Assembly (NCBI GenBank): GCA_903891475.1
Contig: CAITEP010000005.1
Location: 1-64,000 of the forward strand
Source: an uncultured Mucilaginibacter sp.
GTDB lineage: Bacteria; Bacteroidota; Bacteroidia; Sphingobacteriales; Sphingobacteriaceae
DNA length: 64,000 bases
Direction: 5' to 3'
The notes below the pieces were generated by a model. That model saw only the letters and a program-made list of their open reading frames with translations. It was not told the DNA's origin and ran no database searches. Shown here one piece after another: positions 1 through 64,000 of the stretch (its first letter is position 1; each line of letters begins with the position of its first letter). The translations under genes were made by a program, and so were the position numbers.

Positions 1-40
1 CAGTTCAAACACGCCTTTTTTTGACGATTTCATATAACAA

Positions 41-72
41 AAAAAGCAAATTGAAATCAATTTCAATTTGCT
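41..72 (-). terminator. Intrinsic terminator of the acyltransferase gene
   Basis: A perfect 13-bp inverted repeat (45-57 and 60-72, arm AGCAAATTGAAAT) with a 2-nt loop is followed, reading the minus strand, by a run of T (positions 46 down to 40). It lies about 85 nt beyond the stop codon of the minus-strand acyltransferase gene, so it most likely ends that transcript. Positions 1-40 hold no gene I can support. Confidence 0.75.
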
Positions 73-156
73 CCTTATATCTTGTTGTAAAACAGATTAT
101 TACAAAGGTTTTACCAACTATTTTTGTCTATTAAATCTAAATTATAATAGGTTTAC

Positions 157-1371
157 TTAGGTTGTTTGGTTAGTTTTTGAATGCTTTATCAGGAAGTTAC
201 TCCTACGGATGTAAAGGTTCAAAGGTTCCTCTATGGTTTTAAATAGCAGGATGGAAATAGCGTTCAGGATAACAAATAATAATACCAAATTTACTACTTC
301 GTTTTCAAAAGGTGAATGCCAATCTACCCCCAAACCATCATACATCCTATAAATAATATCGTTAAGGCTATCAAATAAGCCGTGTAATAGGTTGGCAATC
401 CATCCCAGGTGGATTAGGTAAAAAATATAAGAGCTTTTGCCTAATAGTTCGGTAAAGGGGTTGGCCAATATCTTTTTAAATGCGGTTTCTTCAGTCAATA
501 GACCATAGAAAAACAGCGCGATAGCTAGGCATAGCAGGTAGTTATTGGTTATAATACCGATAGGGGTCTCTAAACCCGCATTCCATGGTTTCACAATAGG
601 TTGCAAGGCCATCTGCACTAGGCATGCAAATATGAATAAGCTTCCTAAGGCGGTAAAGTTTATTTTACTGCTGCGGACATTCCCATTTTTTAATACATAG
701 CGCGCCAATTGTATCCCCACAAAAAACTCAAAGCAGCGGCCAAAAAAGGTAAAGAGCATCATGTAGGTAAAATTGCCAAAAAAGCCATACCAGTTTATAT
801 GCCTAAAAATGAGTACTAAAGCAATCCCTATAGAAGTAATAATGAGCGGCTGTATATAAAATTTATTGTATTTTTTCGCGATGAGAAACAGCACAGGTGC
901 CGAAAAATAGAAACATTCTTCCACCGTAAGCGACCAGCCCTGAGCTATGCCAGTATCCCAAAACTGATAAAAAAAGCCCCTCACAAAAGTAATATTCATG
1001 AACAATAATGCTATGGGATGGTCAAAGCCTTTGGTAATAATTGGGTCGCAATTAGTAAAATAGTAAGTAAATGCAGCTAGCGTTAACAAAAAATACATCG
1101 GGTAAATACGGGCAACCCTGTTTTTAAGGTATTGCCTAAACCAAGCACCATTTAGGGTAAAATTATTGTAATAACGATAAGTAATTAAGAAACCAGAAAG
1201 TACAAAAAACAGACTCACCCCAATATGCATCTCACCCAAAACACGCAATGTAAAAGCGGGAAGCTTTCCATCAAAAACATATGAAAAATGAGAAACAAAA
1301 ACGAGGTAGGCTGCCAAGGCTCTTACACCCGTTAATACCGGAAAGTAGTTTGCAGTTGTTTTTCGCGACAA
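157..1371 (-). CDS. Acyltransferase 3 family membrane protein
   Basis: A 404-aa polytopic membrane protein of the acyltransferase-3 (OafA/NodX-like) family, which transfers acyl groups to cell-surface glycans or lipids. The N-terminus has the family pattern LTGVRALAAYLVFVSHF, with the conserved His at about residue 28, followed by FFVLSGFLI at about residue 57. Around ten hydrophobic segments follow. The start is probably TTG at 1371: the next Met (about residue 48) would remove the conserved first helix and the His, and there is no in-frame ATG upstream. It stands alone, with its own terminator at 41-72. The substrate cannot be read from the sequence. Confidence 0.85.
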   Translation of the reverse strand: MSRKTTANYFPVLTGVRALAAYLVFVSHFSYVFDGKLPAFTLRVLGEMHIGVSLFFVLSGFLITYRYYNNFTLNGAWFRQYLKNRVARIYPMYFLLTLAAFTYYFTNCDPIITKGFDHPIALLFMNITFVRGFFYQFWDTGIAQGWSLTVEECFYFSAPVLFLIAKKYNKFYIQPLIITSIGIALVLIFRHINWYGFFGNFTYMMLFTFFGRCFEFFVGIQLARYVLKNGNVRSSKINFTALGSLFIFACLVQMALQPIVKPWNAGLETPIGIITNNYLLCLAIALFFYGLLTEETAFKKILANPFTELLGKSSYIFYLIHLGWIANLLHGLFDSLNDIIYRMYDGLGVDWHSPFENEVVNLVLLFVILNAISILLFKTIEEPLNLYIRRSNFLIKHSKTNQTT

Positions 1372-1402
1372 ATTAGTAAATGCTTCGGTATGCTATTATT
1401 AT

Positions 1403-2371
1403 TTATATAAAAATTGGTGCTTCCTGATAGGCCGAACCTTGTACAACGCCTTTTTGTAAAATTTTCTGGTCGATATAGTATTGTATTTCCGATTTTTTGA
1501 GTCCCCAGTTAGGGGCTATTAATAAATCAAGGTCACTTAAGCCAAAAAGGCGTTGTATCACTAAATCGGGGCGTACCAATGGCAAAAGTTCGCACATGAA
1601 TTCCGCATATTCATCCAAAGTAAAAAGTTTAAAGGGTTCGCGTTTGTACTTAACCCCCATAACCGAACCTTCTACAATATGCAGGTGATGAAACTTAACA
1701 AACTTTATTTGCGGGAAGCGGTTAATTTCGGCAGCATAGGCCAGCATCATTTCTTTGGTCTCCCAAGGGAAGCCAAAAACGGTATGTACACAAACATCTA
1801 ACTTGGTATGCTCCAACAGTTTTAGCGCGCTAATCATTTCATCATGACTGCATCCCCTATTTATTTGAGCCAGGGTATCGTTATAAATAGATTCCATACC
1901 CATCTCTAAATCAACATCAAACCGGTCGGTATAGCTCTCCAATAAAGCTATTTTTTCGGCATCAATACAATCTGGCCGGGTACCTACCGATAAGCCTACA
2001 ATATCTTCGGTATGGTAACTCAAAGCCTCATCATACAGCATTTTTAAATAATGTGCGGGAGCATAAGTATTGGTATTGGGCTGAAAATAAATGATAAACT
2101 TATCGGCCTTGTTGCCCTTGCGTGCACGTTCTACACCTTGTATCACCTGCTCGCGTACCGATGGGTTATTACGCGATACAGAAGGTGTAAAGGAATCGAC
2201 ATTGCAATACGTACAGCCACCATAACCTTTGGAGCCATCGCGGTTAGGGCAAGTAAAGCCACCATCAACAATTACCTTAAATACCCGTTGTCCTTTGTAT
2301 TTTTCGCGCAACCAGGCACCGTAATTGTTATAGCCTTTATAGCTTGGGTCTGAAATATCTTTATGTATCAT
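1403..2371 (-). CDS. TIGR01212-family radical SAM protein (YhcC-like)
   Basis: A 322-aa radical SAM protein of the TIGR01212/YhcC group, whose reaction is unknown. The iron-sulfur ligands lie in the block GFTCPNRDG...GGCTYC, at about Cys41, Cys53 and Cys56; this CX11CX2C spacing belongs to the Elp3-like subgroup rather than the usual CX3CX2C. Further family blocks are IIYFQPNTNTYAP, GLSVGTRPDC and ELKLLEHTKLDVCVHTVFGFP-type motifs. An in-frame TTG at 2383 would add four residues; I prefer ATG 2371, which begins MIHKDISDP. It is on the same strand as the acyltransferase but 31 bp before it, and linkage in function is not evident. Confidence 0.88.
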   Translation of the reverse strand: MIHKDISDPSYKGYNNYGAWLREKYKGQRVFKVIVDGGFTCPNRDGSKGYGGCTYCNVDSFTPSVSRNNPSVREQVIQGVERARKGNKADKFIIYFQPNTNTYAPAHYLKMLYDEALSYHTEDIVGLSVGTRPDCIDAEKIALLESYTDRFDVDLEMGMESIYNDTLAQINRGCSHDEMISALKLLEHTKLDVCVHTVFGFPWETKEMMLAYAAEINRFPQIKFVKFHHLHIVEGSVMGVKYKREPFKLFTLDEYAEFMCELLPLVRPDLVIQRLFGLSDLDLLIAPNWGLKKSEIQYYIDQKILQKGVVQGSAYQEAPIFI

Positions 2372-2508
2372 TTTGGTGGGCAAGTCCCCATTTTTTTCAA
2401 AGGTACAAAATTAAGGCATGCCTTTAAATGTGGGTATTTTCAATTTATTTTCTATATTGATTTTGAATTGATAGCTTAGCTTAAATATTCTAAAAATTAT
2501 TAATAACA

Positions 2509-3105
2509 ATGTACTGGTACGAAGATGAGGTGAAACGCCTTGAAGCAGATAGGGCAAAGTTAGGATACGTGCCTGAAACTATTTTTTATGGCAGCTCCTC
2601 TATCAGGATGTGGAGCAGTTTATACAACGATTTTAATGAAATAAAACCCATTAACCTAGGTTTTGGTGGCTCAACCCTGGCCGCCTGTGTTTGGTTTTTT
2701 GATAGGATCATGGCACCCTATAAGCCCAAAAGGTTCATAATTTATGCTGGCGATAATGACCTCGGCGATGGCCGTCATCCTGAGGAAGTATTCCTGTTTT
2801 TTCAACAATTGGTAGCGCGCGTGCAAGAAAGGTTTGGCGATATTCCATGCTATTATATATCGCTTAAACCTAGCCTAAGCCGCTGGGCTTTGATTGAACA
2901 GTTTAAATATACCAACCAATTAATTGAAAATGAGATTTTACGACTCGACAATAATTGGCAATTTATAAATGTATTTAATGAAATGGTGGATGCTGCCGGC
3001 AAGCCAAAAACCGAATTATATGTAAAAGATGGTTTGCATTTAAGCAAAGCCGCTTACAGTTTATGGGAGGAGGTTATTAATAATTCAATTACGGTTAATC
3101 AATAA
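2509..3105 (+). CDS. SGNH/GDSL-type hydrolase
   Basis: A 198-aa protein with the SGNH hydrolase blocks in order. Block I is IFYGSSSIRMW (nucleophile Ser about 30, with Ser replacing the Asp of GDS), block II is NLGFGGSTLA (Gly), block III is IYAGDNDLGDG (Asn) and block V is VKDGLHLSKAAY (Asp/His). Such enzymes are esterases or lipases, often acting on acylated sugars. No signal peptide is visible, so it is probably cytoplasmic. It is followed 62 bp later, on the same strand, by a second putative esterase, and the two may be co-transcribed. Confidence 0.85.
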   Translation: MYWYEDEVKRLEADRAKLGYVPETIFYGSSSIRMWSSLYNDFNEIKPINLGFGGSTLAACVWFFDRIMAPYKPKRFIIYAGDNDLGDGRHPEEVFLFFQQLVARVQERFGDIPCYYISLKPSLSRWALIEQFKYTNQLIENEILRLDNNWQFINVFNEMVDAAGKPKTELYVKDGLHLSKAAYSLWEEVINNSITVNQ

Positions 3106-3167
3106 TCATAAGTTTATTTTTAGGTAACATTAGGTATTGAACTTTCGGACCATAAGCAGGGCTCAAA

Positions 3168-3896
3168 ATGAACAGAGAATATCACAAGTGGTTTAGTCCT
3201 ATCTTGCAGCGCGACATGGAGCTTTTGGTATTTGGACATGCCGGAGCGGCTGTACTGTTTTTCCCAACCCGTATGGCCAGGTTTTATGATTACGAAAACT
3301 GGCGGGTGATTGAAGCACTGGAAAACCGGATAAACAACGGTGAACTACAAATTTTTTGCGTGGATAGCATTGATGTCGAAAGCTTTTATAACACCACCGT
3401 ACACCCCATAGTGCGCATTGCCCGGCACTTGCAATACGAAGAATATATTTTAAATGAGGTACTGCCTTTAATGCGGCATAAAAACAAGGGCAATTATTTT
3501 GAAGTGGCAGGCTGTAGTATGGGCGCGTTTCATGCCTTGAACATTGCCCTGCGCCATCCTTGGATTTTTAACAAAGTGGTTTGTATGAGTGGCCGATATG
3601 ATTTAACCCAACAAATTCAAGACTTTGACGATTTGTTTGATGGTTACCACAACGACCATATTTACTATAATACGCCTATGAAATACGTCCCCAACATGCA
3701 CGATGAGCATGAGTTGGATACCATACGCAAAATGGAAATTATTTTTGCCATTGGCGAAACCGACCCTTTTTTACACAATAACCAAGAATTTAGCAAGCTT
3801 TTATGGCACAAGGGTATACCAAACAACTTATACATTTGGGAGCATTACGCCCACAGGCCACGTTATTGGCGGCAAATGGTGCAATTGTATTTTTAA
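3168..3896 (+). CDS. Putative esterase (alpha/beta hydrolase, esterase-D-like)
   Basis: A 242-aa alpha/beta-hydrolase of the putative esterase family. The nucleophile elbow is GCSMG with Ser about 117, followed by a typical helix (AFHALNIALRHP). The C-terminal EHYAHRPRYWRQ may supply the catalytic His, and IFAIGETDPF a candidate acidic region. No signal peptide is apparent. Members of this group hydrolyse carboxyl esters or thioesters; the substrate here is unknown. It sits between the SGNH hydrolase and icmF on the same strand. Confidence 0.78.
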   Translation: MNREYHKWFSPILQRDMELLVFGHAGAAVLFFPTRMARFYDYENWRVIEALENRINNGELQIFCVDSIDVESFYNTTVHPIVRIARHLQYEEYILNEVLPLMRHKNKGNYFEVAGCSMGAFHALNIALRHPWIFNKVVCMSGRYDLTQQIQDFDDLFDGYHNDHIYYNTPMKYVPNMHDEHELDTIRKMEIIFAIGETDPFLHNNQEFSKLLWHKGIPNNLYIWEHYAHRPRYWRQMVQLYF

Positions 3897-3969
3897 AATA
3901 ATTCCAATTTTTCCATATTCCGTTTCCCCATTTTAATTGGTTAATTTTACAGCAATCAATTAACCTGTT

Positions 3970-6900
3970 ATGGAAATGATAGCTCCCTATAGCCCTAAAA
4001 ATAAAATCCGTTTTGTTACTGCAGCTTCCCTTTTTGATGGGCACGACGCTACTATCAATATCATGCGCCGAATTTTGCAATCATCGGGCGCGGAGGTAAT
4101 TCACCTGGGGCATAACCGCTCGGTTGATGAAGTGGTAAATTGCGCTATACAGGAAGATGTACAGGGCATTGCCCTGACATCGTACCAAGGCGGGCACTTG
4201 GAATATTTTAAATACATGTTTGATTTATTGAAAGAACGTGGCGCGGGGCATATAAAAATATTTGGTGGCGGCGGCGGGGTTTTTTTGCCAAATGAAATAG
4301 CGGAGTTGCAAGCCTATGGCATTTCTAAAATATACTCGCCCGATGATGGCAGAACCATGGGGCTGCAAGGCATGATCAATGATATGCTTCAAAAATGCGA
4401 TTTTCGTACCTTTACCAAACTAAACGGCGAGCTAAAGCATCTACCTGAAAAAGACCCAAAAGCTATCGCAACCTTAATCACCTTAGCCGAGAACGACCCG
4501 GAGCAATTCAATCAACTCGAATTCAAAAATAAAAATAATAAAAAGGATACCATTACCATCCCGGTTTTAGGTATTACGGGTACGGGTGGCTCGGGCAAAT
4601 CATCGCTGATTGATGAAATTGTGCGTAGGTTTTTAATCTCCACCAATAAAACCATGGCCATTATTTCGGTCGACCCATCCAAACGTAAAACAGGAGGGGC
4701 CTTGCTAGGCGACCGTATCCGCATGAACGCGGTTAATAACCCTCGTATTTACATGCGCTCGTTAGCAACCCGCCAAGCCAACCTGGCCTTGTCAAAACAT
4801 GTGCAGGAATCGATTGATATTTGCAAAGCCGCCGGGTTCGATTTTATTATTGTGGAGACCTCTGGCATTGGGCAGTCGGACACCATGATTACTGATTATT
4901 CGGATGTCTCTTTATACGTGATGACCCCCGAATTTGGTGCCGCCACCCAGTTAGAAAAAATTGATATGCTCGATTTTGCCGATATGGTGGCCCTCAACAA
5001 ATTTGATAAACGAGGTGCTTTGGACGCTTTGCGCGATGTACGTAAACAATACAAACGCAACCACCAGCTTTTTGAGGTTGCCGATGATAAAATTCCGGTT
5101 TATGGTACCATGGCCTCGCAATTTAACGACCCTGGAATGAACGCGCTTTTTATAGCCTTAATGGATACCATAAAGCACAAAACAGGCATTGATTTAATGA
5201 AAGGGCACCATGAGCTGATAAAAGAGGACGATAAGGAATCCGAAAAGTTTTACATCATCCCGCCCAACCGCAACCGCTATTTGGCCGAGTTGGTGGAACA
5301 AAGCAAGGTTTATAACACTTGGGTGCAAGAGCAATGCGATATAGCCCAACAGCTTTATTGTTTGCAGGAAGCGATCGAAATTATTGGCAATGAAGCAAGT
5401 CTAAAAGCGATTAAGGCCAAGCAACAGGATTTAGAAGAAAAATTGCATCCCGAATGTAAGCATCTGTTGAAACAATGGCCAGCAACCATCACTCAATACA
5501 CCTCCGAAAATTTTATATATAAGGTACGCGATAAGGAAATTAAGCAACCTCTATATTATCAATCCCTTTCGGGTTTAAACATTCCAAAAATATCCCTGCC
5601 AAAATACAAGGCATGGGGCGATATTTTGCGCTGGCTACTCACCGAAAATTTGCCCGGCGAGTTCCCATATACAGCCGGCGTATTTCCGCTAAAGCGAGAA
5701 GGGGAGGACCCAACCCGTATGTTTGCCGGGGAGGGCGGCCCGGAGCGAACCAATAAACGTTTTCATTATGTATCGCTTGGTCAGCCTGCGCACCGCCTGT
5801 CAACCGCTTTTGATTCGGTTACCCTATATGGAGAAGACCCGCATACCCGTCCGGATATTTACGGTAAAATAGGTAATTCCGGCGTAAGTATAGCCACCTT
5901 AGATGACGCCAAGAAACTGTATTCCGGCTTCGATTTATGCAACCCTTCCACCTCGGTATCCATGACCATTAATGGTCCGGCACCGATGCTTTTGGGTTTT
6001 TTTATGAATGCCGCGATAGACCAGCAATGCGAAAAATACATCGCCGAGCATAAACTGGAGCATTTGGTAGAGGCAAAGTTTAAAGAGCTGTACGATGATA
6101 GGGGATTGGTGCGGCCTAGTTATCAGGGCCTCACCCCGACCCTCCCACCCGGCAATAACGGCCTAGGTCTCCAACTCCTTGGCCTAACGGGCGACCAAGT
6201 TTTGCCACCCGATATCTACGAAAAAATAAAAGCCACCGCCATATCAACCGTAAGGGGTACGGTGCAGGCTGATATTTTGAAAGAAGATCAGGCACAAAAT
6301 ACCTGTATTTTTTCTACCGAGTTTGCCTTGCGGATGATGGGCGATATTCAGCAATATTTTATTGATAATAACATACGCAACTTTTATTCGGTTTCCATAT
6401 CGGGCTATCATATTGCCGAGGCGGGTGCCAATCCAATAACACAACTAGCCTTTACGCTATCAAACGGGTTTACCTATGTAGAGTATTACCTAAGCAGAGG
6501 TATGCATATTGACGATTTCGCGCCTAATTTATCTTTCTTCTTTTCCAATGGCTTAGACCCTGAATATTCGGTAATTGGCAGGGTAGCAAGGCGCATTTGG
6601 GCGAAGGCCATTAAAAATAAATATAAAGGGAACGACAGGTCGCAAAAGCTAAAATACCATATACAAACTAGTGGCAGGTCACTGCATGCGCAGGAGATTG
6701 ATTTTAACGATATCCGCACCACGCTGCAAGCTTTGTATGCCATTTATGATAATTGCAACTCGTTGCATACCAACGCGTATGATGAAGCCATTACCACGCC
6801 GACGGAAGAGTCGGTACGGAGGGCTATGGCCATACAGCTTATTATTAACAAGGAGCTGGGTTTGGCAAAAAATGAAAACCCCATACAAGGTGCTTTTATA

Positions 6901-7353
6901 ATTGAGGAGTTGACCGACTTGGTAGAGGAAGCAGTGATGACCGAATTTGAAGCCATTAACGAGCGGGGTGGGGTTTTAGGCGCGATGGAGACTATGTACC
7001 AACGGGGTAAAATTCAGGAAGAATCATTGTATTACGAAACCTTAAAGCACAATGGCGATTTCCCGATAATTGGGGTGAATACCTTTTTAAACAAAAAGGG
7101 CTCGCCAACCATCACCCCATCCGAGGTAATTAGAGCTACCGAGGAGGAGAAGCAATACCAAATAACCGCCTTGCAACAATTCCAACAGCGCAACCAGCAT
7201 GCAGTACCCCGATTATTAAAAAACCTGCAAAAAACAGCCATAGCCGGCGAAAATATTTTTGAAAGCCTGATGGAAGCCTGCAAATATTGCTCGCTTGGGC
7301 AAATTAGTAATGCCTTATACGAGGTTGGGGGGCAGTATAGGAGGAATATGTGA
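3970..7353 (+). CDS. icmF: Fused isobutyryl-CoA mutase with GTPase chaperone (IcmF)
   Basis: At 1127 aa this has the full-length fusion architecture of IcmF. An N-terminal B12-binding domain (about 10-145) carries the cobalt-ligand motif with Asp23 and His25 in LFDGHDA. A MeaB/MeaI-like G-protein domain (about 195-420) has the P-loop GTGGSGKS at 204-211. The large acyl-CoA-binding TIM-barrel half (about 550-1127) contains [22 protein letters not shown]. IcmF interconverts isobutyryl-CoA and n-butyryl-CoA (and in some members pivalyl/isovaleryl-CoA) using adenosylcobalamin; the GTPase part protects and reloads the cofactor. Family assignment is firm, but the exact acyl-CoA preference is inference. 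It is monocistronic in appearance. Confidence 0.93.
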
Positions 7354-7420
7354 GATGGAGATTGTTGCTTTGATAAATAAAGGTTAAATGACTAATTTTA
7401 AACTACTCAATTCAATAGTT

Positions 7421-8449
7421 ATGAAAACCTTTTGCCTTATTTTAATTTGTTTATTCGCTGGTTTATTGGTGGAGGCACAAGGTTCAAGTGTGCAAAATGA
7501 GCCAGTTATAATTAGACCTAAAGTTATGAAGTTGGTCAGGGAAATCGCTAAGGAGAATATTTTAAATGGAGCATATATAGATTTATCAAAGAAAAGAAAC
7601 AAGCAATTTAAGAGATACAAAAGGTTAAATAAAATCAGTACAAATGCTGAATTAGTAATTCTTACAGATAATGAAAATCCTGTTGTTCGGAGTTATGCTT
7701 TTTGGGCTTTATCAAATCGTCCTAAACTTGATTTATTACCAATTTTACAAAAGCATCTTTATGATACTACTAAATGTAAAACACACTTAGGATGTTTTAT
7801 TTATGAGGAAACGGTTGGAGATTTATATATTGAAACTTACATACCTGAATTTGTTTATGGAAAATTAACACCTAAAGCTGATTACAAAAAAGAATTTATT
7901 GATAGTGTTTTATTAAATGATAAATCAATTATCCTTAAAACAAAGTATGATTTATTGCTCAAAATAAAACCTGAGCCAAAATATTATAGCAGAGTTAAAG
8001 AAATAGCTACAACTGAAAATAGTCCTGAATCAATATTAGCATTAGCGAGATATCAAAATCCTGATGATGTAGAAATATTAAAAGAGCTTTTTAAAAAAAA
8101 TAATTTTGGTTATTACTCCATATATGCTATTCGTGAATTTCCTGATACCAGGTTTTATCCAATTTTGGTAAGAGCATTTGTGGATGGATTAGCAAATAAA
8201 GATTTTGATTATCAAAAGTGGAGAATTCTATTTCAAGCCTTGGCAAAATATCCTTCAAATGAAACTTTAAAACTTTTTAACGACGTTTTTTTGATACAAA
8301 ATAAAGATAGATTAGAAACTTTAACTATATTCTTAAAAATTTCATTAAATAAATATCCTAATCAAATTTTTGAGAGTTTAAAAGATAAACTTAAGTTAGA
8401 ACCCTATCAAATAAGTCAAGTAAGTGAACAAATGAATTTTGAGGAATAG
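7421..8449 (+). CDS. Secreted HEAT-repeat-like hypothetical protein
   Basis: A 342-aa protein beginning with a clear signal peptide (MKTFCLILICLFAGLLVEAQ), so ATG 7421 is preferred over the in-frame ATG at 7388. The mature part looks all-helical, with weak HEAT-like units such as NPVVRSYAFWALSN and SILALARYQNPDDVEILKELF, suggesting a binding scaffold in the periplasm. No catalytic motif is visible. The gene is clearly richer in A+T than icmF upstream, with many AAA/TTA/AAT codons, which may mean recent acquisition. I do not recognise a named family. Confidence 0.72.
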   Translation: MKTFCLILICLFAGLLVEAQGSSVQNEPVIIRPKVMKLVREIAKENILNGAYIDLSKKRNKQFKRYKRLNKISTNAELVILTDNENPVVRSYAFWALSNRPKLDLLPILQKHLYDTTKCKTHLGCFIYEETVGDLYIETYIPEFVYGKLTPKADYKKEFIDSVLLNDKSIILKTKYDLLLKIKPEPKYYSRVKEIATTENSPESILALARYQNPDDVEILKELFKKNNFGYYSIYAIREFPDTRFYPILVRAFVDGLANKDFDYQKWRILFQALAKYPSNETLKLFNDVFLIQNKDRLETLTIFLKISLNKYPNQIFESLKDKLKLEPYQISQVSEQMNFEE

Positions 8450-8513
8450 CATACATTATGAACGTAAAGCTATTTTTAAATCCAGCTTTGAATTCTTTAA
8501 AAATTAGAAGTTT

Positions 8514-9098
8514 ATGCCCAATCTCTACATCATAGCAGGCTGTAATGGCGCGGGCAAAACAACTGCAAGTTATACCATATTGCCCGAGATGTTAAATTGT
8601 CGGGAGTTCGTGAATGCCGATAACATTGCAGCCGGATTATCACCCTTTAATGCAGCTAGTGTAGCAATTGAAGCCGGACGAATTATGTTAACAAGAATTG
8701 AAAGCCTATTGCAAAATGAAGAAGATTTTGCGATTGAAACTACTCTCGCATCACGTAGTTACGTAGATTTAATAAATAGAGCAAGGGGGAAAAAGTATAA
8801 AATTACCTTAATTTATTTTTGGCTAAGTTCTCCTGATGAAGCAAAATATCGGGTAGCCAAAAGGGTAAGCAATGGAGGTCACTCGATACCTGATAACGTG
8901 ATAAAGCGCAGATTTTTTAGAGGTATTTATAATTTGATTAACCTATATATACCCATTTGTGATTTATGGCTAGTTATAAATAATACATCGGGCACACCAA
9001 CCCTTATTTGTGAAGGAAACTTAGAGACCATAAATATCATAAATAATTATGATATTTGGAATACAATAAAAGAACAAAGCCATGCAATTAAGTCCTGA
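8514..9098 (+). CDS. Zeta-toxin-like P-loop kinase
   Basis: A 194-aa protein with Walker A GCNGAGKT at residues 9-16 and the zeta-toxin-like blocks FVNADNIAAGLSPF, FAIETTLASRSY and VAKRVSNGGHSIPDNVIKRRFFRG. Zeta toxins phosphorylate UDP-N-acetylglucosamine, while many chromosomal relatives of this AAA_33/zeta group have unknown substrates. The stop codon overlaps the start of a 65-aa gene by 17 bp, so the two are translated together. No epsilon-type antitoxin is present upstream. Toxin activity is inference from fold and pairing, not proven. Confidence 0.82.
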   Translation: MPNLYIIAGCNGAGKTTASYTILPEMLNCREFVNADNIAAGLSPFNAASVAIEAGRIMLTRIESLLQNEEDFAIETTLASRSYVDLINRARGKKYKITLIYFWLSSPDEAKYRVAKRVSNGGHSIPDNVIKRRFFRGIYNLINLYIPICDLWLVINNTSGTPTLICEGNLETINIINNYDIWNTIKEQSHAIKS

Positions 9099-9279
9099 AA
9101 ATAAGGAGCTTCGCGATAAAATAATTAAAGGCGCAACCTTGGCCTATGAAAGGCTGGTCATCTCGAGTGCCGAAAAAAATGAACAACTGGTTATTGGCGA
9201 TTTGGAGGGCAATGTAAAACTGGTGGATGCCAAGGAATTGCTAAAAACGCTTAACCTTACTGAAAAGACAATTAGCTAA
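9082..9279 (+). CDS. Small partner protein of the zeta-like kinase
   Basis: A 65-aa protein overlapping the end of the zeta-like kinase gene by 17 bp. It starts with a charged helix (ELRDKIIKGATLAYERL) and ends with IGDLEGNVKLVDAKELLKTL, which looks like a short beta hairpin followed by a helix. I recall similar 60-70 aa proteins beside zeta-type kinases in Bacteroidota, but cannot verify this here. The position suggests a cognate regulator or antitoxin, or a substrate carrier. It lacks a membrane segment or known DNA-binding motif. Confidence 0.7.
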   Translation: MQLSPENKELRDKIIKGATLAYERLVISSAEKNEQLVIGDLEGNVKLVDAKELLKTLNLTEKTIS

Positions 9280-9409
9280 ACAATTGTTGGTTTTATCCTT
9301 TTCTAATTTAAATAATACCTTTATTGTTTGGAAGGTAGTTAATTGCAAAATGCTAACATTATATACCTATTCCCTTTAATTCAAAAATAAGCATTAGTAT
9401 AGCTGATAA

Positions 9410-9985
9410 ATGAACTTGATTGAAGATAAAACCTTCACAAAAATTACTGCCGAAGCCGTTGTGGGGAGTAAGTTGACTTACGAAAATTGCCAATTCATCA
9501 ATTGTGATTTTTCATCGGCCGATTTTTATGGCATCACATTTATTGATTGCATTTTTGAAACTTGTAACCTTGCCCTCATAAAATTGGGCAGCTGCGGCTT
9601 GCAGAATTGCAGGTTTAAAAATTGTAAGTTAATTGGTGCCGATTTTAGCAAAGCAAACGACTTCTTATTTGAACTAAATTTTGAAAATTGTTTGCTGGAT
9701 AATGCCATATTTTATAAAAAGAAAAACAAGGGGACAACTTTTACCGATTGCTCGCTTATGGAAACAGATTTTACCGAAGCCGACCTTACCGATGTAAAAT
9801 TCATTAACTGCAATTTAAACCGTGCTTTTTTTGAGCGTACCATATTAAAAAACGCCGATTTACGTTCATCCTATAATTACACCATCGACCCTGAACAGAA
9901 TATGATTAAGAAGGCCCGGTTTTCAGTTCATGGCTTGCCGGGTTTATTGGCTAAATATGATATCAGGATAGATACTACAGGCTAA
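9410..9985 (+). CDS. Pentapeptide-repeat protein (Qnr/McbG-like)
   Basis: A 191-aa protein made of A(D/N)LxX-like pentapeptides over about residues 15-160, for example CDFSSADFYGITF, CKLIGADFSKAN and ETDFTEADLTDVKF, predicting a right-handed quadrilateral beta-helix. The C-terminus (NYTIDPEQNMIKKARF...GLLAKYDIRID) matches the ending seen in Qnr/McbG-type proteins, which mimic DNA and protect gyrase. Whether this one binds gyrase is unknown. It lies 12 bp upstream of the M23 peptidase gene on the same strand, which may be coincidence. Confidence 0.85.
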   Translation: MNLIEDKTFTKITAEAVVGSKLTYENCQFINCDFSSADFYGITFIDCIFETCNLALIKLGSCGLQNCRFKNCKLIGADFSKANDFLFELNFENCLLDNAIFYKKKNKGTTFTDCSLMETDFTEADLTDVKFINCNLNRAFFERTILKNADLRSSYNYTIDPEQNMIKKARFSVHGLPGLLAKYDIRIDTTG

Positions 9986-9997
9986 CCAAAATATATA

Positions 9998-10708
9998 ATG
10001 AGAAATTTCTTTATTGCTACCATCCTATTTTTCTTTACCCTGCCCATATATGCCCAAGATGCCAAAGCAATCTGCATAAAAATAAATGAGTTAAACACGG
10101 CTATATTAAATGGTTTCATCAAAAAACAAGATGCAGCTACCCAGTTTAAAGGATTAATTGCTCAACTAGCTGCCGCTATGCCGGTTGATCACAATACCAC
10201 TTGGCTGTTCCCTTTGCAGGGATATAATTATAAAGCGATAGGTGGTACCAACGGCAATGGCTATTCCGACAAAGGCTATCATTTTCTGGATGGCAATAAA
10301 CATTTGGCCCACCCAGCGCACGATATTTTTATAAAAGATAAAAATCAAGATGGGTTGGACGACCATACCAACCAACCCGTTAATGTATTGGCTGTCAATA
10401 ATGGTATTGTCGTGGCCTGTACCAATGAATGGGACAATGCAAGTAGTTTACGAGGTGGCAGGTATATTTGGATATATCACCGTTCCTTAGGAATCATTAC
10501 CTATTACGCCCATAACCGAGAGATTTTTGTAAAACCCGGCGATGTGGTAAAGCAAGGCCAAAAAATTGCCGAGGTTGGTCGCACAGGGTACAATGCCTAT
10601 AAAAAACGTTCGCCAACACATTTGCATTTTTCGGCTTATAACTTGGTGGACGGTTTGCCGGTTCCTTTTAATCCTTATCAGCAATTAACCAAAGCCATTA
10701 CACAATGA
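9998..10708 (+). CDS. Secreted M23-family metallopeptidase
   Basis: A 236-aa protein with a signal peptide (MRNFFIATILFFFTLPIYAQ) and a LytM/M23 domain in the C-terminal half. Zinc ligands fit HPAHD (His...Asp) and the late HLHFS motif. M23 enzymes cut peptide bridges of peptidoglycan or act as regulatory factors. The N-terminal 60 residues form a short helical region. Its last four bases overlap the start of the DUF4846 gene (ATGA), so the two form an operon and probably act together in the periplasm. Confidence 0.87.
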   Translation: MRNFFIATILFFFTLPIYAQDAKAICIKINELNTAILNGFIKKQDAATQFKGLIAQLAAAMPVDHNTTWLFPLQGYNYKAIGGTNGNGYSDKGYHFLDGNKHLAHPAHDIFIKDKNQDGLDDHTNQPVNVLAVNNGIVVACTNEWDNASSLRGGRYIWIYHRSLGIITYYAHNREIFVKPGDVVKQGQKIAEVGRTGYNAYKKRSPTHLHFSAYNLVDGLPVPFNPYQQLTKAITQ

Positions 10709-11472
10709 AAGGGCTAGTTTTAACAGTTTCCTTGTTGCTGCTTGGTAATTTTACCAAAGTTGATACGGTTTTAACCAGGTTCACTTTGCCAGCTGGCTAT
10801 ACACGCCAAACGGTAGCGTCCGGTAGTTTTGCCGAATACCTGCAATCATTACCCCTAAAACCCATAGGCACCCCTACTAAAACCTATAATGGGGAGATAG
10901 CCGAAACCAATATTTTTACCGCCGCTGTAGTTGATTTAAGCGTGGGCAAGGTTGATTTACAACAATGTGCCGATGTGGTGATGCGTTTACGGGGCGAATA
11001 TTTGTACAGCAAAAAACAATACAACGATATTGCTTTCCATTTTGAAAGTGGCTTTAATTGCGATTATATCCATTATGCCGATGGCTACCGCTACAATACC
11101 AAAAGCGGCAAATGGGTACTAAAAGGAAAAAAAGATGATGGCTATGATAACTTTTTACGCTACATGAACCTTGTTTTTTCGTACGCCGGAACATTATCGC
11201 TCCAAAAAGAGTTAAAACCAATAAAAAACAGCGCCGACCTAAAAGCTGGTGATGTATTTATTCATGGTGGTTCGCCGGGGCATTGTTTTATTGTGATGGA
11301 TGTGATTGTAAACAAGCAAAACCAGAAGCAGTTTTTACTGGCGCAAAGCTATATGCCAGCACAAAATTTACAGGTGTTGCAATACAATGGCAACCCCTGG
11401 TTTACCTTCGAAAAAAAGACTGGCATTTGGTATGGCGAATTGATTGACCAAGCGTATTTGTGTAGGTTTTAA
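10705..11472 (+). CDS. DUF4846 domain protein
   Basis: A 255-aa protein with a short hydrophobic N-terminus (MKGLVLTVSLLLLGNF), probably an export signal. It resembles DUF4846 proteins: FTLPAGYTRQ near the start, LRGEYLYSKKQY and FHFESGFNCDY in the middle, and AGDVFIHGGSPGHCFIVMDV with a Cys/His pair near residue 190 that recalls an NlpC/P60-like or CHAP-like fold. Function is unknown. The 4-bp overlap with the M23 peptidase suggests a role in cell-wall turnover (inference). It converges with the serine hydrolase, whose stop is only 17 bp away. Confidence 0.78.
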   Translation: MKGLVLTVSLLLLGNFTKVDTVLTRFTLPAGYTRQTVASGSFAEYLQSLPLKPIGTPTKTYNGEIAETNIFTAAVVDLSVGKVDLQQCADVVMRLRGEYLYSKKQYNDIAFHFESGFNCDYIHYADGYRYNTKSGKWVLKGKKDDGYDNFLRYMNLVFSYAGTLSLQKELKPIKNSADLKAGDVFIHGGSPGHCFIVMDVIVNKQNQKQFLLAQSYMPAQNLQVLQYNGNPWFTFEKKTGIWYGELIDQAYLCRF

Positions 11473-11489
11473 TAAAGTAGACCAATCAA

Positions 11490-13070
11490 TTATTCCGTCT
11501 TTTTAAAATCCAAATCCTGAAAATCAAAGCTAAAATCGGTTAATGGTGATATGGCTTTTAATTTTAGTCCGGTTGGTTTTCCTTCTTCGTCTGTTACAAA
11601 AATAGCGAAGGCATCAGCTTCAAAACTACGGTAGTTCCACCTAATGGCATAAGTGTTTCCCTTGTAAGGGTATACCACTCCGGTTAATTTAGGCGACCTT
11701 TTGGCATTAATCAATAATTGTCCATCTTTCATCTTTATAACCACATCCCCAAACCAAACATCATGATAAGTGCCTAAAAATGGTGTATAGTCGGGTTTAA
11801 CTTTATCATGCTTTCTCAGTTCTACCTGCTTCCATACAGCCGCGGTTGTTTTATCGGCACCTTCCTCGCTGGCTTTTACCTGGTCGCTTAAAACTTTTAC
11901 CCAATCACGACCGGAAAGGCCTAAATAGCTGTCTTTTATCTGGTTGGTAACCGCGGTAAATGCCGCTCCCGACATTTGGTTGGTCAGTACAATAATGCCC
12001 AATTTAAGCTCTGGTAATAACGTAATCTCAGTAACCATGCCATCTATGCCGCCTGTATGGCTAACCTGTTTATAGCCTTTGGCATCGTTCAAAAACCAGC
12101 CTAATCCGTAGGCTGCAAAATGGGTATTGTAATATGATTTTGGCGCTACTGGCAAAATGGTTTGCGGCGACCACATTTGCCAATGTATATCTTCCGAAAA
12201 CAGTTGCTTGTTATCGCCATATTTACCGTTGTTCATTTGCATCATTATCCATTTACTCAATTCAGCCACACTCGAATAAATGCCACCCGCCGAATTGCCC
12301 GTAGTAGTTAAATATCTTGGAATCACCACAACTTTGCCATCTACTGGTGAATGAGCATCTACCACGTTGCTGTAATCTTTAATGCGTTGGTAGCTAGGCG
12401 AACTTTTTTCCATCCCCAAAACATTCATAATGCGCGTTTGTATAAAATCTTCCCAACTCATGCCCGATACCCTGGCTATCACCTCTCCGGCTACTTTATA
12501 TAGTTGGTTATCATAATCAAACTTGCTCCTAAAGCTCGATACTGGTTTAAAATATCTCAAATTATGAATCGCGTCTTTCAAGGTAAAATCAGTCGAATCC
12601 GGAAAATCCATCAAGTCGCCTGCTCCTAAACCTAAGCCACTTCTATGGGTTAGCAAATCCCTAATAGTAAATTCGGCGGTAACGTAGGGGTCGTATAATT
12701 TAAACTCGGGTATATAATCAGTTACCTTATCATCCAGCTTTAGTTTGCCTTCGTCCGCCAAAATACCAATGGCCGCCGCGGTAAAGGCTTTACTATTTGA
12801 GGCAATGCCAAACAAGGTGTTTTCATCTACCTTTTTCTTGGTGGCTAATGAGCTAACGCCATAGCCTTTTGCATACACTATTTTATCATCTTTTACTATC
12901 GCTAAAGCAATTCCGGGCACGTCAAAAGTCTTCAAAGTGCGCTCCACTAGCCGATCAATCGAGTCGGGTGTAAGTATTTGGGCTTGGCTGGCTTGCCCTG
13001 CAATTAAGGGTAAAATAAAAAGTAAGGCTTTTAAATGTTTGTTGAGCGGTTGGAGCTTGATTGACAGCAT
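11490..13070 (-). CDS. Serine hydrolase, beta-lactamase/class C PBP-like, with DUF3471
   Basis: A 526-aa exported protein. After a signal-like N-terminus ending LIAGQASQAQ comes a beta-lactamase-fold domain with SxxK in FGIASNSKAFTAA, YxN in FDYDNQLYK and the HTG box in SHTGGIDGM. The C-terminal about 110 residues match the DUF3471-type domain often attached to these enzymes. Relatives include esterases, D-aminopeptidases and DD-peptidases; the substrate is not predictable. It is divergently arranged with mraZ, whose control region occupies the 232-bp gap. Confidence 0.86.
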   Translation of the reverse strand: MLSIKLQPLNKHLKALLFILPLIAGQASQAQILTPDSIDRLVERTLKTFDVPGIALAIVKDDKIVYAKGYGVSSLATKKKVDENTLFGIASNSKAFTAAAIGILADEGKLKLDDKVTDYIPEFKLYDPYVTAEFTIRDLLTHRSGLGLGAGDLMDFPDSTDFTLKDAIHNLRYFKPVSSFRSKFDYDNQLYKVAGEVIARVSGMSWEDFIQTRIMNVLGMEKSSPSYQRIKDYSNVVDAHSPVDGKVVVIPRYLTTTGNSAGGIYSSVAELSKWIMMQMNNGKYGDNKQLFSEDIHWQMWSPQTILPVAPKSYYNTHFAAYGLGWFLNDAKGYKQVSHTGGIDGMVTEITLLPELKLGIIVLTNQMSGAAFTAVTNQIKDSYLGLSGRDWVKVLSDQVKASEEGADKTTAAVWKQVELRKHDKVKPDYTPFLGTYHDVWFGDVVIKMKDGQLLINAKRSPKLTGVVYPYKGNTYAIRWNYRSFEADAFAIFVTDEEGKPTGLKLKAISPLTDFSFDFQDLDFKKTE

Positions 13071-13235
13071 GGTATGGGTGTTTTGTTAAAAAATAAATAT
13101 AGCCATTTTTTTAAACAATGCAATTTTTTTAAGGATTACCGCAAAAATTATAGGCAGAAAATTTAGCCGATAAACAGCCAAAATACAGCCAAAGTGGAGA
13201 GAAAAGGTTTTTTTGTGTTGTTGAAAACTTTTTTG

Positions 13236-13260
13236 TGGGAAAAAGTGGTTATTGGTGGGA
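13236..13260 (+). promoter_or_regulatory. Candidate MraZ operator (TGGGN-type direct repeats)
   Basis: Three pentamers, TGGGA (13236-13240), TGGTT (13246-13250) and TGGGA (13256-13260), are spaced exactly 10 bp apart with 5-bp spacers. MraZ of E. coli binds TGGGN direct repeats separated by 5 bp in its own promoter region, so this is likely the operator for autoregulation of the dcw cluster. It ends 42 bp before the mraZ start codon. I found no clear TAnnTTTG element at the right distance. Confidence 0.7.
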
Positions 13261-13302
13261 AAAGTATTTACTTTTACATGTAAATATTGCCGTAGTGTAA
13301 GT

Positions 13303-13767
13303 ATGTCTCATTTTTTAGGTGAATTTGATTGTAAACTCGATGCCAAAGGCCGCATGATGGTGCCTGCAGGTCTCAAAAAGCAGCTCCCCGGAGCTGAAAC
13401 TGAGGGGCTTGTAATCAACCGTGGCTTTGAGAAGCATTTGGTTATTTACACCAGAAAGGAATGGGATAAAATTGTAGACGACTTGAATAAACTAAACCAG
13501 TATGAAAAGAAAACTAGGGAGTTTATCAGGTATTTTACCAGAGGCGCATCGGAGTTGAGTTTGGATTCGGCCAACCGGGTGCTATTGCCTAAACAACTAT
13601 TGGAATATGCGGGTATAGGTGCCGATGTCATCTTATCCTGCCAGTTTAACAAGATTGAGGTTTGGGCAAAAGACGCGTACGACCAGGCATTGGATAACGA
13701 GCCCGAAAACTTTGCCAACCTGGCCGAGGAAGTGATGGGGAAATTAGGAAAGGCCAACAATGAGTAG
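13303..13767 (+). CDS. mraZ: Transcriptional regulator MraZ
   Basis: A 154-aa protein made of two AbrB-like MraZ repeats, each with a DxxxR signature: LGEFDCKLDAKGRMMVPAGLKKQL and ELSLDSANRVLLPKQLLEYAGI. It is a DNA-binding regulator and the first gene of the dcw cluster. An in-frame GTG at 13252 would add 17 residues but lies inside the candidate MraZ operator, so ATG 13303, which starts the conserved MSHFLGEFD, is preferred. Its end overlaps rsmH by 8 bp. Confidence 0.95.
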   Translation: MSHFLGEFDCKLDAKGRMMVPAGLKKQLPGAETEGLVINRGFEKHLVIYTRKEWDKIVDDLNKLNQYEKKTREFIRYFTRGASELSLDSANRVLLPKQLLEYAGIGADVILSCQFNKIEVWAKDAYDQALDNEPENFANLAEEVMGKLGKANNE

Positions 13768-14662
13768 CTACCATACACCCGTAATGTTTGAGGAGTGTAT
13801 GGAGGGTTTAAACATTAACCCAAGTGGTACTTATGTGGATGTAACCTTTGGTGGCGGCGGGCATTCGGCGGGGATTTTAAAACGATTAGGCAAAAACGGG
13901 AGGCTGTTCGCATTCGACCAAGATGCTGATGCCCGACAAAATTTGATTGATGATGAGCGTTTTACCTTCATCGACCAAAATTTTAGGTTTTTGAAAAATT
14001 TTTGTCGCCTGCACGGGGCAATCCCGGTTGATGGCATACTGGCCGATTTGGGGGTATCATCCTACCAGTTCGACCAAGCAGATAGAGGCTTTTCCATCCG
14101 TTTTGATGCCGAATTGGATATGCGGATGGATCAACAGGCAACATTGACGGCAAAAGAGGTGCTAAACAATTATACTGAGGCTGATTTACACCGGATTTTT
14201 GGTGTTTATGGCGAAATACAAAACGCGAAATCATTAGCCAATACCATTGTAGCGGCACGATTAAACACGCCAATTGTCACGGTGGCCGATTTGAAGCAGG
14301 CCATTGCCAACCGTATCCCGAAAGGGAAAGAAAATAAATACCTGGCGCAAGTGTTTCAGGCATTGCGCATAGAGGTGAACCAAGAGTTGGAAGCTTTGAA
14401 AGAGTTTCTGACCCAAACCGAAACGGTGTTGGCAAAGGGGGGCAGATTGGTAGTGATGTCATACCATTCGTTGGAGGATAGGTTGGTAAAGAATTATATA
14501 GCTAAGGGGAAGTTTAGCGGCGAGTTGGAAAAGGATGTGTATGGTAACGATAGTAGGCCTTTTGAGGCGGTGAGTCGCGGAGCCATTACAGCAAGCGATG
14601 AAGAAATCGCGATAAATAACAGGGCACGTAGTGCCAAATTAAGAATAGCGGTAAAAAAATGA
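13760..14662 (+). CDS. rsmH: 16S rRNA (cytosine-1402-N4)-methyltransferase
   Basis: A 300-aa SAM-dependent methyltransferase (RsmH/MraW) that N4-methylates C1402 of 16S rRNA. It starts YHTPVMFEECMEGL as expected. The SAM site is VDVTFGGGGHS, DQDADA lies further on, and the family blocks GILADLGVSSYQFD, RGFSIRFDAELDMRMD and YHSLEDRLVKNY are all present. Length is normal. It overlaps mraZ by 8 bp and ftsL by 4 bp (ATGA), showing translational coupling. Confidence 0.96.
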   Translation: MSSYHTPVMFEECMEGLNINPSGTYVDVTFGGGGHSAGILKRLGKNGRLFAFDQDADARQNLIDDERFTFIDQNFRFLKNFCRLHGAIPVDGILADLGVSSYQFDQADRGFSIRFDAELDMRMDQQATLTAKEVLNNYTEADLHRIFGVYGEIQNAKSLANTIVAARLNTPIVTVADLKQAIANRIPKGKENKYLAQVFQALRIEVNQELEALKEFLTQTETVLAKGGRLVVMSYHSLEDRLVKNYIAKGKFSGELEKDVYGNDSRPFEAVSRGAITASDEEIAINNRARSAKLRIAVKK

Positions 14663-15063
14663 AAAACAGACTGCGTAATCTTACTGAGGAAGAAACCGAA
14701 CAAATAAAGGAACAGGAACCTTTAAAGGATGCCTCTGAGAATTTGTTTACCCAATTTTTTTCGAAAGGTATCATTACTGCCGAAACTGCTACCGGGGCTT
14801 TGCCATTCATTTTGTTTTTGGCCTTTTTAGGTATGTTATACATTGCTAACAGGAATTATGCCGAAAAAAATATCCGCGATATTGAAAAAATAAATAAGGA
14901 AGTTAAGGAATTAAGCTACGATTATAAAACCACTAAGGCCGAACTGGCTTATCGTAGTACATTAACCCAGGTAGCTATCAAGGCCGATACGCTGGGAATA
15001 AAAGAATCATTAACGCCACCCGAAAAAATTACCGTTGAGGAGGATGGTCGGCATGACCATTAG
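14659..15063 (+). CDS. ftsL: FtsL-like cell division protein (Bacteroidota type)
   Basis: A 134-aa bitopic membrane protein. A charged N-terminal tail (about 1-40) precedes one transmembrane helix (about 45-63, ALPFILFLAFLGMLYIA). A coiled-coil-like stretch (IEKINKEVKELSYDYKTTKAEL) and a short periplasmic tail follow. This is the layout of the divergent Bacteroidota FtsL, which partners with FtsQ/FtsB-like proteins and activates FtsWI. Identification rests mainly on position between rsmH and ftsI and on topology. Confidence 0.85.
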   Translation: MKNRLRNLTEEETEQIKEQEPLKDASENLFTQFFSKGIITAETATGALPFILFLAFLGMLYIANRNYAEKNIRDIEKINKEVKELSYDYKTTKAELAYRSTLTQVAIKADTLGIKESLTPPEKITVEEDGRHDH

Positions 15064-17155
15064 AACCAAAATATTAATAAGGGTTTACCTTGCTTTTGGG
15101 TTGATTTTGCTTTTTGCGGCAACAGTAATTGTGCAGTTATATCGAATTCAGTTTGTGCAAGGTAAAAAGTGGAAAGCGCTATCTTCCAGTTTATTAACCC
15201 AATATAAAACAGTAGAGGCAGCAAGGGGGAATATTTTTTCGTCAGATATGAGCCTATTGGCTACCTCTGTACCCGAATACGAGTTGCACATGGATATGCT
15301 GGCAGGTGGCATTGCCGATGACAGGGTTTTCGACCAAAAGGTGGATTCATTAGCAACGGAGCTATCCAATTTATTTGGTGATAAATCAGCTCGTGAATAC
15401 GAGCGTAAATTGCGAGATGCTAGGAAAGCAGGCGACCGCTATGAACTCATTCGCCGTAAGGTAAGCTTTCAACAACTAAAAAAAGTGCGCGAATTCCCGA
15501 TTTTCAATTTGGGTAAAATTAAGGGCGGACTTATTGTGGTAGAGCAAAACAGGCGCATATTGCCTTTCCATACGCTGGCAGCTCGTACTATAGGTTATAA
15601 AAACGAAAATGTTAAAAATGCGGTTGGTTTAGAAGGAGCCTATGCTGGTTATATAAATGGCGAAAGTGGTAAGCGCCTGATGCAACGCATTGCTGGCGGT
15701 GCCTGGATGCCTGTAAATAATGGAGAAGAAGAAATAGAAGCTAAGGATGGTGCCGATATCATTTCTACCATCGATGTAAATTATCAGGATGTTGCTGAGG
15801 ACGCGCTAAAAAAGCAATTGATTAAAACCCAAGCCGACCATGGTTGTGTGGTGTTAATGGAAGTGGCAACTGGCGAAATCAAGGCCATATCAAACTTTAC
15901 AAAAACAAAAAGTGGCGAATACCGCGAGGTATATAACTATGCCATTAGCGAGGCTGCCGAACCGGGTTCGACCTTTAAGTTGGCGACTTATATGACGGCT
16001 TTTGAGCATAATAAAATTGATACCAATACCATGGTGGATGCCAATAAGGGTAAATATAAAATCCCCAATGGGCCAGATATTACCGATGCTGAACTGGGTA
16101 GAGGAGTAATGACTGCTAAGCAGGCATTTGAAGAATCATCAAACGTGGCGGCGGCTAGGTTTATTTATGATAATTACATCAATACCCCATCGCAATTTAT
16201 TGACCAGATATATAGCTATCATTTAAATGAGAAACTAGGTTTGCAAATTCAAGGTGAAGGTACCCCGGTTATAAAAACACCTAAAAGCAGAACCTGGAAC
16301 AAATATTACACCCTACCCGAAATGGCTTATGGCTACGAAATAAAAATGACCCCACTGCAAATGCTGGCATTTTACAACTCAGTAGCAAATGATGGTAAAA
16401 TGATAGCTCCCATTTTTGTGAAGGAAATAAGAAGGCTGGGCAATACCATTGAGCAATTTAAGGCGCGAACCATTAGTGATAAAATATGTTCGGCAACTAC
16501 ACTCAAAAAAGTGAAAAGCCTATTAGAAGGTGTAGTAACAGAAGGAACTGGTAAAAACATTATCAAAAACTCGTTGTATACTGTGGCTGGTAAAACAGGT
16601 ACCGCACAAATTGCTAATCGCGATTCGGGTTATGGTGCCAAAAAAACATACCAAGCTTCTTTTTGTGGATATTTTCCGGCAAATCATCCAAAATACGCCA
16701 TGATTGTGGTAATAAACCACCCGACGGTTGGGTCGTACCTGGCGGCTTTGGTAGCTGGTCCGGTATTTAGGGAAATTGCCGATCGTGTTTATTCGAGCGA
16801 TATGGATATCAACCAAACCAAACCCTTAATGTATGTAAATAATGTAAAAGCGCCGCTAGTTAAACGGGGTAATTGGCAGGCCATCAATACGGTAAGTAAT
16901 AAATTGGGTGTAAAGGTTGGCACCCCATCAAATAAGGAAATGGAAGTTGAACCAGACTCAGTAATAAACAATGCTGATGGTGTTAAACCAAAAAAACTAA
17001 AAGTGCCTACTGTAAAAGGTATGGGCTTGAGTGATGCGTTATATGTTTTGGGCAATGCTGGCTATAAGGTAGAGGCGCATGGCAGTGGTACTGTTTTCCG
17101 TCAAATGGTTAATAATGAGCATGTAGGCTCGAAAGTAATAATTGAATTGCAATGA
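15053..17155 (+). CDS. ftsI: Penicillin-binding protein FtsI (PBP3-like) with PASTA domain
   Basis: A 700-aa division transpeptidase that crosslinks septal peptidoglycan. It has one N-terminal membrane helix, a PBP dimerisation domain (about 50-230) and a transpeptidase domain with Ser306-x-x-Lys309 (GSTFK), Ser362-x-Asn364 (SSN) and Lys514-Thr-Gly (KTGTAQ). One PASTA-like unit (KVPTVKGMGLSDALYVL) closes the C-terminus. Starts TTG 15035, ATG 15044 and ATG 15053 are possible. ATG 15053 has AGGAGG at 15038-15043, a rare Shine-Dalgarno for this phylum, at normal spacing, while ATG 15044 directly abuts it. The gene overlaps ftsL by 11 bp. Confidence 0.95.
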   Translation: MTIRTKILIRVYLAFGLILLFAATVIVQLYRIQFVQGKKWKALSSSLLTQYKTVEAARGNIFSSDMSLLATSVPEYELHMDMLAGGIADDRVFDQKVDSLATELSNLFGDKSAREYERKLRDARKAGDRYELIRRKVSFQQLKKVREFPIFNLGKIKGGLIVVEQNRRILPFHTLAARTIGYKNENVKNAVGLEGAYAGYINGESGKRLMQRIAGGAWMPVNNGEEEIEAKDGADIISTIDVNYQDVAEDALKKQLIKTQADHGCVVLMEVATGEIKAISNFTKTKSGEYREVYNYAISEAAEPGSTFKLATYMTAFEHNKIDTNTMVDANKGKYKIPNGPDITDAELGRGVMTAKQAFEESSNVAAARFIYDNYINTPSQFIDQIYSYHLNEKLGLQIQGEGTPVIKTPKSRTWNKYYTLPEMAYGYEIKMTPLQMLAFYNSVANDGKMIAPIFVKEIRRLGNTIEQFKARTISDKICSATTLKKVKSLLEGVVTEGTGKNIIKNSLYTVAGKTGTAQIANRDSGYGAKKTYQASFCGYFPANHPKYAMIVVINHPTVGSYLAALVAGPVFREIADRVYSSDMDINQTKPLMYVNNVKAPLVKRGNWQAINTVSNKLGVKVGTPSNKEMEVEPDSVINNADGVKPKKLKVPTVKGMGLSDALYVLGNAGYKVEAHGSGTVFRQMVNNEHVGSKVIIELQ

Positions 17156-18612
17156 GGTATTTAAGTGAAATAATAGAAGGGCTTGCATTTACCGAATTGC
17201 AAGGAAGTGCCGATGTAGAAATTACAGCGGTAGTTTTTGATTCAAGGAAGGTAATTCCTGGTTGCTTATTTGTTGCTATCAGAGGGACACAATCTGATGG
17301 GCACGATTATATATTACAAGCCATTGAGAAAGGCGCTATCGCGGTTATTTGCGAAACCTTGCCCGAACGTGTTACAGGTGAAGTTGACTTTTTAATGGTA
17401 GCCGATGCTACCATTGCATTGGGTATTGTAGCCGCTAATTTTTACGATAATCCTTCCACCCGCTTAAAACTGGTTGGGGTAACAGGTACCAACGGCAAAA
17501 CAACCATCGCCACCTTGCTTTATAAGCTTTTTAGGGAAATGGGTTATAAAGTAGGGTTACTATCAACTGTCGAAAATAAGGTGAACGACCGTGTAGTACA
17601 AGCCACACACACCACGCCCGACCCTGTTGAGTTAAACGCGCTATTGTTTGATATGGTGCTGGAAGGTTGCGATTACTGCTTTATGGAAGTAAGCTCACAT
17701 GCCATCGCGCAGCACCGCATAGCTGGTTTGGTTTTTTCGGGTGGAATATTTTCGAACATTACGCACGACCATTTAGATTATCATAAAACATTCGATAACT
17801 ATTTAAAAGCTAAAAAGGCATTTTTTGATGGCTTGCCGCCAAGTGCTTTCGCCCTTACTAATAGTGATGATAAAAACGGCAACGTGATGTTGCAAAATAC
17901 CAAGGCGCATAAAAAATCATACGGTTTAAAAAGCATGGCCGATTATAAGGCCCGTATTTTGGAAAACCAGTTTGAAGGCTTGCTTTTGCAGATTGATGGC
18001 GAAGAAGTTTGGTTTAAAATGGTGGGTACCTTTAATGCCTATAACCTATTGGCAGTTTATGCCACTGCCATGCTATTAGAGCAGGATAAGGCCAATATTT
18101 TAACCACCCTCAGCAAACTAACTGGTGCGCGTGGCAGGTTCGAATATATTGTTTCGCCTAATAAAATTGTAGGTATTGTGGATTATGCACACTCGCCCGA
18201 TGCGGTTCAAAATATTTTGAGCACCATACATGATATCCGCAAGGGCAACGAAAAAGTAATTACTGTTTTGGGTTGCGGTGGCGATCGGGATAAAACCAAA
18301 CGACCAATCATGGCAAAAACCGCCTGTGAATGGAGTGATAAGGTGATACTTACTTCTGATAATCCCAGGTCGGAAGACCCGAATCAAATCATCAAGGATA
18401 TGGAGGCAGGTGTGGACCAAGCATTTAAACGCCATACCATCAGCATAGTTGACAGGCATGAGGCCATCAAAACAGCTTGCATGTTGGCAGCACCCGGCGA
18501 TATTGTTTTGATAGCAGGCAAAGGGCATGAGAAATATCAGGAAACCAAGGGAGTAAGAGCCCATTTTGACGATATGGAAGAACTGCTTGAACAATTCAAG
18601 CAAATGGTTTAA
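17152..18612 (+). CDS. murE: UDP-MurNAc-tripeptide synthetase MurE
   Basis: A 486-aa Mur ligase that adds the third residue of the stem peptide. It has the three-domain plan: an N-terminal UDP-binding domain (VVFDSRKVIPGCLFVAI), the central ATPase with TGTNGKTT and the C-terminal domain. The tetrapeptide Asp403-Asn-Pro-Arg406 (DNPR) is the signature of meso-diaminopimelate-adding MurE, so the peptidoglycan is probably A1gamma-type. It overlaps ftsI by 4 bp (ATGA). Confidence 0.96.
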   Translation: MRYLSEIIEGLAFTELQGSADVEITAVVFDSRKVIPGCLFVAIRGTQSDGHDYILQAIEKGAIAVICETLPERVTGEVDFLMVADATIALGIVAANFYDNPSTRLKLVGVTGTNGKTTIATLLYKLFREMGYKVGLLSTVENKVNDRVVQATHTTPDPVELNALLFDMVLEGCDYCFMEVSSHAIAQHRIAGLVFSGGIFSNITHDHLDYHKTFDNYLKAKKAFFDGLPPSAFALTNSDDKNGNVMLQNTKAHKKSYGLKSMADYKARILENQFEGLLLQIDGEEVWFKMVGTFNAYNLLAVYATAMLLEQDKANILTTLSKLTGARGRFEYIVSPNKIVGIVDYAHSPDAVQNILSTIHDIRKGNEKVITVLGCGGDRDKTKRPIMAKTACEWSDKVILTSDNPRSEDPNQIIKDMEAGVDQAFKRHTISIVDRHEAIKTACMLAAPGDIVLIAGKGHEKYQETKGVRAHFDDMEELLEQFKQMV

Positions 18613-18747
18613 AAATTACAAGCTATTTGGATGATGAATTCAAATAGCAAGATGATAAGAGATTAAGTGAAAATGAAACGAGTACAAATAAAAAAATAAA
18701 AACCAGCACAAAAGCCACAAGGCAATTGGTGCCCAATAAAAAAGGAC

Positions 18748-19989
18748 ATGCTTTATTATTTATTCAATTACTTAAACAAAAACTTTACTATTCCGGGGGC
18801 AGGGGTATTCCAGTACATCACCTTCCGTACTTCTATGGCTGTTATTACCTCGCTCATAGTTACCACTGTTTTTGGCAGGCGCTTAATTGACTATTTAAGG
18901 ATGAAGCAAGTTGGCGAATCTATCCGTAACCTGGGCTTAGAAGGGCAAATGCAAAAGGCTGGCACTCCAACAATGGGTGGTATCATCATTATTCTGGGTA
19001 TTTTAATACCAACCTTGCTATTTGCCAAATTGGGCAATATCTACATCATCATGATGATAGTTACCACGCTATGGCTAGGAGGCATTGGTTTTTTAGACGA
19101 TTACATAAAGGTTTTCAAAAAGAACAAGGAGGGGCTTGCCGGCAAATTTAAAATAATCGGTCAGGTTACCTTGGCATTGTTTATAGGCTTTACCATGTAT
19201 TTTAATTCCGATATCGTTATCCGTCAGGAAGTAAAATTACCTGTTAAGGATGATGCTCCTGTACAATTCCATATGCGTGGTAATAATGCGGTTTACACAC
19301 AGGATACAAGGTCGACCAAAACAACCATGCCTTTCTATAAAAACAATGAGTTTGACTATAGCAAAGTGCTTAAATTTTTGGGGGGCAATTATCAAATATT
19401 TGCCTTGCCTGTATTCATGTTGTTTGTGATATTAATTATCACTTTCATATCAAACGGAGCCAATATCACCGATGGTATTGATGGTTTAGCTACAGGTACC
19501 TCTGCTATTATAGGTATTACATTGGCAATTCTTGCTTATGTTTCTGGCAATACCATGATTGCCGATTACCTCAATATCATGTACATCCCCAATTCGGGCG
19601 AGCTGGTAATTTTCGCTGGTGCTTTTGTAGGTGCATGTGTAGGCTTTTTATGGTACAACTCGTACCCGGCGCAGGTATTTATGGGCGATACAGGTAGTTT
19701 GGCCATAGGCGGCATTATCGCGGTTTTCTCCATCATGATACGGAAGGAGCTATTGGTGCCTGTATTATGCGGGGTTTTTGTGATCGAGAACTTTTCGGTT
19801 ATTATCCAAGTGTTTTGGTTTAAATATACCAAGAAAAAATTTGGTGAAGGGCGGAGGGTATTTCTGATGGCACCGCTACATCACCATTACCAAAAAAGGG
19901 GTTTCCATGAGGCCAAAATTGTAACCCGCTTTTGGATTATCGGCATTATGCTGGCCATTATAACCGTGATTACATTAAAACTAAGATAA
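18748..19989 (+). CDS. mraY: Phospho-MurNAc-pentapeptide translocase MraY
   Basis: A 413-aa membrane enzyme that makes lipid I from UDP-MurNAc-pentapeptide and undecaprenyl phosphate. Ten or so hydrophobic helices are present, with catalytic blocks [36 protein letters not shown] and the [15 protein letters not shown] loop. It is longer than the roughly 360 aa of proteobacterial MraY because of an insert at about residues 155-205 (a non-hydrophobic stretch), as I recall for other Bacteroidota. A 135-bp gap with no recognisable gene separates it from murE. Confidence 0.95.
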
Positions 19990-20017
19990 AATATTGCCAA
20001 AGGCAAAAAATTATAAA

Positions 20018-21403
20018 ATGAACAGTACTAATTACATAGCTAACCAACCCGATGCCTCAAAAGGTAATGGGAAGCGTATGGCCATTTTAGGGGCAGGCGA
20101 AAGCGGTGTAGGCGCGGCTTATTTGGCTAAGCAGCAGGGCTATGAAGTGTTTGTTTCTGATTTTGGCGCCATTGCCCCATCCTACAAAAAACAACTGGAA
20201 GACTGGCAAATACCTTTTGAGGAAAAACAACATACCGAAGCCGAAATTTTAAAAGCGGTGGAAGTAATTAAAAGTCCGGGGATACCTGATAAGGTAGCCA
20301 TTGTTAAGAAAATAAAAGAACAACAAATCCCGGTAATTTCCGAGATTGAATTTGCGGGTAGGTATACCAATGCCAAAATAATAGGTATTACAGGCTCAAA
20401 TGGTAAAACAACTACCACCAGCCTAACCTATCATATTTTAAAAAATGCAGGCTTAAATGTTGGCTTGGCTGGCAATATTGGGAAAAGTTTTGCTTACCAA
20501 GTAGCTACGGAAAAATTTGATTACTATGTTTTAGAACTAAGCAGTTTTATGTTGGATGATATGTACCGGTTTAAAACGGATATAGCCATATTACTGAACA
20601 TAACACCCGATCATTTGGATAGGTACGACTATAAGTTGGAAAACTATGCCGCTGCAAAATTCAGGATTCTACAAAACCAAACAGAAAATGATGTTTTTAT
20701 TTATTGCGCTGATGATCCGGAAACTATTAAAGGACTCCAAACCAGGGAAGTAATAGCAAAACAACTACCATTTTCTATCGAGAAAGAAATTAAACAAGGA
20801 GCTTGTCTCCATAACGAAACTATAATTATAAACGCACAAAACGAACCATTTGAGATGTCAATTAACGAACTGGCCCTGCAAGGCAAACACAATATTTATA
20901 ATTCGATGGCTTCAGGAATAGTAGCCAAATTCCTCGAAATCCGTAACCCGTCCATCCGCGAAAGCATGGGGAACTTCAAAAATATTGAACATCGGCTTGA
21001 ATCGGTTGGTAAAATATCTGGCATCAGCTTTATAAACGATTCGAAGGCAACCAATGTAAATTCAACCTGGTATGCTCTTGAAAGCATGAGTACCGACGTT
21101 GTACTTATTTTAGGCGGTGTTGATAAAGGCAACGATTATTCGATGCTTAAGGACTTGGTAAAGCAAAAAGTAAAAGCCATTGTTTGTTTAGGTAAGGATA
21201 ACAAGCTGATACATGAGGCCTTTGAAGATGTAGTAGAAATTATAGTGAACACCAATTCGGCACAGGAAGCGGTATTGGTATCCTACCATTTGGCAAAAAA
21301 GGGAGATACCGTATTGCTATCGCCAGCTTGCGCCAGTTTTGATTTATTTAAAAATTACGAAGATAGGGGTAATCAATTTAAACAAGCGGTAAAGGAGTTG
21401 TAG
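20018..21403 (+). CDS. murD: UDP-MurNAc-L-Ala:D-Glu ligase MurD
   Basis: A 461-aa cytoplasmic Mur ligase that adds D-glutamate to UDP-MurNAc-L-alanine. The N-terminal Rossmann region shows AILGAGESGVGAAYLA, the ATPase P-loop is GITGSNGKTTTTSL and later blocks are LNITPDHLDRYD and FINDSKATNVNSTWYAL. A TTG 24 bp upstream is in frame, but ATG 20018 is preferred and still leaves a 23-residue extension before the conserved core. A repeat-like leader of about 190 bp separates it from ftsW. Confidence 0.95.
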   Translation: MNSTNYIANQPDASKGNGKRMAILGAGESGVGAAYLAKQQGYEVFVSDFGAIAPSYKKQLEDWQIPFEEKQHTEAEILKAVEVIKSPGIPDKVAIVKKIKEQQIPVISEIEFAGRYTNAKIIGITGSNGKTTTTSLTYHILKNAGLNVGLAGNIGKSFAYQVATEKFDYYVLELSSFMLDDMYRFKTDIAILLNITPDHLDRYDYKLENYAAAKFRILQNQTENDVFIYCADDPETIKGLQTREVIAKQLPFSIEKEIKQGACLHNETIIINAQNEPFEMSINELALQGKHNIYNSMASGIVAKFLEIRNPSIRESMGNFKNIEHRLESVGKISGISFINDSKATNVNSTWYALESMSTDVVLILGGVDKGNDYSMLKDLVKQKVKAIVCLGKDNKLIHEAFEDVVEIIVNTNSAQEAVLVSYHLAKKGDTVLLSPACASFDLFKNYEDRGNQFKQAVKEL

Positions 21404-21596
21404 GTAGAGAGTCGGAGAAGTCAGGAAGTCAGGAAGTCCGGAAGATGGAAAGTTTGACCAAAATAGGAATAAGTCAAAAAAGCTACAAAATGACTAATGA
21501 AACAATGGCTACTGACGATTAACCACTGACTAAATGACCAATGAAACAATGACCACTGAATATTGACCACTGACTAAATGACTATTGACAAAAAGG
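21404..21596 (+). repeat. Degenerate intergenic repeat element ahead of ftsW
   Basis: This 193-bp gap has no gene and is made of short imperfect repeats. The first part repeats GAAGTCAGGAAGTCAGGAAGT (21416-21436). The second repeats the words CACTGACTAAATGAC (near 21523-21537 and 21569-21583), AATGAAACAATG and TTGACCACTGA up to the ftsW start. A related element with the same order lies upstream of the M28 peptidase gene, and the ACCACT words recur ahead of kdpC. Function is unknown. Confidence 0.6.
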
Positions 21597-22757
21597 ATGA
21601 ACAGGATACTAAATAACACCAAAGGCGACCGCTGGATATGGCTGATAGTGATTTTACTATCTGTTATTTCCTTGTTGGCTGTTTACAGTGCTACCGAAAC
21701 CTTGGCCTATAAAAAAGGGGTAGGGGCGGAGTCTATCCTGATGAAGCATTTGGCAATGATAGTTGGTGGCATGTTCCTGATGTATATCTCGCATAAGCTC
21801 GATTATCGGTTGTATCGTGGTATTTCAAAAGTGCTGATGTATATTACCATTCCCCTGTTACTTTATACACTGGTGTTTGGTAGTCATGTTAACGATGCGA
21901 GCAGGTGGATCGCCATTCCGGGTACAGGTTTAAGTTTTCAAACATCCGATTTAGCTAAGTTGGCATTAATTACCTATTTGGCACGTATGCTATCGCTTAA
22001 GCAGGAAAATATAAAGGATGTAAAAGAATCATTCATACCTATTATGGGTTCGGTTTGTTTGGTATTTATTTTAATCGCGCTGGCAAACCTTTCAACCGCA
22101 TTGATGCTGTTTGGTGTGAGTATATTATTGTTAATAATTGGTCGTATCAGCATCAAACAAATAGCGGTAGTATGTTTGGCGGGGGCGGTTTTATTGGCTG
22201 GTGTGGTATTTTTTGGACCAAGGCATAAAACCTACGTTTCTCGGATTAATGCCTATTTACATCCGGAGGTGGTAAACCCTGATAAATCATACCAATCAGA
22301 CCATGCCAAAATAGCGATCGCCACTGGTGGTTTATTTGGCAAGGGCGTGGGCAAAAGCGATGAGGTGAATTTTTTACCCGAAGCCTACTCTGATGAGATT
22401 TATGCCATCATTATTGAAGAATACGGTTTGTTGGGTGGTTTAGCGGTGATAGGCATCTACCTGTTTTTACTATACAGGTGTGTAAAAATAGTAACCCGGG
22501 CACCCAAGGCATTTGGAGCTTTATTGGCGGCTGGTTTAAGTTTTAGTCTTACCATACAGGCTTTTGCCAACATGGCGGTGGCAGTTGGCCTTGGTCCGGT
22601 TACCGGTATACCCTTGCCGTTTGTAAGCATGGGCGGTACCTCTATACTATTTACAAGTATAGCCTTTGGTATTATCTTATCAGTAAGTAAGGATATTGAT
22701 GAACCTAAAAAAGTAATAGTTGGCGAAATTGAAGAATTAAACCCGGTAATGGCTTAA
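21597..22757 (+). CDS. ftsW: Division glycosyltransferase FtsW
   Basis: A 386-aa SEDS-family membrane protein that polymerises lipid II at the septum together with FtsI. About ten transmembrane helices are visible. Family blocks include VLLSVISLLAVYSAT near the start, the internal IAIATGGLFGKGVGKS and the late PVTGIPLPFVSMGGTSILF. An in-frame TTG at 21585 would add four residues; ATG 21597 is preceded by AAAAAGG and begins MNRILNNTKGDRW. It follows the repeat element and is 16 bp before murG. Confidence 0.95.
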   Translation: MNRILNNTKGDRWIWLIVILLSVISLLAVYSATETLAYKKGVGAESILMKHLAMIVGGMFLMYISHKLDYRLYRGISKVLMYITIPLLLYTLVFGSHVNDASRWIAIPGTGLSFQTSDLAKLALITYLARMLSLKQENIKDVKESFIPIMGSVCLVFILIALANLSTALMLFGVSILLLIIGRISIKQIAVVCLAGAVLLAGVVFFGPRHKTYVSRINAYLHPEVVNPDKSYQSDHAKIAIATGGLFGKGVGKSDEVNFLPEAYSDEIYAIIIEEYGLLGGLAVIGIYLFLLYRCVKIVTRAPKAFGALLAAGLSFSLTIQAFANMAVAVGLGPVTGIPLPFVSMGGTSILFTSIAFGIILSVSKDIDEPKKVIVGEIEELNPVMA

Positions 22758-22773
22758 TTGAATTGATAAAAAA

Positions 22774-23943
22774 ATGCAAAGCGATAAAAGTATAACCCAA
22801 ACAGCAACCAATAGCCCTGATAAGGCTAAGGGTAACCCTGCACTTAAGGTTATTATAAGTGGTGGTGGTACCGGGGGGCATATATTCCCGGCAATAGCCA
22901 TTGCGAACGCGATAAAAAAACAATTACCTGCTACCGAAATTCTGTTTGTTGGTGCAAACGGACGCATGGAGATGGAAAAAGTACCGGCAGCGGGGTATAA
23001 AATTATTGGGTTAGATATTCAAGGCATACAACGTAAGGCAATTTGGAAAAATTTCGCCTTTCCGGTTAAACTGCTAAAAAGTGTAAGCAAGGCTTTAAGC
23101 ATTATTAAGGAATTTAAACCCGATGCGGTAGTAGGTGTGGGAGGTTATGCTTCCGGACCATTATTGTATGCTGCATCATTAAATAGAGTGCCTTATTTAA
23201 TACAAGAACAAAACTCATACGCTGGTATCACAAACAAGCTATTGGGTAAAAAGGCAAAGAAAATTTGTGTGGCATTTGATGGCATGGAGCGGTTTTTCCC
23301 GGCGCAAAATATTTTAAAAACAGGAAATCCTATTAGGGAAGCCTCGGTGGCAATCGTGGGGAAAAAAGATGAAGGATATGCTAAATTCGGATTATCGGCT
23401 GCTAAAAAGACCATTTTGGTTACGGGTGGAAGTTTAGGGGCACGTACATTAAACACGGCGGTAATGGCCGGAATGGATGCCTTAATTGCTGCCGATGTAC
23501 AACTGATATGGCAAACCGGAAAGTTTTACTATAAAGGGATAATTGAAAAACTGGGTGAAAAATACCATCCAAATATTTGCATCACCGAATTTTTGGAACG
23601 CATGGATTTGGCTTATGCGGTTGCTGATGTCATTGTATCGAGAGCGGGAGCGGGTACCATAGCTGAGTTATGTGTAGTTAAAAAGCCCGTTATTTTGGTG
23701 CCTTCGCCCAATGTGGCCGAAGATCATCAAACAAAAAACGCGCTGGCATTGGTAAATAATGATGCGGCTTTGATGTTGAGTGATATGGAAGCACCAGAAA
23801 AATTAATAGCTACGGCTATTGGTTTATTGGGTAATGATAGTAAACAAGCGACATTGATAAATAACATTGGCAAAATGGCTATGCCAAATGCGGATGTATT
23901 GATAGCAAACGAAGTGATAAAATTAACGTTGCCAACGTTATAG
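22774..23943 (+). CDS. murG: UDP-GlcNAc:lipid I GlcNAc transferase MurG
   Basis: A 389-aa GT-B glycosyltransferase that converts lipid I into lipid II at the inner face of the membrane. Diagnostic blocks are SGGGTGGHIFPAIAIA, VGVGGYASGPLL, VTGGSLGARTLN and SRAGAGTIAELCVVKKPVILVPSP. About 24 extra residues precede the first strand compared with E. coli MurG; the next Met would remove conserved sequence, so this start stands. It sits between ftsW and murC with gaps under 20 bp. Confidence 0.96.
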   Translation: MQSDKSITQTATNSPDKAKGNPALKVIISGGGTGGHIFPAIAIANAIKKQLPATEILFVGANGRMEMEKVPAAGYKIIGLDIQGIQRKAIWKNFAFPVKLLKSVSKALSIIKEFKPDAVVGVGGYASGPLLYAASLNRVPYLIQEQNSYAGITNKLLGKKAKKICVAFDGMERFFPAQNILKTGNPIREASVAIVGKKDEGYAKFGLSAAKKTILVTGGSLGARTLNTAVMAGMDALIAADVQLIWQTGKFYYKGIIEKLGEKYHPNICITEFLERMDLAYAVADVIVSRAGAGTIAELCVVKKPVILVPSPNVAEDHQTKNALALVNNDAALMLSDMEAPEKLIATAIGLLGNDSKQATLINNIGKMAMPNADVLIANEVIKLTLPTL

Positions 23944-23961
23944 GCAATTTTTAAGTAAAAT

Positions 23962-25317
23962 ATGAGATTAGGCAGCATAAAATCGGTTTATTTGATTGGC
24001 ATTGGTGGTATTGGCATGAGTGGTTTGGCACGCTATTTCAATCATTTAGGGTGCAAGGTTTGCGGTTATGATAAAACAGAAACCGAACTCACCTCCGCTT
24101 TAATGGATGAAGGCATTTCAATAGTATTTGAAGATAATAAGGAAACCATCCCTGCCGATTTTAGAAAGCCAAACGACGAAACGATGGTGATATACACCCC
24201 TGCCATCCCGAATGCTGCCCAAATACTTAACTTTTTTAAAGACGCTGGCTTCGAATTGTTTAAACGTTCGCAGGTATTGGGTATTATTAGCAAGGGTAAG
24301 TTTACTGTGGCGGTTGCAGGTACGCATGGCAAAACCACTACCTCAACCATGGTGGCTCATATCTTAAAATACAGTGGCAAAGATTGCTCGGCTTTTTTGG
24401 GTGGTATTTCTACCAATTACCAAAGTAATGTATTGTACGGCAATAATAACATAGTAGTTGTAGAGGCCGATGAGTTCGATCGTTCGTTTTTAACCCTGCA
24501 TCCTGATATTGCAATCATTACCTCAATGGATGCCGACCATTTGGATATTTATGGCGATCATGCCCATTTAACCGAATCGTTCAAGCTATTCGCTTCACAA
24601 ATTAAACCGGGTGGTTTGCTCATACACCGCGAAGGTTTACCACTGGCTACTGGTTTTACCTATGCTGTAGACCAACTTGCCGACGCATACGCAACCAATA
24701 TCCAAATAGTTGATGGCAGCTTTTACTTCGATTTCAAAAATAAAGCTGTCGAAATAAAAAATATAAAATTAGGTATTGCTGGAATACACAATATTGAAAA
24801 TGCGGTAGCTGCTATAGAGGTTGCATTGCTATTGGGTATTTCGTCTTTAGCAATTAAGACCGCCCTCGAAACCTTTAAAGGAGTAAAACGCAGGTTTGAG
24901 TATGTCATAAAAAATACAAAACAATTATTTATTGATGATTATGCCCACCATCCAGAAGAACTTAAGGCTTGCATAAATTCGGTGAAAAGGCTTTATCCTG
25001 ATAAAAAGCTGACCGCTATTTTTCAGCCACACCTGTTTACCCGAACACGAGATTTTGCTGATGGCTTTGCCGAAGCCTTGGATTTGGTGGATGAATTGTT
25101 GCTATTGGATATTTATCCGGCACGTGAGTTACCTATTGAGGGTGTAACCTCTACCATGTTGCTTAAAAAAATGAGTCTGCAAAACAAACGCCTCTGCGGT
25201 AAACAAGAGGCGATTGATATAGTTAAACAAGAAAAACCGGAATTATTGCTTACTGTAGGTGCCGGTGATATTGATAAATTGGTACAACCTTTAAAAATTG
25301 CTTTAAAAAATGATTAA
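23962..25317 (+). CDS. murC: UDP-MurNAc:L-alanine ligase MurC
   Basis: A 451-aa Mur ligase that attaches L-alanine to UDP-MurNAc, the first step of the stem peptide. The N-terminal nucleotide fold is YLIGIGGIGMSGLARYF, the ATP site AVAGTHGKTTTSTMVAH, and the later blocks EADEFDRSFL and DDYAHHPEELKA are specific to MurC/Mpl enzymes. Length fits MurC. It overlaps ftsQ by 8 bp. Confidence 0.96.
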   Translation: MRLGSIKSVYLIGIGGIGMSGLARYFNHLGCKVCGYDKTETELTSALMDEGISIVFEDNKETIPADFRKPNDETMVIYTPAIPNAAQILNFFKDAGFELFKRSQVLGIISKGKFTVAVAGTHGKTTTSTMVAHILKYSGKDCSAFLGGISTNYQSNVLYGNNNIVVVEADEFDRSFLTLHPDIAIITSMDADHLDIYGDHAHLTESFKLFASQIKPGGLLIHREGLPLATGFTYAVDQLADAYATNIQIVDGSFYFDFKNKAVEIKNIKLGIAGIHNIENAVAAIEVALLLGISSLAIKTALETFKGVKRRFEYVIKNTKQLFIDDYAHHPEELKACINSVKRLYPDKKLTAIFQPHLFTRTRDFADGFAEALDLVDELLLLDIYPARELPIEGVTSTMLLKKMSLQNKRLCGKQEAIDIVKQEKPELLLTVGAGDIDKLVQPLKIALKND

Positions 25318-26170
25318 AAAGCTGAATTGGCGCTTGATATTTATAAGCACTGCCTGGATAACCAGTACGGTTGCCCTGTTAGTGCTTATGAGTTTTGTTG
25401 GCTCCAAAAAGGCGCAAATGGTGTGTAAAGAGCTGAGGATATTTATTAAGGGTTCGCAGTATTTTATTGATAAGCAGGAGGTAGGCAATATTTTATCGGC
25501 CAATAACAATGCCATTATTGGGTCGAGGATGGAGGCTATCAATTTGCAGGATTTGGAGAACAGATTAAAAGCAAATCCATTTATTGAATACGCCAAAGTT
25601 TATGCGGATATGGACGGGACGGTTTTTGTAGATGTAAGCCAGCGATTGCCGGTTTTAAGGATTATGAATCATTTTAACCAGGATTTTTATGTAGATCAGC
25701 ATGGCTTAAAAATTCCGCTTTCCAACAATTTTACCGCGATGGTATTGGTTGCCAATGGCGATATTGATGAGATGCTGACCGCCAAGCTGGATACACTACA
25801 TACTGATTTGGCTAAAGGATTGTTAAAAACGGCGCAATTTATCCGTAAAGATTCGCTTTGGAACGCACAGATTGCACAAATATTTGTAAACAACAAACGT
25901 GAAATTGAACTGATACCAAGGGTAGGCAATAACCGGATTTTATTAGGCTTGGCCGACTCATTAACAACCAAGTTTAACAACCTGTATATATTTTATAAAA
26001 ATGTAATACCAAGGGTAGGCTGGGATACTTACAAAATCATCAATCTAAAATATGCCAACCAGGTAGTTGGCGTAAAGAGTGATAATAGAAAAAGCGATAC
26101 ATCGAAAGTAAAGTTGGCGGTAGCCGACTCAATAAAATTGAATAGTAAAAAGGCATTAATAAAGAAATAA
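25310..26170 (+). CDS. ftsQ: Cell division protein FtsQ
   Basis: A 286-aa bitopic protein with a short cytoplasmic tail, one helix at about 9-28 and a periplasmic region with a POTRA-like segment (YFIDKQEVGNIL...LEDRL-type spacing at about 50-95) and the FtsQ beta domain (VFVDVSQRLPVLRI, YVDQHGLKIPL). FtsQ scaffolds the divisome between FtsL/B and FtsWI. The C-terminal 30 residues are Lys/Ser-rich and variable. It overlaps murC by 8 bp and ends one base before ftsA. Confidence 0.92.
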   Translation: MIKKLNWRLIFISTAWITSTVALLVLMSFVGSKKAQMVCKELRIFIKGSQYFIDKQEVGNILSANNNAIIGSRMEAINLQDLENRLKANPFIEYAKVYADMDGTVFVDVSQRLPVLRIMNHFNQDFYVDQHGLKIPLSNNFTAMVLVANGDIDEMLTAKLDTLHTDLAKGLLKTAQFIRKDSLWNAQIAQIFVNNKREIELIPRVGNNRILLGLADSLTTKFNNLYIFYKNVIPRVGWDTYKIINLKYANQVVGVKSDNRKSDTSKVKLAVADSIKLNSKKALIKK

Positions 26171-26171
26171 T

Positions 26172-27515
26172 ATGGACAAAAGCGCGACACACGAAAAAAG
26201 TTCCCCAATTGTAGTAGGATTGGATATCGGTACTACAAAAATTTGTGTTATTGTTGGCCGCAGGGGCAAAAACGGCAAAATTGAGGTATTAGGTATTGGT
26301 AAAGCCGAATCGGCTGGGGTTACCAGAGGTATGGTGTCAAATATTGATAAAACAGTACAGGGAATTACCCAAGCTGTTGAAATAGCCGGTGCGCAATCAA
26401 ACGTAGAAATTAGGGTGGTAAATGTTGGTATTGCTGGTCAGCATATCAAAAGTTTACAGCATCGTGGTCTCATTACCCGTAAAGATTTACAATACGAAAT
26501 ATCCCGCAAGGATATTGACAAGTTGATTGAAGACATGTATAACCTGGTAATGCCTCCGGGTGAAGAAATTATACACGTTTTACCACAAGAGTTTACGGTT
26601 GATAACGAGCCTGGTATTAAGGATCCGGTTGGTATGGCTGGGGTTAGATTAGAAGCTAATTTCCATATCATATCTGGTCAGGTTACAGCCATTAAAAACA
26701 TTGTAAAATGCGTTAACAAAGCCGATTTGGAAAGTCAGGAGCTTATTTTGGAGCCTTTGGCATCGTCCGAATCTGTTTTAAGCGATGAGGAAAAGGAAGC
26801 CGGTGTGGTATTGGTTGATATTGGTGGTGGTACTACCGATGTAGCCATCTTCCACGAAGGCATCATCAGGCATACCGCGGTTATTCCTTTTGGTGGCAAC
26901 AGCGTTACCGAAGACATTCGCGAAGGTTGCTCGGTAATGCGCAACGTGGCCGAACAGTTAAAAGTACGTTTTGGCTCGGCCTTAGCTGAAGAAAACAAGG
27001 AGAACGAAATTGTATGCGTACCAGGTTTACGTGGGCGTGAGCCAAAAGAAATTTCTATCAAAAACCTGGCATTTGTTATCCAAGCTAGGATGGAAGAAAT
27101 TATTGAGCATGTATACTTCGAAGTAAAATCATCTGGTTACGAGAAGAAGCTGATTGGTGGTATAGTAATTACTGGTGGTGGCGCACAGTTAAAGCATTTG
27201 CCGCAATTGGTGGAGTACCTTACCGGATTAGATTGCCGAATTGGCTATCCGAACGAACATTTAGCTAAAAACGAGATGTTACCAAAAAATCAGTACGAAG
27301 AGCTGCAAAGCCCATCGTATGCTACAGGCATTGGCTTGCTGATTAAGGGCATACAAAAAATGGAGTATCTTGATTTAAAAGAAATGCCAAGGGAAATTAA
27401 GACCGATAAAAGCAAACAAACAGAAGAAAAGAAGTTTGGTTTGTTTAGTAAGATATTGGAAAGTGGTAAGAAATTTATACGTGACGATATAAAGGACGAG
27501 GACTTTTTAAAATAG
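26172..27515 (+). CDS. ftsA: Cell division protein FtsA
   Basis: A 447-aa actin-like ATPase that anchors FtsZ to the membrane. Visible are phosphate-1 VVGLDIGTTKICVIVG, the SHS2/1C insert, phosphate-2 VVLVDIGGGTTDVAIF and the adenosine motif GGIVITGGGAQLKHL. The C-terminus (FSKILESGKKFIRDD) could form the amphipathic membrane-binding helix, though a short acidic tail follows it. It is the last tightly packed gene before the 282-bp ftsZ leader. Confidence 0.95.
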   Translation: MDKSATHEKSSPIVVGLDIGTTKICVIVGRRGKNGKIEVLGIGKAESAGVTRGMVSNIDKTVQGITQAVEIAGAQSNVEIRVVNVGIAGQHIKSLQHRGLITRKDLQYEISRKDIDKLIEDMYNLVMPPGEEIIHVLPQEFTVDNEPGIKDPVGMAGVRLEANFHIISGQVTAIKNIVKCVNKADLESQELILEPLASSESVLSDEEKEAGVVLVDIGGGTTDVAIFHEGIIRHTAVIPFGGNSVTEDIREGCSVMRNVAEQLKVRFGSALAEENKENEIVCVPGLRGREPKEISIKNLAFVIQARMEEIIEHVYFEVKSSGYEKKLIGGIVITGGGAQLKHLPQLVEYLTGLDCRIGYPNEHLAKNEMLPKNQYEELQSPSYATGIGLLIKGIQKMEYLDLKEMPREIKTDKSKQTEEKKFGLFSKILESGKKFIRDDIKDEDFLK

Positions 27516-27594
27516 CATTTATAAATGTAATAATTACCTAAAATGTTGTTTTGATGGGTTTTAAAGGTAAGGTAGAATAAGCTAAGAGGGTAAT

Positions 27595-27603
27595 TTATCC
27601 ACA
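27595..27603 (+). promoter_or_regulatory. Perfect DnaA box in the ftsA-ftsZ gap
   Basis: TTATCCACA at 27595-27603 is identical to the strongest E. coli DnaA-box consensus. A poorer match (CTTTCCACA) follows about 10 bp later. A 9-mer of this exact sequence is expected on either strand by chance well under once in 282 bp. It could allow DnaA to influence ftsZ expression, but there is no experimental support in the sequence itself. Confidence 0.4.
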
Positions 27604-27691
27604 TCTGCGTTATCTTTCCACAATGAAGGTTTGGGTGTGCTAATTTTACGCAAAAAATGATAATATTACAGTACAAATGGTTGATTAAGCG

Positions 27692-27761
27692 TTGTTTACG
27701 ATAAACAAAGCAAAATAATTACCAGGTACTGCAAAAGGTACATATTAAAATACAAGTACCT
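27692..27761 (+). promoter_or_regulatory. Palindromic control region upstream of ftsZ
   Basis: Two symmetric elements lie here. TTGTTTA/TAAACAA (27692-27698 and 27702-27708) is separated by CGA. The hexamer AGGTAC appears twice directly (27724-27729 and 27736-27741) and once inverted as GTACCT (27756-27761). They sit 37-106 bp ahead of the ftsZ ATG and may be operators or mRNA leader structure. No convincing TAnnTTTG promoter was found between ftsA and ftsZ. Confidence 0.35.
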
Positions 27762-27797
27762 TAAAATTGAATTGATAAAATATTAAAAAGCAGGATC

Positions 27798-29390
27798 ATG
27801 AAGTTTGAGATGTTAAAGGACAAGTCATCCATCATAAAGGTGATAGGTGTTGGTGGTGGTGGTGGCAATGCGGTTAACCACATGTATAATCAGGGTATAA
27901 GTGGTGTTGATTTTATAATCTGTAATACCGATGCGCAAGCTTTAGAGCTTAGTCCAATACCAAACAAGGTACAATTAGGAGCTAGCCTAACCGAAGGGAT
28001 GGGTGCGGGTTCTATTCCCGAAGTTGGTAAAAACTCAGCTATTGAAAGTATTGAAGATATAAAGGAAATGCTAGGCCCTAATACCAAAATGCTGTTTATT
28101 ACTGCCGGTATGGGTGGCGGTACAGGTACAGGAGCCAGCCCGATTATTGCCAGAGCAGCACGCGAGATGGATATCTTGACTGTTGGCATTGTGACTACAC
28201 CATTCTCGTTCGAAGGGAAACGGCGTAAGCAACAAGCCGAATTAGGTATGGAGGAATTGAAAAAATATGTCGATTCGTTTCTGGTGATATCAAACGACAG
28301 GTTAAGGCAAATTTTTGGTAACCTCACCCTAGGTTCCGCATTTGCACAGGCCGATAATATTTTAACAACCGCCGCCAAAGGCATTGCCGAAATTATTACT
28401 GTACCAGGTTATATCAACGTCGACTTTAAAGATGTACGTACCGTAATGAAAGATAGCGGCGTATCCATCATGGGTAGCTTTGCTGCCGAAGGGGAAGACC
28501 GTGCGGTTAAAGCTGTAAAAGGAGCGTTATCATCGCCATTATTAAAAGACAATGAAATTGAAGGTGCTCGCTATATCCTATTAAATATTAGTTCTGGTAG
28601 CAATGAAGTAACCATGGACGAGGTAAGCGCCATTACCGATTATATACAAGATGAAGCTGGTTTGGCTGCCGATTTAATTTGGGGTAACTGTACCGACGAA
28701 AGTCTGGGCGAAAAAATTTCAGTAACCATCATCGCAACTGGTTTCCAAACGATGGATGAACGCCAAAAAGAAATCAGTAGTAAAAAAGTGGTATCCATGT
28801 TAAATACCGAAGCAGCAGCTCCGGCTAAACAAATTAATGAATTTATTAACCAGGTGCCAGCTACCAATCAGCCAAGTCCTTATTTAAAAAGTAAGGAGCC
28901 AGCTAAGCAGGCGGGTTTGTTTGATATGTTTAACCCGGTTACCGAACACCCAGTTATCAAACATAATTTAATAAATGAGATACCTGAAGAACCTGTTAAC
29001 GAAAATCCGGATGCGCCAGAGATGACTTTTAAAGTGGCCGATACGATTATGGATTTTGAGCCATTAAAAGAGCAGCCAATATCAAAAAAGGTAGAAGCGG
29101 CTAAAGAGGTTTTAGGAGCAGACGATCATAAAACAGACGAATCGATAGAAGAGCAATTGCGTAAATCGCGCGAGCGTATCATGAGGCTTAAAGATTTGAG
29201 CTTGAAACTGCGTAATGGAAACATTCAGGAAATGGAGAACGTGCCTGCTTATCGCCGTAAGGAAATAGCTTTGCAGCAAACCGCGCAATCAGATGAAAGT
29301 CAGGTTTCTAAATTTTCATTAACGCCTGATAAGGATGGCAATACCGAAATCAGGAATAATAACTCATTCCTACATGATAATGTAGACTAA
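27798..29390 (+). CDS. ftsZ: Cell division GTPase FtsZ
   Basis: A 530-aa tubulin-like GTPase that forms the Z-ring. The core (about 1-320) has GVGGGGGNAVNHM, the tubulin signature GGGTGTGASPIIA and VVTTPFSFEGKRR-type T-loops. A long variable linker (about 325-480) is followed by the Bacteroidota tail with NVPAYRRKEI, expected to bind FtsA and other partners. It is longer than the roughly 380 aa of E. coli FtsZ because of the linker. A strong hairpin terminator ends the cluster after it. Confidence 0.96.
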   Translation: MKFEMLKDKSSIIKVIGVGGGGGNAVNHMYNQGISGVDFIICNTDAQALELSPIPNKVQLGASLTEGMGAGSIPEVGKNSAIESIEDIKEMLGPNTKMLFITAGMGGGTGTGASPIIARAAREMDILTVGIVTTPFSFEGKRRKQQAELGMEELKKYVDSFLVISNDRLRQIFGNLTLGSAFAQADNILTTAAKGIAEIITVPGYINVDFKDVRTVMKDSGVSIMGSFAAEGEDRAVKAVKGALSSPLLKDNEIEGARYILLNISSGSNEVTMDEVSAITDYIQDEAGLAADLIWGNCTDESLGEKISVTIIATGFQTMDERQKEISSKKVVSMLNTEAAAPAKQINEFINQVPATNQPSPYLKSKEPAKQAGLFDMFNPVTEHPVIKHNLINEIPEEPVNENPDAPEMTFKVADTIMDFEPLKEQPISKKVEAAKEVLGADDHKTDESIEEQLRKSRERIMRLKDLSLKLRNGNIQEMENVPAYRRKEIALQQTAQSDESQVSKFSLTPDKDGNTEIRNNNSFLHDNVD

Positions 29391-29411
29391 CTAAAATCGC
29401 TAACCAATTAT

Positions 29412-29449
29412 AAATGGCTTGATATTTAATAGGTATCAAGCCATTTTTT
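29412..29449 (+). terminator. Terminator of the dcw cluster after ftsZ
   Basis: A perfect 13-bp stem (AAATGGCTTGATA at 29412-29424 with its complement at 29434-29446), a 9-nt loop and a T-run (29444-29449) lie 22 bp after the ftsZ stop. This is a clear intrinsic terminator closing the 16-kb cluster. Confidence 0.85.
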
Positions 29450-29544
29450 ATTTGTGATTACTAGCTAATAGTCATTTTTATGTTAAAACAGCAAACAAGT
29501 CTCCTCAAGTTTTGTTTATAGCCTATAATAATAAGTTATAAGCA

Positions 29545-29575
29545 TTGTTAAGGTTTGTAATAAGCCTTATATTTG
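29545..29575 (+). promoter_or_regulatory. Bacteroidota-type promoter of the alpha-oxoamine synthase gene
   Basis: A -33 element TTG (29545-29547) and a -7 element TATATTTG (29568-29575) are 20 bp apart, matching the TTTG-N19..21-TAnnTTTG promoter of Bacteroidota. Transcription would start near 29581, about 25 nt before the TTG start codon at 29606. Confidence 0.6.
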
Positions 29576-29605
29576 TAATTTTAATACCTTAAATATTTTA
29601 CCATT

Positions 29606-30850
29606 TTGGATTTATTTGATAAGATAACAAAAAGTATGGGTGGCCCGCTTGGGCAGCACCAAAAATGGTCGCATGGTTATTTTTCTTTCCCTAAGTTGGA
29701 AGGCGAAATTGGCGCTCATATGCAATTTAATGGCAAAGAACATTTAGTTTGGAGCTTGAATAATTATTTAGGTTTAGCCAATCACCCCGAAGTAAGGGAA
29801 GCCGATGCGCAAGCCGCTGCCGATTTTGGTATGGCCTACCCAATGGGTGCCCGCATGATGTCGGGAAATTCCATCCATCACGAAGAGTTGGAAAACGACT
29901 TGGGTACTTTTGTAGGTAAAGAAGATGCTTATTTGTTAAACTACGGATACCAGGGCATGGTATCAATTATTGATACCTTGGTGAGCCGTAATGATGTGAT
30001 TGTATATGATGCGGAATCGCATGCTTGTATCATCGACGGTTTGCGCATGCACATGGGCAAACGTTTTGTATACAAGCACAATGATATTGAAAGCTGCGAA
30101 AAACAATTGGAACACGCCAGCCGTTTGGTTGAACAAACCGGAGGTGGTATTTTATTAATTACCGAAGGTGTATTTGGCATGTCGGGAGCACAAGGAAAGC
30201 TGACTGAAATCATCGCGCTAAAAAATAAATTCAACTTCCGTTTATTGGTAGATGACGCGCATGGTTTTGGTACTATGGGCAAAACAGGAGCTGGTACACA
30301 CGAAGAACAAAATTGTATTGATGGTGTAGACGTGTATTTTGCCACCTTTGCCAAATCAATGGCTGGTATTGGGGCGTTTGTAGCTGGCGATAAAGTGCTG
30401 ATTGATTATTTACGCTATAACCTGCGTTCTCAAATATTTGCCAAGGCTTTACCCATGCCAATGGTAATAGGGATTAAAAAACGCCTAGAGCTATTAAAAA
30501 CCAAACCTGAATTGAAAGCCAAACTGTGGCAAATTGCTACTGCTTTGCAAACTGGTTTAAAAGATCGTGGTTTTAACATAGGTAATACCAATACCATGGT
30601 TACCCCGGTATTTTTAGAAGGTGATTTGTACGAAGCCACCGCCCTCACACGCGATTTGCGAGAAAACTATGGTATTTTTTGCTCCATTGTTATTTATCCG
30701 GTTATCCCGAAAGGGCAAATATTATTGCGATTGATACCTACAGCAGCCCATAGTCTGGAGGATGTACAAAGAACGCTGGATGCCTATACCCAAATGGCCG
30801 AAAAATTGAAAGCCGGGTACTATAAAGAGAATAAATTGCAAACTGCTTAA
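29606..30850 (+). CDS. Alpha-oxoamine synthase (serine palmitoyltransferase-like PLP enzyme)
   Basis: A 414-aa fold-type I PLP enzyme of the alpha-oxoamine synthase family (SPT, KBL, BioF, cysteate acyltransferase). Blocks include WSLNNYLGLANHPEV, GARMMSGNSIHHEELE, LLVDDAHGFGTMGKTG and the PLP lysine region YFATFAKSMAGIGAF. Members condense an amino acid with acyl-CoA or acyl-ACP; in Sphingobacteriaceae this is often the first step of sphingolipid (or sulfonolipid) synthesis. The start is TTG at 29606 (LDLFDKITKS); the next ATG at 29636 would cut into what I judge conserved sequence. Substrate choice is unresolved. Confidence 0.86.
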   Translation: MDLFDKITKSMGGPLGQHQKWSHGYFSFPKLEGEIGAHMQFNGKEHLVWSLNNYLGLANHPEVREADAQAAADFGMAYPMGARMMSGNSIHHEELENDLGTFVGKEDAYLLNYGYQGMVSIIDTLVSRNDVIVYDAESHACIIDGLRMHMGKRFVYKHNDIESCEKQLEHASRLVEQTGGGILLITEGVFGMSGAQGKLTEIIALKNKFNFRLLVDDAHGFGTMGKTGAGTHEEQNCIDGVDVYFATFAKSMAGIGAFVAGDKVLIDYLRYNLRSQIFAKALPMPMVIGIKKRLELLKTKPELKAKLWQIATALQTGLKDRGFNIGNTNTMVTPVFLEGDLYEATALTRDLRENYGIFCSIVIYPVIPKGQILLRLIPTAAHSLEDVQRTLDAYTQMAEKLKAGYYKENKLQTA

Positions 30851-30914
30851 TAGCAAGGATTAAAAAACTTCTTCCATGCTCTTTACGTAATATTTATAAA
30901 AAATATATAACTTT

Positions 30915-30946
30915 AAAAGCTTCTCTATAAACAGAGAAGCTTTTTT
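30915..30946 (+). terminator. Terminator after the alpha-oxoamine synthase gene
   Basis: A 12-bp stem AAAAGCTTCTCT (30915-30926) pairs with AGAGAAGCTTTT (30933-30944) across a 6-nt loop and runs into six T. It separates the synthase gene from the GH125 gene, so these two are independent transcripts. Confidence 0.85.
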
Positions 30947-30974
30947 ATTTAACCCTTTTTTAAACGTACAAACC

Positions 30975-32387
30975 ATGATTTCTCGTAGGGATTTTATTAA
31001 AGCAAATGGTATCACTAGTGTTGGTTTAGGCATCGGCTTAAAACCAAATTGGTTTAAACCTGATTATACAAGTCTACGACCTAAATTGGCCGATAGGAAG
31101 TTTAACAGCACAGCTGTGGAACAAACCATTGCCCGTATTAAGGCTACTATAAAAGACCCTGAATTAGCCTGGTTATTCGAAAATTGTTATCCAAACACGC
31201 TGGATACTACTGTTAAACACAATATTATTGACAGCAAACCCGACACCTTTGTTATAACAGGTGATATTGATGCCATGTGGCTTCGTGATTCATCGGCACA
31301 GGTTTGGCCTTACTTGCCCCTGATAAAAACCGACGCTGCTTTGAAAGACCTGATAAAAGGCGTAATCAACCGTCAAGCCAAATGCATTTTGATTGACCCT
31401 TACGCCAATGCCTTTAACTTTGGGCCAACAGGTAGCGAATGGGCAACCGATAATACGACTATGAAGCCCGAACTTCATGAACGCAAATGGGAGGTGGATT
31501 CATTGTGTTATACAGTGAGATTGGCCTATAATTATTGGAAAACCAGTGGCGATATCAGCATTTTTACACCTGAGTGGCAAAAAGCAACAAAATTGGTAGT
31601 GGCTACCTTTAAGGAGCAACAACGTAAAAGCGGACAAGGCCCTTATCATTTTCAAAGAAGAACCGAAGTAGCCAGTGATACCGCGCCGAATGGTGGTTAT
31701 GGTAATCCGGTAAACCCTGTTGGATTAATCTGCTCAATCTTCCGTCCGTCAGACGATGCCACTATTTTTCCTTTTTTAATACCTTCCAACTATTTTGCCA
31801 TGGCCAGTTTAAACCAATTGGCCACTATTTTTAAAGAGGTATTGAATGATACTGATTTTGCTGGCACTTGTACCACTTTTGCCCAAGAGGTAGGCGCTGC
31901 CTTGCAAAGATATGCAACAGCAAATCACCCAGTTTTTGGTAAAGTTTTGGCTTACGAGGTGGATGGTTTTGGTAATCAATTGTTTATGGACGATGCCAAT
32001 GTGCCAAGTTTATTGGCTTTACCTTACCTAGGAGCAATAGATGTAGACGATTCATTGTATCAAAATACCCGTAAATTGGTATTGAGTTCATCAAACCCGT
32101 ATTTTTTTAAAGGTACAGTAGCCGAGGGCATTGGTGGACCGCATGTTGGGATGGATTATATTTGGCCCATGAGCATTACCATGAGGGCTTTAACCTCGGT
32201 TGATAAAAATGAAATAGCAACTTGTTTAAATTGGCTAAAAAAATCGCATGCGGGTACGGGGTTTATGCACGAATCGTTCCATAAAAACAATGCAAATGAT
32301 TTTACCCGCAAATGGTTTGCCTGGGCAAATACACTTTTTGGCGAATTAATTATAAAAGTAGCAGGCACAAATCCTGATTTACTTTAG
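30975..32387 (+). CDS. Glycoside hydrolase family 125 (exo-alpha-1,6-mannosidase type)
   Basis: A 470-aa protein with a twin-arginine-like export signal ([11 protein letters not shown]) and the GH125 (formerly DUF1237) fold. Marker blocks are [49 protein letters not shown] and [14 protein letters not shown]. Characterised GH125 enzymes release alpha-1,6-linked mannose with inversion, a step in the use of N-glycans or yeast mannan. No other mannan-utilisation genes or SusC/D pair are next to it, so it is not part of an obvious polysaccharide utilisation locus. Confidence 0.9.
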
Positions 32388-32600
32388 AAAAAATAATTGA
32401 TGCCTTCCGTGTTTTGGTATAATTTTGACAAATTGTACAAAAAATGATGCGATTTTGTAATATAAACTATGCCATTAGGAAATTTTTTTTTAAAAAATGT
32501 ATTTGGTTGAATTATTTTAGTGGGCAAATGTTTTAATTTTCAAAAAAACCTTTTAGCTTAGCTGTCTAATCATAACCAACTAAAAACAAGGAATTTAGAA

Positions 32601-32783
32601 ATGAAAAAATTTACTGAAGTAAAGGAATTAATCTCGTCATTAGAAGCAGATGCCGAAAAGTTTTACCACAAGGGCAATAGCGCGGCCGGAACTCGTGTAC
32701 GTAAAGGTATGCAAGACCTTAAAAACCTAGCCCAAGCTATCCGCTTGGAAGTACAGGAAGCAAAAAACAAAGAAACCAAGTAA
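32601..32783 (+). CDS. Small histone H1-like protein
   Basis: A 60-aa Lys-rich, all-helical protein beginning MKKFTEVKELISSLEADAEK and containing the turn GNSAAGTRVRKGMQDLK. It resembles the short histone-H1/Hc1-like proteins common in Bacteroidota, which are thought to bind DNA or act as a nucleoid-associated factor. The chlamydial Hc1 C-terminal lysine-rich arm is absent. Free-standing with a 213-bp AT-rich leader. The binding role is inferred from the family. Confidence 0.8.
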   Translation: MKKFTEVKELISSLEADAEKFYHKGNSAAGTRVRKGMQDLKNLAQAIRLEVQEAKNKETK

Positions 32784-32846
32784 GTACTACTTACACTATC
32801 TATAAAGAAATATAATTGAGCTCAATGGCTATTAAGCCTTTGGGCT

Positions 32847-33728
32847 TTACTTATTTATTTTCTTTAATTCAGCAGCTATTAATACTTCTGTTTCTTTGCT
32901 TACAGGTACTAGAGGTAATCTTAAAGTATCGTTAGTGATGCCCAATAATTTAAGTGCAGCCTTTACACCCGCAGGGTTGCCTTCTTTAAACATGAGTCGG
33001 GTAAACTCAATCAAACTATAATGAATGGGTTGTGCTTGTATAAAATCGCCTTTCAAGCAATAATTTACCATAGCCGAGGTTGCTTCCGGTAAGGCATTAC
33101 CAATAACTGATATAATGCCTACCCCGCCCATTGCTACCATAGGCAAGGTAATAGGGTCATCGCCTGATATTACTAAAAAATTTTCCGGTTTATCGCGCAT
33201 CAGTTGGTTCATCAAATCAAAATTTCCCGATGCTTCTTTAATACCAATAATACTTTTAAAATCGCGTGCTAGTCTTACTGTTGTTTCGGCATTTATATTG
33301 CTTCCTGTACGGCTAGGGACATTATAGAGAATAACAGGAACAGGTGAATTTTCGGCAATGAGTTTATAATGTTGATAAATACCCTCCTGTGTAGGTTTAT
33401 TATAATTGGGACTTGCTGAGAGTATGGCATCGTAACCATTATGGTCAAATTGTTTAATTTGTGAAACTACCTCTAAGGTATTGTTTCCCCCTATGCCAGC
33501 TACTAAAGGGACTCTGCCATTTACATGGCTTGCGGTAAATGCCCAAACAGCTTTGCGCTCCTCTTCGTTTAGGGTAACAGTTTCGCCCGTTGTACCTAAT
33601 GAAACCAGGTAGTTGATACCTCCATCTAATAAATAATCAATAAGGTTACCTAATGCCGCATAATCAACCTCGCCACTTGACGTAAAAGGGGTAACCATTG
33701 CAACCCCGGTACCATGAAATTTCTTCAT
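32847..33728 (-). CDS. dapA: 4-Hydroxy-tetrahydrodipicolinate synthase DapA
   Basis: A 293-aa class I aldolase that condenses pyruvate with aspartate semialdehyde, the first committed step to diaminopimelate and lysine. Blocks are GTGVAMVTPF, SLGTTGETVTLN, ASPNYNKPTQEGIYQHY, the Tyr region ILYNVPSRTG and the Schiff-base Lys in IIGIKEASGNF. Length is typical. Its product, via meso-DAP, is the expected substrate of MurE encoded at 17.2 kb. Confidence 0.95.
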   Translation of the reverse strand: MKKFHGTGVAMVTPFTSSGEVDYAALGNLIDYLLDGGINYLVSLGTTGETVTLNEEERKAVWAFTASHVNGRVPLVAGIGGNNTLEVVSQIKQFDHNGYDAILSASPNYNKPTQEGIYQHYKLIAENSPVPVILYNVPSRTGSNINAETTVRLARDFKSIIGIKEASGNFDLMNQLMRDKPENFLVISGDDPITLPMVAMGGVGIISVIGNALPEATSAMVNYCLKGDFIQAQPIHYSLIEFTRLMFKEGNPAGVKAALKLLGITNDTLRLPLVPVSKETEVLIAAELKKINK

Positions 33729-33838
33729 CCTAAACTTAAAAAGTTGCTAATATAGTAATTGTTAACAGTTTTTGCCATCAGCTACCTTATTGCTCATTTA
33801 ATTTTTGCAAAGTTTTAGGTTTATTCATGGCTTCAATT

Positions 33839-36298
33839 TTAAAAACTTAATCCCACCCTAAAGCCTTGGTGTATATTGTTGCCACTATGATAACTTGTAC
33901 CATACATTACCCTTAAAAAGCTAAGATATTGTAGGCCAATACCTAATTCGGTATAGTTCTTTGAATCGGGTGTATTGAGGTAATTCACATCTACAATTTC
34001 TTTTAATTTTAGTTTACGTATCAAGGGAATTTTATTTAGGAAAAATCCCGAAAAATTTTGTTCAAAATGAGCCTCTATATATTGCTGCTTAGTGCTATAT
34101 GTGTAATAGTTTAACAATAAGAAGTTCTTAATGCCACTGGTATAAAACAAAAGCTGGTTACCACCAAATTGGGCATAGTCGGGGTAATATAGTTTGCGTG
34201 CGTTTAAAAATTTGCCAGTGCCTATGTAAAATGACGACTGACCAATTATTCCATCATCAATATCTGTTTTGGTAATATCTGCAGAAATCAAATCATAATC
34301 AACTTGCGAGCCTAATAAACCATTGATTCCTTTGGAGTAATATAATCCTATAGTTGGATAAGCCGATGGCAAATATCTTCTGCCATTTGGATAAGTTTCG
34401 TATTTATCGCTAAAATCATAAGTAGTGCTTAATGTAACTTTCAGCATTTTATTTGCAGGAAACAAGGGTGTTTCCTGTGTGGGCGTAAAAGGATTGTTTG
34501 AAGTATACTCATGGTTTGCAGGATGGAAAAAGCTAAAATTGCTTGAATTTGGTAACCAGGTGCGGTAGCCCCAGCTTAAATATCCATTGGCTTTCCAACC
34601 ACCAACTATGCGTGTATCAATATTAAAATTGATAAATTGTTTTTGGTATAGCTTTAAACGATTTTCTCGTAAAAACAAGCTATAAATTGAATTTACAAGC
34701 GGAGATATTGTTTCTCTACTGTTGATATCAAGCATGGTTGACCCTGCTGCAAATGTAATGGTGCTAAATGATCCGGTTGGTACCGAGCTATATAAATACC
34801 CATTCAGGTTTTTGTTGGCAAAGCCATAGCGGGCGTTTCCTCCTAAAATAAAATAGCGATTGTTATTACTATCTATTCTTTTGCTATATCTGGCATCGTA
34901 ATTAATGGTTACTCCTTCAATGGTGTTAAATCCAAATGCATTCCTTATACTTTTAAAATCATAAAATTCATGCTTAAATCTATTGCGATGATGGTAACCA
35001 TTGTTAAACAAACCATTTGCCGTAAACTTATTATTCACCTTATCCAATGAGTCCAGATAGGTTTTCGATTCCCGTTTTTTGGCTAATACTTCTTTTTTTT
35101 TATAATCTTTTTTTTCTTCTTCGGTTAGCGGGATGGGGCGTTCATTTTCCCAAAATACCGAATCCTTTTTATTTACTCCTTTGGTAATTTTTAAAACTTC
35201 TTTAAAGTCTTTCTTATTAAAATTGGGGTGTATATCATAATCCTTATAGATCAAAATATAATAACCGCCAATTTTTACATTGAAGAAACCCCCAACAAAT
35301 TCAAACTTATTGGTGGTAGGCATCCAAACGTCCTTATCAACTGGTAAGTATTGCTGAGAAAGGCGAATGGTATCCATAAAACTGATGTTTTGTTTTTTGG
35401 TGATGTAGAGGTCTAGCCCATACAATCGCCAGCTATCATCAACAATGTAAATATATCCGGTAAAGCACGCGTCATAACCCCGTTTAGGGGTAACCTGAAT
35501 TTTATTGATATTTTCGCCATTCTCAACTGTAAAACCAATGTATTTGTAATTATAATAGAAAAACGCATTTTCGGCAATTGGCGAAATGAGCGGACGGTAA
35601 CTTAGGTCAGCCCAATTTTGTATGTTCTCGTAAAAATTAATGTCAATATTTGAAGCCCTATTTAAACTAAAACCTCTGTTAGTGCCAGATACCTTTGATG
35701 ACAGCATTTCTTCGTGCACTTGATTAGGTTTTTGAAAGCTATATTTTGATTCCGCTTCTGATAGGTATAAAATACCCCGACGGTTTGAGTCGAGCCCGAT
35801 TTCGGGAGCAGCTTTTTGAATATCAAACCCTAATAATTTTTTAGGCGCTGATAGAATTTTTTGCATACCCTTGGTATAAACATTACAGGTAAAGGCATTC
35901 ACCTGATTCAAATAATATTTACGTTTTTTTTGCGCCTTGCGGATGATAGCATATGCGGGGTCTTCGGCTCCAATTTTTACTACTACATCTTTTAGCTGAT
36001 AGCTTTCAGTTTGCAAAACCATATTGATGGTTTGATTACTAGAAATGGCAACCTCCCTTTTTTCCAACTTAAAGCCAACTGCCTTAAATACAATGGTGTA
36101 CTGCCCGGCATTAAGTTGCAAAGTATAATTACCCTCGGCATTGGCCGATGTGCCCTTAGTAGTACCCTTTACGTATATACTTGCGTAAGGGATACCATGG
36201 TTTTGTTCATCCGTTATTTTACCGCTTAAGGTAACCTGCTGGGCAAATAGTTGAGTAGTTAAAAATAGTAACAAGGAAAAGGGTAAGGCTGCTTTCAT
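33839..36298 (-). CDS. Outer-membrane protein: carboxypeptidase-regulatory domain plus DUF5686
   Basis: An 819-aa exported protein with a signal peptide (MKAALPFSLLLFLTTQLFAQ). A CarboxypepD_reg-like beta-sandwich (about 22-105, SGKITDEQNHGIPYASIYVKGTTKG) is followed by DUF5686, a predicted outer-membrane barrel rich in alternating Tyr/Asn strands and ending in FRVGLSF, a typical barrel terminus with final Phe. These proteins are abundant in Bacteroidota, are often called TonB-dependent-receptor-like, and have no known ligand. It stands alone on the minus strand. Confidence 0.87.
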   Translation of the reverse strand: MKAALPFSLLLFLTTQLFAQQVTLSGKITDEQNHGIPYASIYVKGTTKGTSANAEGNYTLQLNAGQYTIVFKAVGFKLEKREVAISSNQTINMVLQTESYQLKDVVVKIGAEDPAYAIIRKAQKKRKYYLNQVNAFTCNVYTKGMQKILSAPKKLLGFDIQKAAPEIGLDSNRRGILYLSEAESKYSFQKPNQVHEEMLSSKVSGTNRGFSLNRASNIDINFYENIQNWADLSYRPLISPIAENAFFYYNYKYIGFTVENGENINKIQVTPKRGYDACFTGYIYIVDDSWRLYGLDLYITKKQNISFMDTIRLSQQYLPVDKDVWMPTTNKFEFVGGFFNVKIGGYYILIYKDYDIHPNFNKKDFKEVLKITKGVNKKDSVFWENERPIPLTEEEKKDYKKKEVLAKKRESKTYLDSLDKVNNKFTANGLFNNGYHHRNRFKHEFYDFKSIRNAFGFNTIEGVTINYDARYSKRIDSNNNRYFILGGNARYGFANKNLNGYLYSSVPTGSFSTITFAAGSTMLDINSRETISPLVNSIYSLFLRENRLKLYQKQFINFNIDTRIVGGWKANGYLSWGYRTWLPNSSNFSFFHPANHEYTSNNPFTPTQETPLFPANKMLKVTLSTTYDFSDKYETYPNGRRYLPSAYPTIGLYYSKGINGLLGSQVDYDLISADITKTDIDDGIIGQSSFYIGTGKFLNARKLYYPDYAQFGGNQLLFYTSGIKNFLLLNYYTYSTKQQYIEAHFEQNFSGFFLNKIPLIRKLKLKEIVDVNYLNTPDSKNYTELGIGLQYLSFLRVMYGTSYHSGNNIHQGFRVGLSF

Positions 36299-36408
36299 TC
36301 AATATTTTTTTGTGTTTAGATACATTACTTTAACATACGTTACACGATAAAAATAGTTAATTATTGTTTAAGAAAGGAAAAAAGAAGAGAATAATTTAAA
36401 AGATGAAC

Positions 36409-36432
36409 CTTCTAAAACAGGTGTTTTAGAAG
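36409..36432. repeat. 11-bp perfect inverted repeat
   Basis: CTTCTAAAACA (36409-36419) and its exact complement TGTTTTAGAAG (36422-36432) are separated by GG. It lies between the frameshifted L7/L12-like gene and the start of the DUF5686 gene. It could be a weak terminator for the former, but there is no good T-run. Confidence 0.5.
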
Positions 36433-36481
36433 CAACTTCAGGATATTTAAAGCAGTGGAGTTAAGAACTACCGTATATTAA

Positions 36482-36704
36482 TTACAACTTTAGATCGCAC
36501 AATACTCTAAGGGTGCGCGTCTCATCAATAATTTCGATGGCTATGGCACTATCTATTATATTTAGTTCAATCACCTCCTCATCTACAATTCTTATCTTTT
36601 TTTCTATCACTTTTTTTTGAAATATTTGCCTTTGTATTTAATAAAGACATAAATGGTAGCCGTCCCAAACCCATTTGCCAACCTTTAAATATAATTATAT
36701 CCAT
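36482..36704 (-). pseudogene. Frameshifted paralogue of the L7/L12-like small gene at 51.4 kb
   Basis: Read on the minus strand from ATG 36704, the translation begins MDIIIFKGWQMGLGRLPFM and, after a frame change at an A8 tract (around 36611-36618), continues KKVIEKKIRIVDEEVIELN...RVLCDLKL to a TAA at 36482. This aligns along its whole length with the intact 74-aa protein at 51372-51596. The copy is 223 bp against 225 bp, a net loss of two bases. It is either a pseudogene, a slippage-controlled gene or a sequencing error at the homopolymer. It lies in the 470-bp gap between the GH30 and DUF5686 genes. Confidence 0.8.
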
Positions 36705-36726
36705 TTTGTTTATTTAAGCTATTATG

Positions 36727-36762
36727 TTAAATCCGCCAGTTTATTTAAACTGGCGGATTTAA
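36727..36762 (-). terminator. Terminator hairpin after the GH30 gene
   Basis: A perfect 17-bp inverted repeat (36727-36743 and 36746-36762; core AATCCGCCAGTTTA) with a 2-nt loop lies 6 bp past the GH30 stop codon on the minus strand. The stem ends in A/T pairs rather than a long T-run, so it may work in either direction. Confidence 0.7.
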
Positions 36763-36768
36763 TTAAAT

Positions 36769-38229
36769 TTATTCAATAACCAAAGTTGCTATAGAATGTG
36801 CCGGACTGGTAGTTTTTGCGGCTTGTCCTTTAATCCATAAGTAATAGGTTATATCCTCGTCAGTTTTATTCATAACCACTACAGCAATTTTACCATCGGG
36901 GTTTACAAAAGCGGTAGTAACCAGTTTGTCTCTACTTGCCGCGCAAATGATTCTTTTGGCTCCAGGCTGTATAAACTTTGAAAGGTGGCCTATATAATAA
37001 TAGCTATTGGTGTAAATTAAATTCCCGGTTTTGGTATCTGCATGTACCGGGGCAAAGCAAAAATTGCCAACATGGTTAGGGCCACCTTTTTCGTCTAATA
37101 AAATATTCCAATCGGTCCAACCTACAGTTCCGGCATTAAAATCATTGATCATCGAGTAGCCATAGCGTTCGCCCAATACCCAATCATAAAACCTGGTATC
37201 ATTAAAGCTTTCCGCACAACCTTCGGTAAACAATAAATTTTTATCAGGGAAAGCTTCGGCCACTCGGCGTTCATTTTCAAAATTCATACCGGCACCTGTC
37301 CAAGTTTCGTACCAATGGTAACCAATACCCCAAACATATTTAGCCGCCTCCGGGTCTTCCAAAACTGTACTTGCACGTTGGTACAACAGATCGCGGTTAT
37401 GATCCCATGCTATTATTTTTTTATCAGCCATACCAGCTTTAACAAGTGTTGGACCTAAAAAATTCTTAATAAAGTCGCGTTCCTCTTCACCAGTATATAA
37501 GCACGATTCCCAAGTTTGAGTAGCCATAGGCTCGTTTTGTACACTAAGTCCCCAAATTGGAATACCCGCCTTTTCAAAGCCATTGATAAATTTTACATAA
37601 AAATTGGCCCATGATTGACCGAATTCTGGTTTTAACTTACCACCGTGCAACACATTGTTATTTGTTTTCATCCAAGCTGGGGGGCTCCATGGTGAAGCGA
37701 AAAGGGTTAGCTTTCCTCCGGCTGCAGCCATTATTTCTTTTATAAACGGAATTTTGTATTTTTCATCATGTTTTAGATTGAAGGATTTCAAATCCGTATC
37801 ATTATCATTTACATAGCTATAACTTTCGCTCGAAAAGTCACTACTTTGTATAGTTGTACGTCCCATGGTATAACCAATCCCTTTATCTTTATCATAGTAG
37901 GCAGTTAACAGTTCTTTTTGTTTATCCTTTGGTAATTTGTAAAATGTTTCGGCAGAAGCGTCGGTTAATGCTCCCCCTATACCAAGCATGGTTTGAAATG
38001 TTTTAGTAGGATCTACAAAAACTGCAACTTCAGTTTCCACAGGTTGTGGTTTTGATGTAAACTGCAGGGTTTCTGTTTGTGTTAGCTTGTTGGAAGTATT
38101 CTTCGCGGTTAAATATACTTTAACAGTTTTATTAGCCGCCGAATAGGGTGCCGTTGTTTGGGCAAATATAAGTTGACTAGTTAATAAAGCAGGCGCAATA
38201 AATCCGAATTGGATAAGCTTTTTTATCAT
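36769..38229 (-). CDS. Glycoside hydrolase family 30 (beta-1,6-glucanase/glucosylceramidase type)
   Basis: A 486-aa secreted enzyme with a signal peptide ending LIFAQ. The GH30 barrel shows MLGIGGALTDASAETFYKL, GYTMGRTTIQSSDFS, FASPWSPPAWMKTN, the acid/base Glu in SVQNEPMATQTWESC and the nucleophile Glu in LLFTEGCAESF. A C-terminal beta domain (about 410-486) is also typical. In Bacteroidota such proteins cleave beta-1,6-glucan or related beta-glucosides. It has its own terminator and a probable -7 element upstream. No polysaccharide-utilisation partner is adjacent. Confidence 0.92.
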   Translation of the reverse strand: MIKKLIQFGFIAPALLTSQLIFAQTTAPYSAANKTVKVYLTAKNTSNKLTQTETLQFTSKPQPVETEVAVFVDPTKTFQTMLGIGGALTDASAETFYKLPKDKQKELLTAYYDKDKGIGYTMGRTTIQSSDFSSESYSYVNDNDTDLKSFNLKHDEKYKIPFIKEIMAAAGGKLTLFASPWSPPAWMKTNNNVLHGGKLKPEFGQSWANFYVKFINGFEKAGIPIWGLSVQNEPMATQTWESCLYTGEEERDFIKNFLGPTLVKAGMADKKIIAWDHNRDLLYQRASTVLEDPEAAKYVWGIGYHWYETWTGAGMNFENERRVAEAFPDKNLLFTEGCAESFNDTRFYDWVLGERYGYSMINDFNAGTVGWTDWNILLDEKGGPNHVGNFCFAPVHADTKTGNLIYTNSYYYIGHLSKFIQPGAKRIICAASRDKLVTTAFVNPDGKIAVVVMNKTDEDITYYLWIKGQAAKTTSPAHSIATLVIE

Positions 38230-38275
38230 AAATATTTAGCTTTAAAATTGGTGATTGAATATATCCAAAGCTAAA

Positions 38276-38283
38276 AATTTTTG
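38276..38283 (-). promoter_or_regulatory. Probable -7 promoter element of the GH30 gene
   Basis: On the minus strand TAGCTTTG matches TAnnTTTG exactly and lies 46 bp ahead of the GH30 start. It is within one arm of a 9-bp inverted repeat (TTTAGCTTT at 38235-38243 and AAAGCTAAA at 38277-38285). No TTG lies at the usual -33 distance, so the call is tentative. Confidence 0.35.
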
Positions 38284-38381
38284 AATGAATTATAAATTTT
38301 TTGCAATGAATAATAACAATAAGGTTTAATCGATTTGAATCGGTGAATTGAGGGCTTATGAAGAAAAAAGACAAAAGGAAA

Positions 38382-38570
38382 TTAAACTACCTGTTCTTGT
38401 TTTTCTTTCGCAGTTTTTGGGAAAATTAAGTAATTGCTTTGCATGCAGTTAAGGCAAAAGAATATTTTTATAGGTAAAAAGAAGAGTAAATACCTAAAAA
38501 CCCAGTTACGTTTTACCTCATACTCATATTTTGATGAGCATTTTGGGCATCTGCATGGTTGCTTTATCAT
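38382..38570 (-). CDS. Small zinc-ribbon-like protein
   Basis: A 62-aa protein with two CxxC pairs, Cys8-Pro-Lys-Cys11 and Cys39-Leu-Asn-Cys42 (plus Cys6), flanking a hydrophobic segment FRYLLFFLPIKIFF. The pattern suggests a zinc ribbon with a membrane-associating hairpin. No family is recognised. It is upstream of GH30 on the same strand, but a likely GH30 promoter lies between. It is called because of the paired cysteines and a clean ATG start, not from neighbours. Confidence 0.5.
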   Translation of the reverse strand: MIKQPCRCPKCSSKYEYEVKRNWVFRYLLFFLPIKIFFCLNCMQSNYLIFPKTAKEKQEQVV

Positions 38571-38991
38571 ATTAAGTTAAAATTGGTTATTCAAATCAGA
38601 TTTCTCACAAAAGCTTCCTTTTAGCTTGCCAGCAAAGCATAAATCTTGCATGCAAAGACGCTCTTTTTATGTCAGACTAACATTTATTTAAAAGGTTTAA
38701 CGCCTCTAAAAAAAAATTGTTTGTTTTTTTAATACAACGTTTGAAATTATCGAATGGTTGGTTGGGCCTTTTTTATAAATCATTATCATGAAACTTCATA
38801 GCTTGTATAAAAAATATTATTAGAACGCAGCAAATTGTAGAGAAACTATTCTTTTAATTATATAAGAAGCGATTTTATTCTAGCTAAAAAGTAAAAAATC
38901 AAAATGTATTGTCAAAGTATCTTGCCAAATTCAAATTCATTAACATTTTTAAAATTAGCTACATTTATCATTTTATTGTAAACTAATATAT
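38571..38991. other. AT-rich intergenic region upstream of the TetR gene
   Basis: About 420 bp with no credible gene on either strand. It is very AT-rich and contains several A and T runs. The only distinct signal is the TetR operator just to its right. I see no RNA gene or terminator hairpin in it. Confidence 0.5.
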
Positions 38992-39028
38992 ACAGACTTG
39001 TCTGTTCAAAAAATGCAATATATATTTG
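38992..39028 (+). promoter_or_regulatory. tetR promoter with palindromic operator
   Basis: The palindrome ACAGACTTGTCTGT (38992-39005) contains the -33 TTG (38998-39000). Twenty bases later a consensus -7 box TATATTTG (39021-39028) follows. Transcription would begin near 39034, so the protein start is ATG 39049 and not the earlier ATG at 39013. The same 14-bp palindrome occurs upstream of the next operon, which marks it as the repressor's own site. Confidence 0.8.
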
Positions 39029-39048
39029 TTCCATCAAATCAAATTGAT

Positions 39049-39579
39049 ATGGACACCAGAGAAAGAATAGTTGATACCGCCTCCCGCTTGTTTTACCAAC
39101 AAGGCTATAACAGCACCGGTATTAACCAAGTTATAAAAGAGGCTGGCGTAGCAAAAGCAAGCTTGTACCAATACTTTCCATCGAAAGAGGATTTATTGGC
39201 CGAGTATTTAAAAGTAACTGCCTTAGCTACCAATAAAACTTTAAAAGATATGGTGAACAGGTTTGATACGCCTAGAGAAAAAGTATTGGCCATGTTTGAT
39301 TTTTTGTTTGATTACTCAAACGCGAGCGATTTTAACGGTTGTAATTTTTTAAATGTAAATGCCGAACTACCGCGAGAAAATGGACATATCAAAGAGATTA
39401 TCAGGAACCAAAAAAATGAGATTCGCAATTTATTTGCTGGAATTTTGGGCGATTTAAATAAAAATGGCTTGGCGGATGAACTCTACCTGCTTTTTGATGC
39501 CGCCTTAGTTGGTGGTAAGGTTTATGGCGATTTATGGCCCGTAGAAACTACCAAAAGAATAGTGGAGAAATTGATATAA
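39049..39579 (+). CDS. TetR/AcrR-family repressor
   Basis: A 176-aa regulator. The N-terminal helix-turn-helix is canonical (RERIVDTASRLFYQQGYNSTGINQVIKEAGVAKAS...YFPSKEDLLAEYL), and the C-terminal helical ligand-binding domain contains CNFLNVNAELPRE. Start ATG 39049 follows from the promoter position; upstream in-frame starts would lie in the operator or before the transcription start. It probably represses itself and the four-gene operon at 39672-41919 by blocking RNA polymerase at the -33 element. The inducing ligand is unknown; operon content suggests an electrophile or oxidant. Confidence 0.93.
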   Translation: MDTRERIVDTASRLFYQQGYNSTGINQVIKEAGVAKASLYQYFPSKEDLLAEYLKVTALATNKTLKDMVNRFDTPREKVLAMFDFLFDYSNASDFNGCNFLNVNAELPRENGHIKEIIRNQKNEIRNLFAGILGDLNKNGLADELYLLFDAALVGGKVYGDLWPVETTKRIVEKLI

Positions 39580-39597
39580 TTTTTTTATAAATAAAAA

Positions 39598-39635
39598 ACA
39601 GACTTGTCTGTATGTAAAATCAAAAAATACTTTAA
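39598..39635 (+). promoter_or_regulatory. Second TetR operator and promoter of the target operon
   Basis: ACAGACTTGTCTGT at 39598-39611 is identical to the operator ahead of the tetR gene. Its TTG (39604-39606) can serve as -33 box, with TACTTTAA (39628-39635), a poorer -7 match, 21 bp further on. It lies 61 bp ahead of the first gene of the operon. Confidence 0.75.
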
Positions 39636-39671
39636 AACATAAAATAATACACTCTTTAAAAATATATCATC

Positions 39672-40175
39672 ATGACAACAACTTATCAAAATCTGGTATT
39701 ACCAGGTAAACCAACAGCAACAAAAACAATTTTATGGGCCACCTTAATTTCTGGCAGTTTGGATGCCTTAGCAGGTGTTATTGTTTATCTGTCCTTATTT
39801 GGGTACAACCCATTCCAAGTATTACAATCTATTGCAGAAGGCATTTACGGTCCGGCAGCTTTCAAAGGCGGGTTGCTGACTGTATCAGCAGGATTGGTAC
39901 TGCATTATTTTATAGCCTTTGTGGTATCGGTCATCTTCTTCTATGCCTATCCAAAAATTAAAATCTTGAGCAAATACAACGTAGCATCGGGCTTGTTATT
40001 TGGAGCCGCCATTTGGTTGGTGATGAATTTGGTAGTAGTACCATTATCAAACATTCCGGCTACACCTTTTAATCCGCTATTGGCCTTCATAGGCATTAGC
40101 TGGCACATGGTATTGGTTGGTTTACCAATCGCCTTAATTACAAAAGCCTTTTACACCTCAACCGAAAATAAATAA
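39672..40175 (+). CDS. Four-helix membrane protein, unknown function
   Basis: A 167-aa integral membrane protein with four hydrophobic helices (about 20-42, 65-92, 103-125 and 133-158). The first helix region reads TLISGSLDALAGVIVYLSLFG. I recall similar conserved membrane proteins of unknown role in Bacteroidota and Proteobacteria but cannot name a characterised one. As the first gene after the second TetR operator it is probably induced with the AhpD-like, DUF1348 and PNPOx-like genes. Confidence 0.8.
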   Translation: MTTTYQNLVLPGKPTATKTILWATLISGSLDALAGVIVYLSLFGYNPFQVLQSIAEGIYGPAAFKGGLLTVSAGLVLHYFIAFVVSVIFFYAYPKIKILSKYNVASGLLFGAAIWLVMNLVVVPLSNIPATPFNPLLAFIGISWHMVLVGLPIALITKAFYTSTENK

Positions 40176-40261
40176 CAAAAACGCTGCCCCCATCTCTATA
40201 ATTATGGAAATGGAATAATATTAACATCAATACATATTTAAACAAATTAAAAATTAAAAAA

Positions 40262-40810
40262 ATGAAAAATTTCGCAATCCCAACAAAAGAACAAGTATCA
40301 ACTGGTAACCAAGCAATTTTCGAAAATCTGGAAAAAGGCCTAGGCTTTGTACCAAATTTGTATGCCACCTTTGCCTATTCTGATACCGCTTTAGGCAATT
40401 ACATTACCTTTCAAAATGCCAAAAGCTCGTTAAGAGGTAAAGAAAGAGAAGCCATTAACTTAGTGGTTAGTCAGGTAAATGATTGCAGGTATTGCCAAAG
40501 CGCGCATACCGCTATTGGAAAAATGAATGGCTATACCGACGAGCAAATCATCGACCTGCGCAAAGGACATGCCCCCTTTGACGCTAAAATTGATGCATTG
40601 GTAAAATTAGCCAAAGATATTACCATCAATCATGGTCGCCCATCTGCGCAATTGGTTGATAATTTCTTTGCGGCAGGATACAATGAAGGCAATTTGGTTG
40701 ACGTTATTTTGGTAATTGGCGATAAAATTATCAGCAACTACTTAAACAATATTACCAATACCCCCATCGATTTCCCGGTAGCAGTACCATTGGAAACTGT
40801 TGAAGCATAA
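40262..40810 (+). CDS. AhpD-like carboxymuconolactone decarboxylase family protein
   Basis: A 182-aa all-helical protein of the CMD/AhpD family. The redox motif is CRYCQSAH (CxxC plus His), preceded by the conserved Glu of REAINLVVSQ. Such proteins reduce peroxides or act as thiol-disulfide partners. It lies 86 bp after the membrane protein gene and 64 bp before the DUF1348 gene in the TetR-controlled operon, which points to oxidative or electrophile stress. Confidence 0.9.
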   Translation: MKNFAIPTKEQVSTGNQAIFENLEKGLGFVPNLYATFAYSDTALGNYITFQNAKSSLRGKEREAINLVVSQVNDCRYCQSAHTAIGKMNGYTDEQIIDLRKGHAPFDAKIDALVKLAKDITINHGRPSAQLVDNFFAAGYNEGNLVDVILVIGDKIISNYLNNITNTPIDFPVAVPLETVEA

Positions 40811-40832
40811 TTGTTTGTTTTTTTGTGTATCC

Positions 40833-40858
40833 TTAACCGGGGGAATTTCCCCCGGTTA
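40833..40858 (+). terminator. Stem-loop within the TetR-controlled operon
   Basis: The stem AACCGGGGG (40835-40843) pairs with CCCCCGGTT (40849-40857) across AATTT, with possible extra A-T pairs closing the loop. It follows the AhpD-like stop by about 25 bp. The T-run after it is weak, so it may attenuate rather than fully stop transcription into the last two genes. Confidence 0.55.
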
Positions 40859-40874
40859 TTAATTGAAATAAAAG

Positions 40875-41291
40875 ATGGAAACCATTACTCGCCCACCCCT
40901 GCCTCCCTTCACCCTAGAAACCGCCTTGATAAAAGTTCAAGCTGCACAAGATGCCTGGAACACCAAAGACCCTGAACGTGTAGCCTTGGCCTATACCATG
41001 GATACTGAATGGCGCAACCGTACCGAATTTATTAATGGTCGTGAAGAAGTTAAAGCCTTTTTAACCCGTAAATGGAAAAAGGAGCTGCATTATAAATTAA
41101 AAAAAGAACTTTGGGGCTTCCAGGAAAACCGAATGGCCGTCACCTTTCAATACGAGTGGCAAAACCATAGCGGACAATGGTTTCGTAGCTATGGCAACGA
41201 GCTTTGGGAGTTTGATGAAAATGGCCTGATGCGTAAAAGATTGGCCAGCATTAATGATATGGAGATTTTAGAGAGAGATAGGATTTTATAA
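40875..41291 (+). CDS. DUF1348 / NTF2-like protein
   Basis: A 138-aa NTF2-fold protein matching the DUF1348 group: [42 protein letters not shown] and [16 protein letters not shown]. These small cone-shaped proteins bind or convert small hydrophobic molecules; no reaction is established for this group. It is the third gene of the TetR-controlled operon, 16 bp ahead of the flavin-binding-type protein. Confidence 0.88.
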
Positions 41292-41307
41292 TTATAAATT
41301 TTATATC

Positions 41308-41919
41308 ATGGCAAGTAATTATCAATCAATCGCTTTTGGGGAAGAGACCAAAAAATTGCAGGAAAAATACGGCAGCAGGAGTAGCTATGCCAGGGTAGAG
41401 CTAACCAGTTATTATGATGGTTTGACCAAAAACGAAATAGCCTTTATTAGCGAACGCGATGGTTTTTATATAGCCAGCAACGGGCACGATGGCTATCCAT
41501 ATATTCAATACCGTGGCGGCCCGGCAGGTTTTTTGGGGGTAATTGACAATAACACGCTGGGATTTTTAGATTTTCGGGGGAATAAGCAATACATATCAAC
41601 CGGGAATGTAAAAGAGGATGATAAGGTAGCCTTAATGATTATGGATTATGCCCGCAAGGCACGACTAAAAATATATGCCAAAGCCGAGATTATTGATTTA
41701 GGAACAGATGCGGCTTTGGAAGAAAAACTAGCCATTGCAGGTTATAATGCCAAACCCGAAAGAATTATTAAATTACATATCCAAGCCTACGACTGGAACT
41801 GCCCGCAACACATTGTTCAACGTTTTACTATTCCAGAAATTGAAGATGCCTTTGCCGCGCAAAAGGATTATATACAGCAATTAAGGGCAGAAATTGAAAG
41901 ACTTAAAAATGAACACTGA
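41308..41919 (+). CDS. Pyridoxamine-5'-phosphate-oxidase-like flavoprotein
   Basis: A 203-aa protein with a split-barrel FMN-binding fold of the PNPOx-like family: ISERDGFYIASNGHDGYPYIQ, PAGFLGVIDNNTLGFLD and DKVALMIMDYARKARLKIYAKAEII. Such proteins reduce quinones, haem-related compounds or F420-like substrates. The C-terminal 30 residues form a charged helix. It is the last gene of the operon, and its stop codon directly abuts the stop of the convergent DUF6624 gene. Confidence 0.88.
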   Translation: MASNYQSIAFGEETKKLQEKYGSRSSYARVELTSYYDGLTKNEIAFISERDGFYIASNGHDGYPYIQYRGGPAGFLGVIDNNTLGFLDFRGNKQYISTGNVKEDDKVALMIMDYARKARLKIYAKAEIIDLGTDAALEEKLAIAGYNAKPERIIKLHIQAYDWNCPQHIVQRFTIPEIEDAFAAQKDYIQQLRAEIERLKNEH

Positions 41920-42513
41920 CTAATGTTGTTCAAATAGTTTTAAGTATTCTTTTAAAGACTGTAAACCCACCGATTTGCGCAAAGAATCAACATGTATTGA
42001 ATCCCGCATTGGCAAAGTCTTGGTAATATGTGTAATTGGGTCGGTTATTAGTTGTGTACCATAAATTTGTTTTTGTCCAGTATTTACTAAAACCCTGTCT
42101 TGTAGCAAGGCGAAATCCTCGCCAGATGCATTTTGACGTTTTACCTGTTTTGCCATTAATAACAATACCTTTTGCTGAAAGGCTATATCGTCATCACAAT
42201 GTTGTACAATCGCCCAAAAACTATCACTGCCCTTCTCGCCAACCAAATTATATCCAGGGTAGCCATATTTTTTTACAATTAATTTGGCAGCAATCATATT
42301 TAAACTATCGGCGATTGACATGTTGTTATAAATGGTATTTTCATCATAAACCGACTTTTTACCATCTTGTAGTTTCAACGCCTCAATTCTCCATTTTTGA
42401 TCTGTTTTAAACATAGCTAAAATTTTATGTTGCAGCTTATAGTTTATTTTGGTTTGAGAAAAGGCAATGGAGTTTAGAATTAGGAATAAGGAAATATTAA
42501 GGAGAATTTTCAT
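41920..42513 (-). CDS. Exported DUF6624-like protein
   Basis: A 197-aa protein with a signal peptide (MKILLNISLFLILNSIAFSQ). The C-terminal half has a pattern I associate with DUF6624: KYGYPGYNLVGEKGSDSFWAIVQHCDDDIAFQQKVL and ALLQDRVLVNTGQKQIYGTQL. No function is known for these proteins. It is convergent with the preceding operon with no spacer, so its transcript must overlap the opposite strand. Confidence 0.78.
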   Translation of the reverse strand: MKILLNISLFLILNSIAFSQTKINYKLQHKILAMFKTDQKWRIEALKLQDGKKSVYDENTIYNNMSIADSLNMIAAKLIVKKYGYPGYNLVGEKGSDSFWAIVQHCDDDIAFQQKVLLLMAKQVKRQNASGEDFALLQDRVLVNTGQKQIYGTQLITDPITHITKTLPMRDSIHVDSLRKSVGLQSLKEYLKLFEQH

Positions 42514-42692
42514 GGTTTTAAGGTTTAATTATCTGTTGCCTAATTTACCGTTTTAAAAACACAGTTTACCCAAATTGAAAATGAAGGTTGTGTTTATTGT
42601 TTTTTTCATTAAAACATCAAAAATAAAAACACTTTTAACTTTATAATAATGGTTTTCAAGATTTAGTATATATAGTAAGAATGCTAAACAAT

Positions 42693-42700
42693 TATATTTG
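42693..42700 (+). promoter_or_regulatory. Possible -7 element ahead of the AraC-type gene
   Basis: TATATTTG matches the Bacteroidota TAnnTTTG box and lies 39 bp before the start codon. No TTG is present at the normal -33 distance, so this may need an activator or be chance in AT-rich DNA. Confidence 0.3.
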
Positions 42701-42739
42701 TTTAACATTTTCTGAATTTTTTTAAATCAAATTAGTTCA

Positions 42740-43459
42740 ATGGATAATTTTGTTTTAATGTTTAGTGCTCGTCAAATAAGCTCTAAAATACATCATCATC
42801 TCGCCTTACAAATTGTATTTACTACTCATATCCCATTTAATTCAGTTATAGCAGGTATGGAATACGAAAAAATTTATGGATTTATGGTAAAGCCCAATAT
42901 TACACATGCATGTACCGTTACTGAAGGTGAGCTAAACATTATAAACATTGAACCTTACTCTACTACAGGTAAATTTATAAATCAAATGTTCTCTCAAGGA
43001 AATGACGTTATTGTATTTGAAACTAAACAAGAATTTCAACACCATTTTGATTTGAATAAAACAGATATTTTAAATTCATTGCACCAAAAAATAAATACCT
43101 ATTCAAACTTACCAAAACAGGATAGTAGAATGTTAAAAGTGATTGATTACTTGAATCAAAACTTTCATCTTCAAAACTTAAATCCTCACTTTTTATCACA
43201 AATGATTAATTTATCCTCATCCCGATTTTCGGTTTTGTTTAAAGAATATACTGGTGCCAGTCTTTCGAGGTATCTATTATGGTTAAGACTAAGGAAGGCA
43301 ATAAACTTGTCGCTGCTTGAAAAAGGATTATCATTAACTAACATTGCAATTGAGGCCGGGTTTTATGATTTACCTCAATTAAATAAATACATGAAGGAAA
43401 TGATAGGTGTACCCCCCCAAATTTTTAAACAATACAGTAACCTGATACAAGCTTATTAA
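42740..43459 (+). CDS. AraC-family transcriptional regulator
   Basis: A 239-aa protein. The C-terminal about 100 residues carry two helix-turn-helix units: LNPHFLSQMINLSSSRFSVLFKEYTGASLSRYLLWLRLRKA and LTNIAIEAGFYDLPQLNKYMKEMIGVPPQIFKQ. The N-terminal part is a small sensor-like domain of unknown ligand. Gene and neighbour (43536) are AT-rich compared with the rest of the window. It probably controls the oxidoreductase gene 76 bp downstream on the same strand (inference). Confidence 0.88.
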   Translation: MDNFVLMFSARQISSKIHHHLALQIVFTTHIPFNSVIAGMEYEKIYGFMVKPNITHACTVTEGELNIINIEPYSTTGKFINQMFSQGNDVIVFETKQEFQHHFDLNKTDILNSLHQKINTYSNLPKQDSRMLKVIDYLNQNFHLQNLNPHFLSQMINLSSSRFSVLFKEYTGASLSRYLLWLRLRKAINLSLLEKGLSLTNIAIEAGFYDLPQLNKYMKEMIGVPPQIFKQYSNLIQAY

Positions 43460-43535
43460 TACTAAACCTTTTAAATTGCATTTCTTGTTGTTTTCAAAAA
43501 CAGATATAAATCATATATTTTAAATTGGGAGAAAA

Positions 43536-44474
43536 ATGAAAATTGTATCGTACAATAGCTTTGGCGGAATTGAGAAATTAGGCCTCACAGAACTTAATAA
43601 GCCGGAACCATTAGCAGATGAAGTTTTAATAAAAATAAAAGCAGTTTCTATAAATCCGCTAGATTGGAAGATAAGGAAGGGTGAAATGAAACTGATGTCG
43701 GGAAGTAAGTTTCCTAAAAAAATAGGGATAGATTTTTCAGGCAGCGTAGAGAAAGTTGGACCAAAGGTAACCTTATTTAAAAATGAAGATCTTGTTTTTG
43801 GCGCAGTAAATGGAATGAAGGAGGGCGCATTAGGTGAGTATGTTATTGTAAAGGAAAGTCAACTATTCCAAAAGCCTGAAAACTTGAGTTTTTCTCAAGC
43901 AGCTTCCATACCAGTGGTAGGTGCTGGCGCATTTGATGCCATCTATAATTTAGGCAAAGTAAAAGCAGGGAAACAAGTTTTAATAAACGGGGCTACGGGA
44001 GGGATGGGTATGTTTGCCCTACAGCTAGCAAAACAGGCTGGGGCAATTGTAACTGCTGTAGCCAATACTGATGGAATTAAATTAGCGTTGGATTGGGGTG
44101 CCGACCAAGTAATTGATTATACTAAAATAAACATCATAGAAACTGAAAAAAAATTCGATGTTATTTTTGATTTATCAGGTAGATTAAATTTTAAAAATAC
44201 AAAATTAATACTTACTAAAAATGGCATCTTCATTAATCCTATACCGGTTCCGGTGCAAATAATTACCTCCGCAATAGCAAATATTTTTAGTGTACAAAAA
44301 AATAAAATTCTATTATCTGCTGTGAATAAAGTTGCAATGGATGGAATATTGGCAGCCGTAAAAAAGGGTTTAAAAATAGAAGTTAGTAAAACATTTCCGT
44401 TCGATGATTTTAAAAAGGCCTATGAATATTGTGAAAAAGGAAAGTATTTTGGTAAGGTTACTATTGAGTTATAG
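43536..44474 (+). CDS. Zinc-independent MDR-family NAD(P)-dependent oxidoreductase (quinone-reductase type)
   Basis: A 312-aa medium-chain dehydrogenase/reductase. GroES-like N-terminal part (DEVLIKIKAVSINPLDWKIRKG), IGIDFSGSVEKVG, and the nucleotide fold with GATGGMGMFALQLAKQAGA. The zinc-binding cysteines of alcohol dehydrogenases are missing, which places it with the quinone oxidoreductase-like branch. It likely reduces alpha,beta-unsaturated carbonyls or quinones with NAD(P)H. It follows an AraC-type regulator that may control it. Confidence 0.88.
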   Translation: MKIVSYNSFGGIEKLGLTELNKPEPLADEVLIKIKAVSINPLDWKIRKGEMKLMSGSKFPKKIGIDFSGSVEKVGPKVTLFKNEDLVFGAVNGMKEGALGEYVIVKESQLFQKPENLSFSQAASIPVVGAGAFDAIYNLGKVKAGKQVLINGATGGMGMFALQLAKQAGAIVTAVANTDGIKLALDWGADQVIDYTKINIIETEKKFDVIFDLSGRLNFKNTKLILTKNGIFINPIPVPVQIITSAIANIFSVQKNKILLSAVNKVAMDGILAAVKKGLKIEVSKTFPFDDFKKAYEYCEKGKYFGKVTIEL

Positions 44475-44589
44475 GAAAAATATTTTTTTGATACCATTTT
44501 TAGCCATTTTTAAATAGTTGACGTGCTTGCAATTTATTTAAAAATGCAAACTAGATAAATGGCATAATTTGTGAAATTGGTATAAATTT

Positions 44590-45741
44590 TTAGTTATTCC
44601 CCATCAAAGCCCCGTTAAATCCTATAATCATTTTAAACATATTATTAAATACATTAAGTGGCAGGGTGGCACTAATATCGTATACATCATGGTAAGCTTT
44701 AATCCCGCCAAGGGTATACCAATAAACTGCGGGTACGCCTTTTTCGGTAAAAAAGTAATGGTCGCTATTAGGGGCTTTTCCTCGAGAGTTTATTTTTACC
44801 AAATAGTTTCCTTGTTGGTTTACTTGTTTCAATAAGGCAAATTCTTTGGTACAAACGGTGGCGTTTACTACGGTAATACCATCAACCCCTGTACCTTCCA
44901 AATCGAGATTTACCAATAATTTTATTTTCTCTAGTGGAATTAATGGATGTTCAGTAAAGTATTTGGAACCTAGCAAACCTGCTTCCTCGCCCGAAAACAG
45001 GATAAACGCCATGGTATAAGGCTGTGGATGTTTGGCATAATAACTGGCTAATGCCATCACCACACTTACGCCACTTGCGTTATCATTCGCACCAGGGAAG
45101 AAAGTATTATCGCCCATACCCCCTAAATGGTCGTAATGAGCAGTATAGACGATAATAGAGTCGGGTTTGTTGGTACCTTTTACAACACCGCAAATATTGG
45201 CAGTATTGAATTTATCGATAAAAACATTCTCTATGTCAGCTTTCAAAGTAGCCGGTACTTCTTTTAATTTTTTCTTATCAATTTCAATAAGGGTAAAATC
45301 AGTTACCCTCTGCTCGGCCGAGAAGGTGAGTTTATCTTCCAACAATACAATTACTCGATCCTTCAGGTCCACATAATGAACACTGTCTTTCTTTACCAAT
45401 TGTCCTTCACCAGTAAAACCCCTACTTTCTAGATTAATAATAAAATCAACACCTGGAATAAGCTGTTTCCTATTTATTGCCACTTCCATTTTACTGGGGA
45501 AGGTATTTATAGGATAGCTAAATTCCTGAAAATAGCTTTTACCTTTCATTGGTTTTAAGCCATAGGTTTTAAATTGCTCGCTCAAAAAGTCGGCGGCCTT
45601 TCGCACTCCGTTTTTTGTATATCCCCTACCCCAAAAATTAGTACTTGTTAGGGTATCTATCATTTTGCGGGCAAATAGGCTATCTTGAGAAAAACAAGTA
45701 AAGGAAAGTAAGATTAGGGCAATTGTTAATTTAGGTTTCAT
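44590..45741 (-). CDS. Secreted M28-family metallopeptidase
   Basis: A 383-aa exported zinc aminopeptidase-like protein. A signal peptide (MKPKLTIALILLSFTCFSQ) is followed by a PA-like region and the M28 catalytic domain: YTAHYDHLG (His, Asp), GANDNASGVSV (bridging Asp), FSGEEAGLLGS (Glu-Glu), LVNLDLEG (Asp) and a late His in DIS-type PNSDHYFF. M28 enzymes remove N-terminal amino acids from peptides. A repeat-rich leader lies upstream (45743-45974). Confidence 0.9.
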   Translation of the reverse strand: MKPKLTIALILLSFTCFSQDSLFARKMIDTLTSTNFWGRGYTKNGVRKAADFLSEQFKTYGLKPMKGKSYFQEFSYPINTFPSKMEVAINRKQLIPGVDFIINLESRGFTGEGQLVKKDSVHYVDLKDRVIVLLEDKLTFSAEQRVTDFTLIEIDKKKLKEVPATLKADIENVFIDKFNTANICGVVKGTNKPDSIIVYTAHYDHLGGMGDNTFFPGANDNASGVSVVMALASYYAKHPQPYTMAFILFSGEEAGLLGSKYFTEHPLIPLEKIKLLVNLDLEGTGVDGITVVNATVCTKEFALLKQVNQQGNYLVKINSRGKAPNSDHYFFTEKGVPAVYWYTLGGIKAYHDVYDISATLPLNVFNNMFKMIIGFNGALMGNN

Positions 45742-45742
45742 G

Positions 45743-45974
45743 GTGAGTAGGGAGTGGTCGATAGTTAGTGGTTAATGCTTATTTATTATTGGCTATTCGT
45801 CATTTAGGTAATTAGTGAATGGTTATTAGGTAGTTTTCACTTTGCCATCCTTTGAAATTATCCTTTAAACTTCGGAAATTAATAGCGAGCTATTTTTGAC
45901 CTTTCAGACTTCAAAACTTTCTTAATTTCTCTCTTACGGAATTTCGGTTTTCCGGACTTCTCGACTTATCTTAT
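45743..45974 (-). repeat. Degenerate intergenic repeat element ahead of the M28 peptidase
   Basis: Read on the minus strand, this 230-bp gap first shows AAGTCGAGAAGTCCGGAA (about 45967 down to 45950) and GAAAGTTTTGAAGTC. Near the peptidase ATG it shows CTAAATGAC, ATTAACCACTAACTATCG and ACCACTCCCTACTCACC. The same words in the same order and orientation relative to the downstream gene occur ahead of ftsW. There is no gene here. Confidence 0.6.
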
Positions 45975-46448
45975 CTACCTCCAAACACCTAATGCACGGC
46001 GGATGGCAACTATTTCGCCGATATGGTAGGCGTTATGATCAGCTATTTGCAATGCTTCGCGCAGAATGGATTGTCCGTCGCCATAGTCAAAAATTCGGTA
46101 AATATCGCTATGTTCCATCATAGCTATAAATTCGTCCAAATCGTTATTTATTTGTTGTATGGATGAGTTCCAAGCACTATCATCCTCAGGATCTGGGGCA
46201 ATAGGCCAATAATCATCGGGCCAATTAGGCGATTTATATTTGGCATCCTTACAAAACTTCATCATATCCCATTGCGCAATGCGCATGTGCTCAACCAATT
46301 GCCAAATAGAATAAGGCATATGAGGTAGCTTTACCCCTCTGGATGCTGGAGGCAAACCTTCCACCGCTTCGGTTAATGAAATATGCGCGCTACCACCTAG
46401 CAATAGTTTGGTTAATTCAGTTATCACCATTTTATCCTGTTTATTCAT
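45975..46448 (-). CDS. DinB-family protein
   Basis: A 157-aa four-helix-bundle protein of the DinB/YfiT group. Probable metal-ligand histidines lie in WQLVEHMRIAQWDM and in DHNAYHIGEIVAIRRALGVW, the latter being the hallmark C-terminal helix. DinB-like proteins are often thiol-dependent transferases (bacillithiol or mycothiol), but many have no known activity. Monocistronic in appearance. Confidence 0.88.
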   Translation of the reverse strand: MNKQDKMVITELTKLLLGGSAHISLTEAVEGLPPASRGVKLPHMPYSIWQLVEHMRIAQWDMMKFCKDAKYKSPNWPDDYWPIAPDPEDDSAWNSSIQQINNDLDEFIAMMEHSDIYRIFDYGDGQSILREALQIADHNAYHIGEIVAIRRALGVWR

Positions 46449-46582
46449 ATTGCAATTTTTTATATAAATACAAATATTATCAAAAATGTTTGTTGTAGGT
46501 GCAAAAAAAGGATTTTTTGATTATTGATGGTTTATCGTCGAATTTTTCTAAGTTTATATTTTAATGCTAAAACAAAAATCAG

Positions 46583-48337
46583 GTGTACAAAAAATATTTA
46601 TTTTATACTTTATGTATCTCGCTACTTATAGCAGGTTGTAAAAAAGAGGGCAATGTTGGGCCATTAGCAGGTAAAGATAATGCGGCATTTACCAGTTATG
46701 AAAATTCCTTTTTAGAAGGATTTTGGAAGCTTAACCCCGATTGGGCAACCGGTGTAGGTTATCATAAATATGATAGTTTATTATTAGTTCCTAACGATGA
46801 ACACCGACAAAAGCTTGTAAACTTTGCCAAACTGCAAATTGATTCGATGGCAAGGTTTGAGGTAAACTCATTCTCGGATGAAAATAGGATAGATTACCGC
46901 ATAATGCAAAACCAAATGGAATATTTGCAATGGCAAATAACTCAATTAAAAGCCTACCAATGGAATCCTAATTATTACAATGTTACAGAGACTTTCGCCA
47001 CTATTTTAAACGAGCATTACGCGCCACTAGCAAAAAGGTTAAAGAACTTTTATGAAAAAATGGCTGGCATACCAGCCTATTATAAAGAGGCTGAACGCCA
47101 AATAAAAAATCCGGTGCCCGAGTTAACTAACTTGGCTGTGGATGAGATATCAGGAAGTCTGGATATTTTTGAGAAAAACTTTGCCGATTCATTAAAGAAA
47201 ACAACCATAGCCGAGCCAGAACGTAAAGCTATGATGGACAGAGCCCATGCCACAGTTGAAACACTTAAACAATTTACTGAATGGTTGAAGGCGCTAAAAA
47301 GCGATCACCCGCGTAGTTTTAGGTTAGGTAAGGAACTTTATGAAGATAAATTTAAATACGAAATTCAAAGCGATTTGCCAGCTCAAAAAGTATTTAATGC
47401 GGCTATGGACCGTAAAAGACAATTACATAAAAATATGCTCAAATTAAGCAAGCAACTATGGCCTAAATATTTTGGAAAAGCTGTTATGCCTAATGACTCA
47501 TTAGAATTGATTGCCAAGGTGATAGATACACTATCGGTAAAACACACCACACCAGCCGAATTTCAGCATACCATCGAACAGTTGATACCTAAACTAACCG
47601 CTTTTGTAAAAACTAAAGATTTGTTAACCCTCGACCCTACCAGGCCACTGGTAATTAGAAAGGAACCAGCGTATATGGCAGGCGTAGCCGATGCATCCAT
47701 GAGCTCGCCAGGGCCTTATGATAAGGAGGGTAATTCCTATTTTAACGTGGGCAGTTTAAATGGCTGGTCGGCAAATAAAGCCGAAAGTTATTTGCGCGAA
47801 TACAACCAATATATTTTACAAATATTGTGTATTCACGAGGCTATTCCGGGTCATTACGCACAATTGGTTTATGCCAATAAGGCACCAAGTTTAATAAAAT
47901 CAATTTTTGGCAATGGCGCCATGGTAGAAGGTTGGGCAGTTTATAGTGAGGAAATGATGTTGGATAATGGTTATGAAAATGACACTCCAGAGATGAGGTT
48001 GATGTGGTACAAATGGCACCTACGCTCTGTCTGCAATACCATTTTAGATTATGGGGTACACGTACAAAACATGACGAAAGAGGACGCAATTAAGTTATTA
48101 ACCCATGAGGCCTTTCAACAAAAAGCAGAGGCCGAGAGTAAATGGGTGAGGGTAACCGTAAGTAGCGTTCAGCTGGATAGCTATTATACGGGATACAAAG
48201 AAATTCACGATTTAAGAGAGGCCTACAAAGAAAAAGCGGGCGAGAAATATACCCTTAAAACGTTTAACGAAAAGTTTTTAAGTTATGGCAATGCCCCGGT
48301 TAAGCTGATTAGGGAAGCCATGATTGGAAAGAACTAA
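46583..48337 (+). CDS. DUF885 lipoprotein, putative zinc peptidase
   Basis: A 584-aa protein starting at GTG 46583, because the lipoprotein signal (MYKKYLFYTLCISLLIAGCKK, lipobox Cys19) begins there and no in-frame ATG precedes it. The DUF885 domain contains the thermolysin-like pattern His418-Glu419...His424 (HEAIPGH) followed by VEGWAVYSEE, where a Glu could be the third zinc ligand. DUF885 proteins are predicted M-clan peptidases or carboxypeptidases. The protein probably faces the periplasm. A bidirectional terminator follows. Confidence 0.87.
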   Translation: MYKKYLFYTLCISLLIAGCKKEGNVGPLAGKDNAAFTSYENSFLEGFWKLNPDWATGVGYHKYDSLLLVPNDEHRQKLVNFAKLQIDSMARFEVNSFSDENRIDYRIMQNQMEYLQWQITQLKAYQWNPNYYNVTETFATILNEHYAPLAKRLKNFYEKMAGIPAYYKEAERQIKNPVPELTNLAVDEISGSLDIFEKNFADSLKKTTIAEPERKAMMDRAHATVETLKQFTEWLKALKSDHPRSFRLGKELYEDKFKYEIQSDLPAQKVFNAAMDRKRQLHKNMLKLSKQLWPKYFGKAVMPNDSLELIAKVIDTLSVKHTTPAEFQHTIEQLIPKLTAFVKTKDLLTLDPTRPLVIRKEPAYMAGVADASMSSPGPYDKEGNSYFNVGSLNGWSANKAESYLREYNQYILQILCIHEAIPGHYAQLVYANKAPSLIKSIFGNGAMVEGWAVYSEEMMLDNGYENDTPEMRLMWYKWHLRSVCNTILDYGVHVQNMTKEDAIKLLTHEAFQQKAEAESKWVRVTVSSVQLDSYYTGYKEIHDLREAYKEKAGEKYTLKTFNEKFLSYGNAPVKLIREAMIGKN

Positions 48338-48352
48338 AAAATTATACAAGCC

Positions 48353-48395
48353 AAACAAAGAGAGCGGAGGTGTATAAGCTCCGCTCTCTTTGTTT
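48353..48395. terminator. Bidirectional terminator between convergent genes
   Basis: A perfect 17-bp inverted repeat (48353-48369 and 48379-48395; core AAAGAGAGCGGAG) with a 9-nt loop lies between the DUF885 gene (ends 48337) and the convergent WxxGxW gene (ends 48400). Flanking A and T tracts allow it to end both transcripts. Confidence 0.85.
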
Positions 48396-48399
48396 TATC

Positions 48400-48702
48400 T
48401 TAATTCCAACGACCGCTGATCCAAACATGACCATAAGGGCGGCTTTCCCAACGACCAGCAATCCAAATAGCCCCATGGCGAGGTGGGATGGCCCAATATC
48501 CGCGACGGTAAGCATATCCTCGGCCTTCGGCTACATACTCATCAGCTACCCAAACATGCCTGTTGGATGGGCATATCGGCCTAATCAATACACCCGGAAG
48601 AAATGGACGAGTTCTTACAACAATTTCTTGTGCTTTGCTATTACTAACAGCCATTGCCAAAACCATGGCACTGAACATCAATATTTTACGTATATTTTTC
48701 AT
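48400..48702 (-). CDS. Small secreted WxxGxW-repeat protein
   Basis: A 100-aa exported protein with a signal peptide ending about AVSNSKA. Its mature part contains repeats of the type W(I/A)xGxW: YRRGYWAIPPRHGAIWIAGRWESRPYGHVWISGRW. These short aromatic repeats occur in small periplasmic or surface proteins of Bacteroidota and Proteobacteria. The function is unknown. Confidence 0.8.
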   Translation of the reverse strand: MKNIRKILMFSAMVLAMAVSNSKAQEIVVRTRPFLPGVLIRPICPSNRHVWVADEYVAEGRGYAYRRGYWAIPPRHGAIWIAGRWESRPYGHVWISGRWN

Positions 48703-48883
48703 AATCTTTTGTTTTTATTTTTTTGACAAAAGGCTATGAAAAAAGTTTAATTGTTTAGGTAAAATAATTCGATAAATGTTTTATTTATTATATTTAAGTG
48801 GAATATTTAGATCAAATTAGCAAGTAATAATATGAAGATTGTTAATTATTGTTAATTAGATCAACATCTTCAATTTTAACCAA

Positions 48884-49216
48884 ATGAATATAAAAGAAAT
48901 CGCGAAAAGCTATATACGATACTCGAACGAGTTAAATTATAACGCGATGGCTGATTTATTTGCCGAAAACGCGGAATGGATACCCATATCACCTATTGAA
49001 CCTCGCTTTGGGCGTGAAGCTATTAGAGCGGGATATCTTAATCATGTGAAAAAAATAAATAGGCCCATTATTAATGACCGATATTATGTCGATGGCTTAA
49101 CTTGTGTGGTTGAATTTAATGTTCAAATAAACGAAGATGAATTGGCCTCGATAGTAGATGTTTTTACCTTTAATAAAGCAGGCGAAATTATAAAATTGGC
49201 TATATACATAAGGTAG
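48884..49216 (+). CDS. SnoaL/NTF2-like protein
   Basis: A 110-aa NTF2-fold protein: IAKSYIRYSNELNYNAMADLFAENAEW, REAIRAGYLNHVK and FTFNKAGEIIKLAIYIR, the classic SnoaL-like pattern. It may bind or transform a small molecule, but nothing in the sequence says which. A free-standing gene in an AT-rich stretch. Confidence 0.82.
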   Translation: MNIKEIAKSYIRYSNELNYNAMADLFAENAEWIPISPIEPRFGREAIRAGYLNHVKKINRPIINDRYYVDGLTCVVEFNVQINEDELASIVDVFTFNKAGEIIKLAIYIR

Positions 49217-49312
49217 GTTTTATAATTGGTTGGTTTTATAATCATGATTTTTATGATAAAATAAATTTATTGAAAACGTCTGCATTTCCATTTTCTAAAC
49301 CTAAATAATTAA

Positions 49313-51361
<2,049 letters not shown>

Positions 51362-51371
51362 AAGGAAAAAA

Positions 51372-51596
51372 ATGGCTACAATTATTTTTAAAGGTTGGGA
51401 AGTGGGTATGCGGGGTATTCCATTTATGAAATTATTAACAGCAAAAGCAAATATTTCATTAAAAAAAGCAATGGAAATAAAGATAAGAATAGTTGAAAAT
51501 GAAGTGATTGAACTAAATGTAAAAGATACAGCCGGAGCCAATGAAATTATAAAAGAGGCGCATGAACTTGGGGTATTGTGCGAATTAAAAGCATAA
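51372..51596 (+). CDS. Small L7/L12 C-terminal-domain-like protein
   Basis: A 74-aa protein (MATIIFKGWEVGMRGIPFMKLL...). The middle and C-terminal parts follow the ribosomal L7/L12 C-terminal pattern: a helix ending SLKKAMEIK, then INxxV, ANEIIKEAHELGVLCELK, as in (L/S)LKEAK...EEAExxKxxLEEAGAxVELK. It could bind a translation factor or another partner as a stand-alone L7/L12-like domain. A TTG at 51351 inside ligA is in frame but ATG 51372 is preferred. A frameshifted paralogue lies at 36482-36704. Confidence 0.75.
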   Translation: MATIIFKGWEVGMRGIPFMKLLTAKANISLKKAMEIKIRIVENEVIELNVKDTAGANEIIKEAHELGVLCELKA

Positions 51597-51770
51597 CCTT
51601 ATTAATTCAAACTTGAACTCTTGGATTGGGCAAATATATTTTCATACTGTAAATATTTTCCAAATATTAAAAATAAAATCATAACTATTAATCAGCTAAA
51701 AATTCTAACTCGGGTCTTGAGGGTTAATAAGTTAAATATGGAATTTATCGTTTATATTACTAGGTTTAAT

Positions 51771-52943
51771 TTACCTTACTGATATAGTTTTTTGTTGACC
51801 GAATTTAATTTTAGCTGTAGGATTTAATGGCTCGGTATCCCATAAGCATTCTCTAACTGTTAGCATTAAATGCTTAGCATCAATGCTGATGAATTGGAAA
51901 GAAAGCTGGGTTTCATCTTTGCTTGAATACCTGCCTTTCATAGGCGAATCGACCCTAAATACTGGTAATGCAACATCATTATCGGGCCCATGGTATTCAT
52001 AAAACTCGTTCCAATTGCTATTTCCATGAAAATAGGCCTTTATATTGGGGTGTGCTTTTAAAAACTTCACTAATCCTCTTTGTTCCATATCAGTTACGCC
52101 GTCATCACTTTTGGCAGTAGTGCCTTCCTTGTAAAATTCGGCAGTCAGGTTTTCGAATTTATTATCCTTCGTCATGTTATGCGGCGCAATGGGGTTGGTA
52201 AAATGCTTTGCTTCGCAAGTGGGCTGATCGTGGCAAACTATAATAACAGGCGTATTTTTTGAAACCGTTTTTAAATCCTGTTCCATCCAAATCCGCTCCA
52301 CCGAATCGGGCCATAAGGTGATAAACATGAAATGGATACCACCAATATCTTTAGTGTAGTTTATCTTTAACTTATCGTAATTATAATCCGGACTGGTAAT
52401 TGGCTTTGCTGGTTTTAACATCAAATTATAAATATTCACCATAGCCGATGGGTCGGTTAATGGCTGCATGGTTCTATAATAGCCAATAGCGTTAGTTATA
52501 TCATGATTGCCAGGTACAATTAAAAATTTGATGGGTTCATGTTTATCATCAAACAATTTAATACCCTTTAAATAGGTATCATTAAATTGAGCCCAAGAAT
52601 TTGCCGCGCTTTGTACCGGAGGCTCCATTCGGTTGGCAATATCGCCACCTTCTATCAAATAATCAACATGACCAATTGTTTTACCTGCATCAATTCCGCT
52701 ATCATTTGGTAGGCTTAAGGTTGGTAAAGTATTTAGTTGATTTACCAAAACCTTATTTACTGCGGCTGCGCTTACATTGGTATCTCCTTTGAATGCTTTA
52801 CGGTTGATTCCAAAATGAGCATCGGAGGTAAATATGATGTTGATATTAGTTGCGTTTGAACTTTGGGCGTAATTTGTTTGCCAGATCGTAATAAATAGTG
52901 CTATGAATAAAAAAATTATGAATCCCCTGTTGTTATTTGTCAT
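51771..52943 (-). CDS. Secreted calcineurin-like metallophosphoesterase
   Basis: A 390-aa exported protein with a signal peptide (MTNNNRGFIIFLFIALFITIWQTNYAQ). Metal-binding motifs of the calcineurin-like fold are in order: SDAHFG (D-x-H), GGDI, VPGNHD and CHDQ, with YFHGNSNW as the late GHxH-like site. These phosphatases act on phosphomonoesters or diesters in the periplasm; the substrate here is unknown. A possible -7 box (TATTTTTG, minus strand 52962-52955) is close to the start. Confidence 0.87.
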   Translation of the reverse strand: MTNNNRGFIIFLFIALFITIWQTNYAQSSNATNINIIFTSDAHFGINRKAFKGDTNVSAAAVNKVLVNQLNTLPTLSLPNDSGIDAGKTIGHVDYLIEGGDIANRMEPPVQSAANSWAQFNDTYLKGIKLFDDKHEPIKFLIVPGNHDITNAIGYYRTMQPLTDPSAMVNIYNLMLKPAKPITSPDYNYDKLKINYTKDIGGIHFMFITLWPDSVERIWMEQDLKTVSKNTPVIIVCHDQPTCEAKHFTNPIAPHNMTKDNKFENLTAEFYKEGTTAKSDDGVTDMEQRGLVKFLKAHPNIKAYFHGNSNWNEFYEYHGPDNDVALPVFRVDSPMKGRYSSKDETQLSFQFISIDAKHLMLTVRECLWDTEPLNPTAKIKFGQQKTISVR

Positions 52944-53082
52944 CTTTTTTGGTTCAAAAATAGTTACATCATATGCTGTTCATATTAACAGTATGTTAAC
53001 AATAAGTACAAGTTTTGGACTAATTAAAAAATGATGGTTCAAAAGTTAGTTTAGGTAAGTTGCTAAAAATTTCAGTCCTCAG

Positions 53083-53910
53083 CTACTCAAACACCACCGT
53101 CTTATTCTTAAAAATAAACACCCTATCCTCAAAAATTAGTTTAAGGGCTTTGGCCAGTACAGCGGTTTCAATTTCTTTACCTGCTTTTACCATATCGGCC
53201 GCGGTGAAGGAATGGTTTACAGGGATAATTTGCTGCGCGATGATGGGCCCTTCATCCAATTCGTTCGATACAAAATGGGCGGTAGCTCCTATTAGCTTTA
53301 CCCCGCGTTCAAACGCCTTGCGGTAAGGGTTGGCACCAATAAAGGCTGGTAAAAAAGAATGGTGTATATTAATAATTCGCCCCTCGTATTTAGCAACCGT
53401 GGTGGGGGAAAGGATGCGCATAAACTTGGCTAAAACTATATAGTCGGGCAGGTAATTAGCTATAATGGTTAATATTTTTTCCTCAAATTCTTGTTTGTTA
53501 ATTTCCTCGTGCGAAACATGGTAAAACGGAATACCAAAGCGCATGCAAATATCTTCCAATACATTGTAATTTCCTATAACTGCCAACACGCTCGCCCCCA
53601 AAGTGCCAAAATAGTTACGGATTAAAATATCGGCCAGACAATGGTATTCTTTGGTTACCATTACAATTATTTTTTTAGCTGGTATAGGGTTAATGGTAAT
53701 GCTGGCACCTTCAGGTAAAACCTGCCGGAGTTTTTCTTCCAGTATGTGCGTGTCGCTAATTTGGGTAACCTCTAGGCGAATAAAAAAGCGGTCGCTTTCT
53801 TGGTCAACATGCTCCAATAAGGATACGATGTTTAAATGATGCCCTGCCAATATGGTGGTAATGGAAGCAACCAAACCTTCCTGATCTTTGCACTGGATAA
53901 GTATAATCAT
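53083..53910 (-). CDS. purU: Formyltetrahydrofolate deformylase PurU
   Basis: A 275-aa enzyme that hydrolyses 10-formyl-THF to THF and formate, balancing one-carbon pools. An N-terminal ACT domain (ILIQCKDQEGLVASITTIL) is followed by the formyltransferase fold with the catalytic set Asn-His-Asp in NIHHSFLPAF and ELDEGPIIAQ. Typical length. Single gene on the minus strand, with a 258-bp AT-rich gap to the next gene that holds nothing I can name. Confidence 0.93.
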   Translation of the reverse strand: MIILIQCKDQEGLVASITTILAGHHLNIVSLLEHVDQESDRFFIRLEVTQISDTHILEEKLRQVLPEGASITINPIPAKKIIVMVTKEYHCLADILIRNYFGTLGASVLAVIGNYNVLEDICMRFGIPFYHVSHEEINKQEFEEKILTIIANYLPDYIVLAKFMRILSPTTVAKYEGRIINIHHSFLPAFIGANPYRKAFERGVKLIGATAHFVSNELDEGPIIAQQIIPVNHSFTAADMVKAGKEIETAVLAKALKLIFEDRVFIFKNKTVVFE

Positions 53911-54168
53911 TGCTATAAAGTATAATATGGCAATTATCTTTACAAAGTTTTAAAATTCCTATTAATATCAATAATAATTTGTTTTTTGGCTGTATTAAGA
54001 CTGTTTAAATAATTTTTAAACGACCTTTAAATCGATTTTATACGGTATCCGAATTTTTAAATAAAATAAGCAAAAGGCTCATTTATTTTTTTTGGGGAGT
54101 TAGCTTTATTATAAATTATTGTAGCGCTTGGCAAAAAATGCGCGTACAACATATAAATTTATTCCATT

Positions 54169-54570
54169 ATGAGGTTCTATTATATATTATTGATGACCCT
54201 GTTTTCGGCAAACTTTAGTTCATGCAAAAAAAGTACATTTACACCTTCTTCTTCAATTATTGGTAAATGGAGCTGGGTGCAAACACAAGGCGGTATAGCC
54301 GGAACCACCTATACACCATCGCGGTCGGGATACCAAATGACGGTTCAATACTTTGCCGATAGTACCTATAAACGGTATAAAAGCAATGCCCTAGTTGATG
54401 AAAATAAGTTTTCAATTCTAAAAAATCAACCGCTATACTCCAGTTATAAAGGTGATATATTAAAGGTTGGAGGTTTTTCTCGCTCGCTATTAATTCGCAA
54501 CGATACCTTATACCTAAACGACGTATTCATAAGCGATGGTTTTAGCGATGTTTATGTGAGAATCCACTAA
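54169..54570 (+). CDS. Small lipoprotein, lipocalin-like
   Basis: A 133-aa lipoprotein (lipobox SSC at Cys19 in MRFYYILLMTLFSANFSSC). The mature part is beta-rich with IIGKWSWVQTQGGIAG, a start typical of Bacteroidota lipocalin-like small lipoproteins, and ends RNDTLYLNDVFISDG. Function unknown. It precedes the Gfo/Idh/MocA gene by 74 bp, but shared transcription is uncertain. Confidence 0.75.
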   Translation: MRFYYILLMTLFSANFSSCKKSTFTPSSSIIGKWSWVQTQGGIAGTTYTPSRSGYQMTVQYFADSTYKRYKSNALVDENKFSILKNQPLYSSYKGDILKVGGFSRSLLIRNDTLYLNDVFISDGFSDVYVRIH

Positions 54571-54644
54571 TAGTTGAATTGGTTTAAAATGATTTTGAAA
54601 ATCGTTTTAATAGCTTAACTTTATGGCAACCAATTTTAAAACAC

Positions 54645-55976
54645 ATGCATTCACGTCGTGATTTTATCCAAAAATCGGCTCTTATTGCCGGAGGTACGCT
54701 TTTAGGCACAGGGGTACAGCAACAAGCATTCGCCATATTCAAAAACCGCATAGCGCCAAGCGACCAATTAAACATAGGTGCCATTGGCATTAATGGTATG
54801 GGCTGGGCCGATGTTACCGCTGCATTAAAGGTGCCGGGGGTAAATTTGGTAGCTATTTGCGATGTGGATAAGAACGTGATGGATAATAGGATGAACGATT
54901 ATGCCAAAATGAATTACGATGCATCCAAAGTAAAACGATACGATGATTACCGCAAACTTTTAGAGCAAAAAGATATTGACGCTGTTATTATTGGCACGCC
55001 CGACCATTGGCACGCCCTGATTATGATAGCTGCTTGTCAGGCCGGTAAGGATGTGTATGTTGAAAAACCGGTAGGTAACTCTATTGGTGAGTGCCGTGCC
55101 ATGGTAGCCGCCCAGCAAAAATATAACAAGGTGGTGCAAGGCGGGCAATGGCAACGAAGTCAGCAACACTTTAAAGATGCAGTTGATTTTGTGCAGGGCG
55201 GTCAGCTAGGTAATATCCGTACTGTAAAGGTGTGGTGCTATCAAGGTTGGATGAAGCCAGCCATCATCACCCCCGATACCACGCCGCCTCCCGGAGTCGA
55301 CTATGCAAGTTGGCTTGGGCCGGCAAAAACAGTCCCTTTTAACGCGGGTAGGTTTCACTTTAATTTCCGTTGGTTTTGGGATTATGCGGGTGGCTTGATG
55401 ACCGATTGGGGCGTACATTTATTGGATTATGGCTTATTGGGTATGAAATCACCTATACCAAAATCAGTAAGTGCGCTTGGCGGCAGGTTTGCCTATCCCG
55501 ATTTATTTGAAGAAACACCCGATACCCTTACAACGCTTTACGAATTTGAAGGCTTTAATATGGTTTGGGATTCGGCCATGGGTATTGATAATGGCTCGTA
55601 CAACCGCGACCATGGCATTGCCTTTATAGGCAATAATGGTACCCTGATTTTAAACCGAGGTGGTTGGGAAGTGATAGAGGAACGTCAAAGTAAAAACAAG
55701 GTAGTAAAGCCATTTGTCGAAAAATCAGACAATGGTTTGGATAAGCATTGGGAAAACTTTGTGAGTGTGGTAAAATCGCGCAAGATGGAAGATTTGCATT
55801 GCCCCATACAAGCCGGAGCCCATGTAGCCACAGTGGCGCAAATGGGCAATATTGCCTACCGTAGCGGCAAAAAACTGGAATGGAACGATGCCGAACACCA
55901 ATTTACCGACCATGCCATCAATAAACAATACCTAATGAAGGAATACCATAATGGGTATAAATTGCCTGTTATTTAA
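54645..55976 (+). CDS. Gfo/Idh/MocA-family oxidoreductase with Tat-type signal
   Basis: A 443-aa NAD(P)-dependent sugar-type oxidoreductase. A twin-arginine motif (SRRDFIQKSA) begins an export signal; then the Rossmann fold (IGAIGINGMGWADV...AICDVD), DAVIIGTPDHWHALIMIAA and the active-site YVEKPVGNS. The C-terminal domain contains FRWFWDYAGGLMTDWGVHLLDYGL. Bacteroidota carry many such exported members, some acting on glycosides by oxidation-elimination. The substrate is unknown and no sugar-uptake genes flank it. Confidence 0.9.
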   Translation: MHSRRDFIQKSALIAGGTLLGTGVQQQAFAIFKNRIAPSDQLNIGAIGINGMGWADVTAALKVPGVNLVAICDVDKNVMDNRMNDYAKMNYDASKVKRYDDYRKLLEQKDIDAVIIGTPDHWHALIMIAACQAGKDVYVEKPVGNSIGECRAMVAAQQKYNKVVQGGQWQRSQQHFKDAVDFVQGGQLGNIRTVKVWCYQGWMKPAIITPDTTPPPGVDYASWLGPAKTVPFNAGRFHFNFRWFWDYAGGLMTDWGVHLLDYGLLGMKSPIPKSVSALGGRFAYPDLFEETPDTLTTLYEFEGFNMVWDSAMGIDNGSYNRDHGIAFIGNNGTLILNRGGWEVIEERQSKNKVVKPFVEKSDNGLDKHWENFVSVVKSRKMEDLHCPIQAGAHVATVAQMGNIAYRSGKKLEWNDAEHQFTDHAINKQYLMKEYHNGYKLPVI

Positions 55977-56068
55977 GTAGCATTAAATCATTTTATTCGG
56001 CAAAAAAGCAATTTCCGGGTTTTTAAACTGACTGTAATCCTTGATATTTGTGGCTCAAATAAAGCCCA

Positions 56069-56593
56069 ATGGAGATAAAAGATTGCGTACTGACCGATGC
56101 CGATGAAATTTTGACCCTGTACGATGCTGCCAGCGAATTACAGCGCAAACACAATGTGGTTGTATGGCCCAAATTCTATAAGCCATTTATTGAGGACGAA
56201 ATAAACGAAAATCGTCAATTTAAAATAATGCAAAATGGCGTAATAGCCTGCAACTGGGCAGTTACCTATGAGGATAAGGAAATTTGGGGAGAAAAGGATA
56301 AAAACGACTCCATTTTTATTCACCGGATATGCACCAACCCAAATTTACGCGGCAACAGGTATATCGACCAAATAGTAGCTTGGGCTAAAACCTATGCCAA
56401 AACCAAAGGAAAACAATTTGTAAGGTTGGATACTTTGGGGAACAATACCTCACTCATCAAACATTATACATCGGCAGGGTTTAACTTTTTGGGTATATTT
56501 GTATTAACAGTTACGGCCAATCTACCCGGTCATTACCAAAAAGAGCCCAACTGTTGCTTGTTCGAAATTGATTTGGCAGATGCGGATGAATAA
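56069..56593 (+). CDS. GNAT-family N-acetyltransferase
   Basis: A 174-aa acetyltransferase with the GNAT fold: the acetyl-CoA loop ICTNPNLRGNRYIDQIVAWAKTYAK, then RLDTLGNNTSLIKHYTSAGFNFLG and LPGHYQKEPNCCLFE. Related proteins acetylate small molecules or peptides; the substrate is not predictable. It lies between the oxidoreductase and the response-regulator gene, with its own start and no overlap. Confidence 0.88.
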   Translation: MEIKDCVLTDADEILTLYDAASELQRKHNVVVWPKFYKPFIEDEINENRQFKIMQNGVIACNWAVTYEDKEIWGEKDKNDSIFIHRICTNPNLRGNRYIDQIVAWAKTYAKTKGKQFVRLDTLGNNTSLIKHYTSAGFNFLGIFVLTVTANLPGHYQKEPNCCLFEIDLADADE

Positions 56594-56669
56594 GCAATGC
56601 CCCGTTGTTTCCAATAATTTTTGGTCTTAATTTACAATAATATAAAAGCAAAATGCCATTTTTGTAAGG

Positions 56670-58019
56670 ATGCAAAAGGACAAGCTTTTAATTATTGACG
56701 ATGAAGAACGTTTGCGTAGCCTACTAGCCAGGATATTGCAATTGGAAGGATACGAAGTTATTGTAGCATCATCTGGTAAGGAAGGTTTGCGGAAATTGCA
56801 ACAAGAGGCCATCCCGGTAGTGATCAGCGATGTTAAACTGCCCGATATGAATGGCATTGAGCTTGCCTCGCAAATAAAAGCATCCTATCCTGCTTGCGAA
56901 ATCATAGTTTTAACCGCCTTTGGTACCATTAATGATGGAGTAAAAGCCATCAAATCGGGCGCGTTTGATTATATTACCAAAGGGGATGATAATGAAAAAA
57001 TTATCCCACTAGTAAGCAAGGCAATGGACAAGGCCCTATTGCAATACCGTGTTTTGGAGCTGGAACAAAAGCTAAATGCCAAATTTGGTTTTGATAGGTT
57101 AATCGGTAAGTCGGCACCTATTACCGATGTGATTAAGATGGCCCAAAAAGTGGCCCTTACCGATACCACCGTTTTACTCCTTGGTGAAACAGGAACAGGT
57201 AAAGAAATATTTGCCGAAGCGATACATCAGGCAAGTAACAGGCATGCAAAATCGTTCGTGGCTGTAAATTGCAGCGCCTTTACCAAAGAATTGCTGGAAA
57301 GTGAATTATTTGGGCACAAGGCTGGCGCGTTTACTGGTGCCGTTAAGGATAAAAAAGGCTTGTTTGAAGAGGCTAATGGTGGTACTATTTTTTTAGATGA
57401 AATAGGCGAATTAGACCTTGATTTGCAGGCAAAATTACTGCGGGTACTCGAGTCTCAACAGTTTTTAAAGGTAGGTGATACCAAACCTACCCAAGTAAAT
57501 GTACGCATACTGGCAGCTACCAACCGCAACCTGCTTGCCGAAGTAAATAAAGAAGGTTTCCGCTCTGATTTATATTACCGTTTATCGGTGTTCCAAATTA
57601 CCTTACCCGCTTTACGCGACCGTAAAAAAGATATCCGTCTGCTTGCTGAACATTTTATGCACTATTTTGGCGCAAAGGTGAAAAAACAATTAAACAGCTT
57701 GACGGATGGTTTTGTTGAAAAATTGGAGGCCTACCCTTGGCCGGGAAATATCAGGGAGCTGAAAAATATCATAGAGCGTGCTGTTATTTTAGCCGATGGC
57801 AATACGTTGGATGAGTCGTTACTACCCTACGAAATGCAAGAGCCACAAACCTCAAAAACAGGCACCGCAACCACCACTTTCGATTTATCCACCATCGAAA
57901 AAATGCATATCCAACGCGTACTCATTCATGTACACGGTAACCGTGCCGAAGCTGCTCGCCTTTTAAATATAGGGGTAGCTACCCTTTACCGCAAATTGAA
58001 AGAATACGGCTTGGAGTGA
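56670..58019 (+). CDS. NtrC-type sigma-54-dependent response regulator
   Basis: A 449-aa regulator. Receiver domain (1-120) with phosphoacceptor Asp54 in VISDVKLPDMNG; AAA+ domain (about 140-375) with GETGTGKE, the sigma-54 contact loop GAFTGA in HKAGAFTGAVKD and the Walker-B LDEIGEL; C-terminal Fis-type helix-turn-helix (NRAEAARLLNIGVATLYRKLKEYG). It activates sigma-54 promoters after phosphorylation. A -24/-12 promoter for the kdp operon begins 272 bp downstream and a kdpD-like sensor gene ends the locus, so it probably replaces KdpE. No histidine kinase is seen upstream. Confidence 0.93.
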   Translation: MQKDKLLIIDDEERLRSLLARILQLEGYEVIVASSGKEGLRKLQQEAIPVVISDVKLPDMNGIELASQIKASYPACEIIVLTAFGTINDGVKAIKSGAFDYITKGDDNEKIIPLVSKAMDKALLQYRVLELEQKLNAKFGFDRLIGKSAPITDVIKMAQKVALTDTTVLLLGETGTGKEIFAEAIHQASNRHAKSFVAVNCSAFTKELLESELFGHKAGAFTGAVKDKKGLFEEANGGTIFLDEIGELDLDLQAKLLRVLESQQFLKVGDTKPTQVNVRILAATNRNLLAEVNKEGFRSDLYYRLSVFQITLPALRDRKKDIRLLAEHFMHYFGAKVKKQLNSLTDGFVEKLEAYPWPGNIRELKNIIERAVILADGNTLDESLLPYEMQEPQTSKTGTATTTFDLSTIEKMHIQRVLIHVHGNRAEAARLLNIGVATLYRKLKEYGLE

Positions 58020-58020
58020 T

Positions 58021-58137
58021 TTAGTTGCAAGTAGTTAGTATCTAGTACTTAGTATCAAGACCTTTAAGTAGGTTCAAAAAATCCTGCTAATCCTAAAATC
58101 CTGATAATTCTGATTCTGACAATTTGATTTTGGAACT
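58021..58137. repeat. Repeat-like intergenic stretch after the response regulator
   Basis: The words TAGTTAGTATCTAGTACTTAGTATC (58031 on; given here as TAGTTAGTATC plus TAGTACTTAGTATC) and the imperfect unit AATCCTGCTAATCC / AATCCTGATAATTC (58079-58110) look like the same class of degenerate intergenic repeats found near ftsW and the M28 gene. No gene is seen here. Confidence 0.4.
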
Positions 58138-58174
58138 TGTTATTTCCTAAAACAATTAACCCATCTCCCGCTAA

Positions 58175-58194
58175 ATTGATAAAAACCTATCAAT
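58175..58194. promoter_or_regulatory. Candidate enhancer site for the NtrC-type regulator
   Basis: The inverted repeat ATTGATA-AAAACC-TATCAAT (7-bp arms, 6-nt centre) lies about 100 bp upstream of the kdp sigma-54 promoter, a usual distance for NtrC-like activators. Only one copy is clear, so the call is tentative. Confidence 0.3.
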
Positions 58195-58290
58195 ATGATA
58201 GTTTATTTTAAATCAATTCCCCCGTATCTGCGTTCCTAAGTTGACATAAGTTATTGTTTTATAGCTATTTAAACAATGTCATCCATTTTG

Positions 58291-58306
58291 TGGCACAGGC
58301 TTAGCA
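58291..58306 (+). promoter_or_regulatory. Sigma-54 (-24/-12) promoter of the kdp operon
   Basis: TGGCACAGGCTTAGCA fits the sigma-54 consensus TGGCACG-N4-TTGCA in spacing, with GG and GC in exact register. Differences are A for G at position 7 and one A for T in the -12 box. It lies 33 bp ahead of the small ORF that opens the kdp operon and follows an NtrC-type activator gene. Transcription should start near 58317. Confidence 0.75.
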
Positions 58307-58338
58307 TGCTTGTGTTCAAATAAATAAAAATAAATAAA

Positions 58339-58431
58339 ATGGATATCACACTAACTATCGCTTACCTGCTATGCTTCATAGTTGTTTTCTGGATATTTTT
58401 TAAAACAGTCAATTACTTCGAAAAAATCTAA
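58339..58431 (+). CDS. Small 30-aa membrane protein at the head of the kdp operon
   Basis: Thirty codons from ATG 58339 to TAA 58429-58431. The peptide has one hydrophobic helix (ITLTIAYLLCFIVVFWIFF) and a short charged tail ending KTVNYFEKI. It is the first gene after the sigma-54 promoter and ends 5 bp before kdpF. No standard kdp subunit matches it. It may be a further small accessory peptide of the K+ ATPase, like KdpF. Coding is inferred from start, stop, topology and operon position. Confidence 0.6.
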   Translation: MDITLTIAYLLCFIVVFWIFFKTVNYFEKI

Positions 58432-58436
58432 TCATC

Positions 58437-58514
58437 ATGGTCTTATTATTCATCGTTTCCATTGCCGTATTTATTTATATGGTTTATGTATTGTTAAAGC
58501 CCGAAAATTTTTAA
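58437..58514 (+). CDS. kdpF: K+-transporting ATPase small subunit KdpF
   Basis: A 25-aa single-helix peptide (MVLLFIVSIAVFIYMVYVLL) ending KPENF. The closing Y-x-LLxPExF is the KdpF hallmark. KdpF packs beside KdpA and stabilises the KdpFABC complex in the membrane. It is too short for most gene finders but lies exactly where expected, 32 bp before kdpA. Confidence 0.85.
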   Translation: MVLLFIVSIAVFIYMVYVLLKPENF

Positions 58515-58546
58515 TCACCTATTAATCACCATTAAATCAACAGTGT

Positions 58547-60262
58547 ATGAATACTGAATATTTGGGAATCATCTTCATGTACCTCTTAACCATCGCCATC
58601 GCTATCCCTATGGGTAAATACATCGCGAAGGTTTTTAAGGGAGAAAAAACATGGTTCGACTTTATGGCACCGCTCGAAATGTTAATTTTTAAGTTGAGCG
58701 GTATCGATCCAACGCGCGAAATGAATTGGAAACAACACTTAAAAGCTTTATTAACTATAAATGCTGTATGGTTGTTCTACGCCTTTTTCTGTTTGCTTTT
58801 TCAAGCGCACCTACCATTAAACCCCGATCATAACCCAAGCCAAACTCTCGATTTGGCCTTTAATACCGCACTTAGTTTTTTAACAAATACCAATTTGCAG
58901 GATTACTCGGGCGAAAGCGGGGCAACCTATTATACACAGCTATTTGTGTTCATGTTTCTGCATTTTGTGAGCGCCTCCACTGGTTTGGCAGCCATGATGG
59001 TAATTTTTAAAGCAATGAAAGATAAGGTTGCCGATAAGCTGGGCAATTTTTGGGATTTTTTGGTAAAAGGGATTACCCGCTTATTATTGCCTTTGAGCTT
59101 TTTGGTGGCTGTGATATTAGCCTTTAATGGCACACCAACCAGTTTTAAAGGTAAAGATACGGTGATTGGTTTGCAGGGCGATACGGTACATGTTTCGCGA
59201 GGACCTGCGGCAGCCATGATAGCCATTAAACAAACTGGCACCAATGGTGGCGGTTGGTTTGGCGTAAACTCTGCCCATCCATTCGAAAATCCTAACTACC
59301 TCACTAACATCGTCGAAAATGTGAGCATCATCGCTATTCCAATTGCCCTGGTTTTTGCATTAGGCTTTTATTTAAACAAGAAAAAGCTTGCCTGGGTAAT
59401 TTTTGGGGTAATGACGGTTGGGTTCCTCATCATGCTTTTCCCTTCTGTAATTGCCGAAGTTGGTGGTAATCCTGCCATCGCTCATATGGGTGTCGGTCAG
59501 CCGGGAGGCGCAATGGAAGGTAAAGAAGTACGCTTTGGTGCTGCCGCCTCTGCCTATTGGGGCATTACAACAACCGTTACCTCCAATGGGTCTGTCAATG
59601 CCATGCACGATAGCATGATGCCGGTTTCGGGCTTGGCCCAAATGTTTGATATGATGATCAACGCCTTTTATGGTGGGGTAGGGGTAGGTTTCATGAACTT
59701 TTACATCTTCATCATCATAGCCGTATTTATTTCGGGCTTAATGGTAGGCCGTACCCCCGAATTTATGGGACGAAAAATTGAAGCCCGTGAAATGAAAATT
59801 GCCTCTTTAATAGCTTTACTGCACCCCTTTATCATATTGGTTGGCACCTCCATAGCCGCTTACGTTTTGGTTCATTTTCCAAACGCGGCATGGGCTACAA
59901 AACCTTCGGCTTGGTTAAATAATCCAGGTTTTCATGGCTTTACCGAAATGTTGTATCAATACACCTCTAGCGCGGCCAATAATGGTTCGGGTTATGCCGG
60001 GTTAACAGCCAATAACATTTTCTGGAACGTTAGTACGGGCATTATCATATTTGTAGGCAGGTTTTTCCCGATAATTGGGCCGGTTGCCATCGCGGGTATA
60101 TTGGCAAATAAAAAGTTTGTCCCCGAATCGGCCGGAACCTTAAAAACAGATACGGCCACCTTTGGTATCATGATATTCGCGGTGATATTTATAGTTGCTG
60201 CCTTATCCTTCTTCCCGGCCTTAACGCTTGGCCCAATTGCCGAACACTTTTCATTAAAATAA
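58547..60262 (+). CDS. kdpA: K+-transporting ATPase subunit KdpA
   Basis: A 571-aa membrane channel subunit of the high-affinity K+ pump. Ten helices are predicted with the selectivity-filter-like loops of the SKT family: [34 protein letters not shown] and [14 protein letters not shown]. Length is standard (E. coli 557 aa). It binds and moves K+, with KdpB supplying energy. It lies between kdpF and kdpB in the sigma-54-controlled operon. Confidence 0.97.
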
Positions 60263-60278
60263 AATCTTCGAAAAAATC

Positions 60279-62309
60279 ATGAAATCAGATAAAAATACAT
60301 TGTTTCAAGGCGACCAAGTAAGGGGTGCACTGGTACAATCATTCATAAAACTCGACCCGCGGATATTATTCCGTAACCCGGTAATGTTTACGGTAGAAAT
60401 TGGTACAGTGGTAATGCTGGTGGTTACTGTATTCTCTTTATTCAACAAAGAGCAAGGTAGCTTTGGCTATAACTTTACCATCTTCATTGTACTGTTTATT
60501 ACCGTTTTGTTTGCGAATTTTGCCGAAGCTATTGCCGAAGCAAGAGGAAAGGCGCAGGCCGAAAGCTTGCGTAAAACAAGGGAAGAAACACCCGCACGTT
60601 TATTAGTTGATGGTAAGGAATCGTTGGTAATGTCGTCACAATTAAAGAAGGGTGATGTATTTGTTTGCGAAACCGGCGATAATATCCCAACAGATGGCGA
60701 AATCATTGAAGGAATTGCAACCATCGATGAATCGGCCATTACGGGCGAGTCAGCTCCCGTGATTAGGGAGTCGGGTGGTGATAAGTCATCTGTTACAGGT
60801 GGTACCAAGGTATTATCCGACCGTATCAAAGTAATTGTGACTACCCAACCCGGCGAAAGTTTTTTAGATAAAATGATTGCCTTGGTAGAAGGCGCATCCC
60901 GCCAAAAAACACCTAACGAAATAGCTTTAACCATATTGTTGGCAGGTTTTACACTCATATTTGTAATTGTATGCGTTACCCTTAAACCCTTTGCCGATTA
61001 TGCAAATACCCCTATTACCATCGCAGCATTCATATCCTTATTTGTTTGCTTAATACCCACTACCATTGGCGGTTTATTATCTGCCATTGGTATAGCGGGG
61101 ATGGACAGGGCATTGAGGGCAAACGTCATTACCAAATCGGGCAAGGCGGTTGAAACCGCTGGCGATTTGGATACTTTATTGCTCGATAAAACAGGCACCA
61201 TCACCATAGGCAACCGAAAGGCTACTAATTTTTATCCGGCAAACGGCGTAAATAAAAAGGACTTCGTGACTGCCTGTGTGCTCAGCTCATTGGCGGATGA
61301 AACCCCTGAAGGTAAATCAATTATTGAGCTAGCTTCGCAAGGAGAAGAAAAAGCGATAATCTCGGCTCCAGCCAATTCAGTATTCATCAAGTTTACTGCA
61401 GAAACCAGGTCGAGTGGATTGGATACGCCTGATGGAATAAGAATTCGCAAAGGCGCGTTCGATTCTATTCGCAACATTGCCTTAAAAGCTGGTAATATTT
61501 TCCCTAATGAGGTGGAAGAAGCGGTTAAAAACATTTCATCAAATGGCGGAACGCCACTGGTGGTATCACAAAATGAATCGGTTTTGGGTGTAATTGAACT
61601 ACAGGATATCATAAAACCGGGTATTGCCGAGCGTTTTGAACGTTTGCGTAAAATGGGCGTTAAAACAGTGATGGTGACTGGTGATAACCCCTTAACTGCC
61701 AAATTTATAGCCAATAAGGCGGGTGTAGATGATTTTATAGCGGAAGCAAAACCGGAGGATAAAATGAACTACATCAAAAAAGAGCAACAAGGTGGTAAAC
61801 TGGTTGCCATGATGGGCGACGGTACCAACGATGCCCCGGCATTGGCGCAAGCAGATGTTGGTGTAGCGATGAACAGTGGTACACAAGCCGCTAAAGAAGC
61901 AGGTAACATGGTTGACCTTGACAACGACCCCACTAAACTGATTGAAATTGTGGAGATTGGTAAGCAATTATTAATGACCAGGGGAACCCTCACCACCTTC
62001 TCAATAGCGAATGATGTTGCCAAGTATTTTGCCATAGTACCAGCCTTGTTTATGGTTTCCATCCCATCGTTAAGGGCATTGAATATTATGGATCTGCACA
62101 GTCCGCAATCGGCCATTCTATCAGCGGTAATTTTTAACGCGATTATTATCCCGATGCTGATACCATTGGCCTTAAGAGGGGTTGAATATAAACCAATAGG
62201 AGCAAGCGCGCTATTACGCCGTAACCTGCTTATTTACGGTTTAGGCGGCGTTTTGATACCGTTTTTAGGAATTAAATTAATAGATATTATAGTAGGAACG
62301 ATGGTTTAG
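60279..62309 (+). CDS. kdpB: K+-transporting P-type ATPase subunit KdpB
   Basis: A 676-aa type IA P-type ATPase. The phosphorylation site is Asp303 in [12 protein letters not shown]; other motifs are TGES in [10 protein letters not shown], the nucleotide-domain KGAFDS and the hinge [12 protein letters not shown]. It uses ATP to drive K+ uptake through KdpA. The start ATG 60279 is 16 bp after kdpA. A 166-bp gap with a large imperfect inverted repeat follows, unusual inside kdp operons. Confidence 0.97.
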
Positions 62310-62325
62310 TTAGTGAGTAGTTAGT

Positions 62326-62443
62326 AGTGAATGGTGAGTGGATAGTAGTGAATTGAGTGCGTTGAGTAGTGAATAGTTTATCCAATCAACCTCAAAGTAG
62401 CAATCGGGATTTCCAACTCACCACTATCTACTCACCACTCACT
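62326..62443 (+). repeat. Long imperfect inverted repeat between kdpB and kdpC
   Basis: A 30-nt arm (62326-62355, AGTGAATGGTGAGTGGATAG...) is complementary at 26 of 30 positions to 62414-62443 (...CTATCTACTCACCACTCACT), with a loop of about 58 nt. The right arm shares the ACCACT/CTACTCACC words seen ahead of ftsW and the M28 gene. In mRNA it would form a strong stem before kdpC and could tune KdpC levels or mRNA processing. Confidence 0.65.
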
Positions 62444-62475
62444 CCATAAACTCAATCAACTTAAAAAATAAAAAC

Positions 62476-63042
62476 ATGAAAACATACATATTGCCTTCTT
62501 TAAAAATAACAGTCATATTATTGGTCTTATTATCAGGAGTATATCCGTTGGTCATTGCTGGTATTGGCAAGTTTACACCCGGACAGGGTGATGGTGTTAC
62601 CGTAACTTACAAGGGTAAGGTAGTTGGCTATGCCAATATTGGACAGAAATTTACGCAAGATAAATATTTTTGGTCGCGCCCATCCGCGGCAAATTATCAG
62701 GCTGATGCGGGTGCTGGTTCAAACAAAGGTCCTTCAAATGCCGATTATTTGAAAGATGTTAAAGCCCGCATCGATACTTTTATAAAGCATAACCCCGGTG
62801 TTTCACGTGCTGAAATACCAGCTGAATTAGTTACCGCCTCAGGCAGTGGTTTAGACCCTGACCTTTCGCCTGCCGGAGCAAAAGTGCAGATTGCCCGTAT
62901 CGCAAAAGTAAGGGGCTTGTCGCTTGCGCAGGTAAACAATATTGTGGAGCAAAATACAGAGACTCCCTTGTTGGGGTTGTTCGGTCCGGCAAAAGTGAAC
63001 GTATTGAAAATGAACGTGGCTTTGGATGAGCTAAAAAAATAA
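62476..63042 (+). CDS. kdpC: K+-transporting ATPase subunit KdpC
   Basis: A 188-aa subunit with one N-terminal membrane helix (LPSLKITVILLVLLSGVYPLVIAGI) and a periplasmic domain with family blocks YFWSRPSAANY, NPGVSRAEIPAELVTASGSGLDPDLSPAGAKVQIARIAK and VNNIVEQNTETPLLGLFG. KdpC assists K+ binding and complex stability. It follows a repeat-rich leader and is followed by a hairpin. Confidence 0.96.
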   Translation: MKTYILPSLKITVILLVLLSGVYPLVIAGIGKFTPGQGDGVTVTYKGKVVGYANIGQKFTQDKYFWSRPSAANYQADAGAGSNKGPSNADYLKDVKARIDTFIKHNPGVSRAEIPAELVTASGSGLDPDLSPAGAKVQIARIAKVRGLSLAQVNNIVEQNTETPLLGLFGPAKVNVLKMNVALDELKK

Positions 63043-63113
63043 TAACGTGTTAGGTAAAGTATAATTATTTATTGTTTAGTAATTATAAGTTTAGTTTGAT
63101 TGTACCAACATGT

Positions 63114-63139
63114 ACAAAGGGGGCCGACACCCCCTTTGT
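63114..63139 (+). terminator. Hairpin between kdpC and the kdpD-like gene
   Basis: A 10-bp stem ACAAAGGGGG (63114-63123) pairs with CCCCCTTTGT (63130-63139) across CCGACA. The T-run is short, so it is probably a partial terminator that lowers expression of the sensor gene compared with the pump. Confidence 0.6.
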
Positions 63140-63192
63140 TTATAAAAAATTATTGCCATATCTTATATATTTTCGGTTTTAAATAGGCTTTT

Positions 63193-64000
63193 ATGGAGGA
63201 GGAAAAAGGCAAAGAGCAATCGGTACAACATTTTCTTGATTTAATCAGGAAATCGCGGCGGGGTAAGTTTAAAATATACATTGGCATGAGTGCCGGTGTT
63301 GGTAAAACGTACCGTATGCTGAAAGAAGCACGAACCTTGATGCGCAACGGGATTGATGTAAAGATAGGCTATGTTGAAACGCATAAACGTAAAGAAACCG
63401 AAGCGCTTGTGGAAGGCCTCACCACTATTCCCCGACGGACGCTGTTTTACAAAGGTAAAGAATTGGAAGAGATGGATTTGGATGCCATTATTACCCAAAA
63501 GCCCGAAGTGGTTATTGTAGACGAACTTGCCCATACCAATATTGAAGGCAGCAAAAACGAAAAGCGTTGGCAGGATGTGGTTGATATTTTGAATTGCGGC
63601 ATCAATGTAATTAGCGCGGTTAATATTCAACATTTGGAAGGTTTGAATGAGGATGTTGAAAAAATTACAGGCACCGCGATTAAGGAGCGCATACCCGATA
63701 AGGTTTTGGAACTGGCAGACGAGGTGGTAAACATTGACCTTACCGCCGATGAACTGATTGACAGGCTAAAGGATGGTAAAATTTACGATGAAAAAAAGAT
63801 ACCACTGGCATTGAATAACTTTTTTCAAACAGAGCGTATTTTACAACTGCGGGAGCTGGCCTTGAGGGAAGTTGCGCATCAGGTGGAACGGAAAATAGGG
63901 ATAGAGGTACCAAAAACCATCAAAGCCAAAGCCGAAATATTGATGGCCTGCATTAGTACCAATGATGCTACCGCGAAAATAATTATCCGTAAAACTGCCC
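63193..64000 (+). CDS. kdpD: KdpD-like sensor protein (partial, cut by window end)
   Basis: Open from ATG 63193 to the window end (269 codons and no stop), so the C-terminus is missing. The N-terminal KdpD domain is clear: GKFKIYIGMSAGVGKTYRML (Walker-A GMSAGVGKT), IGYVETHKRKET, VVIVDELAHTNIEGSKNEKRWQDV and GINVISAVNIQHLEGLND-like blocks. The last residues seen (KAEILMACISTNDATAKIIIRK) begin the universal-stress-like segment. It may be a full histidine kinase or the short form that works with a separate kinase. It probably signals low K+ to the NtrC-type regulator at 56670. Confidence 0.93.
   Translation, partial: MEEEKGKEQSVQHFLDLIRKSRRGKFKIYIGMSAGVGKTYRMLKEARTLMRNGIDVKIGYVETHKRKETEALVEGLTTIPRRTLFYKGKELEEMDLDAIITQKPEVVIVDELAHTNIEGSKNEKRWQDVVDILNCGINVISAVNIQHLEGLNEDVEKITGTAIKERIPDKVLELADEVVNIDLTADELIDRLKDGKIYDEKKIPLALNNFFQTERILQLRELALREVAHQVERKIGIEVPKTIKAKAEILMACISTNDATAKIIIRKTA

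What the first reader, a model, noticed from the sequence alone, without database searches (positions are those of the whole stretch)
38992..41919. TetR regulon: identical 14-bp operators placed over the -33 box of two promoters
Seen: ACAGACTTGTCTGT occurs at 38992-39005 and 39598-39611, each with a central TTG that can be the -33 element; at the first, a perfect -7 TATATTTG follows after 20 bp. The downstream operon encodes a four-helix membrane protein, an AhpD-like CxxC protein, DUF1348 and a PNPOx-like flavoprotein. Inference: the repressor blocks both promoters and releases on an electrophile or oxidant, giving a compact detoxification system.
Basis: partly seen in the sequence, partly recalled or inferred. 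Interest (0 to 1): 0.65.

Follow-up and report, generated by a model that had tools for sequence, protein, structure and literature searches.

The report
Repressor-gated terminator behind a tetR gene
A bacterial repressor gene is flanked by two identical binding sites: the first sits on its promoter, but the second sits just behind a conserved run of T's and probably makes the repressor itself act as a switchable stop sign for transcription of the protective genes that follow.

Summary
The two exact ACAGACTTGTCTGT sites are real, unique in the 3.96 Mb genome, and conserved beside this TetR across Bacteroidota. Site 2 does not: no -7 follows it, and in several relatives the next start codon lies 0-26 bp away, leaving no room for a promoter. 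T>=6 precedes 32 of 44 such downstream sites but 4 of 82 upstream sites, and never co-occurs with a perfect -7. A Chitinophaga subclade with a diverged operator keeps the T-run at a similar distance from the dyad and adds a hairpin. Best reading: bound repressor stalls RNA polymerase with its RNA 3' end in the U-tract and terminates it, so effector genes are gated by read-through, as in eukaryotic Pol I terminators. The repressor is NemR-like: its only cysteine, Cys98, aligns with NemR Cys106. Binding, termination and inducer are inferred, not shown.

The parts
38992..39005 (+). operator 1, ACAGACTTGTCTGT, over the -33 box of the tetR promoter
   Evidence: present upstream of tetR in 75 of 80 relatives with at most 2 arm mismatches
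38998..39000 (+). TTG, predicted -33 element inside operator 1
   Evidence: TTG centre linked to -7 spacing in relatives
39021..39028 (+). TATATTTG, predicted -7 element (consensus TAnnTTTG)
   Evidence: consensus from a passage of PMC9723704
39049..39579 (+). tetR, 176 aa, NemR-like TetR repressor; sole cysteine Cys98, Lys157 in the NemR Lys175 column
39580..39586 (+). T7 run directly after the tetR stop codon; predicted site of RNA 3' ends when operator 2 is occupied
39587..39597 (+). 11-bp spacer between T-run and operator 2
39598..39611 (+). operator 2, ACAGACTTGTCTGT; read here as a roadblock site rather than a promoter operator
39672..40175 (+). small multi-helix membrane protein (helices judged by eye), weakly like DUF1440 (below Pfam cut-off)
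40262..40810 (+). carboxymuconolactone decarboxylase / AhpD-like protein with C-x-x-C
40875..41291 (+). DUF1348 (NTF2/SnoaL-like) protein
41308..41919 (+). PNPOx-like flavoprotein

Best explanation
The locus is a single autoregulated stress operon with two gates worked by one NemR-like TetR repressor. Gate 1: a dimer on operator 1 covers the -33 box and blocks initiation at the only promoter with a perfect -7 on this strand in 38600-41950, which serves tetR and, by read-through, the genes behind it. Gate 2: a dimer on operator 2 stands in the path of polymerases that escaped gate 1. The stalled polymerase has its RNA 3' end in the T-run about 15 bp before the operator (near 39583), and the weak U:A hybrid favours backtracking and release, so the transcript ends just behind the tetR stop codon. 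The repressor is thus made at basal level while the effector genes stay off. When an electrophile or oxidant modifies Cys98 the repressor leaves both sites and polymerase reads through. Shown here by sequence: operators and their conservation, the promoter at site 1, the T-run and its spacing, the lack of a recognisable promoter at site 2, the sole conserved cysteine. Inferred: DNA binding, stalling, termination, inducer class, effector function.
For: Operator and promoter at site 1. T-run at site 2: among loci with an operator within 70 nt of the tetR stop, 27 of 34 (window included) have T>=6 near the stop; without such an operator 2 of 47; other stops in the same loci 33 of 755. T>=6 at -22..-9: 32 of 44 downstream sites against 4 of 82 upstream sites, Fisher p 9e-16, not corrected for kinship; of the 44, 28 of 35 are the contig loci plus window and 4 of 9 are loci added later. 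T-tract members in 12 of 18 clusters at 60% identity; T in 85-100% at -18..-13 in 13 cluster representatives. T-tract and perfect -7 exclude each other: 32 / 5 / 7 neither / 0 both. Next ORF 0-26 bp behind the operator in 8 of 26 T-tract loci for which a next ORF was called. In L026 the stop codon lies about 100 nt further away but the T-run stays 12 bp from the operator. Four Chitinophaga loci with operator TAGAC-N6-GTCTA have T5-7 ending 17-19 bp from the dyad centre (main clade: 24 of 32 at 18-19 bp), with a hairpin of -6.1 to -9.0 kcal/mol before it. Precedents, passages read: Pol I stops in a T-rich element 15 bp upstream of the Reb1 site (PMC12366685); LacI roadblocks lacI at O3 (PMC3711431); YtgR ends trpR transcripts before trpB (PMC6504234). 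Sensor: Cys98 in 88 of 88 usable sequences.
Against: No transcript or binding data. An RNA hairpin, which PMC12366685 found necessary for Pol I release, is absent in the window and in most relatives (window -0.4 kcal/mol; 4 of 32 at -7 or below; no consensus hairpin in 19 sequences; mean z -0.09 with the T-run included). Yet the stretch before the T-run is somewhat more structured than in 46 controls (mean -3.0 against -1.05 kcal/mol, z -0.64 against -0.05), which helps the intrinsic-terminator rival. 12 of 44 downstream sites lack T>=6: five have a -7 instead, seven have neither; of the seven, L032, L072, L116 and L119 show A6-7T3-4 and L112 T5 at similar spacing, L111 and L019 nothing. In the loci added after the first count only 4 of 9 have T>=6; L014 among them was picked because of its T-run (31 of 43 without it) and L109 is probably the species of L049. 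4 of 82 upstream sites also have T>=6, and operator 2 of the window has a T6 at similar spacing on the other strand too. All loci share ancestry and one phylum.
Confidence: 0.55

Rival explanations
1. One reading: operator 2 covers the -33 box of a second, separate promoter for the effector genes, and repressor binding blocks initiation there.
For: TTG sits in operator 2 too and the gap to the next start is 60 bp in the window. Five relatives (L035, L036, L038, L051, L059) have a perfect -7 behind their downstream operator.
Against: Best -7 in the window is 4/6 (TACTTTAA); none of 32 T-tract sites has a TTG/-7 pair in -60..+75; next ORF 0-26 bp behind the operator in 8 of 26; does not explain the T-run.
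Confidence: 0.15
2. The T-run is the U-tract of an ordinary, leaky intrinsic terminator at the end of tetR that works without the repressor; operator 2 only adds independent repression.
For: Hairpins precede the T-run in four Chitinophaga loci and, inside the tetR 3' end, in a few others such as L065 and L041; on average the stretch is more structured than in regulators without operator 2.
Against: Most loci, the window included, have no stable hairpin; the T-run occurs with a downstream operator and rarely without one (27 of 34 against 2 of 47); its distance to the operator varies little.
Confidence: 0.17
3. The two operators, about 606 bp apart, are bridged by a DNA loop, and the A/T tract is a bending element beside operator 2.
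For: Two identical sites flank tetR; some sites have A6-7T3-4 in place of T7, which would also bend DNA.
Against: Upstream operators mostly lack the tract (4 of 82 have T>=6); operator distance varies with the length of tetR; TetR-family repressors act as dimers and are not known to me as loop formers (recalled).
Confidence: 0.08

Closest known systems
NemR of E. coli (TetR family; PDB 4yze)
   Same: Autoregulatory TetR repressor in front of its targets; Cys98 aligns with the NemR Cys106 column and Lys157 with Lys175 (numbering of the 4yze chain shifted by two, recalled); lowest Foldseek E-value in the PDB, VIA Z 20.7, rmsd 2.0 over 175 residues.
   Different: About 22-24% identity; the other NemR cysteines are absent (Cys98 is the only one); no nemA or gloA in the operon.
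AltR of Pantoea ananatis (PMC13178969: abstract, passages, first part of the discussion)
   Same: NemR-like repressor, inverted-repeat operators at its own promoter and inside the cluster, one essential cysteine (Cys100), thiosulfinates as inducer.
   Different: Operators CAATCTAC-N6-GTAGATTG and possibly TTACCAAC-N6-GTTGGTAA; no T-run or roadblock arrangement in the parts I read.
LacI autoregulation by roadblock at O3; YtgR in Chlamydia trpRBA
   Same: Repressor bound at or behind the 3' end of a regulator gene ends transcripts coming from the upstream promoter.
   Different: O3 truncates lacI itself; YtgR is not the product of the gene in front; no T-run at fixed spacing in the passages I read.
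Eukaryotic Pol I terminators (Reb1/Nsi1/TTF1 with T-rich element; PMC12366685 passages)
   Same: Roadblock site with a T-rich element about 15 bp upstream in which the polymerase stops; here T is conserved at -18 to -13.
   Different: Bacterial polymerase, ligand-controlled repressor, no stable hairpin in most members; analogy of layout, no homology claimed.

Membership tests
TetR family | N-terminal TetR_N helix-turn-helix domain over the Pfam cut-off | tested here: met
   PF00440 65.6 bits against 24; all-helical model, pLDDT 95.2
NemR-type cysteine sensors | Conserved cysteine at the NemR Cys106 position | tested here: met
   Profile alignment to 4yze; Cys98 in 88 of 90 rows, the other 2 mis-extracted by my script
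NemR-type cysteine sensors | Lysine partner at the NemR Lys175 position | tested here: met
   Lys157 in the window; K in 33 of 88, Q in 47 of 88, so not a feature of the whole group
NemR (strict) | Further cysteines used in the electrophile response (Cys21, Cys116) | tested here: not met
   Cys98 is the only cysteine; role of Cys21/Cys116 from a PMC7464077 passage
NemR (strict) | Targets nemA and gloA | tested here: not met
   No old yellow enzyme or glyoxalase among the genes of 39049-41919
Repressor roadblock (LacI O3 type) | Operator downstream of the promoter at the end of the regulator gene | tested here: met
   Operator 2 starts 18 bp behind the tetR stop codon
Repressor roadblock (LacI O3 type) | Repressor-dependent transcript ends at the operator | not testable with these tools
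   needs 3'-end mapping
Pol I-like roadblock terminator | T-rich element about 15 bp upstream of the roadblock site | tested here: met
   T at 85-100% in positions -18..-13 in 13 representatives; yardstick from PMC12366685 passages
Pol I-like roadblock terminator | RNA hairpin upstream of the T-rich element | tested here: not met
   Window -0.4 kcal/mol, no consensus hairpin; present in four Chitinophaga loci

The most novel reading that the evidence does not exclude
Bacteroidota use a ligand-switched terminator built like a eukaryotic Pol I terminator: a repressor operator placed one polymerase length behind a T-run, so that the same repressor gates initiation at its own promoter and termination in front of its target genes. 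The unit (stop codon, T-run, spacer, operator) moves as a module in front of different detoxification genes.
Probability: 0.4. Interest if true: 0.75.

Novelty: new variant of a known kind. Interest (0 to 1): 0.6.

Why it matters
Protein roadblocks are known in bacteria, but how stalled polymerase is released there is only partly understood (Mfd shown, Rho unclear, per PMC10310618 passages). A conserved T-run at nearly fixed distance before a repressor site, kept even where the operator sequence has changed, suggests that evolution has built the release signal into the DNA. That makes a simple test possible, would give a compact inducible terminator part, and warns against reading every operator between genes as a promoter.

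Tried and rejected
Second promoter at operator 2: no -7 of 5/6 or better up to 39680, and no perfect -7 other than that of tetR on the + strand in 38600-41950. Larger regulon: exact sites only at this locus; the one single-mismatch site lies in a coding region. Intrinsic terminator as general cause of the T-run: no general hairpin; the window scan found one terminator-like site in 38600-42600, on the other strand at 39705-39693. T-run as a general feature of tetR genes: of 31 loci L121-L151 (other TetR genes of this genome and relatives, with at least one ortholog, L126, among them) my script delimited 17, none with T>=6 within 22 nt of the stop; the other 14 were dropped. Phylum-wide pattern TTTTTT-N8-15-operator: 3 of 395 genomes; in the two other than the window's (G220, G224) the hit is the upstream site of the same regulator, so this search neither extends the finding nor excludes it elsewhere. 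More Chitinophaga-type loci: 1 of 395 genomes (a regulator already seen, L111) and 0 of 13, not informative. Papers: searches combining TetR/CMD/DUF1348, roadblock/T-tract and roadblock/U-tract terms returned nothing; seven papers hold TetR, roadblock, terminator, operator and readthrough, of which I read passages of one (PMC4132739); of 62 papers twenty were listed and passages of four read. The YxaF/LmrA lead (listing only) was not followed. CifR (structures) as an epoxide-sensing cysteine repressor beside an alpha/beta hydrolase is a recalled lead, not tested.

Limits of counts: loci are related by descent, so Fisher values overstate. The group 'without operator 2' (47) includes L026 and the four Chitinophaga loci, whose downstream operator lies further off or differs in sequence; one of its two T>=6 members (L064) is such a locus. 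The nine loci added were chosen because they show a downstream operator; the operator of L014 was set by hand. L008 and L045 are the same locus and only L045 is counted. My script failed on the L116 and L119 proteins (length 1), so they should form up to two further clusters without T>=6: 12 of 18-20. ORFs were called by a simple longest-ORF rule, so gaps to the next start are approximate.
Full report
What was checked. The two 14-bp palindromes are at the stated coordinates and are the only exact copies in the genome of the window. The first has a TTG at 38998-39000 and TATATTTG at 39021-39028, spacer 20 bp, with tetR starting at 39049.

Conservation of the operator. The regulator is uncommon: 14 of 201 genomes of the family at E 1e-20 and 13 of 395 of the class at E 1e-30, the window's genome included in both. 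A scan of GTDB contigs gave 80 loci (the best 80 are kept by the tool), all from Bacteroidota by their titles. Upstream of tetR the arms ACAGAC/GTCTGT are found with 0, 1, 2 or 3 mismatches in 45, 15, 15 and 5 of 80 loci; 155-bp control stretches give 0-2 mismatches in 0.7% of 3010. The five with 3 mismatches carry TAGAC-N6-GTCTA there instead. The palindrome is therefore almost certainly this regulator's operator, although no binding was measured.

Promoter at operator 1. Of 61 upstream sites with at most one mismatch (window included) 55 have a perfect TAnnTTTG 14-21 bp behind the operator, against 0.9% in shuffles. The -7 consensus is that of flavobacterial sigma A (PMC9723704, passage). 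The centre of the palindrome tells on the -33 box: among upstream sites with a perfect -7, TTG centres occur in 34 of 55 at offset 12-18 and in 0 of 16 at offset 19-22. A palindrome alone has no reason to care, a -33 box has.

Operator 2 is something else. One search listed 40 other sites with at most one mismatch: the window's, 37 downstream of tetR, and two that lie upstream of a neighbouring gene. Only 4 have a perfect -7 at the promoter offset, and several lie so close to the next called start (0, 5, 13, 15, 16, 16 bp in L045, L027, L040, L056, L024, L025) that a promoter with its -33 in the operator could not serve that gene. In the window no -7 of 5/6 or better follows operator 2 up to 39680, and the -7 of tetR is the only perfect one on this strand in 38600-41950. 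What precedes operator 2 is conserved instead: the tetR stop codon, a run of 6-9 T's and a spacer of mostly 11-12 bp. In the window this is TAA 39577-39579, T7 39580-39586, spacer 39587-39597, operator 39598-39611.

Numbers for the T-run. Loci with an operator within 70 nt of the tetR stop: T>=6 near the stop in 27 of 34, window included. Loci without: 2 of 47. Other stop codons in the same loci: 33 of 755. Counted from the operator (positions -22 to -9), T>=6 is in 32 of 44 downstream sites and 4 of 82 upstream sites. The 44 are 35 from the contig scan plus window (28 with T>=6) and 9 added later (4 with T>=6, of which L014 was chosen for its T-run and L109 probably repeats L049). Clustering the regulators at 60% identity gives 18 groups, 12 of which contain a T-tract site; in 13 representatives the positions -18 to -13 are T in 85-100%. 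T-tract and a perfect -7 never occur at the same site: 32 T only, 5 promoter only, 7 neither. Of those seven, L032, L072, L116 and L119 have A6-7T3-4 and L112 has T5, with the last T 11-13 bp before the operator; L111 and L019 have nothing of the kind. The third operator of L045, behind its hydrolase gene, again shows A7T3 and 12 bp. L014, with operator ATAGACTATTCTAT, has T8 and 12 bp, and an ATG follows 3 bp behind the operator. In L026 the stop codon is about 100 nt further off, yet the T-run keeps its 12 bp to the operator.

A second operator type keeps the geometry. Four Chitinophaga loci (L055, L064, L075, L087) use TAGAC-N6-GTCTA at both places. Before the downstream copy they have T7, T6, T5 and T7, ending 17, 18, 19 and 17 bp from the dyad centre (main clade: 18 or 19 bp in 24 of 32), and before the T-run a small GC hairpin of -6.1 to -9.0 kcal/mol. 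The spacing is thus roughly kept although the operator has changed.

Is it just an intrinsic terminator? In the main clade a stable hairpin is not general: in the 30 nt before the T-run the window scores -0.4 kcal/mol, 4 of 32 loci reach -7 (1 of 46 regulators without operator 2), mean -3.0 against -1.05 kcal/mol and mean z -0.64 against -0.05. With the T-run included mean z is -0.09. A consensus fold of 19 sequences finds only the operator palindrome, without covariation. Some lineages (L065, L041, the Chitinophaga loci) do have hairpins. I cannot exclude that the T-run is a weak terminator on its own, but then its tie to the operator is unexplained.

Mechanism proposed. A bound repressor dimer stops elongating polymerase. 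In yeast Pol I the stop lies 15 bp upstream of the Reb1 site, inside a T-rich element, and roadblock plus T-rich element drive backtracking toward an RNA hairpin where release occurs (PMC12366685, start of abstract and passages). Fifteen bp upstream of operator 2 is 39583, the middle of the T7. Bacterial precedents for a repressor ending a transcript at the end of a regulator gene are LacI at O3 (PMC3711431, passages) and YtgR between trpR and trpB (PMC6504234, passages). Mfd is a release factor at roadblocks (PMC10310618, abstract, passages and one section; PMC4132739, passages). None of the parts I read describes a T-run at fixed distance from a bacterial repressor site; the searches behind that were made, in one open-access library. 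The consequence would be two gates in series for the effector genes and one for the repressor gene.

Sensor. The model is a confident TetR fold (pLDDT 95.2). NemR gives the lowest Foldseek E-value and VIA Z 20.7; SCO4454 scores higher by Z at 22.8 and several other TetR proteins are tied with NemR. The only cysteine, Cys98, lies in the column of NemR Cys106 and is kept in all 88 usable relatives. Lys157 lies in the column of NemR Lys175, but is K in 33 and Q in 47 of 88. NemR Cys106-Lys175 chemistry is from a passage of PMC7464077. AltR, another relative, needs Cys100 for its response to thiosulfinates and does not respond to N-ethylmaleimide, diamide or H2O2 (PMC13178969, abstract, passages and first part of the discussion), so the inducer cannot be guessed from the cysteine alone.

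Effectors. Within the stretches fetched around the regulator, on either strand, single-linkage clusters contain DUF1348 in 41, CMD in 16, alpha/beta hydrolase in 11, PNPOx in 11 and DUF1440-like in 6 of 81 loci, window included. Representatives of other clusters match OsmC, SelR/MsrB, DUF302, SDR, DoxX (barely over the cut-off) and GNAT. A fungal DUF1348 protein was studied for cercosporin resistance (PMC4608573, passages). This fits protection against reactive compounds but proves no substrate. In L022, whose regulator is 96% identical, a hydrolase gene and a third operator stand between operator 2 and the membrane-protein gene, so the first effector gene is exchangeable.

Verdict. Observation confirmed. 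Interpretation right for site 1, probably wrong for site 2, incomplete for the locus. The proposed repressor-gated terminator is a hypothesis with good comparative support and no experiment.

Noticed in passing
window 40836-40856: Strong hairpin (-17.2 kcal/mol) between the CMD and DUF1348 genes, without a long T-run behind it; possible partial terminator or processing site inside the operon.
   Followed up: partly
L022:5550-6519: Closest relative (regulator 96% identical) carries an extra alpha/beta hydrolase gene and a third operator between operator 2 and the DUF1440-like gene; the window lacks both.
   Followed up: partly
L055, L064, L075, L087 (Chitinophaga): Diverged operator TAGAC-N6-GTCTA at both places and a hairpin before the T-run; a natural variant for testing whether the hairpin matters.
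   Followed up: yes
L035, L036, L038 (Dyadobacter): A second TetR gene of the same cluster lies behind its own operator with a perfect -7, then a third operator and a hydrolase gene.
   Followed up: partly
L031, L033, L034, L054 and twelve other upstream sites: Sixteen upstream operators, none with a TTG centre, have the -7 box 19-22 bp behind the operator instead of 12-18, so the promoter seems shifted by about 5 bp relative to the operator.
   Followed up: partly
L010:3124-3519 and L009 (reverse complement 3111-3513): In two relatives with a TetR-DUF1348 pair a protein that looks like an old yellow enzyme lies further downstream, which recalls the nemR-nemA pairing (judged by eye, not searched).
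   Followed up: no
window 42740-44474: AraC-type regulator followed by a zinc-type alcohol dehydrogenase-like gene, downstream of the operon and without the operator.
   Followed up: no
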